DNA of 64,000 nucleotides from Blastococcus aggregatus (lineage in GTDB: Bacteria; Actinomycetota; Actinomycetes; Mycobacteriales; Geodermatophilaceae). The stretch covers positions 434,001-498,000 of the forward strand of contig NZ_OBQI01000003.1 in assembly GCF_900221005.1 (NCBI RefSeq), read 5' to 3'. Below, piece after piece: positions 1-64,000 of this stretch; the first letter of the stretch is position 1, and every line of letters begins with the position of its first letter. The translations under genes and the position numbers were made by a program. Below the pieces are notes generated by a model that did not search any database, was not told where the DNA came from, and saw nothing but the letters and a program-made list of their open reading frames with translations.

Positions 1-103
1 GGCCGAGGTAGCCGCCGTAGCTGCGATCGGCGGTCAGGTCGGTCCGGATGGACTGCTCGAGAGCGCGCTCGGCACGCTCGGGCTCGTCGGGAGCGTTGGC
101 CAT
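1..103 (-). CDS. Tryptophan 2,3-dioxygenase-like protein, N-terminal fragment
   Basis: The first 34 residues of a leftward gene are visible; the rest lies outside the window. The ATG is the complement of 101-103. The segment ends with SYGGYLG after an acidic N-terminus. A Tyr-Gly-x-Tyr-Leu stretch at this place is typical near the start of actinobacterial tryptophan 2,3-dioxygenases, the heme enzymes that open tryptophan to N-formylkynurenine. The match rests on about seven residues, so the name is tentative; the reading frame itself looks real, with actinobacterial codon use and an intergenic region behind it. Confidence 0.5.
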   Translation of the reverse strand, partial: MANAPDEPERAERALEQSIRTDLTADRSYGGYLG

Positions 104-290
104 GCCCGAACGCTAGCCCTCGCGGACGGCGCGCCCGCCTCCTCTGGAAGAGTGATCCGGCGTCCCGGAATGGCCGCGGCCTGCACGGGGAAACCCCATG
201 TCCGGCGAACCACGGACGTCGGGCCTCCGCGGGGGCGAGATAGCTCACACCGCCGGAGCCGCGACTCGGCGGTCGTTTCGTCCGACCATC

Positions 291-296
291 TAGGGT
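291..296 (+). promoter_or_regulatory. Possible -10 box of mqo
   Basis: TAGGGT fits the actinobacterial TAnnnT -10 pattern and lies 45 bases before the mqo start. No convincing -35 element is present. The rest of the 104-341 gap between the two divergent genes shows nothing else I can name. Confidence 0.3.
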
Positions 297-341
297 GCGG
301 CGCTCCTTGGCGCCCTCCCGCGGTAGGCCAGAGAGGCAGAC

Positions 342-1841
342 GTGACTTCGAGTCCCGGCGTTGTAGCTGACAGCGCGAACCCCGACGTGGTGCTCGTCGG
401 TGGCGGCATCATGAGCGCCACCCTCGCGGCGCTGTTCGGCATCGTCGCGCCCGACTGGTCGGTCACGGTCTTCGAGGCCGGGCCCGCGCTGGCCGGCGAG
501 AGCTCCGACGCCTGGAACAACGCCGGCACCGGTCACTCCGCGCTCTGCGAGCTGAACTACACCCCGGCGGGGCCCGACGGCCGGGTGGACGCGTCCAAGG
601 CCGTGGGGATCAACGAGCAGTTCCAGGTCTCGCGCCAGTTCTGGTCGCACCTGGTGCGCCGCGGCATGGGCACCCCCCGGGACTTCATCTCCCCCGTCCC
701 CCACGTCAGCTTCGTCACCGGCGACGAGGGCCGCCGCTACATGCGCGCCCGCTACGACGCGCTCAAGGCCCAGCCGCTGTTCGCCGAGCTGGAGCACACC
801 GAGGATCCCGCTGTCCTCGCGCAGTGGATCCCGCTCGTCATGGCCGGCCGCGACCCGGAGCAGCCCGTCGCGGCCACCCGCTCCGTCGCCGGCACCGACG
901 TCAACTTCGGGGCGCTGACCCGGATGCTGCTCGCCGACGCCGAGACCCGCGGCGTGGCCACGCACACCCACCAGCGCGTGGAGGAGATCGAGCGGGAGTC
1001 CGACGGCCGCTGGAAGGTGACCGTCGAGGACACCCGCTCCGGTGAGCCCCGCACGGTGCGCGCCCGGTTCGTGTTCGTCGGTGCCGGCGGCGGTGCGCTG
1101 CCGCTGCTGCAGAGCACCGGCATCCCCGAGATCGCGGGCTTCGGCGGGTTCCCGGTCAGCGGCATGTTCCTGCGCACCACCTCCCAGGAGCTGGTCGCCA
1201 AGCACCAGGCGAAGGTCTACGGCCAGGCGGCCGTGGGCGCTCCCCCGATGTCGGTGCCGCACCTGGACCTGCGCCTGATCGACGGCGAGTACTCGCTGCT
1301 GTTCGGCCCCTACGCGGGCTTCTCGCCCAAGTTCCTCAAGGCCGGCTCGATCTTCGACCTGCCGCTGAGCGTGCGCCCGAACAACCTCGGCTCGATGCTC
1401 GGCGTCGCCCGCACCGAGCTGGCGCTCACCAAGTACCTGATCAAGGAGCTCCTCCAGTCCCGCGCGGCCCGCCACCGCACGCTGCAGGGCTTCGTGCCCG
1501 AGGCCGAGGAGCACGACTGGGACATGATCACCGCCGGCCAGCGGGTCCAGGTGATCAAGCGGGACCCGTCCACGGGGAAGGGCATGCTCCAGTTCGGCAC
1601 CGAGCTGATCGTGGGCGCCGACGGCACCATCGCCGGCCTGCTGGGGGCCTCCCCCGGCGCCTCCACGGCCGTCGCGGCGATGCTGACGCTGCTCGAGCGC
1701 TGCTTCCCCGACCGGACCGACGCCTGGCGCCCGCTGATCCAGGAGGCGATCCCCTCCTACGGCCACACGCTGTCGGACGAGCCGGAGCTCCTCGCCCAGG
1801 TCCGCAAGGACACGATGGAGACCCTCGAACTCGACGGCTGA
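342..1841 (+). CDS. mqo: Malate:quinone oxidoreductase
   Basis: This membrane-associated FAD enzyme oxidises malate to oxaloacetate and passes electrons to the quinone pool, replacing or complementing NAD-dependent malate dehydrogenase in the TCA cycle. The 499-residue length matches the family. An FAD-binding Rossmann segment (VLVGGGIMSATLAALFG, about residues 18-34) is followed by the Mqo-type stretches GMGTPRDFISPVPHVSF and LFGPYAGFSPKFLKAGS. The GTG start at 342 is preceded by AGAGAGG at a proper distance. It stands alone, divergent from the partial upstream gene and followed by the cold-shock gene after about 200 bases. Confidence 0.96.
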   Translation: MTSSPGVVADSANPDVVLVGGGIMSATLAALFGIVAPDWSVTVFEAGPALAGESSDAWNNAGTGHSALCELNYTPAGPDGRVDASKAVGINEQFQVSRQFWSHLVRRGMGTPRDFISPVPHVSFVTGDEGRRYMRARYDALKAQPLFAELEHTEDPAVLAQWIPLVMAGRDPEQPVAATRSVAGTDVNFGALTRMLLADAETRGVATHTHQRVEEIERESDGRWKVTVEDTRSGEPRTVRARFVFVGAGGGALPLLQSTGIPEIAGFGGFPVSGMFLRTTSQELVAKHQAKVYGQAAVGAPPMSVPHLDLRLIDGEYSLLFGPYAGFSPKFLKAGSIFDLPLSVRPNNLGSMLGVARTELALTKYLIKELLQSRAARHRTLQGFVPEAEEHDWDMITAGQRVQVIKRDPSTGKGMLQFGTELIVGADGTIAGLLGASPGASTAVAAMLTLLERCFPDRTDAWRPLIQEAIPSYGHTLSDEPELLAQVRKDTMETLELDG

Positions 1842-2041
1842 CCGGCCGTCCGGGGATGGGGCTACCGCCCCGGGGGGAATGCAGGGTAGGGTTCTGCTCG
1901 GTCGCTGTTGTACCTCTGCTCGTTCTCGAACGTCCGCAGTCGTCTCTGCCCTGACGTTCCTCTCGGTCCTGCCGGTCGGTGCGGCGGCCCCGGATCAGCG
2001 AGTGCCGATCCGGTCACCCCCAGCACGGAAGAAGTAACGAC

Positions 2042-2245
2042 ATGGCTCAGGGCACTGTGAAGTGGTTCAACGCGGAGAAGGGCTTCGGGTTCATCGCCCA
2101 GGACGGCGGCGGCGCCGACGTCTTCTGCCACTACTCCGCCATCGTCAGCGACGGCTACCGCTCGCTCGACGAGGGCCAGCAGGTCGAGTTCGACGTCACG
2201 CAGGGCCAGAAGGGCCCGCAGGCGGAGAACGTTCGCCCCATCTGA
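2042..2245 (+). CDS. Cold-shock protein, CspA family
   Basis: A single 67-residue cold-shock domain that binds single-stranded RNA and DNA and acts as an RNA chaperone. RNP1 is KGFGFI (residues 13-18); RNP2 is VFCHY (27-31), with Cys where Val is usual. The ATG at 2042 follows GGAAGAAG. An in-frame upstream extension to 1979 has no family match and is not used. About 200 bases of non-coding DNA precede it, consistent with the long leaders of cold-shock mRNAs, though I cannot place its promoter. A strong hairpin follows. Confidence 0.95.
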
Positions 2246-2259
2246 TCTGAACTGATCCC

Positions 2260-2300
2260 CGACGGGGGTCACGGCGCCTCGTGCGCCGTGGCCCCCGTCG
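2260..2300 (+). terminator. Intrinsic-type terminator hairpin after the cold-shock gene
   Basis: Arms 2260-2277 and 2283-2300 pair over 18 bp with one wobble around the 5-base loop CTCGT. There is no T-tract, as usual at this GC content. It sits between the convergent cold-shock and flavodoxin genes and could stop both. Confidence 0.88.
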
Positions 2301-2340
2301 GCGTTTCCGGGGTCAGCAAGCCCGGGGTCGGGAACGCCGG

Positions 2341-2781
2341 CTACAGGCTCACCGCCACGGTCGCGGCCAGCTCCCGGACGGCGTCCAGGTCGGCCGGTGA
2401 CCCGGCCCCCGTGAGGCTCAGCGGCGCGGCCACCTGCTTCCAGCGCAGCGCCCCCGTGATCCGGGCGATGCTGGCCAGCGCACCGGCGGTGTCGTCGTTG
2501 CCGTGCACGTAGACCCCGTACGGCAGCCCTCCCGTGGCGTCCAGGCACGGGTAGTAGACGGTGTCGAAGAAGTGCTTGAGCGCGCCGGACATGTAGCCGA
2601 TGTTGGCCGGCGTCCCGAGCAGCACGCCGTCGGCGGCCAGCACGTCGGCCGCGCCCGCCGACAGCGCCGGCCGCAGCACCAGCTCGGTGCCCTCGGCCAG
2701 CGCCACCCCCTCCTTCACCGCTTCGAGCACCGCCTGGAGCGCGGGCGAGGGCGTGTGGTGGACGACGAGCAGACGCGGCAT
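2341..2781 (-). CDS. Flavodoxin family protein
   Basis: A 146-residue protein with the flavodoxin/NADPH-dependent FMN reductase fold. The N-terminal strand with a phosphate-loop-like stretch (LLVVHHTPSPALQAVL, residues 4-19) would hold FMN phosphate. DGVLLGTPANIGYMSGALKHFFD (about 52-74) is the family segment contacting the isoalloxazine ring. It probably carries electrons or reduces quinones in the cytoplasm. It is the last gene of a leftward run, 26 bases after the anti-sigma gene, so it may be co-transcribed with the sigma/anti-sigma pair. The substrate cannot be told. Confidence 0.85.
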   Translation of the reverse strand: MPRLLVVHHTPSPALQAVLEAVKEGVALAEGTELVLRPALSAGAADVLAADGVLLGTPANIGYMSGALKHFFDTVYYPCLDATGGLPYGVYVHGNDDTAGALASIARITGALRWKQVAAPLSLTGAGSPADLDAVRELAATVAVSL

Positions 2782-2807
2782 GCGGAGATCATCCCGCGCC
2801 GCTGCCG

Positions 2808-3623
2808 TCAGCTGGGCAGCGAGCCGCGGGCGACGACGTCGGTGGGCGCCTCGGGTGCCCGCCGTCCGGGCTCCAGGCTGATCCCGTAGCCGGGGAAGTC
2901 GTCGGCCCCCTCCACCTCCAGGGTGCGCAGCTGCAACCCGTCCTGGGTGACGTCGAACGCGCCCAGCGCCTTCGGGGTGCCCTGGTCCAGGCCCCAGAGG
3001 ACGTAGGTCTCGTCGGCGCGGTCGTTGGCCGGCAGCGCGTGGCTGATCAGCTGCACGCCGTCGTCGCGGGCGAGCAGAGTGGCCATCGTCCGGCCGTCGG
3101 GCGCGGCGACCGGGACGACCATTGCCGGGCCCGGGCGCAGCAGCTCCTCTACCATGGCCGCCTCCGAAGCAGCGGCCTGCCGGGCCTCGTTCCGGTCGCC
3201 CATGAGCACGGCAGTCCAGCCCCCGAGGCCGACGACCGCGGCGACGGCGGCCGCCACCAGCACCGCCGTCCAGCGACGACGGGGCATCGGCACGGCCGCG
3301 GGCGCGGGTGAAGACGCAGGTGCGGGTGCGGGTGCGGGTGCAGTTCGCGCGGCCGGAGCTGCCGGGGCGTCCTGCGGCGTGCGGGCCACCTCGGCGCGCA
3401 GCCGCTCCCCCAGCGCCCGCGGCGGCTCGGCGGACGGCGCCGCGCCGGCCAGGGCCGCCATGACCTCGGTCGTCTGCTCGACCACCTGCCGGCAGCGCGC
3501 GCAGCCCGCCAGGTGCCGGGCGAACACCTCGGCATCCTCCGGCTCCAGGGCGTGCAGCGCCCAGCCGACCGCCAGCTCCTCGGACGCCTCGCCGTGCCCG
3601 CGGCCGGGCAGAGCGGCGCTCAT
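2808..3623 (-). CDS. Zinc-type anti-sigma factor (RskA-like), membrane bound
   Basis: A 271-residue anti-sigma factor for the sigma factor encoded just upstream. The cytoplasmic N-terminus carries the zinc anti-sigma motif HxxxCxxC (H37, C41, C44). A Pro/Ala-rich linker (about 94-112), encoded by GCGGGT-type hexanucleotide repeats at 3316-3342, leads to one transmembrane helix (118-141). The extracytoplasmic part resembles the RskA C-terminal domain. The start codon overlaps the sigma stop as ATGA, so translation is coupled. RskA-type proteins release their sigma factor after regulated proteolysis; the signal here is unknown. Confidence 0.92.
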   Translation of the reverse strand: MSAALPGRGHGEASEELAVGWALHALEPEDAEVFARHLAGCARCRQVVEQTTEVMAALAGAAPSAEPPRALGERLRAEVARTPQDAPAAPAARTAPAPAPAPASSPAPAAVPMPRRRWTAVLVAAAVAAVVGLGGWTAVLMGDRNEARQAAASEAAMVEELLRPGPAMVVPVAAPDGRTMATLLARDDGVQLISHALPANDRADETYVLWGLDQGTPKALGAFDVTQDGLQLRTLEVEGADDFPGYGISLEPGRRAPEAPTDVVARGSLPS

Positions 3624-4264
3624 CGGATGCTCCCGTCGGTCGGCGCGGCGGTGCTGCGGCCGTCGCCGGCCGGCCCGCCGCTGCTGCCGAGGTCGACGCG
3701 CAGCTTGCGCATCCCCGCCAGCATGCGGGTCTTCACCGTGCCCAGCGGGACCCCGGTCAGGGCCGCCACCTCCCGCTGCGTGTAGCCGCCGTAGTAGGCC
3801 AGGCCCAGCGCCTCCCGTTGCGCGGGCGGCAGCTCGCCCAGGGCGGTGCGGACCTGCTGGGAGACCACCCGGTCGACGGCCTGCTCCTCGGCGTCCACGG
3901 TTGCCGTCGGTGCGCTCAGCGCCATGTCGTCCTCCGCCCGGCGGCCGCGCCGCCGGTGTCCCTCCTCGCGGCGCACCGCGTCGACCGCCTTGTGGTGCAC
4001 CATCGCCAGCAGCCAGGAGGAGACGGCGGCCCGCCGCTCGTCGAAGGCACCGGGGGTGCGCCACACCGACAGGAACACCTCCTGGACGACGTCCTCGGCG
4101 AGCCCGTCGTCCAGCAGGATGCGCCGGGCCAGCGCGAACGCCTGGCGACCGAACATCTCGTACAGCTCGTCGACGGCGCGGCGATCTCCCGCGCCGATGC
4201 GGACCAGCAGGGCCGCAGCGGCCGGGTTCTCCGGCCGACGTGCCGGTTCGTCCACGGACGCCAC
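3620..4264 (-). CDS. RNA polymerase sigma factor, ECF (SigK-like)
   Basis: About 214 residues from the GTG at 4264. Region 2 spans roughly residues 30-100 (AEDVVQEVFLSVWR and a WLLAMVHHKAVDAVRR segment) and region 4 roughly 140-190, with the helix-turn-helix TQREVAALTGVPLGTVKTRM. A longer frame reaches an ATG at 4381, but that extension is Arg/Pro rich, lacks family similarity and has no ribosome site. The start is therefore a judgement from family length. The stop overlaps the anti-sigma start, a standard coupled pair resembling SigK/RskA. Target promoters are not evident; the adjacent channel and flavodoxin genes are candidates. Confidence 0.92.
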   Translation of the reverse strand: MASVDEPARRPENPAAAALLVRIGAGDRRAVDELYEMFGRQAFALARRILLDDGLAEDVVQEVFLSVWRTPGAFDERRAAVSSWLLAMVHHKAVDAVRREEGHRRRGRRAEDDMALSAPTATVDAEEQAVDRVVSQQVRTALGELPPAQREALGLAYYGGYTQREVAALTGVPLGTVKTRMLAGMRKLRVDLGSSGGPAGDGRSTAAPTDGSIR

Positions 4265-4429
4265 GGTATCCGCCCGCACCCGAGAGGGAGCGGCAGCACC
4301 GCGGACGGCGGTCGGTCGGGTTCCGGCGAGAGGTCTCACGCGATTCCTCCCCGGGGTCGGTGGCACGCCTACGGGGAGCATTCGTACCCGGCACGCGTTC
4401 GGTTCAGCCGGCTCCCGGACCGAGGAGGG

Positions 4430-5278
4430 TCAGGCCCGCTCGGCGCTCGGCACCTCCGCGGGGGCGGGCTCCTCCGGCTGGTCCCTGAGGAACAGGTACC
4501 AGTAGGACGTGGACACGAAGACCACCGCGCCGACGAGGTTGCCGGCCCCGGCCAGCAGCCAGTTGAGCCCTGTCTCACCCCAGCCGACGTCGGGCACGCC
4601 CGCGAAGATCGCCGCCGGCAGGAAGAACATGTTGGCGACCACGTGGTCGAAGCCCATCGCCACGAAGGCCATGATCGGGAAGAAGATGGCCAGGATCTTG
4701 CCCGCGACGTCCTTGGCGGCCAGGGACATCCACACCGCCAGACAGACCAGCCAGTTGCAGCCGACCGCCCGCAGGAACGTCTGCCAGGCGGACTCCCCCA
4801 GTGCCTTGCCCTCGGCGATCCCGGACAGCCGCTCGTAGGTCAGCCCCGCGTTGCCCCCGGCTCCCGACGAGCCGATGACGCCGGTCTGCACGGCCAGGAA
4901 GTAGGCGACGAGCAGCGCGCCCAGCAGGTTGCCCAGCAGGACCAGCGAGAGGTTCTTCGCGACGTCGCCCACGCCGAGCTTGCCGCGCATCGCACCGAGC
5001 GGGACCAGGGCCATGTTGCCGGTGGCCAGGTCGGACCCGGCGATGAGCACCAGGACGAGACCGAGGGTGAAGACCGCGCCGGTGAACAGCGTCGGCAGGG
5101 TGCCCCAGGTGTCGGGATCCAGCCCGGAGGAGACGGCGATGGCCACCAGCCCGCCGAAGGCGATGTAGGCCCCGGCGAGGAAGGCGCTGACCAGCACCTT
5201 GTCCCACGTCCGGTGCGTCTTCTTCGCACCGGTCGCGGCTGCGACCCGGGCGATCTCCTGCGGTTCGCGTGTCGTCAT
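4430..5278 (-). CDS. Formate/nitrite transporter family channel (FocA/NirC-like)
   Basis: A 282-residue integral membrane protein of the FNT family, pentameric channels for formate, nitrite or related small anions. About six helices can be drawn. Family segments include AFLAGAYIAFGGLVAI (about 32-47), GSDLATGNMALVPLGAM (about 81-97) and GFDHVVANMFFLPAAIF (about 209-225). The last holds the conserved HxxxN-type pore region. It lies upstream of the sigma gene on the same strand with a 165-base gap, so co-transcription is possible but unproven. Which anion it carries cannot be read from sequence. Confidence 0.93.
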   Translation of the reverse strand: MTTREPQEIARVAAATGAKKTHRTWDKVLVSAFLAGAYIAFGGLVAIAVSSGLDPDTWGTLPTLFTGAVFTLGLVLVLIAGSDLATGNMALVPLGAMRGKLGVGDVAKNLSLVLLGNLLGALLVAYFLAVQTGVIGSSGAGGNAGLTYERLSGIAEGKALGESAWQTFLRAVGCNWLVCLAVWMSLAAKDVAGKILAIFFPIMAFVAMGFDHVVANMFFLPAAIFAGVPDVGWGETGLNWLLAGAGNLVGAVVFVSTSYWYLFLRDQPEEPAPAEVPSAERA

Positions 5279-5355
5279 GCCTGCCTCCGGGAACCTGGGT
5301 GCACCGGCTCCGGCGCTACCCCGTCCCGCGCCCGGCGATGCCGAGAAGGCGCCCG

Positions 5356-5414
5356 GGCATGGGAAGCGATACCCGCGTCGGGACGGTCAGGACGCAGGTA
5401 TCGCTTCCCATGCC
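5356..5414 (-). terminator. Long inverted repeat, probable terminator of the dioxygenase operon
   Basis: Arms 5356-5373 and 5397-5414 are perfect 18-base complements. After one mismatch the stem continues as GCGTC (5375-5379) with GACGC (5391-5395), giving about 23 paired bases around an 11-base loop. It begins 5 bases after the dioxygenase stop and lies 78 bases before the channel start. A terminator is the simplest reading. The length and perfection are above what termination needs. Confidence 0.72.
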
Positions 5415-5418
5415 TGGG

Positions 5419-6282
5419 TCACGGCTGGCGCTGGAGGACGAAGTCGTACCGCGCCTCGATCCACGGCACCTCGCTGCGGCCGCCGTCGGGGGTGGGGCCG
5501 GGCTCGCGCTCCTCGAACCGGACGACGAGCTCCTGCTTCGTCCCGAACACCACGTCGGTGTCCAGGTACTCCGCGCCCTCCTGGAACAGGTGGGTGATCA
5601 GCGGCGCGAAGCCCGGCACGGCCAGCAGGAAGTGGATGTGCGCCGGGCGGAAGTGGCTGATCGCGGTCCGCGAGATCAGCTCGCCGACCGGCCCGTCCAT
5701 CGGGATCGTGTAGCCCTTGGGCGCGATGGAGCGCACGCAGTAGGCGCCGTCCTCGCGGGTCGTGTACTTGCCGCGCAACCGCGCCTCGTCGACCTCGCCG
5801 AGCTGCGCCTCGTAGACGCCCTCGTCGTCGGCCTGCCACACGTCGAAGGTCGCACCCGCCACGGGCGCGCCCTCCAGGTCACGGACGGTCCCGTGCACGT
5901 AGAGCGGAACGCCGTCCAGCCCGTCGGACATGTCGCCGCCGTAGGGCAGCTGCGGAGAGCCCTCGATGAAGAACGGGCCCAGCACGGTGGCGGGGGTCGC
6001 GCGGGGGTCGAGCCGGTGGTTCATCTGCACGACCAGCATCGACAGCCCGAGGACGTCGGAGGCGAGGATGAACTCCTCCCGCTTCGCGGTGCTGATCTGC
6101 CCGGTGCGCGTCAGCCACTGCATTGCGGCCATCCACTCGGCCTCGGTGAGCCGCACCTCGCGGGCGAAGTCGTGCAGGTGCCGCACGAGCGCCGTCATGA
6201 CCTCGGCCAGGCGCGGGTCGCCGGCCGTCGCCCAGCGCTCGACCGCCAGGTCGGTGATGTTGTCCTCGGTGACGAGCTGCAC
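5419..6282 (-). CDS. Intradiol ring-cleavage dioxygenase (catechol/hydroxyquinol 1,2-dioxygenase type)
   Basis: A 287-residue non-heme Fe(III) enzyme that opens catechol-type rings between the hydroxyls to muconate-type products. The expected iron ligands are present: Y157 (EGVYEA), Y191 (KGYTIP), H215 and H217 (RPAHIHF). The N-terminal helical dimerisation domain and LGPFFIEGSP (about 101-110) match catechol 1,2- and hydroxyquinol 1,2-dioxygenases; I cannot choose between them. It is the last gene of a leftward set after the reductase (78-base gap). No muconate cycloisomerase or maleylacetate reductase of the usual type is next to it, so the further route is unclear. Confidence 0.93.
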   Translation of the reverse strand: MQLVTEDNITDLAVERWATAGDPRLAEVMTALVRHLHDFAREVRLTEAEWMAAMQWLTRTGQISTAKREEFILASDVLGLSMLVVQMNHRLDPRATPATVLGPFFIEGSPQLPYGGDMSDGLDGVPLYVHGTVRDLEGAPVAGATFDVWQADDEGVYEAQLGEVDEARLRGKYTTREDGAYCVRSIAPKGYTIPMDGPVGELISRTAISHFRPAHIHFLLAVPGFAPLITHLFQEGAEYLDTDVVFGTKQELVVRFEEREPGPTPDGGRSEVPWIEARYDFVLQRQP

Positions 6283-6360
6283 GGTGTCCTCCTGCTGTCC
6301 TCGCGGCCGCGTCCCGGTCGCTCCGTCGCACCCCGCGACTGCCGCGGGGGTCCTGCCGTC

Positions 6361-7332
6361 CTACGGGGTGAGCACCAGCCGGACGCCCGGGTCGCCCGTG
6401 GCCTGACGTCGCCAGGCGGCGGCGACGTCGGCCAGCGGCACCGGCTCGTGCGCCACGGCCAGCCGCCCGGCGGCCGCGTGCCCGGCGACCGCTTCCAGCG
6501 CGTCGCGGCGCTGCACGGGGGTCAGCGCGTTGTTCGTGTAGCCCAGCACCGAGGCCGACCGCGACCGGAGGACCGCCGAGGAGAACTCGGCGGTGTCGCC
6601 GGACGCGCCGCCCAGGTTCACCAGCCGGCCTCCGTCGGAGAGCACCCGGGAGGCCGCCGTCGCCGCGACGCCGAAGACCGGGTCGACGACGACGTCCAGC
6701 CGCCCGCCCAGCGCCTCGCGGAACCGGCCGGCCAGCGCCTCGGCGTCCCCCTCGAGTGCGAGCACCTCGTCGGCGCCCGCCGCGAGCGCCCGGTCCCGCG
6801 CCCGCTCCGAGCGGGCGACCGCGACCACCCGCCCCGCACCGAGCACGCGGGCCGCCCCGACGGCGACCTGGCCGACGGCGCCGCCGGCCCCGAGCACCAG
6901 CACGTGCTCACCCGCGCGCAGGCCGGCCCGCCAGGTGAGCGACATCCACGCCGCCACCGCGGACAGCCCGAGGGCCGCGAGCGCGGCGTCCGGCACGTCG
7001 GCGTCCAGCGGCACCACGTCGTCCGGGCGGACGGCGCAGCGCTCGGCCAGGCTGCCGTCGCCCGGGGCCATCCCGGCGCTGGTGGCGAACCAGACCCGGG
7101 TGCCGGCAGCCAGCTCGGGCGAGCTCTCCACGACGCCCACGCCCTGCACCCCCGGCACGTAGGGGACGGCCGGCCGGCCGAAGTAGGAGGTACCCGAGGC
7201 GCACAGCAGGTCCAGCGGGACCAGCGGCGCCGCCGTCACCCGGACGACGGTGTCCGCGGCGCCCGGGACGGGGTCCGGGTGCTCCCCGAGCTCCGGGTGC
7301 TCCCCCGGGGTACGGACGACGGCGGCACGCAT
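6361..7332 (-). CDS. MDR-family NADPH:quinone oxidoreductase-like protein
   Basis: A 323-residue medium-chain dehydrogenase/reductase. The N-terminal GroES-like domain is followed by a Rossmann domain with LGAGGAVGQVA (about 147-157). The catalytic zinc ligands of alcohol dehydrogenases are not seen, which points to the zinc-free quinone oxidoreductase or enoyl reductase branch using NAD(P)H. It starts 10 bases after the stop of the citryl-CoA-lyase-like gene, so it belongs to the same leftward transcription unit. The substrate is probably an intermediate of that pathway. Confidence 0.85.
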   Translation of the reverse strand: MRAAVVRTPGEHPELGEHPDPVPGAADTVVRVTAAPLVPLDLLCASGTSYFGRPAVPYVPGVQGVGVVESSPELAAGTRVWFATSAGMAPGDGSLAERCAVRPDDVVPLDADVPDAALAALGLSAVAAWMSLTWRAGLRAGEHVLVLGAGGAVGQVAVGAARVLGAGRVVAVARSERARDRALAAGADEVLALEGDAEALAGRFREALGGRLDVVVDPVFGVAATAASRVLSDGGRLVNLGGASGDTAEFSSAVLRSRSASVLGYTNNALTPVQRRDALEAVAGHAAAGRLAVAHEPVPLADVAAAWRRQATGDPGVRLVLTP

Positions 7333-7342
7333 CGCGCGTCCC

Positions 7343-8191
7343 TCAGGCCTGCCCGCCGGCCGCGGGCAGCGGCGGCGCGGCGTAGGGGTCGGGGTCGACG
7401 GGTGCGTTGTTGAGGTCCACCGAGAGGAAGATGTCGTTGGCGACCGGGTGCCGCAGCTCCTCGGCCAGCTGGCCGATCAGCCCGGCGGTGCGGGCCAGCA
7501 GCGCGAAGCCGCGCAGCAGCTCCAGCGGCAGGCCGAGGTCGGCCAGCGCCGCTCCGCAGACGCCGGCGCCGTTGAGCGGCAGCCGCTTGCCGAGCACCTG
7601 CTCGTGCACCCGCCCGATGGCGGCGAACAGCGAGAGGTGCGGCCCGAAGACGCCCTCCTGGGTGGCGATCTCCATCAGCCGCGGCGTGCGCGGGTCGCCC
7701 TGCTTGTGCACGTGGTGGCCGAGCCCGGGCACGAAGCGGCCCAGCGCGCGCTGCGCGGTGACCGTCTCCAGCGCGAGGGCGTCCCAGCCGGCGTCGTCGA
7801 CGGGCAGGGCGCCGTCCACCCCGCTGAGGACGTCGTGCAGGAAGCGGCCGCAGTCCTCGGTGACGCCGAGGAAGCGCGAGCCCCCGCCGAGCAGCCCGGC
7901 CGCCAGCGCGCCCTGGATCGAGTCCGGCGCCCCGAGGTAGGTCAGCCGGGTGACGATCGCCGTCGGGGTGAAGCCGTGGTCGGCCAGCGCGGCCAGCACC
8001 GCCTCGAAGACCCGGGTCTCCCCCGGGGTGGGACGGCGCTGGGTGGCCAGCCAGAAGGACAGCTCGCCGAAGCCGACCGTGCCCATCACGTCGCGGGCGA
8101 GATCGGTGCCGAGCAGGGTGATCGACTCCAGGCTCGAGGCGCCCAGGGCCGTGGGGTACTGCGGCTTGGCGTCCTGGGGCCGCTCGCTCAT
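7343..8191 (-). CDS. Citryl-CoA lyase / citrate-synthase-like protein
   Basis: A 282-residue short member of the citrate synthase superfamily. The active-site motif GLGHHVHKQGDPR (156-168) corresponds to the G-x-GH-x-V-x-K-x-x-DPR signature carrying a catalytic His and conserved Asp/Arg. The small-domain stretch NGAGVCGAALADLGLP follows. At about 280 residues it lacks the N-terminal part of full citrate synthases (about 370-430), as do stand-alone citryl-CoA lyase-type proteins. It may cleave or form a beta-hydroxy acyl-CoA. Its ATG overlaps the CoA-transferase stop (ATGA), which suggests the transferase makes its CoA thioester substrate. Confidence 0.8.
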   Translation of the reverse strand: MSERPQDAKPQYPTALGASSLESITLLGTDLARDVMGTVGFGELSFWLATQRRPTPGETRVFEAVLAALADHGFTPTAIVTRLTYLGAPDSIQGALAAGLLGGGSRFLGVTEDCGRFLHDVLSGVDGALPVDDAGWDALALETVTAQRALGRFVPGLGHHVHKQGDPRTPRLMEIATQEGVFGPHLSLFAAIGRVHEQVLGKRLPLNGAGVCGAALADLGLPLELLRGFALLARTAGLIGQLAEELRHPVANDIFLSVDLNNAPVDPDPYAAPPLPAAGGQA

Positions 8192-9384
8192 GCGTTCTCC
8201 TCCGTCGTGCTCAGCCAGCTCTGGATCTCGGCCCCGTGCTCGTCCAGCCCGGGGGGTGGCAGGCGATAGGTGGCCTCGGTGGCGGAGAAGGTGATCGGGT
8301 TGCGGACCGACGGGATCGCGGCCGCCCCCTCGCCGACGTCGACCACGGGGTCCAGGCCGATCTCCTCGGCGAACGCCACGCCCTGGTCGATGGTGTTGAT
8401 CGGCCCGCACGGCACGCCCGCGCCGATGATGTCGCGGAACCACTCCATCTTCGTGCGGGTGCGCAGCCGCTCGACCAGCAGCGGCCGCAGGGCGTCCCGG
8501 TTGGCGGTGCGGTCCTCGTTGCGGCCGAACCGCGGATCGTCGGCGAGCGCGGGCACACCCAGCACCTGGCACAGCTTGCGGAACTGGCCGTCGTTCCCGG
8601 CGGTCACGATCAGGTCCCCGTCGGCGCAGGGCAGCGGCTCGTAGGGGAACAGGCTCGGGTGGCTGTTGCCCATCCGGAAGGGCACCACGCCCCCGGCGAC
8701 GTAGGCGCTGGTCTGGTTCACCAGGCCCGACAGTGCCGAGGACAGCAGGTTGACCTCGACGTGCTGCCCGGCGCCGGTCTCGTGCCGGTGGTGGACGGCG
8801 GAGAGGATGCCGATGGTCGCGTGCAGGCCCGCCATCACGTCGAACAGCGCGACGCCGCCGCGGAAGGGTTCCCCGTCGGGGCTGCCGGTCAGGCTCATGA
8901 AGCCGGAGATCGCCTGCACGATGAGGTCGTAGCCGGGCAGCGCGGCGCCGCCGGGACCGCTGCCGAACCCGCTGATCGAGGCGTAGACGACCGCCGGGTT
9001 GACCGCGGCGACGGCGTCGTAGTCCAGGCCGAAGCGGGTCAGCCCGCCGGGCTTGAAGTTCTCGACGAACACGTCGGCGCGGCGGGCCAGCTCCCGGGCC
9101 AGCTCGACGTCGCCCGGGTCCTTGAGGTCCAGCGCGATCGAGCGCTTGTTGCGGTTGACGCCCAGGTAGTACGTCGAGACGCCCTCGCGGACCGGCGGCT
9201 GCCACGTGCGGGTGTCGTCACCGCCCTTGCCCTCCACCTTGACCACCTCGGCGCCGAGGTCGGCCAGCAGCATCGTGCTGTACGGCCCGGCCAGGATCCG
9301 GGAGAAGTCGGCCACCAGGAGCCCGGAGAGCGGCCCTCGTGCGGCTGGGGCGGGTGCTCCCGCTCCCGTCGTCTCGGCGCTCAT
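8188..9384 (-). CDS. CaiB/BaiF (class III) CoA-transferase
   Basis: A 398-residue family III CoA-transferase, which moves CoA from one acyl-CoA to a carboxylic acid through an aspartyl-CoA anhydride. The expected nucleophile is D182 in ALFDVMAGLHA. Other family segments are VADFSRILAGPYSTMLLADLGAEV (24-47) and the GAGQHVEVNLL stretch. It is first in a leftward set (transferase, citryl-CoA-lyase-like, MDR reductase, dioxygenase) facing the amidohydrolase. Promoter-like and operator-like sites lie upstream. The donor and acceptor acids are unknown. Confidence 0.93.
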   Translation of the reverse strand: MSAETTGAGAPAPAARGPLSGLLVADFSRILAGPYSTMLLADLGAEVVKVEGKGGDDTRTWQPPVREGVSTYYLGVNRNKRSIALDLKDPGDVELARELARRADVFVENFKPGGLTRFGLDYDAVAAVNPAVVYASISGFGSGPGGAALPGYDLIVQAISGFMSLTGSPDGEPFRGGVALFDVMAGLHATIGILSAVHHRHETGAGQHVEVNLLSSALSGLVNQTSAYVAGGVVPFRMGNSHPSLFPYEPLPCADGDLIVTAGNDGQFRKLCQVLGVPALADDPRFGRNEDRTANRDALRPLLVERLRTRTKMEWFRDIIGAGVPCGPINTIDQGVAFAEEIGLDPVVDVGEGAAAIPSVRNPITFSATEATYRLPPPGLDEHGAEIQSWLSTTEENA

Positions 9385-9417
9385 CAGCGGTCGGTGCCTC
9401 CTCGGATCGGGAAATCT

Positions 9418-9431
9418 CGGACGGTTGTCCG
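9418..9431. promoter_or_regulatory. Palindrome CGGAC-N4-GTCCG, candidate IclR operator (left copy)
   Basis: Half-sites CGGAC and GTCCG are separated by GGTT. It lies 33 bases before the CoA-transferase start. The same half-sites with the same spacer recur at 9573-9586 near the divergent amidohydrolase, which suggests binding by one regulator, most likely the IclR protein encoded nearby. Confidence 0.55.
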
Positions 9432-9445
9432 CCCGCGACGCCAGG

Positions 9446-9475
9446 AGTCTCGACCGGGATCCGGCAGGCTGTCAA
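9446..9475 (-). promoter_or_regulatory. Candidate promoter of the CoA-transferase operon
   Basis: On the minus strand TTGACA (9475-9470) is followed after 18 bases by GAGACT (9451-9446), which keeps the important second A and last T of a -10 box. The left operator candidate would then overlap the early transcribed region. The -35 match is perfect; the -10 is weak. Confidence 0.45.
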
Positions 9476-9514
9476 CCGGACCTGAGGCCCCCTGAGGCGG
9501 CACGCGATCACCGG

Positions 9515-9543
9515 TTGACAGGTCGCCCCCAGCGGGCGAGGGT
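9515..9543 (+). promoter_or_regulatory. Candidate promoter of the amidohydrolase-iclR unit
   Basis: TTGACA (9515-9520), a 17-base spacer and GAGGGT (9538-9543). The TTGACA boxes of the two divergent promoters sit inside an 11-base inverted repeat (9469-9479 with 9511-9521), so the region is nearly mirror-symmetric. Confidence 0.45.
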
Positions 9544-9572
9544 GACCCGCATCGCATGCCATGTCCGCACAA

Positions 9573-9586
9573 CGGACGTTCGTCCG
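9573..9586. promoter_or_regulatory. Palindrome CGGAC-N4-GTCCG, candidate IclR operator (right copy)
   Basis: CGGAC-GTTC-GTCCG; with flanking bases the dyad is 16 bases with 7-base arms (9572-9587). It lies 29 bases before the amidohydrolase start and would be just downstream of its predicted transcription start, a place where binding would block expression. Confidence 0.58.
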
Positions 9587-9615
9587 TCGAGTGCGTCCGA
9601 CGTCAGGAGGAGACG

Positions 9616-11106
9616 ATGAGCAACCCCGAGCCCACGCCGGAAGCCGGTCGCCCGGTGGTCCTCCGGGGCGGCACCGTCCTGACCATGGACGACGCCGGCA
9701 CCGTGCTCGCGGACGCCGACGTGCTCGTCGTCGGCGACCGGATCGCCGCCGTAGGCCAGGCCCTGGAGGTGCCCGACGGCACCCAGGAGATCGACGCCCG
9801 CGGCGGCATCGTGATGCCCGGGATGATCGACACCCACCGGCACATGTGGCAGACCGCGATGCGCGGCTACGGCGCCGACTGGACCCTCACCCAGTACTTC
9901 GTCTGGTACTACCTCGAGCACGGCCGCACCTTCCGCCCCGAGGACGTCGCCGCCGGCAACCGGCTCGCCGCCCTGGAGGCCCTCGAGGCCGGCGTGACCA
10001 CCACGGTCGACTGGTCGCACGGGCTGCAGAGCGTCGACCACGCCGAGGCCGCCGTCGAGGCGCTGCGCTCGGTGCCCGGCCGCTTCGTCCTCGCCTACGG
10101 CAACATCCAGGCCGCTCCCTGGGAGTGGACCGCCGACCCGGCCGTCCGCGCCTTCCTCGAGCGCCGGCGCGACGCCGCCGACGACATGCTCGGCCTGCAG
10201 CTCGCCTTCGACGTCACCGGCGACCCGGCCTTCCCCGAGAAGGCGGCGTTCGAGGTGGCCCGCGACCTCGGCCTGCCGGTCACCACCCACGCCGGCGTCT
10301 GGGGCGCCACCAACGACGACGGCATCCGGCTGATGCACGAGCACGGCTTCATGACCCCGGAGACGGTCTACGTGCACGCCGCCACGCTGACGCCGGACTC
10401 CTACCACCGCATCGCGGCCACCGGCGGCTCGATCTCGGTCTCCACCGAGTCCGAGCAGAGCGCCGGGCAGGGCTACCCGCCCACCTGGCAGGTCCGCAAG
10501 CACGGCATCCCGGTCTCGCTGTCGATGGACACCAGTGTGTGGTGGAGCGCCGACCTGTTCTCCGCGATGCGTACCACCCTGGGCGCCGACCGGTCCCGCG
10601 AGCACTTCGAGGCCCACCTGAAGGGCGACACCGTCACGCACGTGGCACTCCGGGCGCGCGACGTCGTCCGGTGGGCGACCCGCGGCGGGGCGGCGGCGCT
10701 CGGCCGCGACGACCTCGGCTCGCTGCAGCCGGGGAGCAAGGCCGACGTCGTCCTGCTGCGCAACGACGACTCCCCCGTGTCGTTCCCCGTGCTGAACCCG
10801 TTCGGCCACGTGGCGTTCCAGGCGCAGCGCGGCGACGTGCACACCGTGCTGGTCGACGGCCGGGTCGTGAAGCACGCGCACAAGCTGGTCGGCGTCGACC
10901 TGGCCGGCGTGCGCCGCGAGGTCGAGGCCAGCGTCGAGCACCTGCGCTCCACGCTGGGCGAGGAGGCCTGGGCCCAGGGCATGAACCCGGACCTGCCGGG
11001 TGCGGAGGTGCTGGACAACCCGTACCAGTACACCGACTACAAGTCCGACAGCACGCGGGCCGCGCGCGAGGAGGTCTACGAGGAGCACCTCGCCACGGAG
11101 CGGTGA
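9616..11106 (+). CDS. Amidohydrolase (ATZ/TRZ-type metal-dependent hydrolase or deaminase)
   Basis: A 496-residue amidohydrolase-superfamily enzyme with a TIM barrel and mononuclear metal site. The metal ligands are visible: H74 and H76 (DTHRH), H225 (TTHAG) and D305 (SMDTS), with H254 (VHAAT) as further active-site His. This set matches the cytosine deaminase/ATZ-TRZ branch that hydrolyses C-N or C-Cl bonds of ring compounds. Its substrate is not identifiable. The ATG at 9616 follows GGAGGAGA; an upstream in-frame extension to 9556 would run through the operator region and is rejected. The IclR gene follows on the same strand. Confidence 0.9.
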   Translation: MSNPEPTPEAGRPVVLRGGTVLTMDDAGTVLADADVLVVGDRIAAVGQALEVPDGTQEIDARGGIVMPGMIDTHRHMWQTAMRGYGADWTLTQYFVWYYLEHGRTFRPEDVAAGNRLAALEALEAGVTTTVDWSHGLQSVDHAEAAVEALRSVPGRFVLAYGNIQAAPWEWTADPAVRAFLERRRDAADDMLGLQLAFDVTGDPAFPEKAAFEVARDLGLPVTTHAGVWGATNDDGIRLMHEHGFMTPETVYVHAATLTPDSYHRIAATGGSISVSTESEQSAGQGYPPTWQVRKHGIPVSLSMDTSVWWSADLFSAMRTTLGADRSREHFEAHLKGDTVTHVALRARDVVRWATRGGAAALGRDDLGSLQPGSKADVVLLRNDDSPVSFPVLNPFGHVAFQAQRGDVHTVLVDGRVVKHAHKLVGVDLAGVRREVEASVEHLRSTLGEEAWAQGMNPDLPGAEVLDNPYQYTDYKSDSTRAAREEVYEEHLATER

Positions 11107-11126
11107 GGCGGGCGCGGCACCCTGGG

Positions 11127-11159
11127 ATCAGGACGGACGACGCATCAGGACGGACGACG
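11127..11159 (+). repeat. Two tandem copies of a 16-base repeat before iclR
   Basis: ATCAGGACGGACGACG occurs at 11127-11142 and 11144-11159, one base apart. Each copy includes ACGGACG, the half-site sequence of the operator-like palindrome at 9572-9587. The copies lie directly upstream of the IclR ribosome site. Confidence 0.8.
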
Positions 11160-11171
11160 GGAGGACAGGAC

Positions 11172-12017
11172 ATGGCAGGTCGCGGCACCGGCCCCGACTT
11201 CGTCGAGGCGCTCGCCCGGGGGCTCGACGTCCTCACCTGCTTCGACCGCGACTCCCCCACGATGACGCTGTCGGAGGTGGCCGCGGCGGCCGGGCTCGCC
11301 CGGCCGACGGCCCGCCGGCTGCTGCTCACCCTGGAGGAGCTCGGCTACGTGCGCGCCACGGGCGGGGCGTTCGCGCTCACGCCCAAGGTGCTCACCCTCG
11401 GGATGGCCTACGTGGGCGCGCTCGGGCTCTGGGACATCGCCCGCCCGCACCTGGAGGCGCTGGTGGCCCGGACCGGCGAGTCCTCCTCCATGGCGCAGCT
11501 CGACGGCTCCGACATCGTCTACGTCGCCCGGGTGTCGGTGCCGAAGATCATCACGCTGCGGGTCGAGGTCGGCACGCGCTTCCCGGCCGTGCAGACCTCG
11601 CAGGGCAAGGTGCTGCTGGCCGCCCTCTCCCCCGAGGACCTCGCCGCCACGCTCGCGGAGGCAAGCCGCGCCGGTCTGCCGCCGTTCATCGGGCCACCCT
11701 TCATCGCGCACAGCCCCGAACGGCTGCGCGACGAGCTGACCGAGGTGCGGGCCCGCGGCTGGGCGCTGGCCGACGAGGAGCTGGCGCCCGGCGTCCGCTC
11801 GGTCGCCGTCCCCGTGCGGGACGGGACCGGGGCGGTGCGGGCCGCCATGAACGTGACCGTGCACGCCGCCGAGACCAGCACCGACCGGTTGCTGGCCGAG
11901 CACCTCCCGCTGCTGCAGCGCACCGCCGGTGACGTCAGCGCGGAGTGGGCGCTGTGGCAGACGCGTCCGCACGTCGAGCTGCGCCGCGCTCCCGACGGCG
12001 GAGCGGCCACCGCCTGA
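11172..12017 (+). CDS. IclR-family transcriptional regulator
   Basis: A 281-residue regulator. The N-terminal winged helix (about 10-70, with MTLSEVAAAAGLARPTARRLLLTLEELGYV) binds DNA; the C-terminal effector domain (about 80-260) matches PcaR/PobR-type members that respond to aromatic or organic acids. The ATG at 11172 follows GGAGGACAGG. It is 65 bases after the amidohydrolase and probably in its transcript, and likely controls that gene and the divergent CoA-transferase operon through the repeated palindromes. Whether it activates or represses is not visible. Confidence 0.92.
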   Translation: MAGRGTGPDFVEALARGLDVLTCFDRDSPTMTLSEVAAAAGLARPTARRLLLTLEELGYVRATGGAFALTPKVLTLGMAYVGALGLWDIARPHLEALVARTGESSSMAQLDGSDIVYVARVSVPKIITLRVEVGTRFPAVQTSQGKVLLAALSPEDLAATLAEASRAGLPPFIGPPFIAHSPERLRDELTEVRARGWALADEELAPGVRSVAVPVRDGTGAVRAAMNVTVHAAETSTDRLLAEHLPLLQRTAGDVSAEWALWQTRPHVELRRAPDGGAATA

Positions 12018-12039
12018 CCCGTGTGCCAGGGTCTCCCCC

Positions 12040-12891
12040 GTGCTGAACGTGCTCTCGATCCAGTCCCACGTCGCCTACGGGCACGTCGGCAACGCCGCGG
12101 CCGTGTTCCCGCTCCAGCGCCTCGGGGTGGAGGTGTGGCCGGTGCACACCGTCCAGTTCTCGAACCACACCGGCTACGGGAAGTGGACCGGGCGGGTGTT
12201 CGACGGCCAGGCGGTCGAGGAGATCGTGGACGGCATCGCCGACCGCGGCGTCCTGGGCGGGTGCGACGCCGTCCTCTCCGGCTACCTCGGCTCGGCCGAC
12301 ATCGGGCACGCCGTCGTGCACACCGTCGCCCGCGTGCGGGCGGCCAACCCCGCCGTCGTCTACGCCTGCGACCCGGTGATCGGCGACGTCGGCCGGGGCG
12401 TGTTCGTCCGGCCGGGCATCGAGGAGTTCATGCGCGAGGTCGCCGTCCCGGCCGCCGACGTCGTGACGCCCAACCACTTCGAGCTCGACCTGCTCTCCGG
12501 CACGACCACCCGGTCGCTGGACTCGGTCAAGGACGCCGTCGCCGCGGTGCAGGCCCTCGGCCCGCGGGTGGTCCTGACCACGTCGCTCGACGCCGACGAC
12601 ACCCCGCCGGACGCCGTCGACCTGCTGGCCTCGGAGGGCGGGCGGCACTACCGGGTGCGCACCCCGAAGCTCGGCGTGACGGTGAACGGGGCCGGCGACG
12701 CGATCGCCGCGCTCTTCCTGGCCCACCTGCTCCGCACCTCCTCCCCCGCCGAGGCGCTCGGCGCGGCCGCCGCGTCGGTGTACGGGCTGCTGGCCCGCAC
12801 CGAGGCGGCCGGCTCGCGGGAGATCCTGGTGGTGGCCGGCCAGGAGGAGATCGTGTCGCCCACGCACGCCTTCCCGGTCGAGGAGGTCTGA
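12040..12891 (+). CDS. pdxY: Pyridoxal kinase
   Basis: A 283-residue ribokinase-fold enzyme that phosphorylates pyridoxal with ATP in vitamin B6 salvage. It opens with the family signature [32 protein letters not shown] and the ATP/anion-hole motif [12 protein letters not shown] near the C-terminus complete it (Asn replaces the more usual Gly/Thr of GTGD). The frame can be read from 11929, but the family start is the GTG at 12040, 22 bases after the IclR stop. The proximity does not prove a link to the catabolic genes. Confidence 0.93.
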
Positions 12892-12905
12892 CCGCCTGCG
12901 GTCAG
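12888..12905. terminator. Short perfect hairpin between convergent genes
   Basis: CTGACCGC (12888-12895) and GCGGTCAG (12898-12905) pair perfectly around two bases. The dyad contains the stop codons of both pdxY and the facing methyltransferase. A two-base turn is tight, so the real loop would be wider. Confidence 0.5.
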
Positions 12906-13555
12906 CGGCGTACCGCCGTCCCGAGGATCTGCGGGGCGGTGGATGAGGGGACCCGGGTCACGGGGAAGCGGAAGCGCTCGACCCGCTCGACGGTGAACCC
13001 GGCGGCGGCGATCGCGGCCTCGGTGTCGCGGGCGCAGTGGCACCCGCCGCCGACCGCCGGCCACACCGTCCGGTCGAGCACCCCCTGCACCCGCGCGAAG
13101 CCGGCGCTGTCGGCGCGCACGTGCTCCCAGAAGTGCAGCCGCCCGCCCGGGCGGAGCACCCGCGCCAGCTCCGCCAGTGCGGTGGCCTGGTCCGGGACGC
13201 TGCACAGCACGAGCGAGACGACGGCGGCGTCGAACGCGGCGTCGTCGGCCGGGATCGCGTCGGCCGTCCCGTCGACGACGGTCACGGGGACGGCGGCCCG
13301 CCCGGCCGCCTCCGCGGCGAGGGCGCGCAGGTGCGGCTCCGGCTCGACGGCGAGCACCCCGTCGACGCCGGGCGGATAGTGCGCGAAGTTCGCGCCGGTG
13401 CCCGCGCCGAGCTCGAGCACCCGACCCGCGACGCCGGCGAGCAGCCGTTCGCGGTGCTCGGCGGCCCCGTGCTCCTCAGCGGCCGCGGCGATCCGCACCC
13501 ACAGCCGGGCGAACCACGGGTGGTGCACCGTCGTGCCGACCGCGCTCCGGATCAT
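12902..13555 (-). CDS. Class I SAM-dependent methyltransferase
   Basis: A 217-residue methyltransferase of the UbiE/type-11 group. Motif I is VLELGAGTGANF (about 44-55), with the acidic strand-2 end VEPEP and a later LARVLRPGGRLHFWEHV segment typical of the family. The ATG at 13555 is chosen because GTGAGGG lies just before it; a longer frame to 13591 is possible. Proteins like this are widespread with unknown acceptors. Convergent with pdxY. Confidence 0.85.
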   Translation of the reverse strand: MIRSAVGTTVHHPWFARLWVRIAAAAEEHGAAEHRERLLAGVAGRVLELGAGTGANFAHYPPGVDGVLAVEPEPHLRALAAEAAGRAAVPVTVVDGTADAIPADDAAFDAAVVSLVLCSVPDQATALAELARVLRPGGRLHFWEHVRADSAGFARVQGVLDRTVWPAVGGGCHCARDTEAAIAAAGFTVERVERFRFPVTRVPSSTAPQILGTAVRR

Positions 13556-13612
13556 GCCCTCACCATGGCCCGCACCTGTCCGGCGCGGCAAGAGCCGCCC
13601 GCCCCGCGTGCG

Positions 13613-13676
13613 TGATCAACACGCACTCGTGGTCGCCTCGGCGCGCCTCGATACGACCCTCAGCGCGTGTTGATCA
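13613..13676 (-). terminator. Inverted repeat after the lipoprotein gene
   Basis: TGATCAACACGC (13613-13624) and GCGTGTTGATCA (13665-13676) are perfect 12-base complements. An inner pairing GGTCG (13631-13635) with CGACC (13654-13658) shortens the 40-base gap. It lies 10 bases after the lipoprotein stop, so terminator is the likely role. Confidence 0.6.
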
Positions 13677-13686
13677 TGGATGTGCG

Positions 13687-14544
13687 TCAGTCGACCGGGA
13701 CGAGCATCGCGTGAGCCCGCACCAGGCCCTCGGGGTCGATGGCTGCAATCCGCTGGACGATCTCGTCGTCGACGACCGGCACCACCACGTCGACCGCTCC
13801 CCGGATGGCATCGGCGCTGATGGTGAATGCCGCACCCGACAGTGCGTCGTGCACGGCCGCCTGCAGCTCCTGGAGCTTCGCGGCCGTGTGCGCTGCCGCC
13901 ACCACGCAGATCGGCCCGCCGTAGCGCTGCCGAAGTTCTGCTTCGTGCCGGTCCAGATCGCCGGTGAAGCTGAACGTCAGCACCCCCGCGTCGACATCGT
14001 CCGGTCGGGCGCCGGTCCACGCGGCATCCTGGTCGAGCCAGACGGCGCCCAGGTCCGGCTGCTCATCGGCGTAGGTCGTAGCTGCGCTCTGGGCCTCCGT
14101 CGTCAGCAGACGCTCGTCGACCACCGCCCAGCCACCGGCGGGCGGGTCACAAGGCGTGGGAGGGACGGAGTCCTGCACTCCCTCCGGCCGGGGCACCGAG
14201 TCCCGATCGCCGGGTGGCTCGGTCAGCGTGAAACGGTCCCCGTCCCACGTGCCGACGAGCCCGTAGTTGCCCCAGATGGTGCCGTTCGCCGACTCCTCGT
14301 CGTCCACATCGGCCCACTCGAACCCGACGACGTCCGGGCCGCCGCACTGCGGCGGCAGTGACTGCTCGACCCCGCCCAGGCACAGCTGCGGCCCGTGGTC
14401 CGGCGACTCCAGAACCGTCGTGCTGACGGCGTACCGCTGGGCTTCCACCGGCTCCGGGACTGGCGCGCTGCCGGCCGCTTCGGCGCATCCGGCGAGCAGA
14501 AGGCCACCGAGGAGCAGCGCCGCAGGCCGCCTGCTCCGGGTCAT
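13687..14544 (-). CDS. Putative lipoprotein of unknown function
   Basis: A 285-residue secreted protein. The N-terminus MTRSRRPAALLLGGLLLAGC is a lipoprotein signal peptide with lipobox LAGC, so Cys20 would be lipidated and the protein anchored outside the membrane. The mature part is acidic with several Cys, Trp and Gly-Asp stretches, and no catalytic motif I recognise. It shares no operon with its neighbours: it is divergent from the release factor gene and ends in a hairpin. Function unknown. Confidence 0.75.
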   Translation of the reverse strand: MTRSRRPAALLLGGLLLAGCAEAAGSAPVPEPVEAQRYAVSTTVLESPDHGPQLCLGGVEQSLPPQCGGPDVVGFEWADVDDEESANGTIWGNYGLVGTWDGDRFTLTEPPGDRDSVPRPEGVQDSVPPTPCDPPAGGWAVVDERLLTTEAQSAATTYADEQPDLGAVWLDQDAAWTGARPDDVDAGVLTFSFTGDLDRHEAELRQRYGGPICVVAAAHTAAKLQELQAAVHDALSGAAFTISADAIRGAVDVVVPVVDDEIVQRIAAIDPEGLVRAHAMLVPVD

Positions 14545-14637
14545 GGCGGGAACGGTAGGGGAGACACCGCCCCCGGATGCCGTGTGCGGACGCCGCGCGT
14601 GACCGACGACGCAGCCGGGGACGCCCGCGAGCGCGGA

Positions 14638-14643
14638 TACTGT
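14638..14643 (+). promoter_or_regulatory. -10 box TACTGT upstream of the prfC leader
   Basis: TACTGT matches TAnnnT and ends six bases before the GTG at 14650, the spacing expected for a leaderless transcript that begins at its own start codon. No clear -35 box is seen. Confidence 0.45.
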
Positions 14644-14649
14644 GCAGTC

Positions 14650-14703
14650 GTGCCCCCCGTGAGTTCCCTCCTGCCCCGCGCTGCCCGGACGACGCTGCGA
14701 TGA
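14650..14703 (+). CDS. Possible 17-residue leaderless leader peptide coupled to prfC
   Basis: A GTG at 14650 opens a 17-codon frame (VPPVSSLLPRAARTTLR) whose TGA at 14701-14703 overlaps the prfC ATG at 14700 as ATGA. The -10 box TACTGT lies six bases upstream, so transcription would start at or next to the GTG. prfC has no good ribosome site, so it may be translated by termination and reinitiation after this peptide. This is inference; the peptide has no known relatives that I recognise. Confidence 0.4.
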   Translation: MPPVSSLLPRAARTTLR

Positions 14704-16319
14704 GCGTCGTCGAGGAGCGGCCGGACGGCGGGCGGGAAGCGAAGGCAGCCGTGGGCGAGGCGGGCCGGCGGCGCACGTTCGCCGTCATCAGCCACCCGGA
14801 CGCCGGCAAGTCCACGCTCACCGAGGCCCTCGCCCTGCACGCCCGCGTCATCGGCTCGGCCGGCGCGGTGCACGGCAAGGCGGGCCGGCGCGGCACGGTG
14901 TCGGACTGGATGGACATCGAGAAGGCCCGCGGCATCTCGATCACCTCCGCCGCGCTGCAGTTCGAGTACCGCGACGCCGTCATCAACCTGCTCGACACCC
15001 CGGGTCACGCCGACTTCTCCGAGGACACCTACCGCGTCCTCACCGCCGTCGACGCCGCCGTGATGCTCGTCGACGCCGCCAAGGGCCTCGAGGCGCAGAC
15101 GATGAAGCTGTTCGCCGTCTGCCGGCACCGCGGCATCCCGGTGCTCACCGTCATCAACAAGTGGGACCGCCCGGGCAAGGACGCCCTGGAGCTGATGGAC
15201 GAGATCAGCGAGCGCACCGGCCTGACCCCGACGCCGCTCACCTGGCCGGTGGGCATCGCCGGCGACTTCCGCGGCGTGCTGGACCGCGCCGACGGCACCT
15301 ACCGCCGGTTCACCCGCACCGCCGGCGGCGCCACCATCGCCCCCGAGGAGACCCTGCCGGCCGCCGCCGCGCTGGCCCGCGAGGGCGACGCCTGGCAGCA
15401 GGCCGTCGAGGAGGTCGAGCTGCTGGAGGCCAGCGGCCAGGACCACGAGCAGTCGCTGTTCCTCGAGGGCGTGACGACGCCGGTGCTGTTCGCCTCCGCC
15501 GTCTCCAATTTCGGCGTCGGCGCGCTGCTGGACACCCTCGTCGACCTGGCCCCCGCGCCCACCGGCATGCCCGCGGCCGACGGCGCGGTGCGGGAGCTCA
15601 CCGACCCCTTCAGCGCCTTCGTGTTCAAGGTGCAGGCCGGCATGGACACCGCGCACCGCGACCGGCTGGCGTTCATCCGGATCTGCTCGGGCGTCTTCGA
15701 GCGCGGCATGGTCGTCACCCACGCCCGCACGGGCCGGCCGTTCGCGACCAAGTACGCCCAGCACGTGTTCGGCCGGGACCGGGAGAGCATCGACGTGGCC
15801 TACCCCGGCGACGTCGTCGGGCTGGTGAACGCCAACGCGCTCGGCGTCGGCGACACCCTGTACGCCGACCGGCCGGTGCAGTTCCCGCCGCTGACCACCT
15901 TCGCCCCCGAGCACTTCGCCGTCTGCCGCGGCCGGGACGCCGCCAAGCACAAGCAGTTCCGCAAGGGCATCGAGCAGCTCGACAGCGAGGGCGTCGTGCA
16001 GGTGCTCAAGTCCGACCGCCGGGGCGACGGCGCGCCGGTGCTCGCCGTCGTCGGCCCCATGCAGTTCGAGGTCGCGCAGCACCGGATGGAGCACGAGTTC
16101 GGCGCCCCCGTCGACCTCGACCGGCTGCCCTACAGCCTCGCGCTGCGCACCGACGAGGCGTCCGCGCCCGGGATCCTCGCCGCCGCGCGCAACGCGGAGA
16201 TCCTGCGCCGGGCCGACGGCGAGCTGCTCGCCGTCTTCCCGGACAAGTGGGGCCTGCGCGTGCTGCAGCAGAACAAGCCCGAGCTGCTGCTCGAGCCGCT
16301 GGTCGCCGCCCAGCTCTGA
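14700..16319 (+). CDS. prfC: Peptide chain release factor 3 (RF3)
   Basis: A 539-residue translational GTPase that recycles RF1/RF2 from the ribosome after peptide release. P-loop HPDAGKSTLTE (about 33-43), the RF3-specific switch region GRRGTVSDWMDIEKARGISITS, DTPGHADF and NKWDRPGKD (G4) are all present, followed by RF3 domains II-III. The full-length match is good. The ATG has only a weak GGACGACG upstream, but it overlaps the stop of a short upstream frame. It faces a methyltransferase gene 12 bases downstream on the other strand. Confidence 0.95.
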   Translation: MSVVEERPDGGREAKAAVGEAGRRRTFAVISHPDAGKSTLTEALALHARVIGSAGAVHGKAGRRGTVSDWMDIEKARGISITSAALQFEYRDAVINLLDTPGHADFSEDTYRVLTAVDAAVMLVDAAKGLEAQTMKLFAVCRHRGIPVLTVINKWDRPGKDALELMDEISERTGLTPTPLTWPVGIAGDFRGVLDRADGTYRRFTRTAGGATIAPEETLPAAAALAREGDAWQQAVEEVELLEASGQDHEQSLFLEGVTTPVLFASAVSNFGVGALLDTLVDLAPAPTGMPAADGAVRELTDPFSAFVFKVQAGMDTAHRDRLAFIRICSGVFERGMVVTHARTGRPFATKYAQHVFGRDRESIDVAYPGDVVGLVNANALGVGDTLYADRPVQFPPLTTFAPEHFAVCRGRDAAKHKQFRKGIEQLDSEGVVQVLKSDRRGDGAPVLAVVGPMQFEVAQHRMEHEFGAPVDLDRLPYSLALRTDEASAPGILAAARNAEILRRADGELLAVFPDKWGLRVLQQNKPELLLEPLVAAQL

Positions 16320-16331
16320 CCCGCGCGCCGC

Positions 16332-17183
16332 TCAGCGGGGGCTGGGCACCTCCGGCCGGCGGACCGCGGTGAGCAGCAGGTACTCCCACTCCAGCGCGCC
16401 GTCGCGGGCGGACCGGCGCACGAGGTCGGCCAGGTCGGCGTCGAGCGCGGCCGCCCGGTCCGGCTCGTCGGCCAGCGCCTTGTAGACGGCGATGGTCGGG
16501 CCGTACCGCGCCTTGAAGTAGTCGCGGAACGCCTCGGGCGTGGCGAAGAGGTCGACGGGGAGCGTCCGGCGCTCGACCACCACGTCGGTCACCCGGTCGC
16601 CCAGCAGCTCGCGGACGTGCTGCTCGCTGCCCCACAGCGGAGGCGGCTGCGCCCCGGGTGGGGGCGGCGGCGCGTAGGGCTTCATGGTGGCGAACATCTG
16701 CCCGATGAAGCCCTCGGGCGTCCAGCTGAGCAGCGCGATCCGGCCACCGGCACGGCAGACCCGCACCAGCTCGTCGGCTGCCCGCTGGTGGTGCGGCGCG
16801 AACATCACGCCGATGCACGACACCACGACGTCGAACTCCCCGTCGGAGAACGGCAGCGCCTCGGCGTCGGCCTCCCGCCACTCCAGCTCCACCCCGCGCT
16901 CGGCGGCGCGGGCCCGGCCGGCCTCGAACAGCTCGGGGGTGAGATCGGAGGCGACCACAGCGGCTCCGGCCTCGGCGGCGGCGATCGCCACGTTGCCGGT
17001 GCCCGCCGCGACGTCGAGGACGCGGTCCCCGGGGCGCACCCCGGCGGCCGTGACCACGATCGGGCCGAGGTCGAGGAGGAGGTCGGTCGCGAGCGACGGG
17101 TAGTCGCCCGAGGCCCACATGGCGCGGTGGCGGGCCTTGAGCGCGCGGTCGGCGTCGGCGGGAGTGGAGGTCGTGGAGGTCAT
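16332..17183 (-). CDS. Class I SAM-dependent methyltransferase
   Basis: A 283-residue methyltransferase of the UbiE/COQ5-like group. Motif I is VLDVAAGTGNVA (55-66); ASDLTPELF, FSDGEFDVVVSCIGVMFAP and LVRVCRAGGRIALLSWTPEG are the further SAM-domain motifs. The C-terminal half carries a region often present in actinobacterial proteins of this kind. It stands alone on the minus strand between prfC and an uncharacterised gene. The acceptor substrate is unknown. Confidence 0.87.
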   Translation of the reverse strand: MTSTTSTPADADRALKARHRAMWASGDYPSLATDLLLDLGPIVVTAAGVRPGDRVLDVAAGTGNVAIAAAEAGAAVVASDLTPELFEAGRARAAERGVELEWREADAEALPFSDGEFDVVVSCIGVMFAPHHQRAADELVRVCRAGGRIALLSWTPEGFIGQMFATMKPYAPPPPPGAQPPPLWGSEQHVRELLGDRVTDVVVERRTLPVDLFATPEAFRDYFKARYGPTIAVYKALADEPDRAAALDADLADLVRRSARDGALEWEYLLLTAVRRPEVPSPR

Positions 17184-17261
17184 CGGTGCGGGGCCTTCGG
17201 GTCCGAGGGACCGGCGCCCCCGCGAGCCGGCGTGCTGGGTCAGCGCCCGTCAGGCTGGCGC

Positions 17262-17296
17262 CCGGGACCTCGGGCCGACAGGGTCCGAGGGCCCGG
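17262..17296 (-). terminator. Hairpin after the 17297-18127 gene
   Basis: Arms 17262-17276 and 17282-17296 pair over 15 positions with one mismatch and one wobble around GACAG, directly next to the stop codon of the leftward gene. Confidence 0.72.
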
Positions 17297-18127
17297 TCAG
17301 CCGATCTCGGCCGCCCGCAGGATCACCAGGGCCTCGTCGACCGTCGCCGGCTGGACCGGGAGGTGGGGCAGGACGCCGGGCAGCTCCTCGGGCTCCAGCC
17401 CGCTGTCGACCAGGGCCGCCAGCAACACCGCCGCCTCGTCCGGCGGGACCGGGACGGTGCACCCGGACTCCTCCAGCGCGGCACGGGCGAGGAACAACGC
17501 CCCCGCCAGGCTGTCGTCGGGCACCGGCACCTCCGGCGCCGCGACGGCGGCCCGGGTGGCGGCCTCGGCCGCGCGCACCAGGGACAGCGGCAGCCCCTCG
17601 GTCTCCACCTCGAGCAGGGGCACCGCGCCCAGGGCGGCGAGCACCAGCTGCTCGGCGTCGATCCGCAGCGGCGCCTCCCACTCCCCCGCCCGGACGACGG
17701 CGGGCAGGTCGTCGCCGTCCTCCCCGACGTCCTCGGCCAGCTCCGCCCACGCCGCCGGCCGGCGCTCGCGGGCGCGCTCGGCGGCGGCGACGCAGGTGGC
17801 GTGCACGAACGGCACGAGCACCTCGTCGTCGAACCGCTCGGCGTGCACGCCGCCGTCCGGCGTCAGGGCGTTCAGCGCGTCCTGGAAGCTGCCGGGCACC
17901 GCGTCGGCCAGCTCGAACCGGCCGTCGTCGTCACTGGCCAGCGGCAGCCCGCCGACCGCCCGCTCCCCGAGCGTCGGCCCGGTGGGCTGCGGCAGGCCGG
18001 CCCGGCGGCGCAGGTGCGGCCGGTCGGAGAGCCCCACCGCCCACGCGCAGCTCTCCGCGATCAGCGCGGGGGTCCGCTCCCGCAGCACCTCGCGGGCGAG
18101 CAGCCCCATCCAGTCGACGTCGAACAC
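17297..18127 (-). CDS. Uncharacterised protein, acidic and alanine rich
   Basis: A 276-residue protein without signal peptide or transmembrane helix that I do not recognise. It is acidic, rich in Ala, Glu and Leu, and predicted mostly helical. The only distinctive stretch is the N-terminal DVDWMGLLAREVLRERTP. Codon use is like its neighbours, a hairpin follows its stop, and the frame stays open over its full length, so it is a real gene. The ATG at 18127 lacks a strong ribosome site. Confidence 0.7.
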   Translation of the reverse strand: MFDVDWMGLLAREVLRERTPALIAESCAWAVGLSDRPHLRRRAGLPQPTGPTLGERAVGGLPLASDDDGRFELADAVPGSFQDALNALTPDGGVHAERFDDEVLVPFVHATCVAAAERARERRPAAWAELAEDVGEDGDDLPAVVRAGEWEAPLRIDAEQLVLAALGAVPLLEVETEGLPLSLVRAAEAATRAAVAAPEVPVPDDSLAGALFLARAALEESGCTVPVPPDEAAVLLAALVDSGLEPEELPGVLPHLPVQPATVDEALVILRAAEIG

Positions 18128-18192
18128 GGGCTCCAGTGTCCCAGCGGGCCACGGTCAGGGGGTGGGCTCGGTCGGAGGCGTGCCCAGCGGCG

Positions 18193-18645
18193 CTACAGCT
18201 CGCGGTCGCGGACGACGTGCACCGCGGCCTCCTCCGCCGAGGCCGCGGCGCCGTCGATGCCCTCGTCGCGGGCCCACAGCTGCTCGTCGGTGTCGGCGTC
18301 CCCGCCGTCGTCCGAGGCGACCAGCCGGCCCGCCCGGACGTCGCCCACCTCGTCGTCGAGCAGTTCGCCGTCGGTGTCGGAGCTGTCGCCGAGGCCGTCC
18401 CCCTCGTCCGGGACGCCGTCGGGCAGCTCCCGGGCCAGCCGCCCGTCGAGGCTCTCGCCGGCGGACTCCTCCGCCTCCGTCGTCCCCCAGTCCTCCACGG
18501 CCCAGGGGCGCTCGGGCGGCGAGTACCCGGTGTCCAGGACGTCGCGGACCCCGCGCGGGTCCTCGAGGGTGTCCTCCGCCTCGAGCAGCCCGGTGGCTTC
18601 CTCGGGGTCGGTGCCGTCCGTACCGTGGATCCCTGGCTCCACCAT
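18193..18645 (-). CDS. DUF5709-type acidic protein
   Basis: A 150-residue, strongly acidic protein. DVLDTGYSPPERPWAVEDWG (about 35-54) followed by ESAGESLDGRLARELPD is the pattern of the actinobacterial DUF5709 family, whose function is unknown. No signal peptide or membrane segment. The ATG at 18645 has GGAGG eight bases upstream. Only 27 bases separate it from the divergent UBP zinc-finger gene, so both promoters must overlap and the two may be co-regulated. Confidence 0.85.
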   Translation of the reverse strand: MVEPGIHGTDGTDPEEATGLLEAEDTLEDPRGVRDVLDTGYSPPERPWAVEDWGTTEAEESAGESLDGRLARELPDGVPDEGDGLGDSSDTDGELLDDEVGDVRAGRLVASDDGGDADTDEQLWARDEGIDGAAASAEEAAVHVVRDREL

Positions 18646-18672
18646 GTGCGTACCTCCAGCTGGGAGTGGGCG

Positions 18673-19017
18673 ATGAGCGATCCGGCGATCGACCCCGCGG
18701 TGCCGCCGTCCGGCGAGGGGTGCGTGGAGTGCGATGCCAGCGGCGGCTGGTGGTTCCACCTGCGCCGCTGCGCCGCCTGCGGGCACGTCGGCTGCTGCGA
18801 CTCCTCGCCCGGGCAGCACGCCCGGGCCCACGCCGGCGCGACGGGCCACCCGGTGGTGCGCAGCTTCGAGCCGGGCGAGGACTGGTTCTGGAGCTTCGCC
18901 TCCGACGGCCCAGTGGCCGGCGCGGAGCTCGCGCCGCCCCAGCACCGCCCGCTCGACCAGCCGGCGCCCGGCCCGCGCGACCGCGTCCCCGCCGACTGGC
19001 GGTCGCGGCTGCACTGA
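18673..19017 (+). CDS. UBP-type zinc-finger protein
   Basis: A 114-residue protein that is mostly one ZnF-UBP domain. The ligand pattern is clear: C17, C20, C33, C36, C41/C42, H49, H53 and H59. In eukaryotes this fold binds the free C-terminal Gly-Gly of ubiquitin; in bacteria without ubiquitin its partner is unknown. The actinobacterial form usually stands alone, as here. The ATG at 18673 follows GGGAGTGGG. A long upstream in-frame extension is antisense sequence to other genes and is not coding. Confidence 0.9.
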   Translation: MSDPAIDPAVPPSGEGCVECDASGGWWFHLRRCAACGHVGCCDSSPGQHARAHAGATGHPVVRSFEPGEDWFWSFASDGPVAGAELAPPQHRPLDQPAPGPRDRVPADWRSRLH

Positions 19018-19103
19018 CCCCGGCACCGGGCCGAGTGTCGTCCGGCCGGCGCCCGAGGGCCAGTGCCGCGCGCGCCGTCGACCGGCCACCGCCCGGCGGT
19101 CGG

Positions 19104-20528
19104 TCACTCCGCGGCGGCCCCCGCCGTGTGCCCCTCGACCTGCTCGCTGCCGGGCGGCCCGATCCACACCGTCTTCGCGTTCATGAACTCTCGCATGCCG
19201 AGCTCGGTGAGCTCCCGGCCGTAGCCGCTCTGCTTCACCCCGCCGAAGGGCAGCTCCGGGTAGCTGGTGGTCATCCCGTTGACGAACGCCATGCCGGAGG
19301 CGATGTCGCGGACGAACTGCGCCCGCTCGCCCTCGTCCTCGCTCCACAGGTTGCTGCCCAGGCCGTAGGGGTGGCTGTTGGCGATCTCGATGGCCTCGTC
19401 GAGCGAGTCCACGGTGAACAGCGCGGCGACCGGGCCGAACACCTCCTCGGCGTAGAGGTCCATCTCGGGGGTGATGTCGCTGAGCAGCGTCGGCTCGAAG
19501 AACCAGCCGGGCCGGTCCACCCGCTTCCCGCCGGTCAGCACGGTCGCCCCCTTCGCGACGGCGTCCTGCACGTACTTCTCGACGTCCTCCAGGCCGGACT
19601 CGGTGGCCAGCGGGCCGATCTGGGTGTCCTCGTCCATCGGGTCGCCGACGGTCAGGGCGGCGATCTTCTCGGTGAACAGGCGGGTGAACTCCTCGGCGAC
19701 CTCGCGGTGCACGAAGAACCGCTTCGCCGCGATGCAGCTCTGGCCGTTGTTCTGGTTGCGGGAGGTCACCGCCACCTCGGCCGCCCGCTCCAGGTGGGCC
19801 GAGGGCATGACGATGAACGGGTCGCTGCCGCCGAGCTCCAGGACGGTGGGCTTCAGCGCGTCGCCGGCGATCGAGGCGACCGACTGCCCGGCCGGGGCGC
19901 TGCCGGTGAGTGTCGCCGCGGCCACCCGGTCGTCGCGCAGCACCCGCTCGATGGTCGACGAGCCGATCAGCAGGGTCTGGAAGACGTCGTCGGGGAAGCC
20001 CGCCTTGCGGAAGAGCTCCTCCAGGTACAGCGCGGTCTGCGGAACGTTGCTCGCGTGCTTGAGCAGCCCGACGTTGCCGGCCATCAGCGCGGGGGCGGCG
20101 AAGCGCATCGCCTGCCAGAGCGGGAAGTTCCACGGCATGACGGCCAGCACCACGCCGATCGGCTGGTGGACGACGTAGGCCTGCGCCGCCCCGACCGCGG
20201 CGGCGTCGTAGGGCTGCGGCTCGAGCAGCGCCGGGCCGTTGTCGGCGTACCAGCGCAGCGCCGCGGCGCACTTGCCCACCTCGGCCTTGGCGGAGGCGAG
20301 CGTCTTGCCCATCTCGGTGGTCATCAGCTCGGCCACCGCGTCGGTGTCCGCGTCGAGCACCTCGGCGGCGTCGCGCAGCCACTCGGCCCGCTGGGCCGGC
20401 GTCGTCCGGCGGTAGGCCGCCGCCGCAGCCGCCGCCCGCGCCAGCTTCTCCTCGAGCGCGTCGTCGGTGAGGGGCTCGAAGGTCCGGAGCGTCTCCCCGG
20501 TGGTCGGATTGGTGGTGGCGATGGCCAT
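19104..20528 (-). CDS. NAD(P)-dependent succinate-semialdehyde dehydrogenase
   Basis: A 474-residue aldehyde dehydrogenase close to actinobacterial GabD1-type enzymes, which oxidise succinic semialdehyde to succinate in 4-aminobutyrate or 2-oxoglutarate breakdown. PWNFPLWQAMRFAAP (about 130-145), the catalytic Glu in ELGGSDPFIV and the catalytic Cys in NNGQSCIAAKRFF are present, and EVFGPVAALF lies in the C-terminal half. The ATG at 20528 follows GGAGGG at a proper distance. Other short aldehydes remain possible substrates. Confidence 0.92.
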   Translation of the reverse strand: MAIATTNPTTGETLRTFEPLTDDALEEKLARAAAAAAAYRRTTPAQRAEWLRDAAEVLDADTDAVAELMTTEMGKTLASAKAEVGKCAAALRWYADNGPALLEPQPYDAAAVGAAQAYVVHQPIGVVLAVMPWNFPLWQAMRFAAPALMAGNVGLLKHASNVPQTALYLEELFRKAGFPDDVFQTLLIGSSTIERVLRDDRVAAATLTGSAPAGQSVASIAGDALKPTVLELGGSDPFIVMPSAHLERAAEVAVTSRNQNNGQSCIAAKRFFVHREVAEEFTRLFTEKIAALTVGDPMDEDTQIGPLATESGLEDVEKYVQDAVAKGATVLTGGKRVDRPGWFFEPTLLSDITPEMDLYAEEVFGPVAALFTVDSLDEAIEIANSHPYGLGSNLWSEDEGERAQFVRDIASGMAFVNGMTTSYPELPFGGVKQSGYGRELTELGMREFMNAKTVWIGPPGSEQVEGHTAGAAAE

Positions 20529-20628
20529 GGTGGATCCCTCCGTCGGTCGCATCGCTCACCTGCCCGGCGCAGCGCCGGTGAAACGGCCGCTCCGCCCAGC
20601 GGACCGGGGCGCGCGGTCCAGCCCGCCG

Positions 20629-22107
20629 TCAGCGCGTGCGGAGCACCTCCTCGAGCGCCGCCCGCACGCCGCGGGTGCGCACCAGGTCCAGCGTCGCCCG
20701 GTAGGTCGCGGCGAAGCGCTCGTCGTCGACCAGGTCGCCGAACAGCTCGCGGTCGGAGACGAACGCCAGCGGGTCGTCGGCCTGCCGTCCGGCAGCGGCC
20801 ATGAGCCGCTCGCGCAGCGGGTCGACCACCTCGATCGGGGCGCCGTCCTCCCCCACGCCCTCGGCGTACCGGGCCCAGCCGGCCAGGACCGCCACCGAGC
20901 AGCGGATCTCGCCCCCGGAGGCCAGGTTCGCCCGCAGCACCGGGAGCAGGAACTTGGGGATCCGGTCCGAGCTCTCCGCGCCGAGCCGGGCGAGCGGATC
21001 CCGCATGGTCGGCGTGGCGAACCGGCCGATGAGGTCGGCCTTGTAGGAGTCCAGGTCGATGCCCGGCACCGGCGCCAGCGTCGGCGTCGCCTCCTCGTCC
21101 ATGTAGGCGTGCAGGAACCGGCGGAACAGCGGGTCCTGGCAGACGTCGTGCATGTAGGTGTGGCCGGCCAGCGTGCCCAGGTAGGCCATGGCCTGGTGGC
21201 TGCCGTTGAGCAGCCGCAGCTTCATCAGCTCGTAGGGCTCCACGTCGTCCACCATCTGGACGCCGACGTCCTCCAGCGGCGGCCGGCCGCTGCCGAACCG
21301 GTCCTCCAGCACCCACTGCGTCCACGGCTCGCAGACCACCGGCCAGGCGTCCTCGACGCCGAACCGGCGGGCCAGGTCCGCGCGGTGCTCGTCGGTCGTC
21401 GACGGGGTGATCCGGTCGACCATCGAGTTCGGGAAGGGCACCTCGCGGTCGACCCACTCCCCCAGGGCCGGGTCCCGCAGCGCGGCGAAGGCGCCGAAGC
21501 TCCCCCGCGCGACGTCGCCGTTGCCCGGGATGTTGTCGCAGGACAGAACGGTGAACGGCGGGATGCCTCTCTCGCGCCGGCGGACCAGGGCCTCGGTGAC
21601 CAGGCCGAAGCTGGTCCGCGGGGCGGCTCCGGGGACCAGGTCGGCCCGCACCCCCGCGTCGTCGGCGTCGAACGCGCCCGTCACGGCGTCCACGTTGTAC
21701 CCGCCCTCGGTGATGGTGAGCGACACGATGCGGATCGCGGGGTCGGCCATCCGCTCGACGACGGCCTCCGGATCGTCCGGGGCCAGCAGGTACTCGATGA
21801 CCGAGCCGATGACCTGCGCGCTCCGGTAGCCGTCGGGATGGGTGACGATCAGCGTGTAGAGGCAGTCCTGGGCGGCCATCACCTCGGCCATGCGCCGGTC
21901 GCCGGGCAGCACGCCGACGCCGACGATCCCCCAGTCCAGCGCCTGCCCCCGGCTCATGAGCCGGTCCAGGTACATCGCCTGGTGCGAGCGGTGGAAGCCG
22001 CCCACGCCCAGGTGGACGATGCCGGCGCGGACCTGCGCGCGGTCGTAGCCGGGCGTGGTCACCGACGCGCTCAGCAGGGGCAGGGTGCGGGAGGACAGTG
22101 CGGGCAC
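20629..22107 (-). CDS. Mannitol dehydrogenase family protein (mannitol 2-dehydrogenase-like)
   Basis: A 492-residue polyol-specific long-chain dehydrogenase. The N-terminal NAD-binding part has HLGVGGFHRSHQAMYLD; the C-terminal catalytic part has the family signature KLRLLNGSHQAMAYLG with conserved Lys and His, and FPNSMVDRITP. It would oxidise mannitol to fructose, or a uronate relative (fructuronate/mannonate), in the cytoplasm; family-level sequence does not decide. The start is the GTG at 22107 with AAGGTGG five bases upstream. No sugar transporter is adjacent. Confidence 0.93.
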   Translation of the reverse strand: MPALSSRTLPLLSASVTTPGYDRAQVRAGIVHLGVGGFHRSHQAMYLDRLMSRGQALDWGIVGVGVLPGDRRMAEVMAAQDCLYTLIVTHPDGYRSAQVIGSVIEYLLAPDDPEAVVERMADPAIRIVSLTITEGGYNVDAVTGAFDADDAGVRADLVPGAAPRTSFGLVTEALVRRRERGIPPFTVLSCDNIPGNGDVARGSFGAFAALRDPALGEWVDREVPFPNSMVDRITPSTTDEHRADLARRFGVEDAWPVVCEPWTQWVLEDRFGSGRPPLEDVGVQMVDDVEPYELMKLRLLNGSHQAMAYLGTLAGHTYMHDVCQDPLFRRFLHAYMDEEATPTLAPVPGIDLDSYKADLIGRFATPTMRDPLARLGAESSDRIPKFLLPVLRANLASGGEIRCSVAVLAGWARYAEGVGEDGAPIEVVDPLRERLMAAAGRQADDPLAFVSDRELFGDLVDDERFAATYRATLDLVRTRGVRAALEEVLRTR

Positions 22108-22198
22108 CCGACCACCTTCCCCCGCGGCCCCCCGCCCTGACGGGAGGGGCGGACCGAATGGCGTTCGAGGATGTGGGATCGTCGCACCTACACGTCGA

Positions 22199-22219
22199 GA
22201 CCGCAGAGCGACTGCGGTC
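22199..22219. promoter_or_regulatory. Hairpin/palindrome in the leader of the acyl-CoA dehydrogenase operon
   Basis: GACCGCAG (22199-22206) and CTGCGGTC (22212-22219) pair perfectly around AGCGA, 14 bases before the start codon and just before the GAGG ribosome site. It could be an operator or a leader stem-loop. Confidence 0.45.
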
Positions 22220-22233
22220 AGGAATGAGGACCG

Positions 22234-23409
22234 ATGCAGTTGCAGCTGTCCCCGGAGATGCAGGCCTTCCGGGAGGAGATGCGGACCTTCTTCACCACCC
22301 AGGTGCCGCAGGAGATCCGCGACAAGGTGGCCGCCCGCCGCCACGCGTCCAAGGACGACTTCGTCACGACCCAGCAGATCCTCAACGCTGCCGGGCTGGC
22401 GGTGCCGCACTGGCCGGTCGAGTACGGCGGCCGTGACTGGACCCCGCTGCAGCGCCACATCTGGCGCGAGGAGATGCAGCTGGCCCACGTGCCCGAGCCG
22501 CTGGCGTTCAACACCAGCATGATCGGCCCGGTGCTGGCCCAGTTCGGCAACCAGGAGCAGAAGGACCGCTTCCTGGCCAAGACGGCCAACCTCGACATCT
22601 GGTGGTGCCAGGGCTTCTCCGAGCCCGACGCCGGTTCCGACCTGGCCGGGCTGCGCACCACCGCCGTCCAGGACGGCGACGAGTGGGTCGTCAACGGTCA
22701 GAAGACCTGGACGACCATGGGCCAGTACGCCGACTGGATCTTCTGCCTCGCCCGCACGGACCCGACGGCGGAGAAGAAGCAGCGCGGCATCTCGATGCTG
22801 GTCTTCCCGATGGACACCCCCGGCGTGACCCTCCGCCCGATCGAGCTGCTCGACGGCGGCTTCGAGGTCAACGAGGTCTTCTTCGAGGACGTCCGCGTCC
22901 CGTCGGAGAACCTCATCGGCGAGGTCAACAAGGGCTGGGACCAGGCCAAGTTCCTGCTCGGCAACGAGCGCGTGGGCATCGCCCGCGTCGGCGGCACCAA
23001 GGGCATGCTCGCCCTGGCCAAGGAGCTGGCCCGCGAGACGACCTACAACGGCCGTCCGCTGCTGGAGGACGCGCGCTACTCCTCCCGCATCGCCGAGATC
23101 GAGAACGAGCTCGTCGCCCTGGAGCTGACCGCGCTGCGCGTGGTCGCGAACTCCGCCGACGGGAAGCCGCACCCGGCGTCCTCGGTGCTCAAGCTCAAGG
23201 GCTCGGTGCTCCAGCAGGAGGTCACCGAGCTGATCGTCGACATCGCCGGCCCGCTGTCGGTGGCCTCGTTCGCCGAGGAGGGCTCCGACGTGCCCGACTG
23301 GGCGCGGGTCTCGGCCCCCGAGTACCTCAACTACCGGAAGGTCTCCATCTACGGAGGCTCCAACGAGGTGCAGCGCGTCATCATCAGCGGCACGATCCTG
23401 GGGTTGTGA
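22234..23409 (+). CDS. Acyl-CoA dehydrogenase (FadE-like), first subunit
   Basis: A 391-residue FAD acyl-CoA dehydrogenase catalysing alpha-beta desaturation of an acyl-CoA. QGFSEPDAGSDLAGL (about 128-142) and VNGQKTWTT are FAD/substrate motifs. The C-terminal IYGGSNEVQRVIISGTILG has the Glu of family members that use this position as base. GAGG precedes the ATG. The next gene, 7 bases later, encodes a second acyl-CoA dehydrogenase. Adjacent FadE genes in actinobacteria often form alpha2-beta2 enzymes acting on steroid side chains or other bulky acyl-CoAs, a reasonable inference here. Confidence 0.93.
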   Translation: MQLQLSPEMQAFREEMRTFFTTQVPQEIRDKVAARRHASKDDFVTTQQILNAAGLAVPHWPVEYGGRDWTPLQRHIWREEMQLAHVPEPLAFNTSMIGPVLAQFGNQEQKDRFLAKTANLDIWWCQGFSEPDAGSDLAGLRTTAVQDGDEWVVNGQKTWTTMGQYADWIFCLARTDPTAEKKQRGISMLVFPMDTPGVTLRPIELLDGGFEVNEVFFEDVRVPSENLIGEVNKGWDQAKFLLGNERVGIARVGGTKGMLALAKELARETTYNGRPLLEDARYSSRIAEIENELVALELTALRVVANSADGKPHPASSVLKLKGSVLQQEVTELIVDIAGPLSVASFAEEGSDVPDWARVSAPEYLNYRKVSIYGGSNEVQRVIISGTILGL

Positions 23410-23416
23410 GATAGCC

Positions 23417-24565
23417 ATGGACTTCACCTACGACAGCGAGCAGAACGACCTGCGCGAGGCCGTGGCGGCGCTGCTGGCGCGCGCCTACGGCGACAGCGAG
23501 GTGCGCCGCAAGGTCACCAAGAACGACCCGGGCTTCGACGAGAAGGTCTGGACGCAGCTGGCCGAGATGGGCCTGCTGGGTCTGCCCTTCGCCGAGGAGC
23601 ACGGCGGCATGGGCGCCGGCCCGGTCGAGGTCGCGATCGTCGCCGAGGAGATCGGGCGGGTGCTCGCACCCGAGCCGTTCATCGAGGCCGTCGTCCTCGC
23701 CGGCGGGCTCGTCGACGCCGTCGGCACCGACGCGCAGAAGGGCGAGCTCCTCGGGGCCCTCGCCGGCGGCACCTCGGTGCCGGCCTTCGCGCACGCCGAG
23801 ATCGGCGCCCGCTGGACGGCGTCCGCCTCGGCGGTCACGGCCACCGAGGCCGGCGGCAGCTGGACGCTGAGCGGCGTCAAGGAGCCGGTGCCGCACGGCG
23901 CCCGCGCCGACGTCCTCGTCGTCTCCGCCGCGCTCCCCGGCGGCGGCACCGGGCTGTTCGTCGTGAACGGCGACGCCTCCGGGCTGAACCGGACCGGCTA
24001 CCGCAACATCGACGGCACCCGGTCGGCCAAGGTCCGCTTCGAGGGCACCCCGGCGACCCAGCTGGGCACCGGCGGCGACCAGACCGACGCCATCGAGCGC
24101 GCGCTGGCCGTGGCCCGGATCGCCTACGCGCACGAGTCCGTGGGCGCCATGGACACCGCGCTGCGCACCACCACCGAGTACCTGAAGACCCGCAAGCAGT
24201 TCGGGGTCACGCTGAACAAGTTCCAGGCGCTCAACTTCCGCGCCGCGGACATGTACGTGTCCCTGGAGCTGGCCCGCAGCATCGCGCTGTGGGCCTCGGT
24301 GGTGCAGCTCTCCGACGGTGACGTCGTCACCGCCGCCGACCGGGCCCGGCTGCTCACCAGCCGCACCGGCCGGCACATCGGCAAGGACGCCATCCAGCTG
24401 CACGGTGGCATCGGTGTGACCGCCGAGTACAAGGTCGGTCACTACACCGCCCGGCTCACCGCCATCGACCACCTGCTGGGCGACGGCGACTTCGCCGCCG
24501 ACCGGCTGGCGGCGAAGGTCGGCAGCTACCCGACCGTGGACCCGCTGGGCGCCCCGTACGCCTGA
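23417..24565 (+). CDS. Acyl-CoA dehydrogenase (FadE-like), second subunit
   Basis: A 382-residue acyl-CoA dehydrogenase-family partner of the preceding gene. The N-terminal domain MDFTYDSEQNDLREAVAALLAR and the C-terminal IQLHGGIGVTAEYKVGHYTARL match the family. The mid-domain flavin motif is degenerate compared with the first subunit, as is usual in the weaker half of heteromeric FadE pairs. Spacing of 7 bases indicates one transcript; a strong terminator follows. The substrate is unknown, and no CoA ligase, hydratase or thiolase is adjacent. Confidence 0.9.
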   Translation: MDFTYDSEQNDLREAVAALLARAYGDSEVRRKVTKNDPGFDEKVWTQLAEMGLLGLPFAEEHGGMGAGPVEVAIVAEEIGRVLAPEPFIEAVVLAGGLVDAVGTDAQKGELLGALAGGTSVPAFAHAEIGARWTASASAVTATEAGGSWTLSGVKEPVPHGARADVLVVSAALPGGGTGLFVVNGDASGLNRTGYRNIDGTRSAKVRFEGTPATQLGTGGDQTDAIERALAVARIAYAHESVGAMDTALRTTTEYLKTRKQFGVTLNKFQALNFRAADMYVSLELARSIALWASVVQLSDGDVVTAADRARLLTSRTGRHIGKDAIQLHGGIGVTAEYKVGHYTARLTAIDHLLGDGDFAADRLAAKVGSYPTVDPLGAPYA

Positions 24566-24581
24566 CGCACCCGCGAGACGA

Positions 24582-24616
24582 CAGAGCCCCGCTCCCCTTC
24601 GGGGGGCGGGGCTCTG
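24582..24616 (+). terminator. Terminator hairpin of the acyl-CoA dehydrogenase operon
   Basis: CAGAGCCCCGCTCCCC (24582-24597) pairs with 24601-24616 with a single mismatch around TTC, 16 bases after the stop codon. Confidence 0.9.
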
Positions 24617-24627
24617 CCGCGTCCGGC

Positions 24628-24673
24628 GGACTTCCGGTGCAGGAAGTCCGGGACTTCCGGTGCAGGAAGTCCG
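24628..24673. repeat. Tandem duplicated 23-base hairpin
   Basis: Two identical 23-base units (24628-24650, 24651-24673) abut. Each is an 8-bp stem-loop, GGACTTCC-GGTGCA-GGAAGTCC, plus one G. They follow the forward terminator and lie 12 bases beyond the stop of the leftward HDOD gene, so they probably end that transcript. Exact duplication points to recent slippage or to selection for two stem-loops. Confidence 0.85.
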
Positions 24674-24685
24674 GGGAGGGGTGGG

Positions 24686-25531
24686 TCAGTCGGCGAGCAT
24701 GGCGCGCCGCAGCTCGACGGCGTCGGTGCGGACGGCGTCGAGCACCGGCACCACGTCGTCCTCGCGCAGCCGGCCGCAGCTGACCCGCACGATCGGCACC
24801 GTGTCGTAGTCCTCCGTCGTCAGCCGGGCCGCCACCTCGAAGGCGCTGCGCAGCAGCGCGCCCTCCTCCGCCCGGTAGTCGTCGACGTGCTTGAGCGGGG
24901 CGATCATCGGCTGCGGGAACCCCCACTGCTCGAGCGCCACCGCGGTCAGCCGGAGGCAGTTGAGCCCGTAGCGCCGGGTCTCCGCCGCCCGGCGCCCCGG
25001 GAAGGTCGGCTCGGCGGCCACGATCTCGGCGTAGCCCTCGCTGTCGTTGTGGAACAGCAGCGCGGCGCCCATCTGGGCGAGCAGCCCGAGGCAGAGCGCG
25101 TCCTGCGGCCGCTCGGCGAAGCGCGGCGCCAGCGTGGACGCCGCCAGCGCCAGGTGCGTGCTGAAGTCCCAGAAGTCCTCGGGCAGCCGCGACTCGTCGT
25201 CCAGGTCGGTGAGGGCGACGGTGGCCATGGTGCGCACCGTGGTGAAGCCGACGACGGTCACCGCGAACTGCAGCGAGGTGACCCGGCCGCGCATGCCGAA
25301 GTAGGCGGAGTTGGCCAGCTTCATCACCCGGCTGGCCAGCGCGACGTCGGAGGCGAGGATCCTGGCCAGCTCCTTGGCGCTGGTGTCCTCGGCGTTGGCC
25401 ACCGAGACCAGCTGCGCGGCGACCGGCTTCTGCGAGGCCATCGTGTCGATGCTGGCCAGGACCTTCTCGACGTCGAAGGTGGGAGCCGGCACGGACGCGA
25501 GGTCGGCTCGGGGGAAGGGCGTGACGGTCAC
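24686..25531 (-). CDS. HDOD domain protein
   Basis: A 281-residue protein made almost wholly of one HDOD domain, a catalytically dead relative of HD phosphohydrolases found in signalling proteins. LARILASDVALASRVMKLANSAYFG (about 54-78) and TSLQFAVTVVGFTTVRTMA are typical. No other domain is present. The start is the GTG at 25531, which overlaps the stop of the GGDEF-EAL gene as GTGA, so translation is coupled and the two products probably work together in cyclic-di-GMP signalling. Downstream lies the duplicated hairpin. Confidence 0.92.
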   Translation of the reverse strand: MTVTPFPRADLASVPAPTFDVEKVLASIDTMASQKPVAAQLVSVANAEDTSAKELARILASDVALASRVMKLANSAYFGMRGRVTSLQFAVTVVGFTTVRTMATVALTDLDDESRLPEDFWDFSTHLALAASTLAPRFAERPQDALCLGLLAQMGAALLFHNDSEGYAEIVAAEPTFPGRRAAETRRYGLNCLRLTAVALEQWGFPQPMIAPLKHVDDYRAEEGALLRSAFEVAARLTTEDYDTVPIVRVSCGRLREDDVVPVLDAVRTDAVELRRAMLAD

Positions 25532-27597
25532 GGTGCGGTCTCCCCGTGGGTGGCGAACCAGGCGGCGGCGTGCCCCCCGGTCATGGGCTCGGCCAGGCTG
25601 AAGCCCTGCAGGTAGGTGGCACCCAGCCGCTGGAGCTCGTCGGCCTGCTCGGTGGTCTCCACGCCCTCGGCGACCGTGCTCAGATTGAGGTTGCGGGCCA
25701 TCGCGATGACCGCCGAGGCGATCTCGGAGTGGCCGTCGGACAGCTCCGCCACGAAGGAGCGGTCCACCTTCAGGCAGTCGACCGGCAGGTGCCGCAGGTA
25801 GGCCAGCGACGAGTAGCCGGTGCCGAAGTCGTCGATGGCCAGGTCGACGCCGATGTCGCGGAGCTGCTGGAGCACCTGCTGCGCCGACTGCGGGTCCTTC
25901 ATCAGCGCCGACTCGGTGATCTCGATGGAGATCCGCGAGGCCTGCAGGCCGTGCCGCTGGAGCGCCGCCACGACCTGCGCGGGCAGGTTCCCGTCCAGCT
26001 GGAGGGCCGAGACGTTGACGTTCGCCCGTCGCGGGGCGGCCGCACCCATGAGCCGGTCCCACTCCGCGAGCTGCCGGCAGGTCTCGTCGAGCACGAACAG
26101 CCCCAGCCCGGCGATCAGGCCGCTCTCCTCGGCCAGCGGCACGAAGACCGTCGGGCTGATCGGTCCGCGCTCGGGGTGCTGCCAGCGGGCCAGCGACTCG
26201 ACGGCGACCGGTGTGCGGTCCGCGGTGCTGAAGATCGGCTGGTAGAGCAGCGTGAGCTCGCGGTTGTCGATGGCGTCGCGCAGCTCGGTGACCATCCGCA
26301 GCTTGTCCCGCGCCTCGGCCCGGCCGGCCTGGTCCAGGACGCTGATCCGGCCCTTGCCGCCGGCCTTCGCCTGGTACATGGCGATGTCGCAGTCACGGAT
26401 GAGCTCCTCGGCCGCGACGTGGTCCGCGGTCTGCACGGTGACGCCGACGCTGGCGTGCGGGCGCACGTCGACCCCGCCGAGGCGCAGCGGACGGGCGAGG
26501 GCAGCCGCGATCCGCTCGGCGAGGGCGACCACGGCCTCCTCGTCGACCTGCTCGCACACCACCACGAACTCGTCGCCCCCGAACCGGGCGACGAGGTCGC
26601 CCGGCCGCACCGTCGCGCGGAGCCGGTTCGCGACCTCGATGAGCAGCTCGTCGCCGGCGGTGTGGCCGAGGGAGTCGTTGACGACCTTGAAGTTGTCCAG
26701 GTCGAGGAACAGGCAGGCCAGGCCCCCGACGCCCGGGCGGAACCGCTCGGCCACGTACTGCGCCAGCAGGGTGCGGTTGGGCAGCTCGGTGAGCGGGTCG
26801 TGGTGGGCCTGGTGGGCCAGCCGCGCCTCGAAGGCCAGCCGCTCGGTGATGTCCTCGATCGTGGCGACGAAGCCGGCGCCGACGCCCGGGGTGAACAGGT
26901 GGGCGAACCGGATGATCGTCGTCCGCACCGTGCCGTCGTCCCGGACGAGGCGTGCCTGGACCTCCACCTCCCCGCCGTCCAGCGCGGCCGAGACCTGCTC
27001 GATGACGGCGTCGAGGTCGTCGGTGTGCACCGTGTCGATCCAGCCGGTGCCCAGCATCTGCTCGGCACCGCGGCCGACGAGGCCGCAGAACGCGTCGTTG
27101 ACGTGCGCCAGGCGCATGCCTTGCTCGGAGAGCAGGGTCGGCACCGGGGAGCGCTCGGTGAGGGCGGAGAAGCGGCGCTCGTGGGCGTCCGCGGTGGCCC
27201 GCAGGGCGCGCTCCTGCTCGTTCGCGGTGGAGCGCAGCATCACCGTCCACCGGCGCCCGCCCGGCGACGGCGTCGTGAGCACGCCTGCCTCGACGAGCGC
27301 GCCGCTGGCGGTGCGGACGTGCAGCGTGCGCCGGGCCGAGCGCTCCCGGCGGAGCAGCAGCTTGAGCTCGCCGCCGCCGAGGGTCGGGAACAGCTGCTCG
27401 ACCGGCATCGCGCAGAGGTCCTCGAGGCCGTAGCCGAGGAGCTGCACCGCGCCCTCGTTCGCCCAGGCGAACCGCTGCGTGCGGCCCGAGGTCTCGGCGA
27501 CGAGGAGGGCCAGCGAGTCGCTGACCGAGGCGCTGTAGAAGACGGAGGAGACGATCTCCGGCGGAACGTGGTCGTCCGACGCACTGACGGCGGTCAC
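25528..27597 (-). CDS. PAS-GGDEF-EAL cyclic-di-GMP signalling protein
   Basis: A 689-residue soluble protein. A PAS-like region lies at about 20-125 and a second PAS/PAC at 140-255. The GGDEF domain (260-425) has an intact GGDEF (340-344) and the product-inhibition motif RxxD (R331-D334) five residues before it. The EAL domain (435-680) shows ESL at 467-469, with [20 protein letters not shown] and AEGVE intact. It may therefore make and degrade cyclic-di-GMP under PAS control. The start is the GTG at 27597 with AGGAGG five bases upstream. A much longer in-frame extension is antisense to the LRR gene and rejected. Confidence 0.94.
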
Positions 27598-27606
27598 GGT
27601 CCTCCT

Positions 27607-27647
27607 CTGGTGGTCGCGGTAGGGCGCCCGTTCGGGCGCGCCACCAG
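27607..27647 (-). promoter_or_regulatory. Stem-loop directly upstream of the GGDEF-EAL ribosome site
   Basis: In the minus-strand leader CTGGTGG (complement of 27641-27647) pairs with CCACCAG (27607-27613), and an inner GCGCCCG/CGGGCGC stem (27624-27630, 27633-27639) fills the gap. The outer stem ends exactly at the AGGAGG site (27601-27606). It may modulate translation. Confidence 0.45.
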
Positions 27648-27655
27648 CTACTTCG

Positions 27656-27713
27656 GCGTCCCCCCACCCGGTCTTTGAGCCGATTTCGTCCGGTTCCCCC
27701 GTTGGGGGGACGC
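27656..27713. promoter_or_regulatory. 11-base inverted repeat between the divergent GGDEF-EAL and LRR genes
   Basis: GCGTCCCCCCA (27656-27666) and TGGGGGGACGC (27703-27713) are perfect complements 36 bases apart in the 159-base divergent intergenic region, a place expected for a shared operator. Confidence 0.4.
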
Positions 27714-27756
27714 ATCGCGCGGCTAGCCTGCGGGCCGAGGAGGTGCCGTCATCCCC

Positions 27757-28653
27757 GTGTTCCCCCGCACCCGCAGGCCGGCCCGCCGCACCGCGGTCGC
27801 CGCCGTCCTCGCGCTCGCCCTGGGTTCCTCGGCCTGCGCCGGCGACGCCGACCCGGTGCACGCCTTTCCCGACGCGGCGCTCGCCGCCTGCGTGGCCGGG
27901 GCCGCAGGCCTGCCCGCGACGACGGAGCTCTTCGCCGACCGCGACCTGGCCGCGATCGAGGAGCTGCACTGCGACGGGCTCGACGCCTCCGCCCCGATCC
28001 GCTCCCTCGACGGTCTCGAGCGGCTGACCGGGCTGCTCGACCTCGATCTGCCCCGCAACGAGATCACCGACCTCGGGCCGCTGGCGTCGCTCCCGCGGCT
28101 CAGCACGCTCACCCTGACCGACAACGCCATCGGCGACCTCTCCCCGCTGGCCGGGCTCCAGCTGTTCGACCTCGGCCTGTCGCAGAACCCGGTCCGGGAC
28201 CTCGCCCCGCTGGCGAAGATGCCGACCCTGCGCGCGCTCGGCCTCGCGGCCGCGCAGCTCACCGACATCTCCGTGCTGGCCCGCGCCGACGGTCTGAGCC
28301 GGCTGGACCTGAGCGGCAACGCGATCACCGACGTCTCGCCCCTGGCCGGGCTGCCGAGCCTCGACACCCTGCGCCTGGGCCGCAACCAGGTCGTCGACCC
28401 CTCCCCCCTGGGCACGATCCCGACGCTGCTGATCCTGGACCTGTTCGACAACGAGATCACCGCCGTGGGCGGGCTGGCCGAGGCCCCGCTGCTCCAGGAG
28501 CTCCAGCTGGGCGCCAACCCGCTCACCGACCTCACCCCGCTGCTGCGCGTGGCCTCGCTGGTCAACCTGGGTCTGGACGAGACGGACGGGACCCGGCTGA
28601 CCGGCATCGAGCAGCTGCGGGCCGCCGGCGTCTCGGTGAACGGGCTGGCCTGA
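27757..28653 (+). CDS. Secreted leucine-rich-repeat protein (internalin-like LRR)
   Basis: A 298-residue protein with an Arg-rich, hydrophobic N-terminus (1-28) ending LGSSACAG, which suggests export, possibly as a lipoprotein although the lipobox is poor (Ser at -3). Then follow about eight LRRs of about 22 residues of the SDS22/internalin type, such as [20 protein letters not shown]. These form a curved binding surface, so the protein probably binds a partner outside the membrane. The GTG at 27757 is 13 bases after AGGAGG, a long spacing; no better in-frame start exists. Confidence 0.85.
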
Positions 28654-28796
28654 CGCGTCACCCCTCCGGACGTGGCAGTGGTCACATCGGCGGGCCCCGA
28701 GCGGAGCCCGGGTCGTTCCCCAGGCATGATCCTCCCGGATCACCGAGCACGCGTTCGACCCCAACCACCTGCCGACCGGCTGCGCGCCGGCCGGCG

Positions 28797-30371
28797 ATGA
28801 TCGGAGCCACGTTGCACATCGGAGTGCCGCGCGAGAACCGCCCCCGCGAGACGCGGGTGGCCGCCACGCCGACGACGGTCACCCAGTTGGTCGGTCTGGG
28901 CTACGACGTCGTCGTCGAGGCCGGGGCCGGGGCGGCCAGCAGCTTCCCCGACGAGGCCTTCGCCGCCGCCGGCGCCCGCATCGGCACCGCCGACGAGGCC
29001 TGGCAGGCCGACGTGGTCCTGCGGGTCACCGCGCCCTCGGTCGAGGAGATCGCCCGGCTGCGGGACGGCGCGACGCTGATCGGCATGATCGCCCCGGCGT
29101 TCAACCCCGACCTGGTCGCCGCGCTCGCCGCCCGCCGGATCACCGTGCTCTCGATGGACGCCGTGCCGCGCATCTCCCGCGCGCAGTCCCTCGACGTGCT
29201 CAGCTCCATGGCCAACATCGCCGGCTACCGCGCCGTCGTCGAGGCCGCGCACGTGTTCGGCCGCTTCTTCACCGGCCAGGTCACCGCGGCCGGCAAGGTG
29301 CCCCCGGCCAAGGTGCTCGTCGCCGGCGCCGGCGTCGCCGGCCTGGCCGCGATCGGTGCCGCCAGCAGCCTGGGTGCGATCGTGCGGGCCACCGACGTCC
29401 GCCCGGAGGTCGCCGAGCAGGTGCGCTCCCTCGGTGGTGAGTACGTCGCGGTGAAGGCCGGCGAGCAGGAGGTCAGCTCCGACGGCTACGCCCGCGAGAT
29501 GGGCGAGGACTTCAACCGCCGCGCCGCCGAGATGTACGCCGAGCAGGCCAAGGACGTCGACATCGTCGTCACCACCGCGCTCATCCCCGGCCGGCCCGCG
29601 CCGCGGCTGATCACCGAGGAGATGGTCGCCTCGATGCGCTCGGGCTCGGTCATCGTCGACATGGCGGCCGCGCAGGGCGGCAACGTCGCGGGCTCCGTGC
29701 CGGACGAGATCGTGGTGACCCCCAACGGCGTCTCGATCATCGGCTACACCGACCTCCCGGGCCGGCTCCCGGCGCAGGCCTCGCAGCTGTACGGCACCAA
29801 CCTGGTCAACCTGCTCAAGCTGCTCACCCCGGGCAAGGACGGCGTGCTCGTCCTCGACCTGGACGACGTCGTGCAGCGCGCGATCACCGTGGTCCGCGAG
29901 GGCGAGACCCTCTGGCCCCCGCCGCCGGTCCAGGTCTCGGCCGCGCCTGCGCCTGCCGCGGCCGTGGCGCCCAGGCCGGCCGCTCCCCCACCGGAGCCAC
30001 CGAAGCCGGGACGGCGTCTCGCGCTGGTCGGGCTGGGCGCCGCGCTGCTGTTCGTGCTCGCCGGGTTCTCCCCCGGTGAGCTGGTCCAGCACCTCACGGT
30101 GTTCGCGCTCGCCGTCGTCGTGGGCTTCTACGTGATCAGCGGGGTGCACCACGCCCTGCACACGCCGCTGATGAGCGTCACCAACGCCATCTCCGGGATC
30201 ATCGTCGTCGGCGCCCTGCTCCAGATCGGGCACGACGACGCCCTGGTGACCGCGCTCGCCTTCGTGGCGATCCTCGTCGCCAGCATCAACGTCTTCGGCG
30301 GCTTCGCCGTCACCCGCCGCATGCTCGGGATGTTCACCCGCGGCCCGAGCACCGGGAGTGCAGCACGATGA
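28797..30371 (+). CDS. pntA: Proton-translocating NAD(P) transhydrogenase, alpha subunit
   Basis: A 524-residue subunit that binds NAD(H) and supplies part of the membrane domain of the pump exchanging hydride between NADH and NADP+ at the cost of proton-motive force. The N-terminal PntAA-type domain starts [18 protein letters not shown]; the nucleotide fold has [17 protein letters not shown] and MAAAQGGN. A Pro/Ala linker (about 382-405) joins the C-terminal helices (about 408-500). Alpha1 and alpha2 are fused as in E. coli PntA, while many bacteria keep them separate. The start has little ribosome site; length supports it. It overlaps pntB by ATGA. Confidence 0.94.
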
Positions 30372-31780
30372 CCGCCACGGGTGCCGCGTCCGCGGCCTAC
30401 ATCGTCGCCGCGCTGCTGTTCATCCTCAGCCTCGCCGGCCTCGCCAAGCACGAGACGGCGAAGGCGGGCAACGCCTACGGGATGGCCGGCATGGTCATCG
30501 CGCTGGTCGCCACCATCGGCCTGGCCGTCGACCACGGCCTCTCCGGCACCGGCGCGGCCCTGATGGTCGTCGCCGTCGTCATCGGTGCCGCCATCGGGCT
30601 GTGGCGGGCGGCCAAGGTCGAGATGACCGGCATGCCCGAGCTCATCGCGATCCTGCACAGCTTCGTCGGCCTGGCCGCGGTGCTGGTCGGCTGGAACGGC
30701 TACCTCTCGGTCGAGGCCGACCTGGAGAACCAGACGGAGGTCTCCTCCGACCTGCTGGGCATCCACTCCGGCGAGGTGGCGATCGGCGTCTTCATCGGCG
30801 CAGTGACCTTCACCGGCTCGATCGTCGCCTTCCTCAAGCTGTCGGGCCGGATCAAGAGCAACCCGCTGGTCCTCCCGGGCAAGAACTGGCTCAACCTGGG
30901 CGCGCTCGTCGCGTTCGCCGCGCTGACCGTCGTCTTCGTGGTGGAGCCGAACCTGCCGGTGCTCGCGGTCCTCACGCTGCTCGCGCTGGCGCTGGGCTGG
31001 CACCTGGTGGCCTCGATCGGCGGCGGCGACATGCCGGTCGTCGTCTCGATGCTCAACAGCTACTCGGGCTGGGCCGCGGCGGCGTCGGGCTTCCTGCTCG
31101 GCAACGACCTGCTGATCATCACCGGCGCGCTGGTCGGCTCCTCGGGTGCCTACCTCTCCTACATCATGTGCAAGGCGATGAACCGGTCGTTCATCTCGGT
31201 GATCGCCGGCGGCTTCGGCAACGAGGGCAGCGCCGCGGCCTCCGACGTCGACTACGGCGAGCACACGGAGATCTCCGCCGAGGACACCGCCGAGCTGCTG
31301 CGCGACGCGAAGTCCGTCGTCATCACACCCGGCTACGGCATGGCGGTGGCGCAGGCCCAGGGCGCGGTCGCCGAGCTGACCCGCAAGCTCACCGAGCGCG
31401 GCGTCGAGGTGCGCTTCGGCATCCACCCGGTGGCCGGGCGGCTGCCCGGGCACATGAACGTGCTGCTGGCCGAGGCCAAGGTGCCCTACGACGTCGTCCT
31501 CGAGATGGACGAGATCAACGACGACCTGGCCGACACATCCGTCGTCCTCGTCATCGGGGCCAACGACACGGTGAACCCGGCCGCCGCGGACGATCCCACG
31601 AGCCCGATCGCCGGCATGCCGGTGCTGCGGGTGTGGGAGGCCGAGCGGGTGGTGGTGTTCAAGCGGTCGATGAACACCGGCTACGCCGGCGTCCAGAACC
31701 CGCTGTTCTTCCGCGACAACAGCCGGATGCTGTTCGGTGACGCACGGGAGCGCGTGGAGGACATCCTCCGGGCCCTCTGA
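30368..31780 (+). CDS. pntB: Proton-translocating NAD(P) transhydrogenase, beta subunit
   Basis: A 470-residue partner of PntA. About eight to nine transmembrane helices come first, including [25 protein letters not shown]. The NADP(H)-binding domain follows, with [10 protein letters not shown], the stretch [20 protein letters not shown], and [16 protein letters not shown] near the end. The start overlaps the pntA stop as ATGA, so synthesis is coupled. Together they make NADPH for biosynthesis or oxidative-stress defence. Confidence 0.97.
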
Positions 31781-31843
31781 GGCCGCAGGAGGTTCTTCTC
31801 ACTGCCCCTGTCCCGGGACGCCGCGTCGGCCTACGGTCGGTGC

Positions 31844-32713
31844 ATGCGTGCGCACGGATCGGTCGTCGAGCTGCCTGAGGCGGGCCCGGCCGACCACCTG
31901 TGCTGGGTGCACGACGACGACGCGGCGTTCGACCTCGCCGTCCGGGCCTTCCTGGCCGGCGGGCTGGCCCGGGGCGAACGGCTGCTGTGCGTCGGCGAGC
32001 GGGCCATCGCCACGCTCGCCGGCGCCGCTCCCGACCTGGGCGACGTCGGCGCGCTGGTCACCCGCGGCGCCCTGGAGACGATGACGGTCGAGGAGGCCTA
32101 CGCCGCCGCGGGCCCCCTCGTCGCCGACCGGCAGCGCGCCTTCTACGACGCGGCCACCCGGCGGGCGCTGGCCGACGGGTACCAGGGCCTGCGCGTCGTC
32201 GCCGATCTCAGCGAGCTCGCCGCCGACCCCGCGCAGCACGAGCAGCTGCTGCGCTGGGAGCACGCCGCCGACGAGCTCATGGCCTCCGGCGGAGGCATGT
32301 CGGCCATGTGCGCCCACCGCAGCGACCTGCCTCCCGCGCTCCTCGGCGACGTGCTCTCGGTGCACCCGCTCGGGCGCGCCGCGGGCTCGCCGACCCCCTA
32401 CCGCCTCTTCTTCGACGACGGCCGCCTGGTCCTCTCCGGCAGCGTCGACACCTTCACCGCCGGCCGGCTCGCCGCCCAGCTGGCCACCGGCCCCTCCCGG
32501 CCGCACACCGTGCTCGACCTGAGCACCCTGGAGTTCCTCGACGTCGCCGGCTGCCGGACGCTCGCCGGCTGGGCGTCGGACCTGCTGAGCCGGGGCGTGC
32601 CGGTGGAGATCCGCGGCGCCTCCACCCTGGTGCAGCGGATGTGGCGGATCCTCGGCTTCGACGGGCTCGCCCCGGTGAGCTTCTCGGCACCCCGCTCCAC
32701 CCCGCGCGGATGA
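31844..32713 (+). CDS. MEDS-STAS regulator (anti-anti-sigma type)
   Basis: A 289-residue protein. The N-terminal MEDS sensory domain (about 15-175) begins with the typical ADHLCWVHDDDAAFDLAVRAFLAGGL. A C-terminal STAS domain (about 188-280) contains the segment LDLSTLEFLDVAGCRTLAGWA, where an anti-anti-sigma protein carries its phosphorylatable Ser/Thr; here the nearby candidate is S205/T206-type, and the core position reads DVAG, so the usual Ser is absent. The stop overlaps the start of a MEDS-ATPase gene as ATGA, which suggests a partner-switching pair. Confidence 0.88.
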   Translation: MRAHGSVVELPEAGPADHLCWVHDDDAAFDLAVRAFLAGGLARGERLLCVGERAIATLAGAAPDLGDVGALVTRGALETMTVEEAYAAAGPLVADRQRAFYDAATRRALADGYQGLRVVADLSELAADPAQHEQLLRWEHAADELMASGGGMSAMCAHRSDLPPALLGDVLSVHPLGRAAGSPTPYRLFFDDGRLVLSGSVDTFTAGRLAAQLATGPSRPHTVLDLSTLEFLDVAGCRTLAGWASDLLSRGVPVEIRGASTLVQRMWRILGFDGLAPVSFSAPRSTPRG

Positions 32714-33663
32714 CGCCGCCGGCCACGACCGCGCGCGCGTCGGCCGGCTTCGAGCACGAGGCGCTGTTCTACCGGGACGACGAGTCGTTCCTGGCCGGGC
32801 TCGTCCCGTTCGTCCGCGAGGGGCTGTCCCGGGGCGAGGACGTCGTGGTCGCCGAGCCGCCGGGCCGCCTCGAGCTGCTGCGCGATGCTCTCGGCCCCGA
32901 CTCCGCCGCCGTCCGCTGGCTGGACATGGCCGCCCTCGGGCGCAACCCCGCCCGGATCATCGGCGCGTGGTCCGAGGCCCTCGAGGCGGCCACGGCCGCC
33001 GGCACCGGGCTGCGGGGCGTCGGCGAGCCGGCCTGGCCTGGACGCCACGACGCCGAGTTCGTCGAGTGCCGGCTGCACGAGCTGCTGCTCGGCACCGCCT
33101 TCGACGACGGCCCGGCGTGGCGGCTGCTGTGCCCCTACGACCAGACCCATCTCCCCCGCGCCGTCCGCACCGGCGCGCTGCAGTCGCACCCGGTGCTGTC
33201 CACCCCCGGGCACCGCCGCCCGAGCACCGCGTACTCCCGCGACGCCGCGGCCGCGACGTTCGCCGCCCCGCTGCAGCAGCCCACCGAGGGCGTCCTGCGG
33301 GGCAGCTTCGGCGTCGACGACGTGCGGGCCACCCGGCGCACGGTGGCCTCCTTCGGCCGCTCGTGCGGGCTGTCCGACGGGCAGGTCGAGGCGCTGGAGC
33401 TGGCCGCCTCCGAACTCGTCGTCAACTCGGTCCGGCACGGCGGCGGCTCCGGCACGCTCGCCCTGTGGGACACCGACGAGGCCGCCGTCGTCGAGTTCAG
33501 CGACGGCGGGCACATCGAGGACCCGCTGGTCGGCCGGCGGCGCCCGCCCGCGCACCGGGCCGACGGCGGGCACGGGATCTACCTGGTCAACCAGCTGTGC
33601 GACCTGGTCCAGCTCCGGTCCTCGCCGCACGGCACGGCGGTGCGCATCACGACCTGGCGCTGA
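32710..33663 (+). CDS. MEDS-HATPase anti-sigma-type kinase (RsbA-like)
   Basis: A 317-residue protein with an N-terminal MEDS domain (about 15-175, FEHEALFYRDDESFLAGLVPFVREGL) and a C-terminal GHKL ATPase domain of the anti-sigma kinase type. The N-box is ELAASELVVNSVRHGG; a G-box reads GGHGIYLVNQLCD. No HisKA domain, so it is not a two-component kinase. Such proteins bind and inhibit a sigma factor or phosphorylate a STAS partner. It overlaps the preceding MEDS-STAS gene by four bases. No sigma gene is adjacent, so the target is elsewhere. Confidence 0.9.
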   Translation: MTPPATTARASAGFEHEALFYRDDESFLAGLVPFVREGLSRGEDVVVAEPPGRLELLRDALGPDSAAVRWLDMAALGRNPARIIGAWSEALEAATAAGTGLRGVGEPAWPGRHDAEFVECRLHELLLGTAFDDGPAWRLLCPYDQTHLPRAVRTGALQSHPVLSTPGHRRPSTAYSRDAAAATFAAPLQQPTEGVLRGSFGVDDVRATRRTVASFGRSCGLSDGQVEALELAASELVVNSVRHGGGSGTLALWDTDEAAVVEFSDGGHIEDPLVGRRRPPAHRADGGHGIYLVNQLCDLVQLRSSPHGTAVRITTWR

Positions 33664-33691
33664 TCGCCACCGGCGTGCTGCGCACGACCGA

Positions 33692-34102
33692 TCAGGGGGC
33701 CGGGTCGGGCCCGGGCTCCTCGGGGGTCCCGCCGTCCCGCCGCACCAGGTCGCCCACCGCCTCCTCGAGCCGGGCCCACGTGCCGCTCCACTCGACCAGC
33801 GGCTCGAGGACCCGTTCGAAGACGGCGAGTTGCTGGTCGAAGGCGTCCAGCTGGGCGCGCATCCCCGCGATCGATGCGCGCTGCGCCTTGACCATCTCCG
33901 CCACCGCCCGCAGCTGGGCGGCCGACATCGCGCCGGGTGGGCTGGGCAGGGCCGGCAGGGACAGCCGGGCGGGCACCGCGCCCGCCACGGTGCGGGCACG
34001 GTCGGTGAACCCGCGGAGCTGGGTGATGAACTCCTCGATCGACCGCCCCACGAGGCTGCCCGGTGGGACGCCCCGCTCCGGTCCTGTCCGTTCCTCGGTC
34101 AT
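33692..34102 (-). CDS. Conserved-type hypothetical protein, helical
   Basis: A 136-residue protein without signal peptide or membrane helix. The middle is AQLRAVAEMVKAQRASIAGMRAQLDAFDQQLAVFERVLEPLVEW (about 61-104), a long amphipathic helix likely to form a coiled coil; the flanks are Pro-rich. Similar short proteins occur in many actinobacteria; no function is known to me. Convergent with the MEDS pair, where a two-part imperfect stem (33660-33695) overlaps the stops, and divergent from the GH3 gene. Confidence 0.72.
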   Translation of the reverse strand: MTEERTGPERGVPPGSLVGRSIEEFITQLRGFTDRARTVAGAVPARLSLPALPSPPGAMSAAQLRAVAEMVKAQRASIAGMRAQLDAFDQQLAVFERVLEPLVEWSGTWARLEEAVGDLVRRDGGTPEEPGPDPAP

Positions 34103-34245
34103 GCCCGGACGCTAGGCCGTTCCGGCGCGGACAGCGAACCGTGGCGGTGCCGCGAGCGGACTGCGCCGGACGGCAGACTGGAGCGGCCCGCGACGGTTCG
34201 GGTGCGCCCAGCCACCTCCTGCGGGGGGAGTTCCGAGGAGAGCCC

Positions 34246-35451
34246 GTGCGTTCGACCGCCGTCCGCCTCACCGCCGTCCTGGCGTCCCTCGCCTGCGGCC
34301 TGGTGGCCTGCGGCAGCGACCCGCGGCCCGACCGGGCCGACTCCGCCGCGACGGCGTCGCAGACCGTGCCCGCGCCGGGCACGCCCGGACCGTCGGCGCC
34401 CGCGCCGGGCACGGACGCCGAGACGCGGGTGGCGGCTGCCCTGGCCGGCCTGGACCGGCGGTCGCAGATCGCCCAGCTGTTCGTGATCGGCGTCCCCGCC
34501 GACGACCCGGACGCCGGCGCCGACCTGATCGAGCAGGGGGTGGGCGGGCTGTTCCTGGCGGGCCGGCCGCCGGAGTCGGCCGCGGAGCTCGCGGACCGGA
34601 CCGCGGGCTGGCAGGAGCAGGCCGCGGGGCCCGACCTCTGGGTCGCCGTCGACCAGGAGGGCGGCAGCGTGCAGACGCTCAAGGGCGAAGGCTTCGACCG
34701 GCTGCCCAGCGCGACCGTGCAGGGTGACCTCCCCGCCGACCAGCTCGGCGCGCTGACCGCGGACCTGGGGGCGCAGCTGCACGGCGCGGGGGTGAACCTG
34801 AACCTGGCGCCGGTGGTCGACGTCGTCCCCGCCGGGACGGAGGGCACCAACGGCCCGATCGGCGTCTTCGACCGGCAGTACGGGAGCACCGGTGCCGAGG
34901 TCGCCCCGGCGGCGACGACGTTCGTCGACGGCCTGGCCGCAGCGGGCGTCACCTCGACGCTCAAGCACTTCCCCGGCCTCGGCCGGGTGCGCGGGAACAC
35001 CGACGACACCGCCGACGTCGTGGACACGGTCACCGCGGCCGGGGACGACCAGGTCACCGCGTTCGCGAGCACGCTCGCGGGCACGGCCGCGCGGCCGATG
35101 GTCATGATGTCGTCGGCCACCTACAGCCGGATCGATCCGGCGAACCCGGCGGCCTTCTCCCCCCTGGTCATCCGGGACCTGCTGCGCGGCACGCTGGACT
35201 TCCCCGGGCCCGTCGTCTCCGACGACCTCGGCAACGCCGCGGCCGTGAAGAGCACCCCGGTGGGCGCGCGGGCGGTGCGCTTCCTCTCCGCCGGCGGCAC
35301 GCTGGTGCTCACGGTCGCGCCGGACACCTTCCCGACCATGCTGGAGGCGGTGATGGCGCAGAGCGGGTCGGACCCCGCCTTCGCGGCGACCGTCGACGCC
35401 GCCGTCCGCACGGCGCTGCTGGCCAAGGCCGAGGCCGGCCTGCTCGACTGA
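34246..35451 (+). CDS. Glycoside hydrolase family 3 lipoprotein (NagZ-like beta-N-acetylhexosaminidase)
   Basis: A 401-residue exported GH3 enzyme. The N-terminus VRSTAVRLTAVLASLACGLVAC is a lipoprotein signal with lipobox LVAC, followed by a Pro/Ser/Ala linker. The catalytic barrel shows LWVAVDQEGGSVQTL, the NagZ-type KHFPGLGR (about 239-246) with the catalytic His loop, and VVSDDLGNAAAV with the nucleophile Asp near 326. Exported actinobacterial members remove GlcNAc from peptidoglycan fragments. The GTG at 34246 follows GAGGAG by six bases. Two hairpins follow. Confidence 0.92.
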   Translation: MRSTAVRLTAVLASLACGLVACGSDPRPDRADSAATASQTVPAPGTPGPSAPAPGTDAETRVAAALAGLDRRSQIAQLFVIGVPADDPDAGADLIEQGVGGLFLAGRPPESAAELADRTAGWQEQAAGPDLWVAVDQEGGSVQTLKGEGFDRLPSATVQGDLPADQLGALTADLGAQLHGAGVNLNLAPVVDVVPAGTEGTNGPIGVFDRQYGSTGAEVAPAATTFVDGLAAAGVTSTLKHFPGLGRVRGNTDDTADVVDTVTAAGDDQVTAFASTLAGTAARPMVMMSSATYSRIDPANPAAFSPLVIRDLLRGTLDFPGPVVSDDLGNAAAVKSTPVGARAVRFLSAGGTLVLTVAPDTFPTMLEAVMAQSGSDPAFAATVDAAVRTALLAKAEAGLLD

Positions 35452-35462
35452 CTCCGAATGCA

Positions 35463-35498
35463 CGGAACCGCCGAGATCGCGTGATCTCGGCGGTTCCG
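35463..35498. terminator. Strong terminator hairpin after the GH3 gene
   Basis: Perfect 16-base arms, 35463-35478 and 35483-35498, around the tetraloop GCGT, 11 bases after the stop codon and between convergent genes. Confidence 0.9.
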
Positions 35499-35508
35499 GG
35501 GTGCAGGT

Positions 35509-35534
35509 GCGCCGAGATCACGTGCTCTCGGCGC
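35509..35534. terminator. Second hairpin, terminator for the lytic transglycosylase gene
   Basis: GCGCCGAGA (35509-35517) pairs with TCTCGGCGC (35526-35534). It shares the CGCCGAGATC core with the preceding hairpin, 10 bases away, and lies 17 bases beyond the stop of the leftward gene. Confidence 0.78.
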
Positions 35535-35551
35535 GGGCGGTCAGAGCCGGG

Positions 35552-36352
35552 TCAGTACCAGCCCTTGGCCTGCGAGTGCGACCAGGCGCCGCAGGGCGAG
35601 CCGAACCGCTTCTGGATGTAGATCAGCCCGGCGTCGATCTGCCGGTAGCCGTCCGAGGTCTTGGCGATCCCCGTCCCGGCCCACGTGCTGTCCAGGAACT
35701 GCGCGATGCCGTACGCGGTGCTGCTCGGGTTCTGCGCGTTGGGGTTCCAGCCGCTCTCCTTGCCCCACAGCTTCTCCAGGCAGGAGAACTGGCTGCTGTC
35801 GCCGCCCAGCTTCTGCAGCGCATAGCTCTGGAAGGAGCCCGACGGGGCCGCGGGCGCCGCGGCCGCCGCGCTCGAGCGGGGGGCGGCCGGCGCGGGCGCG
35901 GCCCTGCGGGCGGCCTCGGCGGCACGGGCCGCTTCCGCGGCGCGCGCGGCCTCGGCGACGCGAGCCGCCTCGACGCGGGCGGCCTCCTCGGCGGCGAGCC
36001 GGGCAGCCTCCTCGGCGGCGCGGCGGTCGTGCTCGGCCTGCTCGGCGGCGAACTGGTTGAGCGCGGCGGTGGCCAGGTCGGCGTCCCGGGCGCTGCGGCT
36101 CGCGGCGAGCTGCTGCAGGGGGGCGACGGCGTCGGCGTCCAGCGCCGACGAGGCGTCCGCGGGGATGCCGAGCTGCTGGGCGACGCTCATGGACTCGGTC
36201 TGCGCCTCGGCGTGCGCTGCCGGCTCGCCCGCGGCGAGGACGTTGACCATCAGGGCTCCAGCGGCGGCGACGCCGAGGAACAGGGCGGAGCGGCGCGTCC
36301 CGACGGGGGGACGGCGGCGCAGGCGTGCGTTCACAGTGGTGCGGAGGTTCAT
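35552..36352 (-). CDS. Secreted lytic transglycosylase-like protein
   Basis: A 266-residue exported protein. A signal peptide (1-48) is followed by a helical Ala/Glu/Arg-rich segment with AARAAEAARAAEA-type repeats (about 107-150), a Pro/Ala linker, and a C-terminal domain (172-266) of the SLT/aggregation-promoting-factor type. LEKLWGKESGWNPNAQNP holds the likely catalytic E199; C191 and a Cys near 254 may form a disulfide. It would cut peptidoglycan strands during growth or resuscitation. It is under a ydaO-type riboswitch, as are many actinobacterial cell-wall hydrolases. Confidence 0.92.
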   Translation of the reverse strand: MNLRTTVNARLRRRPPVGTRRSALFLGVAAAGALMVNVLAAGEPAAHAEAQTESMSVAQQLGIPADASSALDADAVAPLQQLAASRSARDADLATAALNQFAAEQAEHDRRAAEEAARLAAEEAARVEAARVAEAARAAEAARAAEAARRAAPAPAAPRSSAAAAAPAAPSGSFQSYALQKLGGDSSQFSCLEKLWGKESGWNPNAQNPSSTAYGIAQFLDSTWAGTGIAKTSDGYRQIDAGLIYIQKRFGSPCGAWSHSQAKGWY

Positions 36353-36391
36353 GGGGTGGCTGTGCTCCGGGTGTCAGGGCGCAGCAGAGCG

Positions 36392-36412
36392 GCCGCCCGC
36401 AGAGGGGGCGGC
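36392..36412 (-). promoter_or_regulatory. Stem-loop between riboswitch and gene, likely expression platform
   Basis: GCCGCCC and GGGCGGC (36392-36398, 36406-36412) form a 7-bp stem with a 7-base loop between the aptamer and the start codon. It could act as the terminator half of the switch; no T-tract is present. Confidence 0.5.
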
Positions 36413-36433
36413 AGAGGTCTGCAGCTGTCCAGT

Positions 36434-36590
36434 TCTTCCGTGAGCCGCCTACCGAGTGAGCTGACGGATTCGGGCGGGAAGCAGCCCTACCCGCCCCGGA
36501 CTGGAGGTCCGGGGCCGGGATTCACCCCAGTACTGCGGTGGGTCCCCGGCTCGCCCTGCTGGGCGATTCGGCGGCGCCCGGCGCGACACC
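36434..36590 (-). ncRNA. ydaO/yuaA riboswitch (cyclic-di-AMP aptamer)
   Basis: The minus-strand leader carries the conserved blocks of this class in order: GCCGAATC, CGAGCCGGGGACCCACC, GGGGTGAATC, a variable hairpin, GGTAGGG, CTTCCCGCCCGAATCCGTCAG, CTCGGTAGGCGGC and CGGAAGAA. Binding of cyclic-di-AMP to these RNAs normally lowers expression of the downstream gene. The downstream product, a secreted wall hydrolase, is the standard actinobacterial target. The rest of the 354-base gap (36353-36706) holds the expression platform, the promoter and nothing else I can see. Confidence 0.93.
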
Positions 36591-36623
36591 CTCGGGTGAG
36601 GGAACCGCCGACCGGACCGAACC

Positions 36624-36653
36624 AACGTAACCGGCGTTATCGCTCCGTGACAA
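36624..36653 (-). promoter_or_regulatory. Promoter of the riboswitch-transglycosylase transcript
   Basis: On the minus strand TTGTCA (36653-36648) is followed after 18 bases by TACGTT (36629-36624), which fits TAnnnT. Transcription would start about 30 bases before the aptamer. Confidence 0.55.
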
Positions 36654-36706
36654 ACGCTGGGCGGAATTCCTGACGTGACAGATGTCAAGTCCGGAAGGTC
36701 CTCAGG

Positions 36707-37357
36707 TCAGGGCAGCCGCCACACCGTCGTCCGCCGGATCCGCGCCGGCCCGGTGGACGAGGCGTCGGCGTCGGCGATCTCGTGGACGGCGGCCGCGATC
36801 AGCCGGTCGTGCGGGAGGTACGGCCGGCCGGGGTCGCCGACGAGCACCTCGGCACCGGCCGCCCGGGCCGCGTCCAGGAACGGCAGCACGCGCTCGGTCA
36901 TGGCCCGGTCGTAGCAGACGTCACCGGCCAGGACGACGTCCACCGGGGGCGGCGCCTCCCCCAGCAGGTCGCCGACCGGCTCGATCCCCGAGACACCGTT
37001 CAGCGCGGCGTTCTCCGGGATGGCGGCCAGGCCGAAGGGGTCGACCTCGCTGGCCACGACCCGCGCGGCACCGGCCAGCACCGCCGCGACCGACACCAGC
37101 CCGCTCCCGGCCCCCAGGTCGAGCACCGTCCGGCCGGCGACCAGCTCCGGATGGTCGAGGACGTACCGCGCGAGCGCCTGTCCCCCGGGCCAGGCGGCCG
37201 CCCAGAACGGTGGCTCCTGCGCGGTGCGGCCCTGCTCGACCGCCATCGCCTCCCAGAGCGCGACGACGTCGTCGGCGACCAGCAGCTGCACCTCCGGCAC
37301 GAGCGAGGGCCGGGTGGGGCGGGTGTGGGCGCGGATGAAGGCGGCCGGGACGGTCAC
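36707..37357 (-). CDS. Class I methyltransferase, ETFB-lysine-methyltransferase-like
   Basis: A 216-residue SAM methyltransferase. EPPFWAAAWPGGQALARYV (48-66) followed by motif I VLDLGAGSGLVSVA (78-91) and LAGDVCYDRAM is the pattern of the electron-transfer-flavoprotein-beta lysine / nicotinamide methyltransferase-like family. It may modify a protein side chain in the cytoplasm; the bacterial substrate is uncertain. It starts 4 bases before the end of the SDR gene on the same strand, so it is likely the last gene of the ethA transcript. Confidence 0.85.
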   Translation of the reverse strand: MTVPAAFIRAHTRPTRPSLVPEVQLLVADDVVALWEAMAVEQGRTAQEPPFWAAAWPGGQALARYVLDHPELVAGRTVLDLGAGSGLVSVAAVLAGAARVVASEVDPFGLAAIPENAALNGVSGIEPVGDLLGEAPPPVDVVLAGDVCYDRAMTERVLPFLDAARAAGAEVLVGDPGRPYLPHDRLIAAAVHEIADADASSTGPARIRRTTVWRLP

Positions 37358-37361
37358 CCGG

Positions 37362-38225
37362 TCAGTCTCGCGCAGCCCGGGCGGGTGGGGAGGACGTCCG
37401 CCGGGCGGCGAGCACCCGGCCGATCTGCCGCCAGTAGGTCCCCGGCCGCAGCCGGACCAGCGCGTCGGGCACCCGCGCGCTCAGCCCGATGAGCAGCCGC
37501 GGACGGCGGTTCTCGATGGCGGCCACGATCTGCGCGGCGGCCTTCTCCGGCGGCATGCGCAGCAGCTTGGCCATCTGCTCGCGTCCGGCGGCGACCTCCG
37601 CGGGGTCCACCCCGGAGCCCAGCCGCGCGCTCTCGGCGATGCGGGTGCGGATGCCGCCGGGGTGGACGACGGTCACGCCCACCCCGTCGTCGGCGAGTTC
37701 GTGCCGCAGGGACTCGCTGAAGCCCCGGACGGCGAACTTGCTGGCGGCGTAGGCGGCCTGCCCCGGCGGGGCGAAGATGCCGAAGATGCTGGAGACGTTG
37801 ACCAGGTGCGAGCCCGGGTGGGCCTTGAGCACCGGCAGCAGGGCCGCGGTCAGCCGGACCACCGCCCGGAAGTTGATCGCCATCACCCAGTCGAACTCCT
37901 CGAGGGTGACCTGGTCGAACCGCCCGCCGAGCGCGACGCCGGCGTTGTTGACCAGCAGGGTGGTCTCCGGGTGGGCGGCCACCAGGGCCGCGCCCAGCGC
38001 GTCGGTGGCCGCCTCGTCCGCGAGGTCGGCGAGGTGGGTGGTCACGGACAGCTGCGGGTGGGCGGCGCGGATGCGGTCGGCGACACCGGCGAGCCGTTCG
38101 GCGTCGCGGTCGACCAGCACGAGGGAGCTGCCGCGGTCGGCCAGCTGGACGGCGAGCGCCTCGCCGATGCCGCTGGCCGCGCCGGTGACGACGGCCGTGC
38201 CGCCCGCGAACCGGTAGGCGTCCAT
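37362..38225 (-). CDS. Short-chain dehydrogenase/reductase downstream of ethA
   Basis: A 287-residue classical SDR. TGAASGIG (14-21) binds the nucleotide, NNAG is at 93-96, and the catalytic Ser (145/146), Y159 and K163 (YAASK) are intact. The C-terminal extension is basic, seen in SDRs that act on lipids or steroids. Its ATG shares one base with the ethA stop (TGATG), so it is translationally coupled to the Baeyer-Villiger monooxygenase. A route from alcohol to ketone (SDR) to ester (monooxygenase) is a natural inference. Confidence 0.92.
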   Translation of the reverse strand: MDAYRFAGGTAVVTGAASGIGEALAVQLADRGSSLVLVDRDAERLAGVADRIRAAHPQLSVTTHLADLADEAATDALGAALVAAHPETTLLVNNAGVALGGRFDQVTLEEFDWVMAINFRAVVRLTAALLPVLKAHPGSHLVNVSSIFGIFAPPGQAAYAASKFAVRGFSESLRHELADDGVGVTVVHPGGIRTRIAESARLGSGVDPAEVAAGREQMAKLLRMPPEKAAAQIVAAIENRRPRLLIGLSARVPDALVRLRPGTYWRQIGRVLAARRTSSPPARAARD

Positions 38226-39706
38226 CAGGCCACCGCCCGCTCGGTGCGGACCGGCGCCGCGCTGAACGTGATGCCCTCGTCCTCGAGCGGACCGCGCCGC
38301 ATGAGCTGGACGTCCCGGATGTAGTTCTGGTGCAGCCGCCACGGCGTGCGCCGCCCCTGCTTGGGCAGCTGGGCCAGGCTGCGCTGGACGTAGCCCGCGG
38401 CCAGGTCCAGGAAGGGCAGGTCGGCGCCCTCGGGCGGGGCCAGCGGGGTGGCGACGGCGAGCCCGCGCTGGTCCATGTGCTGCAGCAGCCGGCACACGTA
38501 GCGGTTCACCAGGTCGGCCTTGAGCGTCCAGGAGGCGTTGGTGTAGCCGATGACCATGGAGAAGTTGGGGACGCCGGAGAGCATCATCCCCTTGTAGGAC
38601 ACGGTCTCGGGGACGTCGACGGCCTCGCCGTCGAGGGTCAGCGTCATGCCGCCCATGGCCAGCAGGTTCAGCCCGGTCGCGGTGATGACGACGTCCGCGT
38701 CGAGGTGCTCGCCCGACTCCAGCTCGATCCCGGTCTCGGTGAACGTGGCGATCCGGTCGGTGACGATCGAGGCCTTCCCCTCCCGCAGGGTGCGGAACAG
38801 GTCGCCGTCGGGCACCAGGCACAGCCGCTGGTCCCAGGGGTCGTACGGCGGGTTGAAGTGCGTGTCGACGTCGTAGCCGGCCGGCAGCTGCTTCGCGGTG
38901 AGCCGGCGGATCAGCTTCCGGACGCCGTTCGGCCAGCGTCGGCTGGCCTGGAACAGCGCGGTGGTGGTGAGCACGTTCTTCCACCGCACGATCGGATACG
39001 CCACCTTCGCCGGCAGCCGGCTGCGCAGCAACTCCGCCAGCGGGTCCTTCCCGGGCAGCGACAAGATGTAGCTCGGCGTCCGCTGCAGCATGGTCACGTG
39101 CGCGGCGTCGTCGGCGAGGTTGGGCACCAGCGTGACCGCGGTGGCACCGCTGCCGACGACGACGATGCGCTTGCCGGTGGCGTCGAAGTCCTGCGGCCAG
39201 TGCTGCGGGTGGATCAGCTCACCCGCGAACCGCTCCTCACCGGGGAACTCCGGCCGGAAGCCCTCGTCGTAGCGGTAGTAGCCCGAGCAGACCGACAGCC
39301 ACGAGCAGGTGAGCTGGACGGTCTCCCCCGTGTCGGTGCGGCGGGCGGTCACCGTCCACCGGGCGTCGGCGCTCGACCAGTCGGCCGACAGCACCTCGTG
39401 GTGGAAGCGGATCTTCTCCTCCACGCCGTACTCGCGCGCCGTCTCCACGATGTACTCGCGGATCGAGGAGCCATCGGCGATCGCCTTGGCGCCGGTCCAC
39501 GGCTTGAAGGCGTACCCGAGGGTGAACATGTCCGAGTCCGAGCGGATGCCCGGATAGCGGAAGAGGTCCCACGTGCCGCCGATGGCCCCGCGGGACTCCA
39601 GGACGGCGTAGCTCTTGCCGGGGCACTCGACCTGCAGGTGGCAGGCGGCGCCGATGCCGGACAACCCGGCGCCGATGACGAGGACGTCCACGTGCTCGGG
39701 ACTCAT
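38225..39706 (-). CDS. ethA: EthA-like FAD-containing Baeyer-Villiger monooxygenase
   Basis: A 493-residue FAD/NADPH monooxygenase that inserts oxygen next to ketones and S-oxidises thioamides. FAD motif IGAGLSGIG (11-19), the Baeyer-Villiger fingerprint FAGELIHPQHWP (160-171) and the NADPH motif GSGATAV are present. Long stretches agree with M. tuberculosis EthA as I recall it, for example WDLFRYPGIRSDSDM, GYTNASWTLKADLV and LPKQGRRTPWRLHQNYIRD; length is almost equal (489). The ATG at 39706 has CTGGAG upstream. Divergent from an EthR-like gene and coupled to an SDR. The natural substrate is unknown. Confidence 0.95.
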   Translation of the reverse strand: MSPEHVDVLVIGAGLSGIGAACHLQVECPGKSYAVLESRGAIGGTWDLFRYPGIRSDSDMFTLGYAFKPWTGAKAIADGSSIREYIVETAREYGVEEKIRFHHEVLSADWSSADARWTVTARRTDTGETVQLTCSWLSVCSGYYRYDEGFRPEFPGEERFAGELIHPQHWPQDFDATGKRIVVVGSGATAVTLVPNLADDAAHVTMLQRTPSYILSLPGKDPLAELLRSRLPAKVAYPIVRWKNVLTTTALFQASRRWPNGVRKLIRRLTAKQLPAGYDVDTHFNPPYDPWDQRLCLVPDGDLFRTLREGKASIVTDRIATFTETGIELESGEHLDADVVITATGLNLLAMGGMTLTLDGEAVDVPETVSYKGMMLSGVPNFSMVIGYTNASWTLKADLVNRYVCRLLQHMDQRGLAVATPLAPPEGADLPFLDLAAGYVQRSLAQLPKQGRRTPWRLHQNYIRDVQLMRRGPLEDEGITFSAAPVRTERAVA

Positions 39707-39780
39707 GTCCACACTCCAGGAACGGGCCGGCCACAGGCGGCTACGGGGGTACGGCGCTGCCGCGGAACGCTGCGACGCCG

Positions 39781-39810
39781 ACGCTATCGACGCCGTGTCG
39801 AACGAGTCAA
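39781..39810 (-). promoter_or_regulatory. ethA promoter
   Basis: On the minus strand TTGACT (39810-39805), an 18-base spacer and TAGCGT (39786-39781). The same box order, spacer length and -10 sequence occur in the M. tuberculosis ethA-ethR region as I remember it. Confidence 0.68.
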
Positions 39811-39821
39811 CAGGGTGTCGA
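39795..39821. promoter_or_regulatory. Candidate EthR operator with GTGTCGA repeats
   Basis: GTGTCGA occurs at 39795-39801 and 39815-39821, 20 bases apart (two helical turns), with a related TATCGAC at 39785-39791. The repeats flank the ethA -35 box and reach the expected -35 position of ethR, so one protein could block both promoters. Mycobacterial EthR binds TGTCGA-containing repeats cooperatively. Confidence 0.65.
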
Positions 39822-39839
39822 GTTACGGCTGCGCGCCGG

Positions 39840-39845
39840 TACCCT
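39840..39845 (+). promoter_or_regulatory. ethR -10 box, leaderless arrangement
   Basis: TACCCT ends seven bases before the ethR ATG, and no ribosome site lies between. This is the spacing of a leaderless mRNA. The -35 position (about 39816-39821) coincides with the second GTGTCGA. Confidence 0.55.
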
Positions 39846-39852
39846 CGCCGGC

Positions 39853-40506
39853 ATGTCCGACGGCGCAGGCTCCCCGGTGGCCGCGGGTCGCGGCCGCCGG
39901 CCGGCACGCGCCCGGGGCGACGACCGGGAACTGCAGATCCTGGCCACGGCGGAGCGGCTGCTCGAGGAGAGGCCGCTCGGCGCCATCTCCGTCGACGACC
40001 TGGCCCGCGGCGCCGGGATCTCGCGGCCGACCTTCTACTTCTACTTCACGTCGAAGGATGCCGTCCTGCTGACGCTGCTGGACCGCGTGGTCGCGGAGGC
40101 CGACGCGACGATGAGCGCGGTCTTCGACGGCGGCGCCTCCACCGGCCCCCGGGAGGGCTGGCAGCGGGCGCTGGCGGCCTACCACGAGACCTTCCGCCGC
40201 CACCGGGCGCTCACCGTGGCGTGGGCGGAGGCCCGCTCCACCAGCGCGGAGGTGCGGGCGCTCTGGGCGGAGGTGTTCGAGCGCTGGGTGCAGCGCTGCG
40301 CCACCGCCATCGAGGCCGAGCGCGCGCGGGGGGCGGCACCCTCGGGTCCGCCGGCGCGCGACCTCGCGATCGCGCTGACCTCCATGAACGAGCGGGTGAT
40401 CTACGCATCGCTCAGCGGTGACGGGCCCGCGATCGCCGCGGACGACGTCGTCCCCGTGCTGCTGCGGGTGTGGCTGACCGCCGTCTACGGCACGCCACCG
40501 GACTGA
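39853..40506 (+). CDS. ethR: EthR-like TetR-family repressor
   Basis: A 217-residue TetR regulator. The DNA-binding part (about 22-75) with GDDRELQILATAERLLEERP and ISVDDLARGAGISRPTFYFYF is nearly the same as remembered mycobacterial EthR, and the C-terminus keeps ALTSMNERVIYASL. EthR represses the divergent ethA and is released by hydrophobic ligands. The 146-base intergenic region carries GTGTCGA repeats over both promoters. The ATG seems to be the first transcribed codon. The product likely controls the ethA-SDR-methyltransferase transcript and itself. Confidence 0.93.
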   Translation: MSDGAGSPVAAGRGRRPARARGDDRELQILATAERLLEERPLGAISVDDLARGAGISRPTFYFYFTSKDAVLLTLLDRVVAEADATMSAVFDGGASTGPREGWQRALAAYHETFRRHRALTVAWAEARSTSAEVRALWAEVFERWVQRCATAIEAERARGAAPSGPPARDLAIALTSMNERVIYASLSGDGPAIAADDVVPVLLRVWLTAVYGTPPD

Positions 40507-40509
40507 CCG

Positions 40510-41022
40510 CTAGACCTCGACGGCCGCGTTCTCGCCGGTGACCGCGTCCAGCTGCTTGCCGGTGGCCCCGGTGCGGACGACGGTGACCGGGCACGGCGCG
40601 TGGTGCACGAGCTTGTCGCTGACCGACCCGAGCAGCAGCCCGGCGAAGCCGCCGCGCCCCCGGGCGCCCATGACGACCAGGCTCGCCCCCTCGGCGGCCT
40701 GCATCAGCGCCTGCTCCGCCGAGCGGTGGACGACGTGACAGGTCCAGCGGACCTCGGGCGCGAGGCCGGCGAGCCGGACGTGCGCCGTCAGCTCGTCGTG
40801 GACCGCCTGCTCCCACTCCGGCAGCGGGGGGACGTAGCCCGGCGTCCAGCTGGCCGGCTGCGGCGCCGACGTGATGGACCAGGCGCGGACGACGTGCACC
40901 TCGATGTCGGCCCGCGCCGCCAGCCGGCCGGCCCAGATCAACGCCTCCTGCGCGCACTTCGACCCGTCGTGCCCGACGACGATCCCGCCGTCGATCTGCA
41001 CCGTCCTGGCGACCTCGTCCAC
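40510..41022 (-). CDS. Universal stress protein, single UspA domain
   Basis: A 170-residue protein with one UspA domain. It starts with GGIVVGHDGSKCAQEALIWAGRLA and ends with the ATP-binding motif VMGARGRGGFAGLLLGSVS (G-x2-G-x9-G-S/T), so it is of the ATP-binding type. Such proteins support survival under starvation or low oxygen by unclear mechanisms. The start is the GTG at 41022 with AGGAGG eight bases upstream. Its stop lies 3 bases from that of ethR, with no hairpin between. Confidence 0.9.
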   Translation of the reverse strand: MDEVARTVQIDGGIVVGHDGSKCAQEALIWAGRLAARADIEVHVVRAWSITSAPQPASWTPGYVPPLPEWEQAVHDELTAHVRLAGLAPEVRWTCHVVHRSAEQALMQAAEGASLVVMGARGRGGFAGLLLGSVSDKLVHHAPCPVTVVRTGATGKQLDAVTGENAAVEV

Positions 41023-41131
41023 CGTCGACCTCCTGCGCTGGTTCCGGGCGGCTGATCGCCGCGCTACCGGAAGACTCTCACCCCTCCACGATCGGGGAGC
41101 CCCCGGAGTGCCCGGAGCACCCCCCGGCGGG

Positions 41132-42097
41132 TCAGGACGAGGTCGGTCCGGCCAGCACGAGGCCCTCCCCCGTGGCGCGCTGTCCGGGCGCAGATCCGAC
41201 GTGCGCGGGGTCGTACTCCCTCCCCTCGACGGCGATGTTCGCCTCGGTCGCGGCGCCTCCGCCCACGGGCCCCGTCGACGCGACGACCTCCAGCGCCTCG
41301 CCGATCCGCGAGCTCAGCCCGCGCAGCGACCGGCGGGCCTCGTCGTGCCGCCGCCGGAGCTCGGCCACCTGCTCCTGGAGCGCGGTGAGGCGCGCCGTGG
41401 CCGCGGCCGTGGCCTGCTCGCGTTCGCGCACCGCCTGTTCGCCCAGCCGCCGCCGCTCCGCCGCGGCCGCCGCGCCCAGCCGGTCGCGCTCGCGCGCCGC
41501 GGCGGCCGCCAGCCGGTCCCGCTCCACGCCGGCGGTACGCAGCAGCTCCGCCGCCTCTGCCCGGGCGCGGTCGAGCACGTCCTGCGCCTCGGCCCGCTGC
41601 TTGCCGGCGTGGTCGCGGAGCTCGTCGGCCGCGAGCACGGCCATCTCCTTGATCTCGTGCGCCTTCCGCAGCCGCGCGTCGGCCTCGCTGCGCGCCTCGG
41701 CCACGACGTGCTCGGCGTCGCGGACCGCCGTCTCGGTGATCGCGGCGGCCTCCTCCACGGCCAGCTGCAGCATCTCCTCGACCCGGTCGGACACCGGGAA
41801 GACGACCCGGTGGCGCGATCCGTCGGCCAGCAGCCGGCGGGAGATCTCCAGCTCGGCCGAGCACGCGCCGAAGCGGGCGAGCAGGTCGTCGACCTGGCGG
41901 CGGACGGAGCGCAGCTCGGACTCCGCCCAGGACACGTAGGTGTCGACCTCCATCGGGTCGTACCCGCGCAGCTTGCTGCGGAAGACCGGCGCGGAGCCCA
42001 GCATGGAGTCCAGCGACCCGGTGAACACCGGCACCCGGTTCTCCCCCGCCTCGCGCCGGGTCGGCTCGCCGGCCCCGTTCTCCGTCCACACCACCAT
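41132..42097 (-). CDS. DivIVA-like coiled-coil protein
   Basis: A 321-residue protein. FRSKLRGYDPMEVDTYVSWAESEL (about 39-62) matches the N-terminal DivIVA/Wag31-type membrane-binding segment (RGYDxxEVDxF). It is followed by some 200 residues of heptad-rich coiled coil (about 70-270) full of Ala, Glu and Arg, then a flexible tail. DivIVA proteins mark curved membrane and polar growth sites. This is probably an extra DivIVA-domain protein rather than the main Wag31, which sits in the division cluster. The ATG at 42097 has GGGGGCGG upstream; a longer start is unlikely. Confidence 0.85.
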   Translation of the reverse strand: MVVWTENGAGEPTRREAGENRVPVFTGSLDSMLGSAPVFRSKLRGYDPMEVDTYVSWAESELRSVRRQVDDLLARFGACSAELEISRRLLADGSRHRVVFPVSDRVEEMLQLAVEEAAAITETAVRDAEHVVAEARSEADARLRKAHEIKEMAVLAADELRDHAGKQRAEAQDVLDRARAEAAELLRTAGVERDRLAAAAARERDRLGAAAAAERRRLGEQAVREREQATAAATARLTALQEQVAELRRRHDEARRSLRGLSSRIGEALEVVASTGPVGGGAATEANIAVEGREYDPAHVGSAPGQRATGEGLVLAGPTSS

Positions 42098-42180
42098 CGC
42101 GCCGCCCCCAAGCCTTGCCGGTATCGATCCGGACAGTGCCAGAACCGGACACCCGGAGCTGTGCGCCGTGACCGGACCGT

Positions 42181-42201
42181 GAACTACCACCGGCGTAGTT
42201 C
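42181..42201. promoter_or_regulatory. Palindrome GAACTAC-N7-GTAGTTC
   Basis: Perfect 7-base arms in the 228-base divergent region between the DivIVA-like gene and the flavin monooxygenase operon; a possible operator for the leftward gene. Confidence 0.45.
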
Positions 42202-42225
42202 GGCGGCTCGTGGCGAGTCGGCTAC

Positions 42226-42245
42226 GCACCGGGGTCACCCGGTGC
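42226..42245. other. Hairpin GCACCGGG-GTCA-CCCGGTGC
   Basis: Perfect 8-bp arms with a tetraloop in the same intergenic region. It ends no gene, so a regulatory or structural role is likelier than termination. Confidence 0.45.
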
Positions 42246-42294
42246 ACCGGCCCGGTGGGAATGCCGTCGAGGGGCACCCGGTTCCATGAGACAG

Positions 42295-42312
42295 TAGTTG
42301 CACTCTCAACTA
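42295..42312. promoter_or_regulatory. Palindrome TAGTTG-N6-CAACTA, operator candidate of the flavin operon
   Basis: Perfect 6-base arms placed 13 bases before the monooxygenase ATG and just upstream of its AGGAG. AT-rich half-sites of this kind are typical of MarR-family regulators, but no MarR gene is in the window. Confidence 0.5.
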
Positions 42313-42325
42313 GCTAGGAGCGGTC

Positions 42326-43486
42326 ATGCAGTTCGGCATCTTCACGGTCAGCGACATCACGCAGGACCCGACCACCGGTCGCACCCCGACCGAGGCCGAG
42401 CGGATCCGGGCCGTCCTGGCCATCGCGACGAAGGCCGAGGAGGTCGGCCTGGACGTCTTCGCCCTCGGCGAGCACCACAACCCGCCGTTCTTCTCCTCCT
42501 CCCCCACCACGACGCTGGCCTACATCGCGGCGCAGACCTCGTCCCTGCAGCTCTCGACGGCCACCACGCTGATCACGACCAACGACCCGGTGAAGATCGC
42601 CGAGGACTACGCGATGCTGCAGCACCTGGCCGGCGGCCGCGTCGACCTGACGCTCGGCCGGGGCAACACCGGCCCGGTCTACCCGTGGTTCGGGCAGGAC
42701 ATCCGCAACGGCATCGAGCTCGCCGTCGAGAACTACGCACTGCTGCGCCGGCTCTGGGCCGAGGACGTCGTCGACTGGCAGGGGAAGTTCCGGACGCCGC
42801 TGCAGGGCTTCACCTCGACGCCCCGCCCGCTGGACGGCGTCGCGCCGTTCGTCTGGCACGGCTCGATCCGCTCCCCGCAGATCGCCGAGCAGGCCGCGTA
42901 CTACGGCGACGGCTTCTTCCACAACCACATCTTCTGGCCGCCGGAGCACACGCAGAAGATGGTCGAGTTCTACCGGAAGCGCTACGAGCACTACGGCCAC
43001 GGCAGCGCCGACCAGGCGATCGTCGGCCTCGGCGGGCAGTTCTTCATGCGGAAGAACAGCCAGGACGCCGTCCGGGAGTTCCGCCCGTACTTCGACAACG
43101 CACCGGTCTACGGCCACGGCCCCTCGCTGGAGGACTTCAGCAGCCAGACGCCGCTCACCGTGGGCAGCCCGCAGCAGGTCATCGAGCGCACCCTGGGCTT
43201 CCGCGACTACGTCGGTGACTACCAGCGCCAGCTGTTCCTCATCGACCACGCCGGCCTGCCGCTGAAGACGGTGCTCGAGCAGCTCGACCTGCTCGGGGAG
43301 GAGGTCGTCCCGGTGCTGCGCCGCGAGTTCGCCGCCCTCAAGCCGGCGCACGTGCCGGACGCGCCCACCCACGCCTCGCGCGTCGCCGCCGCCGGCGGCC
43401 CGAAGGACGTCACCGTCTCCGCCGCGGCCGACGACGTCACCGGCCAGGTCGCCGAGCAGGTCCGCGAGGAGGTCGAGGCCCGATGA
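42326..43486 (+). CDS. LLM-class flavin-dependent monooxygenase (CE1758 family)
   Basis: A 386-residue luciferase-like oxidoreductase using reduced FMN. FALGEHHNPPFFSSSPTTTLAYIAAQTSSL (about 49-78) and GRVDLTLGRGNTGPVYPWFGQD are barrel segments of this family. The C-terminus has an extra tail of about 40 residues. The ATG at 42326 follows AGGAG. The next gene, overlapping by ATGA, encodes an NADPH-dependent FMN reductase, which would supply reduced flavin, the two-gene layout of the CE1758/CE1759 families. The substrate is unknown. Confidence 0.93.
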   Translation: MQFGIFTVSDITQDPTTGRTPTEAERIRAVLAIATKAEEVGLDVFALGEHHNPPFFSSSPTTTLAYIAAQTSSLQLSTATTLITTNDPVKIAEDYAMLQHLAGGRVDLTLGRGNTGPVYPWFGQDIRNGIELAVENYALLRRLWAEDVVDWQGKFRTPLQGFTSTPRPLDGVAPFVWHGSIRSPQIAEQAAYYGDGFFHNHIFWPPEHTQKMVEFYRKRYEHYGHGSADQAIVGLGGQFFMRKNSQDAVREFRPYFDNAPVYGHGPSLEDFSSQTPLTVGSPQQVIERTLGFRDYVGDYQRQLFLIDHAGLPLKTVLEQLDLLGEEVVPVLRREFAALKPAHVPDAPTHASRVAAAGGPKDVTVSAAADDVTGQVAEQVREEVEAR

Positions 43487-44109
43487 GCCCCCAGGACGGG
43501 AGCACCCGGACGATCGCCGTCGTCAGCGCCGGACTGAGCACCCCCAGCTCCACCCGGCTGCTCGCCGACCGGCTGACCTCCGCCACCGTCGCCGCGCTGC
43601 GGAACCGGGGCATCAGCGCGACCGTCGAGGTCGTCGAACTGCGCGAGCACGCCCGCGACCTGGCGGACAACCTGCTGACCGGGTTCGCCAACGGGCCGCT
43701 GCGGTCCGCCGTCGACACCGTGACCGGCGCCGATGCGGTGCTCGCCGTGACGCCGATCTTCTCGGCGTCCTACAGCGGGCTGTTCAAGACCTTCTTCGAC
43801 GTCCTGGACAAGGACGCGCTCGTCGGCACCCCGGTGCTCATGGGCGCCACCGCCGGCACCGCCCGGCACTCGCTCGCCCTGGAGCACGCCCTGCGGCCGC
43901 TGTTCGCCTACCTGCGGGCCACCGTCGTCCCCACCGCGGTGTTCGCCGCGTCGGAGGACTGGGCCGGAGGGGACGGCGGGCTGGCCGACCGGGTGGACCG
44001 CGCCGCCGGCGAGCTCGCCGACCTGGTCGCCGGGCGCCCGCCGGCGGCGCCGGTGGACCCCTTCGCCGCCCCGACCAGCTCCTTCGAGGACCTGCTCCGC
44101 GGCACCTGA
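43483..44109 (+). CDS. NADPH-dependent FMN reductase (CE1759 family)
   Basis: A 208-residue flavodoxin-fold reductase. VVSAGLSTPSSTRLLADRL (about 8-26) is the FMN phosphate loop and TPIFSASYSGLFKTFFDVLDKDAL the flavin-contact segment. It provides FMNH2 for the monooxygenase made by the overlapping upstream gene. The start overlaps that stop (ATGA). A hairpin shared with the convergent glutamate-synthase-like gene follows. Confidence 0.93.
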   Translation: MSPQDGSTRTIAVVSAGLSTPSSTRLLADRLTSATVAALRNRGISATVEVVELREHARDLADNLLTGFANGPLRSAVDTVTGADAVLAVTPIFSASYSGLFKTFFDVLDKDALVGTPVLMGATAGTARHSLALEHALRPLFAYLRATVVPTAVFAASEDWAGGDGGLADRVDRAAGELADLVAGRPPAAPVDPFAAPTSSFEDLLRGT

Positions 44110-44116
44110 ACCGTCG

Positions 44117-44149
44117 GGCTGACCCTCCACCCGAGGGTGAGGGTCAGCC
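44117..44149. terminator. Bidirectional terminator between convergent genes
   Basis: 44117-44132 pairs with 44135-44149 over 15 bp with a one-base bulge and minimal loop. It includes the stop codon of the leftward gene, so it can serve both strands. Confidence 0.85.
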
Positions 44150-45718
44150 CACGGCGTCGGGGGACGGCGGGGCGCTGCCGCCCTGCGGTGACTCCCCCGC
44201 CATGATCGCGGCGATCGCCGCGCGGTCGGCCCCTGACGGCAGCCCCCACGACGGGTCGTAGCCGTAGACCTCGTGCAGCGGGGTGGACGCCGTGCGGCCG
44301 TCGAGGATCTCCACCGAGCCCGCGTCGATCAGGCCCGGGTGCTCGACCCCGCAGGCCTCGGCGACCTTGAGCAGGTCGCGGCGCAGGGTCTGCACGTAGG
44401 CGGCCGCCCGCACCGACTTGCGCGCCGGGTCCAGTCCGTGCGCCAGCCAGGCGTTCTGCGTCGCGATGCCGGTCGGGCAGGTGTCGGTGTGGCACTTCTG
44501 CGCCTGGATGCAGCCGATGGCGAGCATCGCCTCCCGGGCGACGTTGACCAGGTCGCAGCCCAGCGCGAAGGCGACGATCGCGTTGTCGGGCAGCCCGAGC
44601 TTGCCGCCCCCGATGAACACGACGTCCTCGTGCAGGCCCTTGCGGGCGAAGGTGGCGTACACCCGGGCGAAGCCGAGCTGGAACGGCAGCGAGACCGAGT
44701 CGGTGAAGATCAGCGGTGCCGCACCGGTGCCGCCCTCTCCCCCGTCGACGGTCACGAAGTCGACCCCGCGGCCGGTCGCTCCCATCCGGTCGGTCAGCTC
44801 CTCCCAGAAGGCCATGTCGCCGACCGCGGACTTGATGCCGACCGGCAGCCCGGTCTCCGCGGCCAGCAGCTCCACCCAGTCCAGCAGGCTGTCGACGTCG
44901 GAGAACTCGGCGTGCCGGGAAGGGCTGATGCAGTCCTCGCCCTCGCGGACGCCGCGCGTGGCGGCGATCTCGGCGGAGACCTTCGCCGCCGGCAGCACGC
45001 CGCCCAGGCCCGGCTTGGCCCCCTGGCTCAGCTTGATCTCCAGCGCCCGCACCGGGGCCTCCGCGACCAGTGCTTTCAGTCGCTGCAGGTCGAAGCGGCC
45101 GTGCTCGTCGCGGCAGCCGAAGTACGCCGTCCCGAGCTGGTAGATCAGCTCCCCGCCGTGCCGGTGGTGCGCGGACAGCCCGCCCTCCCCCGTGTTGTGC
45201 AGGCAGCCGGCGAGCGCGGCACCCCGGTTCAGCGCCTCGACCGCGGCACCGGAGAGCGAGCCGAAGCTCATCGCCGAGATGTTGACGACCGACGCGGGGC
45301 GGAACGCGTGCCGGCGCCCGCGCGCCGCGCCGAGCACCTTGGCGGCGGGCAGGGCCACCTCGTGCCCGGCGTGCACGTTCGACGCCGGGACCGCCCGGCC
45401 GAACGTGCGGTGCTTGATCACCGGGTAGCCGGCGGTGTACTCGAGGTCGTTGTCGGTGCCGAAGCCGAAGTAGTTGTTCTCGCCCTTGGCCGAGGCGTAC
45501 ACCCAGCGCCGCTGGTCGCGGGTGAAGGGACGCTCCTCGTTGTTGCCGGCCACCAGGTACTGCCGCAGCTCGGGGCCGAGGGACTCCAGCAGGTACCGGG
45601 CGTGCCCGACCACCGGGAAGTTGCGCAGCAGCGTGTGCTCGCGCTGCAGCAGGTCGCGGGCGGCGACGGCCGCCAGTGCTGCCAAGCCCGCCCCCGCCGC
45701 CCGCCCGATGCCCGCCAT
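44144..45718 (-). CDS. FMN-binding glutamate synthase-family protein
   Basis: A 524-residue protein corresponding to the synthase (FMN) domain of GOGAT with an N-terminal hydrophobic segment. GGEGGTGAAPLIFTDSVSLP is the FMN-phosphate region; CIQAQKCHTDTCPTGIATQ holds three Cys for a 3Fe-4S cluster. It lacks the glutamine amidotransferase domain, so ammonia release from glutamine cannot occur here; these stand-alone forms are of uncertain reaction. The ATG at 45718 is preferred, with GAGGGGA at good distance; the ATG at 45724 is possible. The GntP gene precedes it on the same strand (25 bases). Confidence 0.88.
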   Translation of the reverse strand: MAGIGRAAGAGLAALAAVAARDLLQREHTLLRNFPVVGHARYLLESLGPELRQYLVAGNNEERPFTRDQRRWVYASAKGENNYFGFGTDNDLEYTAGYPVIKHRTFGRAVPASNVHAGHEVALPAAKVLGAARGRRHAFRPASVVNISAMSFGSLSGAAVEALNRGAALAGCLHNTGEGGLSAHHRHGGELIYQLGTAYFGCRDEHGRFDLQRLKALVAEAPVRALEIKLSQGAKPGLGGVLPAAKVSAEIAATRGVREGEDCISPSRHAEFSDVDSLLDWVELLAAETGLPVGIKSAVGDMAFWEELTDRMGATGRGVDFVTVDGGEGGTGAAPLIFTDSVSLPFQLGFARVYATFARKGLHEDVVFIGGGKLGLPDNAIVAFALGCDLVNVAREAMLAIGCIQAQKCHTDTCPTGIATQNAWLAHGLDPARKSVRAAAYVQTLRRDLLKVAEACGVEHPGLIDAGSVEILDGRTASTPLHEVYGYDPSWGLPSGADRAAIAAIMAGESPQGGSAPPSPDAVG

Positions 45719-45743
45719 GTCCATTCCCCTCGTCGTCGCCCGG

Positions 45744-47237
45744 TCAGAGGAACAGGCTGAGCACCAACGCCAGCACGAAGCCGATCGCGCCCAGCAGCGT
45801 CTCCATGACCGTCCAGGTCTTGAGCGTCGTCTTCTCGTCCATCTTGAAGAAGCGGCTGACGAGCCAGAACCCGGAGTCGTTGACGTGCGAGAGCACGGTC
45901 GCCCCGGCGGCGATGGCGATGACCACGAGCGCGAGGTCGACGCTCGAGAGCCCGTCGCTGGCGTCGACGACCGGCGCCATCAGCCCGGCCGCCGTGGTCA
46001 GCGCCACGGTCGCCGACCCCTGCGCCACCCGCAGCAGCACCGAGATCACGAAGGCGGCCACGATCACCGGCAGGCCGATGTCGCCGAGCACGTCCGCGAG
46101 CGCCTCACCGATCCCGCTGGCCCGCAGCACGCCGCCGAACATGCCGCCGGCCCCCGTGATCAGGATGATCGCGCAGACCGGCCCGAGGGCGCTGTTGACG
46201 ACCGACTCGATCTCCGCCCCCGAGCTGCCCCGGTGACGGCCGAGCACGAGCATCGCCACGAGGACGGTGACGAGCAGCGCGACGGGGGTGGCCCCGATCA
46301 GCTGGGCCACCTGCACGACGACCGAGTCCTCGTCGACGGTGCCAGCGGTCGCGAGGGTGCTCATGCCGGTGTTCAGGAAGATCAGCACCAGCGGCAGCAG
46401 GAGCAGACCCAGCACGGTCCCGAACGCGGGCGGTCCGGGGCTCGTCCGCGCAGTCTCCGCGACCGCCGCCGTCCCACCGGAGCTGCCCGAGACCGACGGG
46501 GAGGTGCCGGCCACCGGCGTCGTGTCCGGGAAGCCGCCGGACGGGGGCGCCCCGCCGTCGTCCGGGGCACCGCCGGAGAGGATGTCCGGGACGGGGACGT
46601 CGTAGCGGCGGCCTGCCCACAGCCCGAAGAGGTAGCCGCCCAGGAACCACGTCGGCAGCCCGATCAGCAGCCCGAACACCAGCACCAGGCCGATGTCGGC
46701 GCCGATGAGCTCGGCCGCGGCAACCGGCCCGGGGTGCGGTGGCACGAACGCGTGCATGACGGCGAACGCCCCGGCCACCGGCAACCCGTAGGTGAGCAGC
46801 GAGCCCCCGAGCCGCAGCGCGACGGTGAACACGATCGGCAGGAAGACGACCAGGCCCGCGTCGAAGAAGATGGGGAAGCCGAACAGCAGCGCGGCCACGC
46901 CGAGCGCGAGGGGCGCCCGCTGCTCGCCGAAGCGGCGGATCAGCACGTCGGCGAGGACCTGCGCGCCGCCGCTGAACTCCAGCAACCGGCCCAGCATCGC
47001 GCCCAGGCCGACCAGCAGGGCCACGCTGGCCAGCGTGCTGCCGAAACCGCTGGTCAGCGTGGTGACGACGTCCTCGAGCGGCACGCGCGCGGCCAGGGCG
47101 GTCAGGAGGCTCACGAGGACGAGGGCCACGAACGCGTGCAGCTTCAGCCGGATGATGAGGAGGAGCAGCACGAGCACGGCGACCGCCGCGATGAGCAGCA
47201 GCGGTCCGGCACCGAGCGCAGGCTCGACCTCGTCCAT
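45744..47237 (-). CDS. GntP-family gluconate:H+ symporter-like permease
   Basis: A 497-residue membrane protein of the GntP family with about 12-14 helices. Typical stretches are HAFVPPHPGPVAAAELIGADIGLVLVFG and ITGAGGMFGGVLRASGIGEALAD. A low-complexity Gly/Pro/Ser/Thr loop of about 60 residues in the middle makes it longer than the usual 440-450. It would import gluconate or a related sugar acid. GGGAGGGG lies before the ATG. No gluconate kinase is adjacent, so the substrate is open. Confidence 0.92.
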   Translation of the reverse strand: MDEVEPALGAGPLLLIAAVAVLVLLLLIIRLKLHAFVALVLVSLLTALAARVPLEDVVTTLTSGFGSTLASVALLVGLGAMLGRLLEFSGGAQVLADVLIRRFGEQRAPLALGVAALLFGFPIFFDAGLVVFLPIVFTVALRLGGSLLTYGLPVAGAFAVMHAFVPPHPGPVAAAELIGADIGLVLVFGLLIGLPTWFLGGYLFGLWAGRRYDVPVPDILSGGAPDDGGAPPSGGFPDTTPVAGTSPSVSGSSGGTAAVAETARTSPGPPAFGTVLGLLLLPLVLIFLNTGMSTLATAGTVDEDSVVVQVAQLIGATPVALLVTVLVAMLVLGRHRGSSGAEIESVVNSALGPVCAIILITGAGGMFGGVLRASGIGEALADVLGDIGLPVIVAAFVISVLLRVAQGSATVALTTAAGLMAPVVDASDGLSSVDLALVVIAIAAGATVLSHVNDSGFWLVSRFFKMDEKTTLKTWTVMETLLGAIGFVLALVLSLFL

Positions 47238-47337
47238 GGCCCCTCCCGGCTGCGGTCCCCAACGGCGTCGCGGTGCCGATCATGCTCGGCCCGCGCCCGT
47301 CCGGCGACCCGAACGGCGGCGCCGGCAGCACCGGGGC

Positions 47338-48678
47338 TCAGGAGTAGGCGGAGCCGCCCCGGAGCCGGGCCCGCACCGCCGTGGCCAGCGGCGCGAGCAC
47401 CACGCCGTCGCGCGCCAGCCGCGCCCGCAGCTCGCGCCGGTGCCGGAGGACGCCCACCAGGCCGATCGCCCAGAACACGTACTGGACGGCGAAGGCCGCC
47501 CGGAAGGCGCTGAGCTCGTAGTCGGTGGAGTTGCCGGGGGTGAGCACGTCCAGCACGGCACCGATCGCCAGGATGGTCAGCAGCGAGGCGACGAAGCCGC
47601 CCACGTTCACCACCCCGCTGGCACTGCCCATCCGCTCGGCCGGGTTCTCCGTGCGGGCGTAGTCGAACCCGATCATCGAGCCCGGGCCGTTGGTGCCGAG
47701 GACGACGACGAGCGCGATCAGCAGCGGCAGCGGCGCCCGGCCGGGCCAGACGAGCACGACGGTCCAGGCCAGCGCCGTCGCGCCGAGGATCGAGAAGACC
47801 AGCACCGACCGGCGCAGCGGCCAGCGACCGCACAGCCGCCCCAGCAGCGGGCCGACGGCCATGCCGACGAGGACCAGCAGGGTCAGCAGCCCGGCCGCCG
47901 TCCCGGGTGAGAGCCCCTGGCCGACGACGAGGAAGGGATAGCCCCAGAGCAGGGCGAAGACCGTGCCGGAGAACTGGGTGACCAGGTGGGTGTACAGGCC
48001 GATGCGGGTACCGGGCTCCCGCCAGGTGTCCAGCAGGGTGGCGCGCAGCTCCGCGAGGCCCACGGCCCGGCCGCGCACGCTGCCGCCCGGGGCGTCCTTC
48101 AGCGCGACCAGCACCAGGACGGCGACGAGCAGGCCGGTGGCGGCGGCGCCCAGGAACGTCGCCTCCCAGGAGGTGCCGTGCAGCAGGGCGACCAGCGGGT
48201 AGGCCGCCACCACCGACCCGAGCTGGCCCAGGATGCCGGTGAGCTGGGTGATCAGCGGGACCACCCGCCCGGGGAACCAGAAGGACACCACCCGCAGCAC
48301 GCTGATGAAGGTCATCGCGTCGCCGGCACCGACGAGCACCCGCGCCGCCACCGCCGTCGGCACGTTCTCGGCCAGGGCGAGCACCAGCTGGCCGGCGGCC
48401 ATCGTCACGGCCCCGGCGAGGATCAGCCGTCGCGAGCCCAACCGGTCCAGCGCCACCCCGACCGGGATCTGCAGCCCCGCGTACACGGCGAGCTGGAGGA
48501 CGAGGAACAGCGAGACCGCCGACGCCCCGGCGGAGAACCGTTCCTGCGCGTCCACGGCGGCCACGCCCAGCGACGCACGGTGGAAGACCGCCACGACGTA
48601 GGACAGCAGCGCCACGCCCCACACCGCGTAGGCGCGCGCGGGGGTCGGGGAGCTCACCCCTGTCCCGACACCGGACAC
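47338..48678 (-). CDS. MFS transporter
   Basis: A 446-residue major facilitator with 12 predicted helices. The loop 2-3 motif appears as QIPVGVALDRLGSRRLILAG (about 71-90), a good match to the G-x3-D-R-x-G-R-R consensus. A central cytoplasmic loop separates the two halves. Substrate not identifiable. The GTG at 48678 is used; GTG at 48657 with ACAGGG upstream is an alternative. It ends 100 bases before the GntP start on the same strand. Confidence 0.9.
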   Translation of the reverse strand: MSGVGTGVSSPTPARAYAVWGVALLSYVVAVFHRASLGVAAVDAQERFSAGASAVSLFLVLQLAVYAGLQIPVGVALDRLGSRRLILAGAVTMAAGQLVLALAENVPTAVAARVLVGAGDAMTFISVLRVVSFWFPGRVVPLITQLTGILGQLGSVVAAYPLVALLHGTSWEATFLGAAATGLLVAVLVLVALKDAPGGSVRGRAVGLAELRATLLDTWREPGTRIGLYTHLVTQFSGTVFALLWGYPFLVVGQGLSPGTAAGLLTLLVLVGMAVGPLLGRLCGRWPLRRSVLVFSILGATALAWTVVLVWPGRAPLPLLIALVVVLGTNGPGSMIGFDYARTENPAERMGSASGVVNVGGFVASLLTILAIGAVLDVLTPGNSTDYELSAFRAAFAVQYVFWAIGLVGVLRHRRELRARLARDGVVLAPLATAVRARLRGGSAYS

Positions 48679-48723
48679 GGCGTCGATCTTCCGGCGACGA
48701 GGGTGACGTCGCTCACCGGGGCG

Positions 48724-49965
48724 TCAGGGCCGCGGGAGCGGCACCTCGGCGAACAGCACGCGGCCCCGCTCCGGCTCGTCGAAGAGCAGGTCGATGTCAT
48801 CGGTGTTCCGCGAGACCGAGACCAGCAGGTCCCCGGACGTCGTGCGGATGTCGGGGTGCGACAGCGGGGTGTACGTCAGGTTCCGCTGTCCCGCCGGTGC
48901 GTCGTGGCCGCCCGGCGAGGACAGCACGGGGACGGGGTCCGACCAGGGCCCGGTGGGCGACTCCGCGGTCCACATGGTGATCCAGTCGGCCAGGTCGCCC
49001 CCCTGCTTCGAGATGATCACCCAGCGCCCGTCGATGTTGTCCACCGACAGCGTCTGGGAGGTGCCGTCCACCGCCCCGAGGATCGGTGCGGCCAGGGTGG
49101 CGTCGTCCCGCCACCCGGTGCCGTCCCAGTACTCCTGGACCTCGGCGTTCGTGGGGTCGCTCAGCGGCACCCGCGAGACGTAGAGCTCGCGGCCGGTGAT
49201 GAAGGCCTCGGCGGTGTAGCGGGTGCCGTACAGGTACATCCACTCGCCGTCGGGCGCCGCGGCCGCCCCCCAGTTGATCTGGTCGTAGTCCGCGCTGTCC
49301 GTGGTCAGCTGCACGGTCCGGTCCAGCCGCGGGACGCCGTCGGCCCCCACGAGCAGGACCGCGACCGAGGTGCCGCGGAAGAGGAAGTCCCACTGCCGGT
49401 CGCCGCGCTGGATGCGCGACTGGTAGACGAGGACCTTGTCGGTGACGCCCTCGCCGTCGGCCGGCGTGGGCTCCAGCCGCACCACGGCCATGGGCCAGAG
49501 GGTCAGCCCGTCCGGGCCGCGGGGGAAGAACTCCCCACCCGCGTCGGTGAGCACCTGGGAGAAGCAGTTGCCCGACGAGATCATCAGTGAGTTGTCGACG
49601 AGCTGCGGGTCGAAGTCCTTCTCCCGGCCGGTGTCACCCCAGGCCCAGACGATGCGGCCGTCGCGGAGCGCCGCGGTCGCCCCGAGGTCGGCGGACTGCC
49701 ACTGCGGGTAGTCGATCCGGGTCATCGCGCGGTTGAGGGTCGCCGCCGAGACGGTCTCCGCCGGGTCGGGCGCCGGGCAGGCCGGCTCCAGCCGGGCCGT
49801 GGCGGCGTCATCCTCGGGTGCGGTCGAGGCCAGCGCGGCCTCCTGCCGGTCGACCTCGGTGATCTCCGGGGCGGGCGCCTCCAGCCGGATGCACCCGGTC
49901 AGGACCAGGGACAGCACGGGCAGCAGGAGGGCAGATCGACGGAGCACACCGCCATGCTCCCCCAT
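48724..49965 (-). CDS. Lipoprotein with DUF4185-like beta-propeller
   Basis: A 413-residue exported protein. A lipoprotein signal ends in LVLTGC. The mature part shows regularly spaced Trp/Asp-Gly segments such as RIVWAWGDTGRE and GEWMYLYGTRYT, and TMWTAESPTGPWSDP, the style of DUF4185/five-bladed propeller proteins. The ATG at 49965 has GAGG eight bases upstream; a GTG at 49974 is possible. It starts 10 bases after the AftD-like gene on the same strand and likely acts with it outside the membrane. No catalytic residues are assigned. Confidence 0.78.
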   Translation of the reverse strand: MGEHGGVLRRSALLLPVLSLVLTGCIRLEAPAPEITEVDRQEAALASTAPEDDAATARLEPACPAPDPAETVSAATLNRAMTRIDYPQWQSADLGATAALRDGRIVWAWGDTGREKDFDPQLVDNSLMISSGNCFSQVLTDAGGEFFPRGPDGLTLWPMAVVRLEPTPADGEGVTDKVLVYQSRIQRGDRQWDFLFRGTSVAVLLVGADGVPRLDRTVQLTTDSADYDQINWGAAAAPDGEWMYLYGTRYTAEAFITGRELYVSRVPLSDPTNAEVQEYWDGTGWRDDATLAAPILGAVDGTSQTLSVDNIDGRWVIISKQGGDLADWITMWTAESPTGPWSDPVPVLSSPGGHDAPAGQRNLTYTPLSHPDIRTTSGDLLVSVSRNTDDIDLLFDEPERGRVLFAEVPLPRP

Positions 49966-49975
49966 CACCGCCACC

Positions 49976-52900
49976 TCACGGCTGCACCGGCGCCGGACCG
50001 CCGCGACGGCGGCGCAACCACGTCACCGGCGGCACCGGGGGCACCGGCAGCACCCCGGCGACGACGGCGGCCAGCGCCACGACGGCCAGTGCCTGGCCCG
50101 CGGTCCCGGCGGTCTCGCCGTCGGCCACCAGCAGCGCCCCGGCGGCGAGCAGCGATCCGCCGGCCACCGCGCCGAGCAGGGCCGGCGCGTGCCGTCCGAC
50201 CAGCTGGCGCAGCACCCACAGCGCGGCCAGCGACCCGAGCCCGACCAGGCCGCCGACGAGCGCGGAGCCGAACACCGCCGCCGTGACGACGACGACCGCG
50301 GCCAGCACGGCCGACACCCGTGCTCCCAGCTGCGCGAAGCGCCGGGAGCGCTCACGGGGCGCCCGGGCGGGCAGCACGGCCACCAGCAGGAGCAGCAGCG
50401 CGGCCCCGGCACCGACGGCGAGCGCCGTGCGGTACTCCGGGCCCGGGGTGAACTCGAGCTCGACCGAGCCCGCGGCGCCGGGCGGCACCAGGTACCCCTG
50501 CTGCCAGCCGTCGACGGTGACGACGCCGAGCAGCTCGCCGTCGAGGCGGGCCTGCCAGCCGGGGTTGGTGTTCTCCGGGATGACCAGCAGCGTGGTCTCG
50601 TCGCGCGCCTCGAGTTGCACCGTGCGGTGCTCGGCCTCCCAGCGGCTGGTCTCCACCGCACCGCGCACCCCCGGCGCCGTGCCGGCCCCGGTGCCGTCGC
50701 GCCCGAGCGTGACCGACTCGATCGCCAGCGCCTCGCTGCTGCGGGCCAGGACGCGGTGCTCACCGCCCGGGATGCGCAGGGTCGGGGAGGTCGCGGGCTC
50801 GCAGAACTCCAGGGCCAGCGGCTGCAGCGTCTGCAGCGCGCCCACCGTCGTGCGCACCGTGGTCAGGAACAGCGCGCCGTCGACCCGCACCTCGGGGCCG
50901 GCGCCGCACGGCAGCCCGACCTGGGTGTCCGGCGGGGTGACCGGGTTGGGCTCACCGACCTCGAGCTCGGCGATGCCGACGCCGAGCTGCTGGTCCCAGC
51001 GGGTCGCCGGGTCCAGGGACTCCAGGTCGTCGGGCAGCTCGAAGGTCACCTCGAGCCGGTCGGTGACGACCGGGACGAACCGGACACTGCCGTCCTCGGT
51101 CAGCCGCAGGGTCCGCGGCAGCCCCCCGGTGTCGATGGTGACCGCCGCGGGCGCCGCGCCGGCCTGCGCCGACGCGGGGAGGACCCGCAGCGAGTCGATC
51201 GTGCGGGGCTCGGGCCAGGTGAGCACCAGGGTCGGGCGGAGGTCGTCACCTGCGGCCAGCCAGGAGGTGGCGGGGTCGCCGTCGACGGCCGCGGCCGCGC
51301 TGGCCCGGGGGTCGGTGACCGGCTCGCTGCTGCCCTCCACCGCCACCGTGCCACGCAGCTCGGTGAGGAGTGCGTCGAGCGCCTTCCCGGGCCGGGCGAC
51401 CGCGGTGCCGAAGAGGTCGTAGTCGGTCCAGTCGGTGACGTCGAAGGTGCGGTCCAGCCAGACGGCCTCTTCCGAGCCGGTGACCAGCGGCGCGGCGCAC
51501 AGCGGCGCGCCGTCGGCGCCGGTCACGCAGCCGGGACGGCCCCGGTCGGCGTCGAAGGCGTAGACGCTGGCCGGGCCGGCCACCACGGGGGTGACCGTCG
51601 AGCGGTGCACGGTGAGGCCGGGCACCCGCACGTCGGCCAGCGCGAAGGCAGGCGCGTCCGGGTCGTTCCCCGGCGAGGTCGAGGTGATGGTCAGCTGGGA
51701 GGTGAGCCCGGCGAGCTCCGGGGGCAGGACGATCTCCTGCTCCTCACCGGTGTCGAGGACCGGCAGGACGGCCGAGCCGGCGTCCGTGGTGAACCGCAGC
51801 TCCGACGGGCGGGGCACGCCGGGCTCGCCACCCACCGAGAGGACGAACCGTCCGGCGTCGAACATCAGGTCGGCGGTCAGCCGCCACCAGGCCGGCTGCG
51901 GATCCTCGGTCCACGGCGCGGGGCGCCAGGCGGTCATCGGGTCGCCGTCGACCGCCGACCAGGGCTGGGTGTCCATGCGGGTGCCGTTGAACCCGTCGGG
52001 GTCCGAGGCCGAACTCGACGCGCTGGGCGTGCCGCCGATGTAGCGGACGACGCTCTCCGCCGAGGCCAGGTGCGGCAGGACGTAGTCGCGCACCGGTGCG
52101 TCGAGCCGCAGCGGGTCGTCGGCGGCCAGCGCTCCGGACTCCGCGTCGGCCAGGCGGCCGAAGGTGCGCTCCCGGCGGACCAGGGCGTCGGTCACCATCA
52201 CCGTGTCCAGGGGTGCGCCCGGGCTGCCGGCCATCATCGTGGGGCGGTCGGTGACCACGCCGCGGTCCTCCAGCGGCAGCACCGCCTCCGGGCCGCCCTG
52301 CACGGTGACCACCGAGGACAGCGGCGCGGTCCAGGCCCGCGGCGCGGGGTCGGCCACCGTGTAGATCTCGATCGCCGGATCCGGCTCGTCCAGCCCGGCG
52401 TCGTAGACCATGCCGTCGTCCGGGGCCTCGAGCATCGTGGTCGGGCCGAAGGTGGTGAGCGGCGTGATGCCCGGGGACTCCCGCAGCGCCTCGCGCACGA
52501 GCACCGAGCGGGTGGCACCGGTGACGCCGGTGTCGATGTCGTTGCGCAGCACGAGGTGCGAGATCCCGGCGCGGGCGAGGTAGCGCGCCAGGCCCGCCGA
52601 GCCCTGCCCGCGCTCCAGCCGCTCCTCGATCGCGTCGAGCATGCGGATGTGCCCCTCGGGCGTCAGCGGGATGGCGTTGCGCACGTCCCACGCCGAGTCG
52701 GCCAGCGGCTGCATCGGCTCGTCGGTGGGCGTGCCCCACTCGTAGACCGGGAAGTTCGACCCGGGGAGCAGCAGGGCGCGCCCCTCGGAGCTCTCGGCGG
52801 CCAGGAAGTCGGCCGTCTCCTGCCAGTACGCCGGCACCTCGTCGAACCCCCGGGGCGGGGCGAGGCGCCCGGCCAGCGCCGGGGCGATGCTCGCCACCAG

Positions 52901-54235
52901 GGCGACCACGAGGACGGCGAGCACGCCGCGCGCCGCCATCCACGTGACCGACCGGCGGCGGGACGGCGAGACCGCGTGCGCCGCCCGGCGGCGTCGGGCG
53001 CCGTCGAGGAGCACGCCACCCAGGTGGGCCAGCGCCAGCACGAGCGGCAGCCGGAGGACGGGGTCGAACTTGTGCACGTTGCGCAGCGGCGCGAGCGGGC
53101 CGTCGAGGGCGTCGTGCAGCGGGCCGGCCCACATCCCCTCGACCGAGGCGAGGTGGCCGAGGGAGACCAGGCCGACGCCGGCCAGGACCCCGAGGACCAG
53201 CCAGGTGCGCTCCGGCAGGTCGCGGCGGCACAGCCCCACCAGGCCGGCGGCAGCCAGGACGACCGTGCCGACCACCGGCACGACGTCGTGGACCAGGGAC
53301 CACCCGGCCGGCCAGGCCGGCCCCGCCGGGGAGGCCATCGTCGCCACCCAGTGCGACGTCCCGCGGAGCACGCTGAGGACGTCGGTCGGGCCCGTCGTCG
53401 CCTGGGCGTTCTCGATGTAGAAGAGGAACGGCGGGCTGAACCGGCCCAGCAGCACCAGCGGGCCCGCCCACCAGGCGGCCGCCAGCCCGACGCACAGACC
53501 CCACCACAGGATCAGCCGGCGCCGGAACGGCCCGCCGGGACGGGTGATCAGGTACAGCGCGGCCAGCGGGAGGACGGCGGCCGTCGCGACCGCGTTCACC
53601 CCGCCGACGCAGAAGACGGCCAGCGCCGAGAACGCCGCGGCCCGGCGGGCCGACCCGCGCTCCTCCGCGCCCACCAGCGGGATCAGCACCCAGGGCGCCA
53701 GCGCCATGGGGATGAGCTCGGCCGAGGTGGTGCCGATGGCGGTGAGCATGCGCGGCGCCAGCGCGTAGGCGATGCCGGCCACGAGCACGGTGCCCGGGGA
53801 GCCGATCCGGAGCCGGCGGGCCAGGACCACGACCCCGAGGAACGCCACGCTCATCAGCAGCGCGAACCACAGCCGCTGCGTCACCCAGACGGGCAGCCCG
53901 GCGAGCTGGCCGAGCGCGAAGAACGGCCCCATCGGGAAGAAGTAGCCGTACGCCTGGTTCTGCAGCTGGCCGGCCGCGCCCTCGGGCTCCCAGAGCGTGA
54001 GCGCCCGGCCGAGGAAGGCGAGCGGGTCCACCGCCAGGTCCAGCTTGGTGTCGCCGATGATCTTCCCCGGCGACTGGAGCAGGGCCAGCACCAGGAAGCC
54101 GGTGCACACGACCGCCAGCCGGAAGCGGGCCAGCAGGCCGATCGCGCGCGCCGTCAGCGGCTCCCGCGGGGCACGCGCGTCGTCGTCGTCCGCCGGGGAC
54201 GTCGCGGAGGACCGACCGGTGACCATCGTCGCCAT
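49976..54235 (-). CDS. AftD-like alpha-(1->3)-arabinofuranosyltransferase (DUF3367)
   Basis: A 1419-residue GT-C type membrane glycosyltransferase. The N-terminal third has about 11 transmembrane helices and the first outside loop GDTKLDLAVDPLAFLGRALTLWEP, with the acidic residues expected for a polyprenyl-phosphate-sugar enzyme. The long extracytoplasmic part contains beta-rich, F5/8C or carbohydrate-binding-like modules, and the C-terminus returns to several helices. AftD branches arabinan in mycobacteria using decaprenyl-phosphoryl arabinose. It follows a DUF3068 gene by 16 bases and precedes a lipoprotein by 10, so the three form an operon. Here the polymer is unknown. Confidence 0.9.
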   Translation of the reverse strand: MATMVTGRSSATSPADDDDARAPREPLTARAIGLLARFRLAVVCTGFLVLALLQSPGKIIGDTKLDLAVDPLAFLGRALTLWEPEGAAGQLQNQAYGYFFPMGPFFALGQLAGLPVWVTQRLWFALLMSVAFLGVVVLARRLRIGSPGTVLVAGIAYALAPRMLTAIGTTSAELIPMALAPWVLIPLVGAEERGSARRAAAFSALAVFCVGGVNAVATAAVLPLAALYLITRPGGPFRRRLILWWGLCVGLAAAWWAGPLVLLGRFSPPFLFYIENAQATTGPTDVLSVLRGTSHWVATMASPAGPAWPAGWSLVHDVVPVVGTVVLAAAGLVGLCRRDLPERTWLVLGVLAGVGLVSLGHLASVEGMWAGPLHDALDGPLAPLRNVHKFDPVLRLPLVLALAHLGGVLLDGARRRRAAHAVSPSRRRSVTWMAARGVLAVLVVALVASIAPALAGRLAPPRGFDEVPAYWQETADFLAAESSEGRALLLPGSNFPVYEWGTPTDEPMQPLADSAWDVRNAIPLTPEGHIRMLDAIEERLERGQGSAGLARYLARAGISHLVLRNDIDTGVTGATRSVLVREALRESPGITPLTTFGPTTMLEAPDDGMVYDAGLDEPDPAIEIYTVADPAPRAWTAPLSSVVTVQGGPEAVLPLEDRGVVTDRPTMMAGSPGAPLDTVMVTDALVRRERTFGRLADAESGALAADDPLRLDAPVRDYVLPHLASAESVVRYIGGTPSASSSASDPDGFNGTRMDTQPWSAVDGDPMTAWRPAPWTEDPQPAWWRLTADLMFDAGRFVLSVGGEPGVPRPSELRFTTDAGSAVLPVLDTGEEQEIVLPPELAGLTSQLTITSTSPGNDPDAPAFALADVRVPGLTVHRSTVTPVVAGPASVYAFDADRGRPGCVTGADGAPLCAAPLVTGSEEAVWLDRTFDVTDWTDYDLFGTAVARPGKALDALLTELRGTVAVEGSSEPVTDPRASAAAAVDGDPATSWLAAGDDLRPTLVLTWPEPRTIDSLRVLPASAQAGAAPAAVTIDTGGLPRTLRLTEDGSVRFVPVVTDRLEVTFELPDDLESLDPATRWDQQLGVGIAELEVGEPNPVTPPDTQVGLPCGAGPEVRVDGALFLTTVRTTVGALQTLQPLALEFCEPATSPTLRIPGGEHRVLARSSEALAIESVTLGRDGTGAGTAPGVRGAVETSRWEAEHRTVQLEARDETTLLVIPENTNPGWQARLDGELLGVVTVDGWQQGYLVPPGAAGSVELEFTPGPEYRTALAVGAGAALLLLLVAVLPARAPRERSRRFAQLGARVSAVLAAVVVVTAAVFGSALVGGLVGLGSLAALWVLRQLVGRHAPALLGAVAGGSLLAAGALLVADGETAGTAGQALAVVALAAVVAGVLPVPPVPPVTWLRRRRGGPAPVQP

Positions 54236-54250
54236 CTGCCGACCGCCGGC

Positions 54251-55234
54251 TCAGGCGGTGGGGACGGGCACGGGTGCGGGCTCGTCCTCCGGGGAGTCGG
54301 TGCGGGCCGGCCGGCTGCGGACGACGACCAGTGCGCCGGCCAGGAGCAGCAGGCCCCCGGTGCCGCCGGCCACCCACGGGACGGCGGCGCGCAGCACCTC
54401 GCGCTGCCCGCGGATGTCGTCGACGAGCGCGAGGGCGTCGTCGACGGACTCCTCCGAGGAGGTGAACGTGCCGGACAGCAGGAAGGCGCCGGGCTGCCCG
54501 TCGGGTCCGCGCAGCCAGGTGTTCGGGACCTCCTGCGTGGACACGACGACACCGGTGACCGGGTCGACGAGCAGGGCCCGCGTGGCGCCGTGGACGACGT
54601 CGGCCGGGACGTCGGCCGGGGCGTCGACGGCGGCCGGGGACCCGAGCAGCGAGCCGGGCACGGAGACCGAGGCGACCACCTGTGCCGGGACCTCCTGCTC
54701 GAAGCGGTACACCTGCAGGCCGCGGATGCTCTCGGTGCCCGCGAACCGCGCGGGGTACGCCTGCCGGGTCGTGGCGTCCCAGAGATCGTAGTCGCGCCGG
54801 CCGGTGTCGATCGGGAAGCGCACGGTCAGTCCGCGGACCTCCGCGCGTTCCCCGTCCACCGAGGCGCTCACGCAGTCGACGGCCTCGGCCGTGCGGCGGT
54901 CGAGGCAGGCCACCGTGGTGGAGGTGCCGATCAGCGTGCCGTCGACCTCGTTCGTGGTGGCCGCGAGCTCCCAGACGGCGACGTCGTCGCCGGCGTCCCC
55001 CGTGTCGGCATCCCCGCGGATCCGCACGTACGCCATCACGTCGTCGCTGGTGCGCGGCGCGAGGTCGACCGGGTCGACGAAGCCGACCTGCTCGCCCAGC
55101 GTGCCGGTGCGGAACGCCGCGTCGAGTTCGAGGCCGACCGGCACCAGCGGCACCCAGGAGCGGGCCGGGACCGCGGCGACCACGGCGAGCGCTCCGAGGC
55201 CGATCAGGGTCAGCCCGACGATCCGCGCCCGCAT
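54251..55234 (-). CDS. DUF3068 (PorA-family-like) membrane protein
   Basis: A 327-residue protein with an N-terminal signal-anchor helix (about 5-25), an extracytoplasmic beta-rich domain and a second helix near the C-terminus (about 283-305) with a short Pro-rich cytoplasmic tail. Segments such as TVRFPIDTGRRDYDLWDATTRQAYPA match DUF3068, represented by Rv0227c. The family is envelope-linked and of unresolved function. The ATG at 55234 has AGAGGAG five bases upstream. First gene of the AftD operon. Confidence 0.88.
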   Translation of the reverse strand: MRARIVGLTLIGLGALAVVAAVPARSWVPLVPVGLELDAAFRTGTLGEQVGFVDPVDLAPRTSDDVMAYVRIRGDADTGDAGDDVAVWELAATTNEVDGTLIGTSTTVACLDRRTAEAVDCVSASVDGERAEVRGLTVRFPIDTGRRDYDLWDATTRQAYPARFAGTESIRGLQVYRFEQEVPAQVVASVSVPGSLLGSPAAVDAPADVPADVVHGATRALLVDPVTGVVVSTQEVPNTWLRGPDGQPGAFLLSGTFTSSEESVDDALALVDDIRGQREVLRAAVPWVAGGTGGLLLLAGALVVVRSRPARTDSPEDEPAPVPVPTA

Positions 55235-55350
55235 GCAGCTCCTCTCGCCGCAGAAGGGTCGCGCGGCACAGCACCTCGCAGGGTACGGGAGCAGGCTGCC
55301 CCGGCCGGGGCGACGCACCGGCCGGGGAACGCCGTCGATCGGCCTCGCGG

Positions 55351-56079
55351 TCAGGCCTTGCGGCGCAGCACCACGACGAAGTTCCAGCTCGCGAACTCGC
55401 GCAGGCCCGGGACGCGTGCGACCCACGTCGCCCACCACGGGTGGTACCGCGGCAGCACCGCGAGCAGGTCGGCGTCGGGGCAGGCGTTCGCCCACCGCGC
55501 CACGGACCCGGCCGACGCGGCGAACAGCGACTCGCCGAACTTGTTCTTCGGCTCCACCCCGTTGCGCCGCTGGTACCGGCGACGCGCCCGGTGCCCGCCC
55601 AGGTAGTGCCAGGGCGCCGTCTCGTGCCCGCCCCACGGCGAGAGCCAGGGGGTGAAGGAGAGGTAGATGATGCCCCCGGGTTTGGTCACACGCACCATCT
55701 CGTCGGCCATCGTCAGGGGCCGGCGGACGTGCTCGAGCACGTTGGACGAGTAGCAGACGTCCAGCACGCCGGACCGGATCGGCAGCTCCTCACCGCTGCC
55801 GCGGAGGGTGCCGGGCTCGGCCTCGCCCCGGGCGGTCATCTCACCGGCGTCGGGCTCGAGGCCCACGTAGGTCGCCCCGGCGGCCCGGAACGCGTCGGCG
55901 AAATAGCCCGCCCCTCCCCCGACGTCGAGGACCGTGGCGCCCGACAGATCGGTCCACCGTCGGAGTTGCGCCACCGAGTCGGCGGCGAGGACGCTGTAGA
56001 AGCCATCGGGGTCGTCCTGCTCGTGCAGGAACGCCCGGAACAGCGTCACCGACCGGGAAAGGGTGGCCGAGCGGCTCAT
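55351..56079 (-). CDS. SAM-dependent methyltransferase of the envelope cluster
   Basis: A 242-residue class I methyltransferase. Motif I is VLDVGGGAGYFADAF (about 50-64), with GLEPDAGEM, SSNVLEHVRRP and VTKPGGIIYLSFTPW. It resembles Rv0224c of M. tuberculosis, which is likewise divergent from a GT4 glycosyltransferase gene (Rv0225). The ATG at 56079 follows GGGAG by eight bases and is preferred to the one at 56094. It probably methylates a sugar or lipid-linked envelope intermediate. Confidence 0.88.
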   Translation of the reverse strand: MSRSATLSRSVTLFRAFLHEQDDPDGFYSVLAADSVAQLRRWTDLSGATVLDVGGGAGYFADAFRAAGATYVGLEPDAGEMTARGEAEPGTLRGSGEELPIRSGVLDVCYSSNVLEHVRRPLTMADEMVRVTKPGGIIYLSFTPWLSPWGGHETAPWHYLGGHRARRRYQRRNGVEPKNKFGESLFAASAGSVARWANACPDADLLAVLPRYHPWWATWVARVPGLREFASWNFVVVLRRKA

Positions 56080-56140
56080 CTTTCGCACTCCCATCGTGTC
56101 GTAGGACTCACAGCGGGTCGAAGTGGCCGCGTGGGTGCAT

Positions 56141-56146
56141 TAGTGT
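56141..56146 (+). promoter_or_regulatory. -10 box of the glycosyltransferase gene, leaderless arrangement
   Basis: TAGTGT ends seven bases before the GTG at 56154 and no ribosome site is present, so the transcript probably begins at that codon. Confidence 0.45.
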
Positions 56147-56153
56147 GCCGCGG

Positions 56154-57440
56154 GTGTCACACCGATCCTCGGACATCGATGTTCTCTTCGTGAACTGGCG
56201 TGATGTCAGCCACCCGGAGGGCGGCGGGTCAGAACGGTACGTGCAGCGGATCGCGGAGGGTCTGGCGTCTGCCGGACTCCGCGTCACGCTGCTCTGCGCC
56301 GCGCACGGGCGGGCCCCGCGGGACGAGACCGTCAACGGCGTGCGCATCATCCGCCGCGCCGGCCGGCTGAGCATCTACCCCCGGGCGATGGCCTTCGTCC
56401 GCAAGCACAAGCCCCGCCTGGTCGTCGACATCCAGAACGGCATCCCGTTCTGCAGCACCCTGGTGACCCGCGCTCCGGTCACCAACGTCGTCTTCCACGT
56501 GCACAAGGAGCAGTGGCCGATCGTCTTCGGCCCGGTCGGCGGCCGCATCGGCTGGTGGCTCGAGTCGGTCGTGGCCCCCAAGGTCTACCGGCGGGTCCCC
56601 TACGTCACGATCTCGGACGCGACCGGCCGGGAGATGGCGGGCCTGGGCATCGACGCCGAGCGCATCACCCTGGTCCCCGTCGGCACCGAGCCGATCGTGC
56701 GGGTCGCGACGCCGCGCTCGGAGTCGCCGCGGCTGATCACGCTGGGCCGGCTGGTGCCGCACAAGCAGGTCGAGCACTCGCTGGAGATCCTCGCCCGGCT
56801 CAGCGACCGCTGGCCCGACCTCACGCTCTCCATCGTCGGCGAGGGCTGGTGGGAGGAGTCGCTGCGCGCCCAGGCCGACCGGCTCGGTGTCGCCGACCGC
56901 GTGGAGTTCACCGGCTTCCTGGACGAGAAGGGGAAGCACGAGCAGCTCGCCGCCGCGTGGGTCTTCGTCTGCCCGTCGGTGAAGGAGGGCTGGGGCATGG
57001 TGGTCATCGAGGCCGGCGGCCACGGCGTTCCCACGGTCGGCTACCACTCCTCCGGTGGTCTGCAGGAGTCCGTCGTGGACGGGGTCAGCGGCGTGCTCGT
57101 CGACGACCTGGACCAGATGACCGACGCCGTCGCCCGCCTCCTCGAGGACGACGACGCCCGCCGCGCCATGGGCGCGGCGGCCGAGCGCCATGCGGCCACC
57201 TTCGAGTGGTCGGCCAGCGTGCGCGAGTTCGCCGGCGTCCTGGCCCGCTCGGTCCACGGGTCGCCCCGGGCCGGCGTGCGCGCCGGCACGGCCGACCTCG
57301 TCGAGCTGCTGGAGCGCATCCAGCACGGGGTCGACGACCCCACGCACACCCTGGCCGTCCCCCTCGAGAGCACCGCGGCCGACGGCACCGGGGCCGACCC
57401 GGCCCTCCCCCGGGAACCCGCGTCCTCAGGGTTGGCGTGA
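56154..57440 (+). CDS. GT4-family glycosyltransferase
   Basis: A 428-residue GT-B retaining glycosyltransferase. The N-terminal acceptor domain starts DVLFVNWRDVSHPEGGGSERYVQ; the C-terminal donor domain has GRLVPHKQVEHSLEIL and the GT4 nucleotide-sugar motif VKEGWGMVVIEAGGHGVPTVGY (E-x7-E). The start is set at the GTG 56154 because a -10 box lies seven bases before it; the GTG at 56145 is an alternative. It resembles Rv0225 and probably adds a sugar to a lipid-linked glycan in the cytoplasm. The flippase gene follows after 67 bases. Confidence 0.92.
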   Translation: MSHRSSDIDVLFVNWRDVSHPEGGGSERYVQRIAEGLASAGLRVTLLCAAHGRAPRDETVNGVRIIRRAGRLSIYPRAMAFVRKHKPRLVVDIQNGIPFCSTLVTRAPVTNVVFHVHKEQWPIVFGPVGGRIGWWLESVVAPKVYRRVPYVTISDATGREMAGLGIDAERITLVPVGTEPIVRVATPRSESPRLITLGRLVPHKQVEHSLEILARLSDRWPDLTLSIVGEGWWEESLRAQADRLGVADRVEFTGFLDEKGKHEQLAAAWVFVCPSVKEGWGMVVIEAGGHGVPTVGYHSSGGLQESVVDGVSGVLVDDLDQMTDAVARLLEDDDARRAMGAAAERHAATFEWSASVREFAGVLARSVHGSPRAGVRAGTADLVELLERIQHGVDDPTHTLAVPLESTAADGTGADPALPREPASSGLA

Positions 57441-57507
57441 CGCGGGGCGGCCGGCCGGGCATCCGGCGGTGGGCGGTCGCCCGGGCCGCCCCCTGCGGGG
57501 TGCGCGG

Positions 57508-58782
57508 ATGACCGCCGTCGAGACCCCGCCGGTCCCGAGCCAGGCCCGGCGCCGCCGCGAGGCCGCCGTGCCGGCCGCACTGGTCTCCCTCGCCCTGCTG
57601 GGCGTCAACGGGCTCGCCTACGTCATGACCGTCGTGGCCGCCCGCGCGCTCGCCCCCGAGGCCTTCGGCGAGCTCGCCGCCCTGCTCGGGGTCATGTTCA
57701 TCGGCGTCGTGCCGGCCACCGCGCTGCAGACCACGGCCGCGCTCACCCTCGGTGCCAACCCCGCCGACCGCTCCGCCGTCCAGGCCCGGCTGCACACCGC
57801 CATCTGGGTGGGCGCAGCCGCCGTCGGCGTCCTGGGCCTGATCGCCGTCGGCCCGCTGGTGGCGCTGCTGCACCTGTCGGGGCCCTCGACCGTGCTGTGG
57901 CTGATCGCCGTGCTGGTGCCGCACACCCTGGTCGGCGGCTACGACGGCCTCCTGCAGGGCAACCGCCGCTACGGCCGGCTGGCGCTGGTCAACACCACGT
58001 TCGGCGTGCTCAAGTCCGGCGGTGGCATCACCGGCCTGATCGTCGGCGGCACGCCCGAGGCCGCGCTGATCGGGATGGCGCTGGGCTGCGCCGCCAGCGC
58101 CGTCGTCGGCTGGACGTTCGCGGGCCGCCCGGGCTTCTCGCGCCGCATCCGCGGGCACGTGCTGTCGGCGGCGAAGGCCTCCGGGGCGCTGCTGGGCCTC
58201 GTGCTCATGGTGAACCTGGACCTGCTGCTGGCCCGCCACCACCTGCCCGCGCAGCTGGCCGGCGAGTACGCGGTCGCCTCGATCTTCGCCAAGGTCGCCT
58301 TCTGGCTGCCCCAGGGCGTCAGCGTCGTCCTGCTGCCCCGCCTGGCCCACGCCCGGGGGCGCCGACGGCTGCTGCCGGTCGCCGCCGCCCTGGTGGCGCT
58401 GGTCGGCGCGCTGCTCACCGCCGCCACCGCGGTCCTCGGCGCCCGCGCCCTTCCGCTGGTGGGCGGCGCCGAGTACGGGGACGCCCTGGGCGGCGCCACC
58501 TGGGTGTTCGCGATGCTCGGGACGCTGTTCGCGCTGGCCCAGCTGCTGCTCTACTCCGGCATCGCGGCGTCCGACCGCGTCGCGGCGGTGGCCGTCTGGT
58601 GCGCCGTCTCCCTGGAGGCCGCGGCCGTCGAGGTGCTCGCCGCGCGCGACGGGCTCACGGTGCTCACGATCGCCGGCATCGCGGTCGGGGCCAGCATGCT
58701 GCTGGTCGGGACCGGCATGCTGCGGCTGTGGCGCACCCACGCCCGCGAGGGGCTCGAGCTCCGCGCCGCCGCCGCGCGGTGA
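57508..58782 (+). CDS. Polysaccharide-type flippase (Wzx/MurJ-like, MOP superfamily)
   Basis: A 424-residue integral membrane protein with about 12-14 helices. It starts PAALVSLALLGVNGLAYVMTVVAARALAPEAFGELAALLGVMF, the usual Wzx-type beginning with a conserved GELAAL segment, and later has NLDLLLARHHLPAQLAGEYAVASIFAKVAFWLPQGVSVVLLPRL, a standard MOP stretch. It likely turns lipid-linked glycans to the outer face. It follows the GT4 gene on the same strand and ends in a strong hairpin. Confidence 0.92.
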   Translation: MTAVETPPVPSQARRRREAAVPAALVSLALLGVNGLAYVMTVVAARALAPEAFGELAALLGVMFIGVVPATALQTTAALTLGANPADRSAVQARLHTAIWVGAAAVGVLGLIAVGPLVALLHLSGPSTVLWLIAVLVPHTLVGGYDGLLQGNRRYGRLALVNTTFGVLKSGGGITGLIVGGTPEAALIGMALGCAASAVVGWTFAGRPGFSRRIRGHVLSAAKASGALLGLVLMVNLDLLLARHHLPAQLAGEYAVASIFAKVAFWLPQGVSVVLLPRLAHARGRRRLLPVAAALVALVGALLTAATAVLGARALPLVGGAEYGDALGGATWVFAMLGTLFALAQLLLYSGIAASDRVAAVAVWCAVSLEAAAVEVLAARDGLTVLTIAGIAVGASMLLVGTGMLRLWRTHAREGLELRAAAAR

Positions 58783-58804
58783 GCCGGTGACCGGCTCACC
58801 GCGC
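58774..58804. terminator. 14-bp bidirectional terminator hairpin
   Basis: Arms 58774-58787 and 58791-58804 are perfect complements around TGA. The stem covers the flippase stop codon and lies 8 bases from the stop of the convergent methyltransferase. Confidence 0.88.
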
Positions 58805-58812
58805 CGGAATGG

Positions 58813-59544
58813 TCAGTACGGGTCGTACGGGGAGTCGTGCTTGAACACGACCTTCGCCACCGGGCGCAGCCGCAGGCGCAGCAGCACCTTCACCAGGACG
58901 TTGCGGACCCACCACGGCAGCTCGGCGAGGATGCGCAGCCGGTCGGCGCGCGAGGGCTTGCCCACCCGGAACAGCGCCATCGAACCGGCCCGACGCTCGT
59001 AGCGGAGGTCCTTGGCCGGCAGCACGTGCAGCAGCGTGCCGAGCGTGACGCCGATCGAGGAGAAGCAGTCGTGCACCAGGACCGGGGCGCCCTCGGGCAG
59101 GTGCACGCGCCACTTGAGGTCGTCGGAGTAGGTCCAGTAGTCGTGCTTGCCGTCGATGTACAGCATCTGGAACGGCCGGTCCCACGACGAGCGGATCTTC
59201 GTCGAGTAGTCGCACACCAGCTCGACGGTGTCCTCGACCCCGGCCTCGGCGATGTGCGCCTCGAAGGAGTCCCGCGTCTTGCGGCCACCGAAGAGCTTGC
59301 CGTCGATGAAGGGGTCCACCGCGAAGACGCGGCCCCGCTTGGCCTGCATCACGCGGCCGAGCATCACCGTCGAGCGCCCCTGGTGGGAGCCGATCTCCAG
59401 GACCGCCGAACCATCGGGCAGTCGCCGGGCCTGCTCGTCGAGCAGCTCGGCCTGGCCCTTGGTCATCCATCCGGGGATCCGGTCCGCGACGGCCCAGACC
59501 TCGTCGAACGTCTGGCGCGAGGGCGTCAGGGAAGAATCCGGCAC
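58813..59544 (-). CDS. Class I methyltransferase (TylF/Methyltransf_24-like)
   Basis: A 243-residue SAM methyltransferase. Motif I region VLEIGSHQGRSTVMLG (about 49-64), VDPFID and the acidic metal-site-like MLYIDGKHDYWTYSDDL are typical of the family of O-methyltransferases including macrocin- and sugar-modifying enzymes. The GTG at 59544 has GGAGG six bases upstream. It borders the glycosyltransferase/flippase genes and may act on the same glycan, which is inference from position. Confidence 0.85.
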   Translation of the reverse strand: MPDSSLTPSRQTFDEVWAVADRIPGWMTKGQAELLDEQARRLPDGSAVLEIGSHQGRSTVMLGRVMQAKRGRVFAVDPFIDGKLFGGRKTRDSFEAHIAEAGVEDTVELVCDYSTKIRSSWDRPFQMLYIDGKHDYWTYSDDLKWRVHLPEGAPVLVHDCFSSIGVTLGTLLHVLPAKDLRYERRAGSMALFRVGKPSRADRLRILAELPWWVRNVLVKVLLRLRLRPVAKVVFKHDSPYDPY

Positions 59545-59745
59545 CGTACCTCCATCACAGGGGTGTCACGATCGCGGGAACGGTACATGGCCGGACACTC
59601 CGTAACGGAGCCCGGCTCCCGTCTCGCACCCCTACGGTGCCATGCTCGCGCGCCCGGCAGGAGCTCCGACCCGGCGCACGACGATCAGCTTTCCGGGTGA
59701 CCGGAGGACTACTCGTGCGCGTCCGGGGGCAGGACCAGCGCAGTC

Positions 59746-59770
59746 GCCCGTCCGGTCGCACCGGACGGGC
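59746..59770 (+). other. Hairpin in the leader of the cupin gene
   Basis: GCCCGTCCGG (59746-59755) and CCGGACGGGC (59761-59770) pair perfectly around TCGCA, 40 bases before the cupin start. A possible -10, TACGGT, lies at 59633-59638, so the leader would be about 165 bases. The rest of the 59545-59810 gap shows nothing clear. Confidence 0.5.
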
Positions 59771-59810
59771 CGCCTCCTGCAGCCGCGCCGAGACGAGAGG
59801 AGCGCCATCC

Positions 59811-60212
59811 ATGGCGTCCGTCATCCACTACACGATCGCGACCGAGGCCGAGAAGAGCCCGGACTTCCGTCGCGTCCTCTGGACCGGGGAGCACACCCAG
59901 CTGGTCATCATGACGATCCCCAAGGGCGGGGAGATCGGCGAGGAGGTCCACGAGGTGGACCAGATCCTCACCTTCGTCAGCGGCACCGGGAAGGCGATCA
60001 TCTCCGGCTCGGAGAAGGTGGTGGCCCAGGGCGACCTGGTCGTCGTCCCCGCCGGCAAGAAGCACAACTTCCTCAACACCGGTGAGAACCCGCTCATCCT
60101 CTACACCGTCTACGGCCCGGCCGAGCACGCCGACGGCGCGGTGCACAAGACCAAGGAGGAGGCGGACGCCCTCGAGGAGGCCGGCAAGGACGAGCCCCCG
60201 ACGTCCGACTGA
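59811..60212 (+). CDS. Single-domain cupin protein
   Basis: A 133-residue cupin. The first cupin motif is seen in the EEVHEVDQILTFVSGTGKAIISG stretch with His and Glu metal ligands, and the second in GDLVVVPAGKKHNFLNTG with the final His. This small, single-domain form resembles mannose-6-phosphate-isomerase-like cupins, but no substrate can be named. The C-terminus is acidic and Lys-rich. The ATG at 59811 follows GAGGAG; a longer in-frame beginning at 59637 would include the leader hairpin and is unlikely. Confidence 0.9.
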   Translation: MASVIHYTIATEAEKSPDFRRVLWTGEHTQLVIMTIPKGGEIGEEVHEVDQILTFVSGTGKAIISGSEKVVAQGDLVVVPAGKKHNFLNTGENPLILYTVYGPAEHADGAVHKTKEEADALEEAGKDEPPTSD

Positions 60213-60218
60213 GCACCT

Positions 60219-60248
60219 GGCGGAGGGGCCCTCGCCGGCCCCTCCGCC
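60219..60248. terminator. Terminator hairpin between cupin and universal stress protein genes
   Basis: GGCGGAGGGGCC (60219-60230) and GGCCCCTCCGCC (60237-60248) pair perfectly around CTCGCC between convergent genes. Confidence 0.9.
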
Positions 60249-60263
60249 CGCCCGGGCGACCGG

Positions 60264-61202
60264 TCAGCCGGCGGAGGCGTGCCGTCCGGCGTCCTCGCCC
60301 TCCGGCACGACCATGACCGGGCACGGCCCCGACAGCACGCAGTGCAGCGCCACCGAGCCCATGAGCAGACCGCGCACGGCGCCCTGCCCGTGCCCGCCGA
60401 CCACCAGCAGCGCGGCATCCCGTGCGGCCTCCACCAGGACGTTTCCCGCCGGTCCCTCGAGGCTCTCCACCCGCACCGGCACCCCGTCCGGCAGGCGGGC
60501 ACCGGCCACCTGCTGTTCCGCCGCGGCCCGCACCTCCCCGGCGAGCTGCTCGGGCGGTGGCATCACCACCGCGTAGGCGTCGCTCCAATAGCTGGCCGCG
60601 GAGTACGCCGCGACGGCCACCACCTCGGCCCCGAGCAGCTGCGCCTCGGTGGCCGCCCGCTCCAGGGCGGCGCCCGAGGCGGCGGACCCGTCCAGCCCGA
60701 CGACGACGCGCGGCGGGCCGGAGGCGCTGTCGGCGGTCGCGTCCGCGGCCCCCGCGTGCACCACGACGACCGGCACCCGGGCGTGGGTGACGCAGCTGAG
60801 CGCGACCGAGCCGAGCACCAGGCTCTTCACCGCGCCGCGGCCCCGGCTGCCGACCACGAGCAGGCCGGCGTCCTCCGCCGCCGCGAGCAGCATGGGTGCC
60901 GGCGGCCCGGCCACCGCCAGGACCTGCACCGGGACGTCGGGCTGCCCGACCTCGGCCCGCACCTCGTCGACGAGCGCGCCGGCCCGTCCCAGCGTGTCGG
61001 CGCGCACCGCCTCCAACTGCTTCTCGTCGAGCAGGAGCGGGTCGGCCAGGTACAGCTGTACCGGGAAGCTGCTGACGACCTCCACCGGCGCGCCGCGCCG
61101 GGCGGCGTCGGCCAGCGCCCACCCCAGGGCGATGCGCGCCCCGGGTGATCCGTCCACGCCGACGACCGTGCGGCCCGCGTGTCCCTGCTCGTCGTCCGTC
61201 AC
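60264..61202 (-). CDS. Tandem universal stress protein (two UspA domains)
   Basis: A 312-residue protein with two UspA domains (about 10-145 and 160-300). Each keeps the ATP-binding motif: VVGSRGRGAVKSLVLGSV and VVGGHGQGAVRGLLMGSV. The start is the GTG at 61202 with AGGAGC six bases upstream. Its position just downstream of acetate kinase/phosphoketolase on the same strand (67 bases, small stem at 61252-61269) fits the frequent link of such proteins with fermentative or low-oxygen metabolism. Confidence 0.93.
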   Translation of the reverse strand: MTDDEQGHAGRTVVGVDGSPGARIALGWALADAARRGAPVEVVSSFPVQLYLADPLLLDEKQLEAVRADTLGRAGALVDEVRAEVGQPDVPVQVLAVAGPPAPMLLAAAEDAGLLVVGSRGRGAVKSLVLGSVALSCVTHARVPVVVVHAGAADATADSASGPPRVVVGLDGSAASGAALERAATEAQLLGAEVVAVAAYSAASYWSDAYAVVMPPPEQLAGEVRAAAEQQVAGARLPDGVPVRVESLEGPAGNVLVEAARDAALLVVGGHGQGAVRGLLMGSVALHCVLSGPCPVMVVPEGEDAGRHASAG

Positions 61203-61269
61203 CGCTGCTCCTGTCGTCGAGGTCCGGCTGCGAGGCTGCCGGGATCACGCCCCGGGCACAAGGGCCCGG

Positions 61270-62367
61270 TCAGCCGTCCAGCAGCTGCCGCACCTGCCGC
61301 TGGATCTCCAGATCCTCTCGGGAGGTGACCACCACGGTGCGCGCGGCCGCGCCCTCGGCGGTCACGTCGGCGTCCCCGTCCACCGCGTCGTTGCGCGCGG
61401 GGTCGACCGCGAGGCCGAGATGGCCGAGCGCCGCACCGACGGCGGCGCGCACCGGAGCCGCGTGCTCCCCCACGCCCCCGGTCATCACCAGCAGGTCCAG
61501 CCCCCCGGTCGAGGCGGTCATCGCCGCGATCTCCCGGGTCAGCCGGTGGAGGTAGACATCGGCGGCCAGAGCGCAGTCCGGGTCGCCGTCGTCCCGCCCG
61601 GCCAGCACCTCGCGCAGGTCGCCCGAGGTGCCCGAGAGCCCCTTGAGCCCGGAGTGGTGCTCCAGCACGTCGGCCAGCTCGGCCGGCGGCACGTGCCCGT
61701 GCTCCAGCAGCCAGAGCAGCAACCCGGGATCCAGCGTGCCCGGCCGGGTGTTCATCACCAGCCCGGCCAGAGGGGTGAACCCCATCGTCGTGTCCACCGA
61801 GATCCCGCCCCGGACGGCGGCGAGCGAGGCGCCGGCACCGAGGTGGCAGCTCACGATGCGCAGCTCCTCGACCGGCCGGCCGACGAGCTCGGCGCCCCGC
61901 CGGGCCGCCCACGCGTGCGAGAGCCCGTGGAACCCGTACCGGCGCAGGCCCCAGCGCTGGTTCCACTCCCGCGGGACGGCGTAGGTAGCGGCGGCGGGGG
62001 GCAGCGTCGCGTGGAACGTGGTGTCGAAGCAGGCCACCGCCGGCACGTCGGGCAGCAGGGCCCCCGCCGCCGTGATGCCGGCCAGGGCCCGCGGGTTGTG
62101 CAGCGGCGCGAGATGGCTGATCGACCAGAGGTAGGAGACGACCAGCTCGTCGATCACCACGGGGCCGGTGTGCCGGGGTCCGCCGTGCACCACGCGGTGC
62201 CCCACGGCGTCGACGGGCCCGGCTCCGGCGAGGAACTCCTCCAGCGGCGCGAGGTGCCGGTCGCCGTCCCACCGCTGCACGGTGGTGGCGGCGACGACCT
62301 CGCCGTCGGGGTCCAGCACCCCCAGCTTCAGGCTGCTGGAGCCCGCGTTGACGACCAGCAGCCTCAC
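61270..62367 (-). CDS. ackA: Acetate kinase
   Basis: A 365-residue ASKHA-fold kinase that turns acetyl phosphate and ADP into acetate and [18 protein letters not shown] (4-18), HRVVHGG, the catalytic Asp in [22 protein letters not shown] and [13 protein letters not shown] are present, with [12 protein letters not shown] at the C-terminus. It is somewhat shorter than the usual 395-400. The GTG start overlaps the phosphoketolase stop (GTGA), so acetyl phosphate made by that enzyme is likely its substrate. Acetate assimilation in reverse is also possible. Confidence 0.95.
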
Positions 62368-64000
62368 GCCTCCGGCTCCTTCAGCGGGTCGCCGCCCGGC
62401 GTGGCGGGGCCGGACGCCGGGGACCACTGCCAGTTCCGGATCTCGGGCAGATCCTCGCCGTGCGTGCGCACGTACTGACGGTGTTCGGTGATCATGTCGC
62501 GGAGCCGGTCGCGGGCGTGCGAGCCGACGGCGTGCAGCCGCGGAACCCGGTCGATGACGTCGATGGCCAGGTTGTAGCGGTCCATGCGGTTCATGACGCA
62601 GATGTCGAAGGGCGTCGTCGTCGTGCCCTCCTCCACGTACCCGCGCACGTGGAAGTTGTCGTGGTTGGCCCGCCGGTAGGTCAACCGGTGGATCAGCCAC
62701 GGGTAGCCGTGATAGGCGAAGATCACCGGTTTGTCGCGGGTGAAGTAGGCGTCGAACTCCCGGTCGGAGAGCCCGTGCGGGTGCTCGCGGTCGTCCTGCA
62801 GCCGCATGAGGTCCACGACGTTGACCACCCGGATGCGCAGGTCGGGGAACCAGCCGCGCAGGATCTCCACCGCCGCGAGGGTCTCCATGGTCGGCACGTC
62901 ACCGGCGCAGCCGAGCACGACGTCGGGCTCGGTGCCTTCGTCGGTGCTGGCCCACGACCAGATCCCGATGCCCTTGGTGCAGTGCTCGACGGCGCTGTCG
63001 ATGTCCAGGTACTGCAGGGCCGGCTGCTTGCCCGCGACGATGATGTTCACGTACTGCTCGGTGCGCAGGCAGTGGTCGGCGACCGAGAGCAACGTGTTCG
63101 CGTCCGGCGGCAGGTAGACCCGGATGACGTCGGCCTTCTTGTTGACGGCGTGGTCGATGAAGCCCGGATCCTGGTGCGAGAAGCCGTTGTGGTCCTGGCG
63201 CCACACGTGCGAGGTCAGCAGGTAGTTCAGCGAGGCGATGGGCCGCCGCCACGGGATGTCGTTGGTGGTCTTGAGCCATTTCGCGTGCTGGTTGAACATC
63301 GAGTCGACGACGTGGATGAACGCCTCGTAGCAGGAGAAGAACCCGTGCCGGCCGGTGAGCAGGTAGCCCTCCAGCCAGCCCTGGCAGAGGTGCTCGGACA
63401 GCACCTCCATCACCCGCCCGTCCGGTGCCAGCGAGTCGTCGCCCGGTAGCCGCTCGGCCATCCACGCCCGGTCGGTGACCTCGAGGACCGCACCCAGCCG
63501 GTTGGAGTTGTTCTCGTCGGGAGCGAAGACGCGGAACGTCGTCATGTTCTCGCGCATCACCTCGCGCAGGAACGCCCCGAGCACCCGGGTCGCCTCCACC
63601 GCGCCGGTACCGGGCGCGTCCACCGGCACCGCGGAGTCGCGGAAGTCGGGCATCCGCAGAGGCTGCAGCAGCTTCCCGCCGTTGGCGTGCGGATTGGCGC
63701 TCATCCGCCGGTCGTGGGCGGGATGCAGGTCGCGGACGGCGGGCACGGGGGCGCCGTCGTCGTCGAACAGTTCCTCGGGCCGGTAGCTGCGCAGCCACTC
63801 CTCGAGCACCGCCCGGTGGCCGTCGTCCTCGCGGGCGTTCTTGAACGGCACCTGGTGCGACCGCCAGGTGCCCTCCACCTGCAGCCCGTCGACCTCGTGC
63901 GGCCCGGTCCAGCCCTTGGGCGAGGCCAGCACGATCATCGGCCAGCGCGGCCGTTCGGTCTCGCCCTCCTCGCGAGCGCGGCGCCGGATCTCCGCGATCT
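62364..64000 (-). CDS. Xylulose-5-phosphate/fructose-6-phosphate phosphoketolase, C-terminal part
   Basis: The last 544 residues of a thiamine-diphosphate phosphoketolase (full length about 800) are visible; the start is beyond the right edge. It cleaves xylulose 5-phosphate or fructose 6-phosphate with phosphate to acetyl phosphate and glyceraldehyde 3-phosphate or erythrose 4-phosphate. Family stretches include [56 protein letters not shown] and [18 protein letters not shown]. The stop overlaps the ackA start. Together they form a two-step ATP-yielding bypass of glycolysis. Confidence 0.96.

What the first reader, a model, noticed from the sequence alone, without database searches (positions are those of the whole stretch)
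39707..39852. ethA-ethR divergon outside mycobacteria with what looks like a conserved promoter-operator
Both proteins match M. tuberculosis EthA and EthR along their length, and the gene order is the same. In the 146-base gap the ethA promoter (TTGACT, 18 bases, TAGCGT) carries two GTGTCGA repeats 20 bases apart plus TATCGAC. From memory, the mycobacterial site has the same -35 type, an 18-base spacer, the same TAGCGT and TGTCGA repeats. ethR itself seems leaderless, with its -35 position inside the second repeat, so one bound complex would shut both genes. This points to an old conserved regulatory circuit with a natural lipid or ketone ligand rather than a drug-related one.
Basis: partly seen in the sequence, partly recalled or inferred. 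Interest (0 to 1): 0.7.

Follow-up and report, generated by a model that had tools for sequence, protein, structure and literature searches.

The report
EthR operator conserved beyond mycobacteria
An actinobacterium close to Blastococcus carries the enzyme-and-repressor gene pair known from ethionamide activation in tuberculosis bacteria, with a matching DNA control site, which suggests that the switch serves ordinary metabolism and is not tied to the drug.

Summary
The gap window:39707-39852 separates divergent ethA (Baeyer-Villiger monooxygenase) and ethR (EthR_C, full-length match to solved EthR). It holds two near-palindromic 15-mers, TCRACNNNNTGTYGA, 20 bp apart (39787-39801, 39807-39821), the only such tandem found in this genome. 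The 15-mer has the form of the repeat quoted for the M. tuberculosis 55-bp EthR operator. The tandem (<=1 mismatch per site, 20-21 bp apart) is in 120 of 126 distinct divergent ethA-ethR gaps, ten named genera among them, against 0 of 2520 shuffles and 1 of 3473 control windows. Conservation is not limited to promoter boxes, and promoter geometry is shared. Site number differs: Blastococcus 1+2, Micromonospora 2+3, Mycobacterium 1+2 plus a partial third. Where the genes were separated or re-oriented, sites stayed with the promoters. The DNA-binding domain is 86% identical to M. tuberculosis EthR, the ligand domain only 38%, so the proposed natural ligand is untested and may differ by lineage. 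Binding and repression are inferred. A new member of a known kind.

The parts
38225..39706 (-). ethA: type I Baeyer-Villiger monooxygenase, 493 aa
   Evidence: Pfam FMO-like 3.3e-14; BVMO fingerprint FAGELIHPQHWP at residue 160 and two GxGxx(G/A) motifs (motif definition recalled); 55-58% identical to six mycobacterial EthA homologues
39853..40506 (+). ethR: TetR-type repressor EthR, 217 aa
   Evidence: PDB 1t56 E 3.9e-66; Pfam EthR_C 4e-43, TetR_N 6e-14; 51% identity overall, DNA-binding domain 86%, ligand domain 38%
39787..39801 (+). operator site 1, TCGACGCCGTGTCGA, inside the ethA promoter spacer
   Evidence: exact match to TCRACNNNNTGTYGA; nine of its 15 positions invariant in 26 of 26 aligned sequences (24 Blastococcus, the window genome and L002)
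39807..39821 (+). operator site 2, TCAACAGGGTGTCGA, 20 bp from site 1; its left half overlaps the ethA -35, its right half lies at the ethR -35 position
   Evidence: exact match on both strands; tandem found once in the genome
39781..39786 (-). ethA -10, TAGCGT, abutting site 1
   Evidence: ANNNTA on the + strand at this place in 24 of 24 Blastococcus, 25 of 26 Micromonospora, 37 of 42 Mycobacterium loci
39805..39810 (-). ethA -35, TTGACT, 18-nt spacer
   Evidence: same geometry across lineages
39840..39845 (+). ethR -10, TACCCT, 7 nt before the ATG (predicted leaderless transcript)
   Evidence: TANNNT 6-9 nt before an in-frame start codon in 126 of 130 loci
39714..39717 (-). Shine-Dalgarno-like GGAG of ethA (predicted leader of about 70 nt)
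   Evidence: read from the sequence
37362..38225 (-). short-chain dehydrogenase gene, abuts ethA; probable ethA-SDR operon
   Evidence: Pfam adh_short 2.3e-47; a homologue over 50% identical in 62 of 80 named loci, its position next to ethA read from the coordinates

Best explanation
The gap is an EthR operator built into two overlapping divergent promoters. Each 15-bp near-palindrome binds one EthR dimer (inferred from symmetry and from the published operator). Two dimers at 20 bp, nearly two helical turns, sit on one face of the DNA and cooperate (inferred). Site 1 fills the ethA spacer, site 2 covers the ethA -35 and the ethR -35 region, so one occupied pair blocks ethA(-SDR) and ethR together; ligand capture by EthR releases both (inferred from M. 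tuberculosis EthR). The two-site tandem is the recurring unit; Mycobacterium adds a partial third site on the ethR side, giving 3 x 15 + 2 x 5 = 55 bp, the quoted operator length. The natural job is probably control of an alcohol-ketone-ester step (SDR then BVMO) by a hydrophobic metabolite (guess).
For: Same kind of 15-mer as the repeat quoted for the M. tuberculosis operator, TCAACG(T/A)NATGTCGA (PMC9210681, passage). Tandem in 120/126 distinct divergent gaps at <=1 mismatch (90/126 exact, 123/126 at <=2), 0/2520 shuffles, 1/3473 control windows. Genome-wide in 150 genomes of the order: tandem at 20 bp in 24 of 42 EthR-positive and 3 of 108 other genomes, Fisher p 1.7e-13; the 21-bp form adds 10 EthR-positive Micromonospora-type genomes. 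The right half of site 1, part of neither promoter box, is invariant at four of its six positions in 26 of 26 sequences; the sites average 1.6 bits, the left flank 0.55, the right flank 0.83. HTH residues 45-68 are 92% identical to 1t56. Natural re-arrangements: in 3 Geodermatophilus-type genomes ethR and ethA are co-directional and an exact palindrome lies in front of ethA, with no tandem in front of ethR; in three mycobacteria where another sequence separates the genes, the ethA side keeps two sites and the ethR side one exact and one partial site. EthR4-DNA and EthR6-DNA species are listed in a review table (PMC6819514), as expected for two and three dimer sites.
Against: No binding, expression or start-site data for any non-mycobacterial member. 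The accepted M. tuberculosis model is a homo-octamer (PMC5403819, passage), not two or three dimers. Blastococcus lacks site 3 (0 of 24), Micromonospora lacks site 1 in this register (0 of 26), so the operators are not identical. The loci are not independent (24 Blastococcus, 26 Micromonospora, 38 Mycobacterium of the 126). 6 of 126 miss at <=1 mismatch; one of these (L163) faces a gene only 29% like EthA. Of 42 EthR-positive genomes 8 have neither tandem pattern: three Geodermatophilus-type, G138 (one mismatch in each site), G021, G036 and G144 (35-41% identical EthR) and G124 (not examined). Promoter boxes score below a sigma-70 consensus.
Confidence: 0.85

Rival explanations
1. Only the promoters are conserved; the repeats are -35/-10 boxes of two ordinary promoters and not a repressor site.
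For: The left half of site 2 overlaps the ethA -35 and the right half of site 2 sits at the ethR -35 position.
Against: The right half of site 1 lies inside the ethA spacer and belongs to neither promoter, yet four of its six positions are invariant in 26 of 26. Micromonospora uses another pair (sites 2+3) with the same 15-mer; its ethR -10 starts mostly 28 nt after site 2, against 17-19 nt in Blastococcus.
Confidence: 0.05
2. The palindromes are bound by another regulator, for example the SOS repressor LexA, whose actinobacterial box is TCGAAC-N4-GTTCGA (recalled).
For: Both are TCGA-rich inverted repeats.
Against: No match to that box within 3 mismatches in the gap. The tandem tracks EthR presence across genomes (24/42 against 3/108) and follows ethA/ethR through re-arrangements.
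Confidence: 0.03
3. The circuit is widespread mainly through recent horizontal transfer rather than being an old inherited circuit.
For: Patchy distribution: 42/150 genomes of the order, 14/396 of the phylum at the stated cut-offs. Nonomuraea nests in Amycolatopsis; a Solirubrobacterales MAG and an unplaced actinobacterial MAG do not branch at the base of the midpoint-rooted tree of 42 loci.
Against: Mycobacterium, Micromonospora and Geodermatophilaceae each form a supported clade with within-group diversity (mean EthR identity 75% within Blastococcus, 63% within Mycobacterium), and EthR and EthA distances correlate, r 0.88, n 99.
Confidence: 0.25
4. EthR controls a xenobiotic or drug response here too, not a metabolic step.
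For: In one Geodermatophilaceae genome an EthR paralogue follows an MFS transporter with the tandem in front of the pair (L096).
Against: The frequent partner is SDR + BVMO (SDR in 62 of 80 named loci), which reads as catabolism; the MFS case is one genome.
Confidence: 0.2

Closest known systems
EthR and the ethA-ethR operator of Mycobacterium tuberculosis (55-bp IG-55; known here through passages of PMC9210681, PMC5403819, PMC5700317, PMC3511530; the 2004 study itself was not read)
   Same: Homologous enzyme and repressor, divergent order, the same kind of 15-bp repeat, shared promoter-operator; in other mycobacteria seen here the same ethA -10 type and 18-nt spacer (37 of 42 loci). The two commonest ethA promoter positions reported in clinical isolates (PMC5700317) fall, in the relative L024, inside the TAGCGT box.
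   Different: Two sites instead of three; gap 146 nt instead of the quoted 75, because ethA has a leader with a Shine-Dalgarno-like sequence; ligand domain 38% identical; an SDR gene follows ethA; an octamer is not expected.
Mycobacterial ethR motif of Balhana et al. 2015 (PMC4482099, passages)
   Same: Conserved motif in the ethR intergenic region (MEME E 8.9e-34 over mycobacteria).
   Different: Ten mycobacterial species, one palindromic motif per gap; in the passages seen, no other families and no count of sites.
EthA2-EthR2 and MymA/VirS of M. tuberculosis (PMC13234193 passages, PMC8634040 listing only)
   Same: BVMO system with its own regulator.
   Different: Other regulators with their own operators; not compared in sequence here.

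Membership tests
EthR family | EthR C-terminal domain and TetR HTH | tested here: met
   Pfam EthR_C 4e-43, TetR_N 6e-14; PDB 1t56 E 3.9e-66
EthR family | Divergent pairing with ethA | tested here: met
EthR operator | Two copies of the 15-bp repeat quoted for IG-55 | tested here: met
   two 15-mers of the form TCRACNNNNTGTYGA at 20 bp; each differs from the quoted TCAACG(T/A)NATGTCGA at 3 positions
EthR operator | 55-bp extent with a third element on the ethR side | tested here: not met
   third site absent in the window (7 of 11 specified positions mismatch) and in 24 of 24 Blastococcus; partial in Mycobacterium (20 of 42 at <=2 mismatches)
EthR operator | Cooperative octameric binding and repression of both genes | not testable with these tools
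   needs protein and DNA
EthA (type I BVMO) | FxGxxxHxxxW(P/D) fingerprint and two Rossmann motifs (recalled definition) | tested here: met
EthA | Activation of ethionamide | not testable with these tools
   no enzyme assay
LexA/SOS box | TCGAAC-N4-GTTCGA (recalled) | tested here: not met
   no match within 3 mismatches in 39707-39852

The most novel reading that the evidence does not exclude
The EthR switch is a modular regulatory unit spread through Actinomycetota whose minimal form is two dimer sites 20-21 bp apart; lineages add or drop the outer site, and the sites travel with ethA, stay with ethR, or stand before another gene (an MFS transporter) when gene order changes. The mycobacterial 55-bp operator is then the extended form, holding three dimers rather than an octamer, and a fast-diverging ligand domain on a frozen DNA-binding domain lets each lineage sense its own ketone/ester metabolite.
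Probability: 0.5. Interest if true: 0.6.

Novelty: new member of a known kind. Interest (0 to 1): 0.5.

Why it matters
EthR is a drug-booster target in tuberculosis whose physiological role is described as unknown (PMC4482099). Relatives outside mycobacteria with the same DNA code, a two-site operator and a frequent SDR partner give a simple system in which to find the ligand class and pathway, and the site-number series makes the stoichiometry question (octamer or one dimer per site) testable.

Tried and rejected
Promoter-only conservation: rejected by column conservation. LexA box: no match. Strict sigma-70 scan: nothing in the gap. Single 15-mers as a wider regulon in the own genome: 11 other places match; 14 strand-matches in all against 6 for the reversed-pattern control. 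All 11 lie in long stop-free frames, which proves little in GC-rich DNA, so no further target is claimed or excluded. M. tuberculosis itself does not appear among 396 sampled genomes of the genus (best EthR identity 85%), so the mycobacterial comparison rests on other species and on quoted text. The native-MS paper is not held; I saw only a review's table row and reference. The octamer paper of 2004 was not read, only quotations of it. Papers were seen as passages (PMC9316172, PMC4482099, PMC5700317, PMC9210681, PMC5517500, PMC13234193, PMC5403819, PMC3511530, PMC6819514, PMC8022548, PMC4633059, PMC9044951) or as search listings. I found no description of an EthR operator outside mycobacteria in ten searches of an open-access library; most subscription papers are not in it. 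Leaderless ethR in mycobacteria was not confirmed in print. The ethA side of G155 could not be read: the stretch I printed from L186 lay inside the gene.

Full report
What is there. The 146-nt gap window:39707-39852 lies between ethA (38225-39706, -) and ethR (39853-40506, +). EthR matches the solved EthR repressor over residues 2-213 (E 3.9e-66) and Pfam EthR_C (4e-43). EthA is a type I BVMO by fingerprint (the motif is recalled) and 55-58% identical to six mycobacterial homologues. An SDR gene abuts ethA downstream. The best named relatives of the locus are Blastococcus.

The element. One 15-mer is not unusual (14 strand-matches in 4.6 Mb against 6 for the reversed control), but the tandem occurs at one place in the genome. 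A paper that quotes the original operator study gives the M. tuberculosis repeat as TCAACG(T/A)NATGTCGA, two copies in 55 bp (PMC9210681, passage): the same form, each window copy differing from it at three positions.

Is it more than chance. From genome searches I held 157 loci with EthR, 140 with distinct upstream sequence: 126 with divergent ethA, 3 with ethA on the same strand, 11 with no ethA in the locus (one of these, L142, appears cut by a contig end and carries the operator). Two or more 15-mers 20-21 bp apart are found in 120 of 126 divergent gaps with <=1 mismatch per site (90 exact, 123 with <=2), in 0 of 2520 dinucleotide shuffles and in 1 of 3473 control windows of the same loci. 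The six misses at <=1 mismatch are L006, L104, L135, L137, L143 and L163; L163 faces a gene only 29% like EthA. The loci are related: 38 Mycobacterium, 26 Micromonospora, 24 Blastococcus, 22 unnamed and 16 others. Named genera with the tandem at this stringency are Blastococcus, Modestobacter, Micromonospora, Mycobacterium, Amycolatopsis, Actinophytocola, Pseudonocardia, Kutzneria, Nonomuraea and Kineococcus (Modestobacter is a MAG). Genome-wide, in 150 genomes of the order, the 20-bp tandem is in 24 of 42 genomes with EthR (E <= 1e-25) and in 3 of 108 without (p 1.7e-13); the reversed control pattern hits one genome. The 21-bp form is in 14 genomes: ten EthR-positive Micromonospora-type genomes at the gap, and G009, G043, G118 and G130 with one-mismatch matches not at an ethR found (reversed control one genome). 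Eight of the 42 EthR-positive genomes have neither pattern: three Geodermatophilus-type, G138 (one mismatch in each site), G021, G036 and G144 (35-41% identical EthR), and G124, which I did not examine.

Promoters. On the ethA strand the order is site 2, site 1, -10. TTGAC(N) overlaps the left half of site 2, the 18-nt spacer contains site 1, and the -10 abuts site 1: seen in 24 of 24 Blastococcus, 25 of 26 Micromonospora and 37 of 42 Mycobacterium loci (the scan favours candidates with a -10, which may inflate these counts). ethR has TANNNT 6-9 nt before an in-frame start codon in 126 of 130 loci, though 4-10 nt was allowed, as expected of leaderless transcripts; this is not confirmed by mapped start sites. 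In 26 aligned sequences (24 Blastococcus, the window genome and L002) the sites average 1.6 bits, the left flank 0.55 and the right flank 0.83; nine of the 15 positions of site 1 are invariant, among them four of the six in its right half, inside the ethA spacer.

Lineage differences. Blastococcus has sites 1+2 and no site 3 (0 of 24). Micromonospora has sites 2+3 (26 of 26), 21 bp apart in ten of the eleven order-sample genomes, and no site 1 in register (0 of 26), only a degenerate remnant by eye. Mycobacterium has site 1 in 38 and site 2 in 40 of 42 at <=1 mismatch, and a third site with a better left half whose right half merges with the ethR -10 (1 of 42 at <=1, 20 of 42 at <=2 mismatches). 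Three sites at 20-bp steps span 55 bp, the quoted operator length. The reported octamer (PMC5403819) and the EthR4-DNA and EthR6-DNA species listed in a review table (PMC6819514) differ; one dimer per 15-mer agrees with the latter. This is inference.

Natural rearrangements. In three Geodermatophilus-type genomes ethR and ethA run in the same direction; there is no tandem in front of ethR, but an exact palindrome lies in the ethR-ethA gap of each; in L103, the named record of one of them, it has a two-mismatch partner 20 bp away and a TAGCGT box before ethA. In three mycobacteria a Gly-rich, PE_PGRS-like sequence (judged by eye, no family search; in G192 only a few hundred bases) stands between the genes: the ethA side keeps two sites (0-2 mismatches) and the ethR side one exact site and one with three mismatches, as the partial third site elsewhere (L183/L131, L187/L132, L185/L135). 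In G148 an ethA (69% identical to that of L024) 5 kb from ethR has its own tandem, while a second ethA-like gene (58%) is next to ethR with another. In Geodermatophilaceae URHA0031 an EthR paralogue follows an MFS transporter with a tandem (0 and 1 mismatch) in front of that pair (L096). Two sites therefore look like the working unit.

Protein side. Against 1t56 the window EthR is 51% identical overall, 86% in residues 22-78, 92% in 45-68 and 38% in the ligand domain. W103, F114, W138, W145, N179 and W207 are kept; F110, Q125, F141, M142, Y148 and N176 differ (the list of pocket residues is recalled). Q125 is one of the reported c-di-GMP contacts (PMC5517500, passage) and is Ala here. So DNA recognition is frozen and ligand sensing is free to drift: for a shared circuit, against one shared ligand. 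An SDR over 50% identical to the window's is in 62 of 80 named loci, including Micromonospora, Blastococcus, the Modestobacter MAG and two Amycolatopsis, not in the one named Mycobacterium locus; some loci are too short to tell. Alcohol to ketone to ester is a guess at the pathway.

History. EthR and EthA distances correlate (r 0.88, 99 loci). In a midpoint-rooted tree of 42 loci Mycobacterium, Micromonospora and Geodermatophilaceae are each a supported clade, Nonomuraea lies inside Amycolatopsis, and two MAGs are not basal; deeper branches are poorly supported. The distribution is patchy (42 of 150 in the order, 14 of 396 in the phylum). I read this as an old circuit with losses and some transfer.

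Verdict. A new member of a known kind with a lineage-variable operator.

Noticed in passing
L131/L183, L132/L187, L135/L185 (unnamed mycobacteria): A Gly-rich, PE_PGRS-like sequence (by eye) stands between ethR and ethA; the ethA side keeps two EthR sites, the ethR side one exact and one partial site.
   Followed up: partly
L096:1809-1843, MFS ORF 1942-3900, ethR 3968-4654: EthR paralogue of a Geodermatophilaceae genome with no ethA in the locus; the EthR tandem lies in front of an MFS_1 transporter gene that precedes ethR.
   Followed up: partly
L103:4560-4700; G057, G085, G146: Geodermatophilus-type genomes with ethR and ethA on one strand (in L103 also a methyltransferase before and an SDR after); the operator is in the ethR-ethA gap.
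   Followed up: yes
L181, L188, L192 (G148): Two ethA-like genes near ethR, 69% and 58% identical to that of L024, each with its own EthR tandem.
   Followed up: partly
L015, L074 (Micromonospora mirobrigensis): Site 1 and the ethA -10 are missing; the inferred ethA start nearly abuts site 2, so the true start or promoter must differ.
   Followed up: no
L168, L169, L170 (genomes G043, G102, G109): Second EthR-like copy with an in-frame stop in the matched frame, no ethA in the locus and a different TCAAC/TCGAC-rich upstream region.
   Followed up: no
L143: A short tandem repeat (about 26 nt) lies in front of the inferred ethR start.
   Followed up: no
L163 (G583, same phylum but another class): EthR relative (50%) facing a gene only 29% like EthA, with a recognisable but weaker tandem and a TATAGT box.
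   Followed up: no
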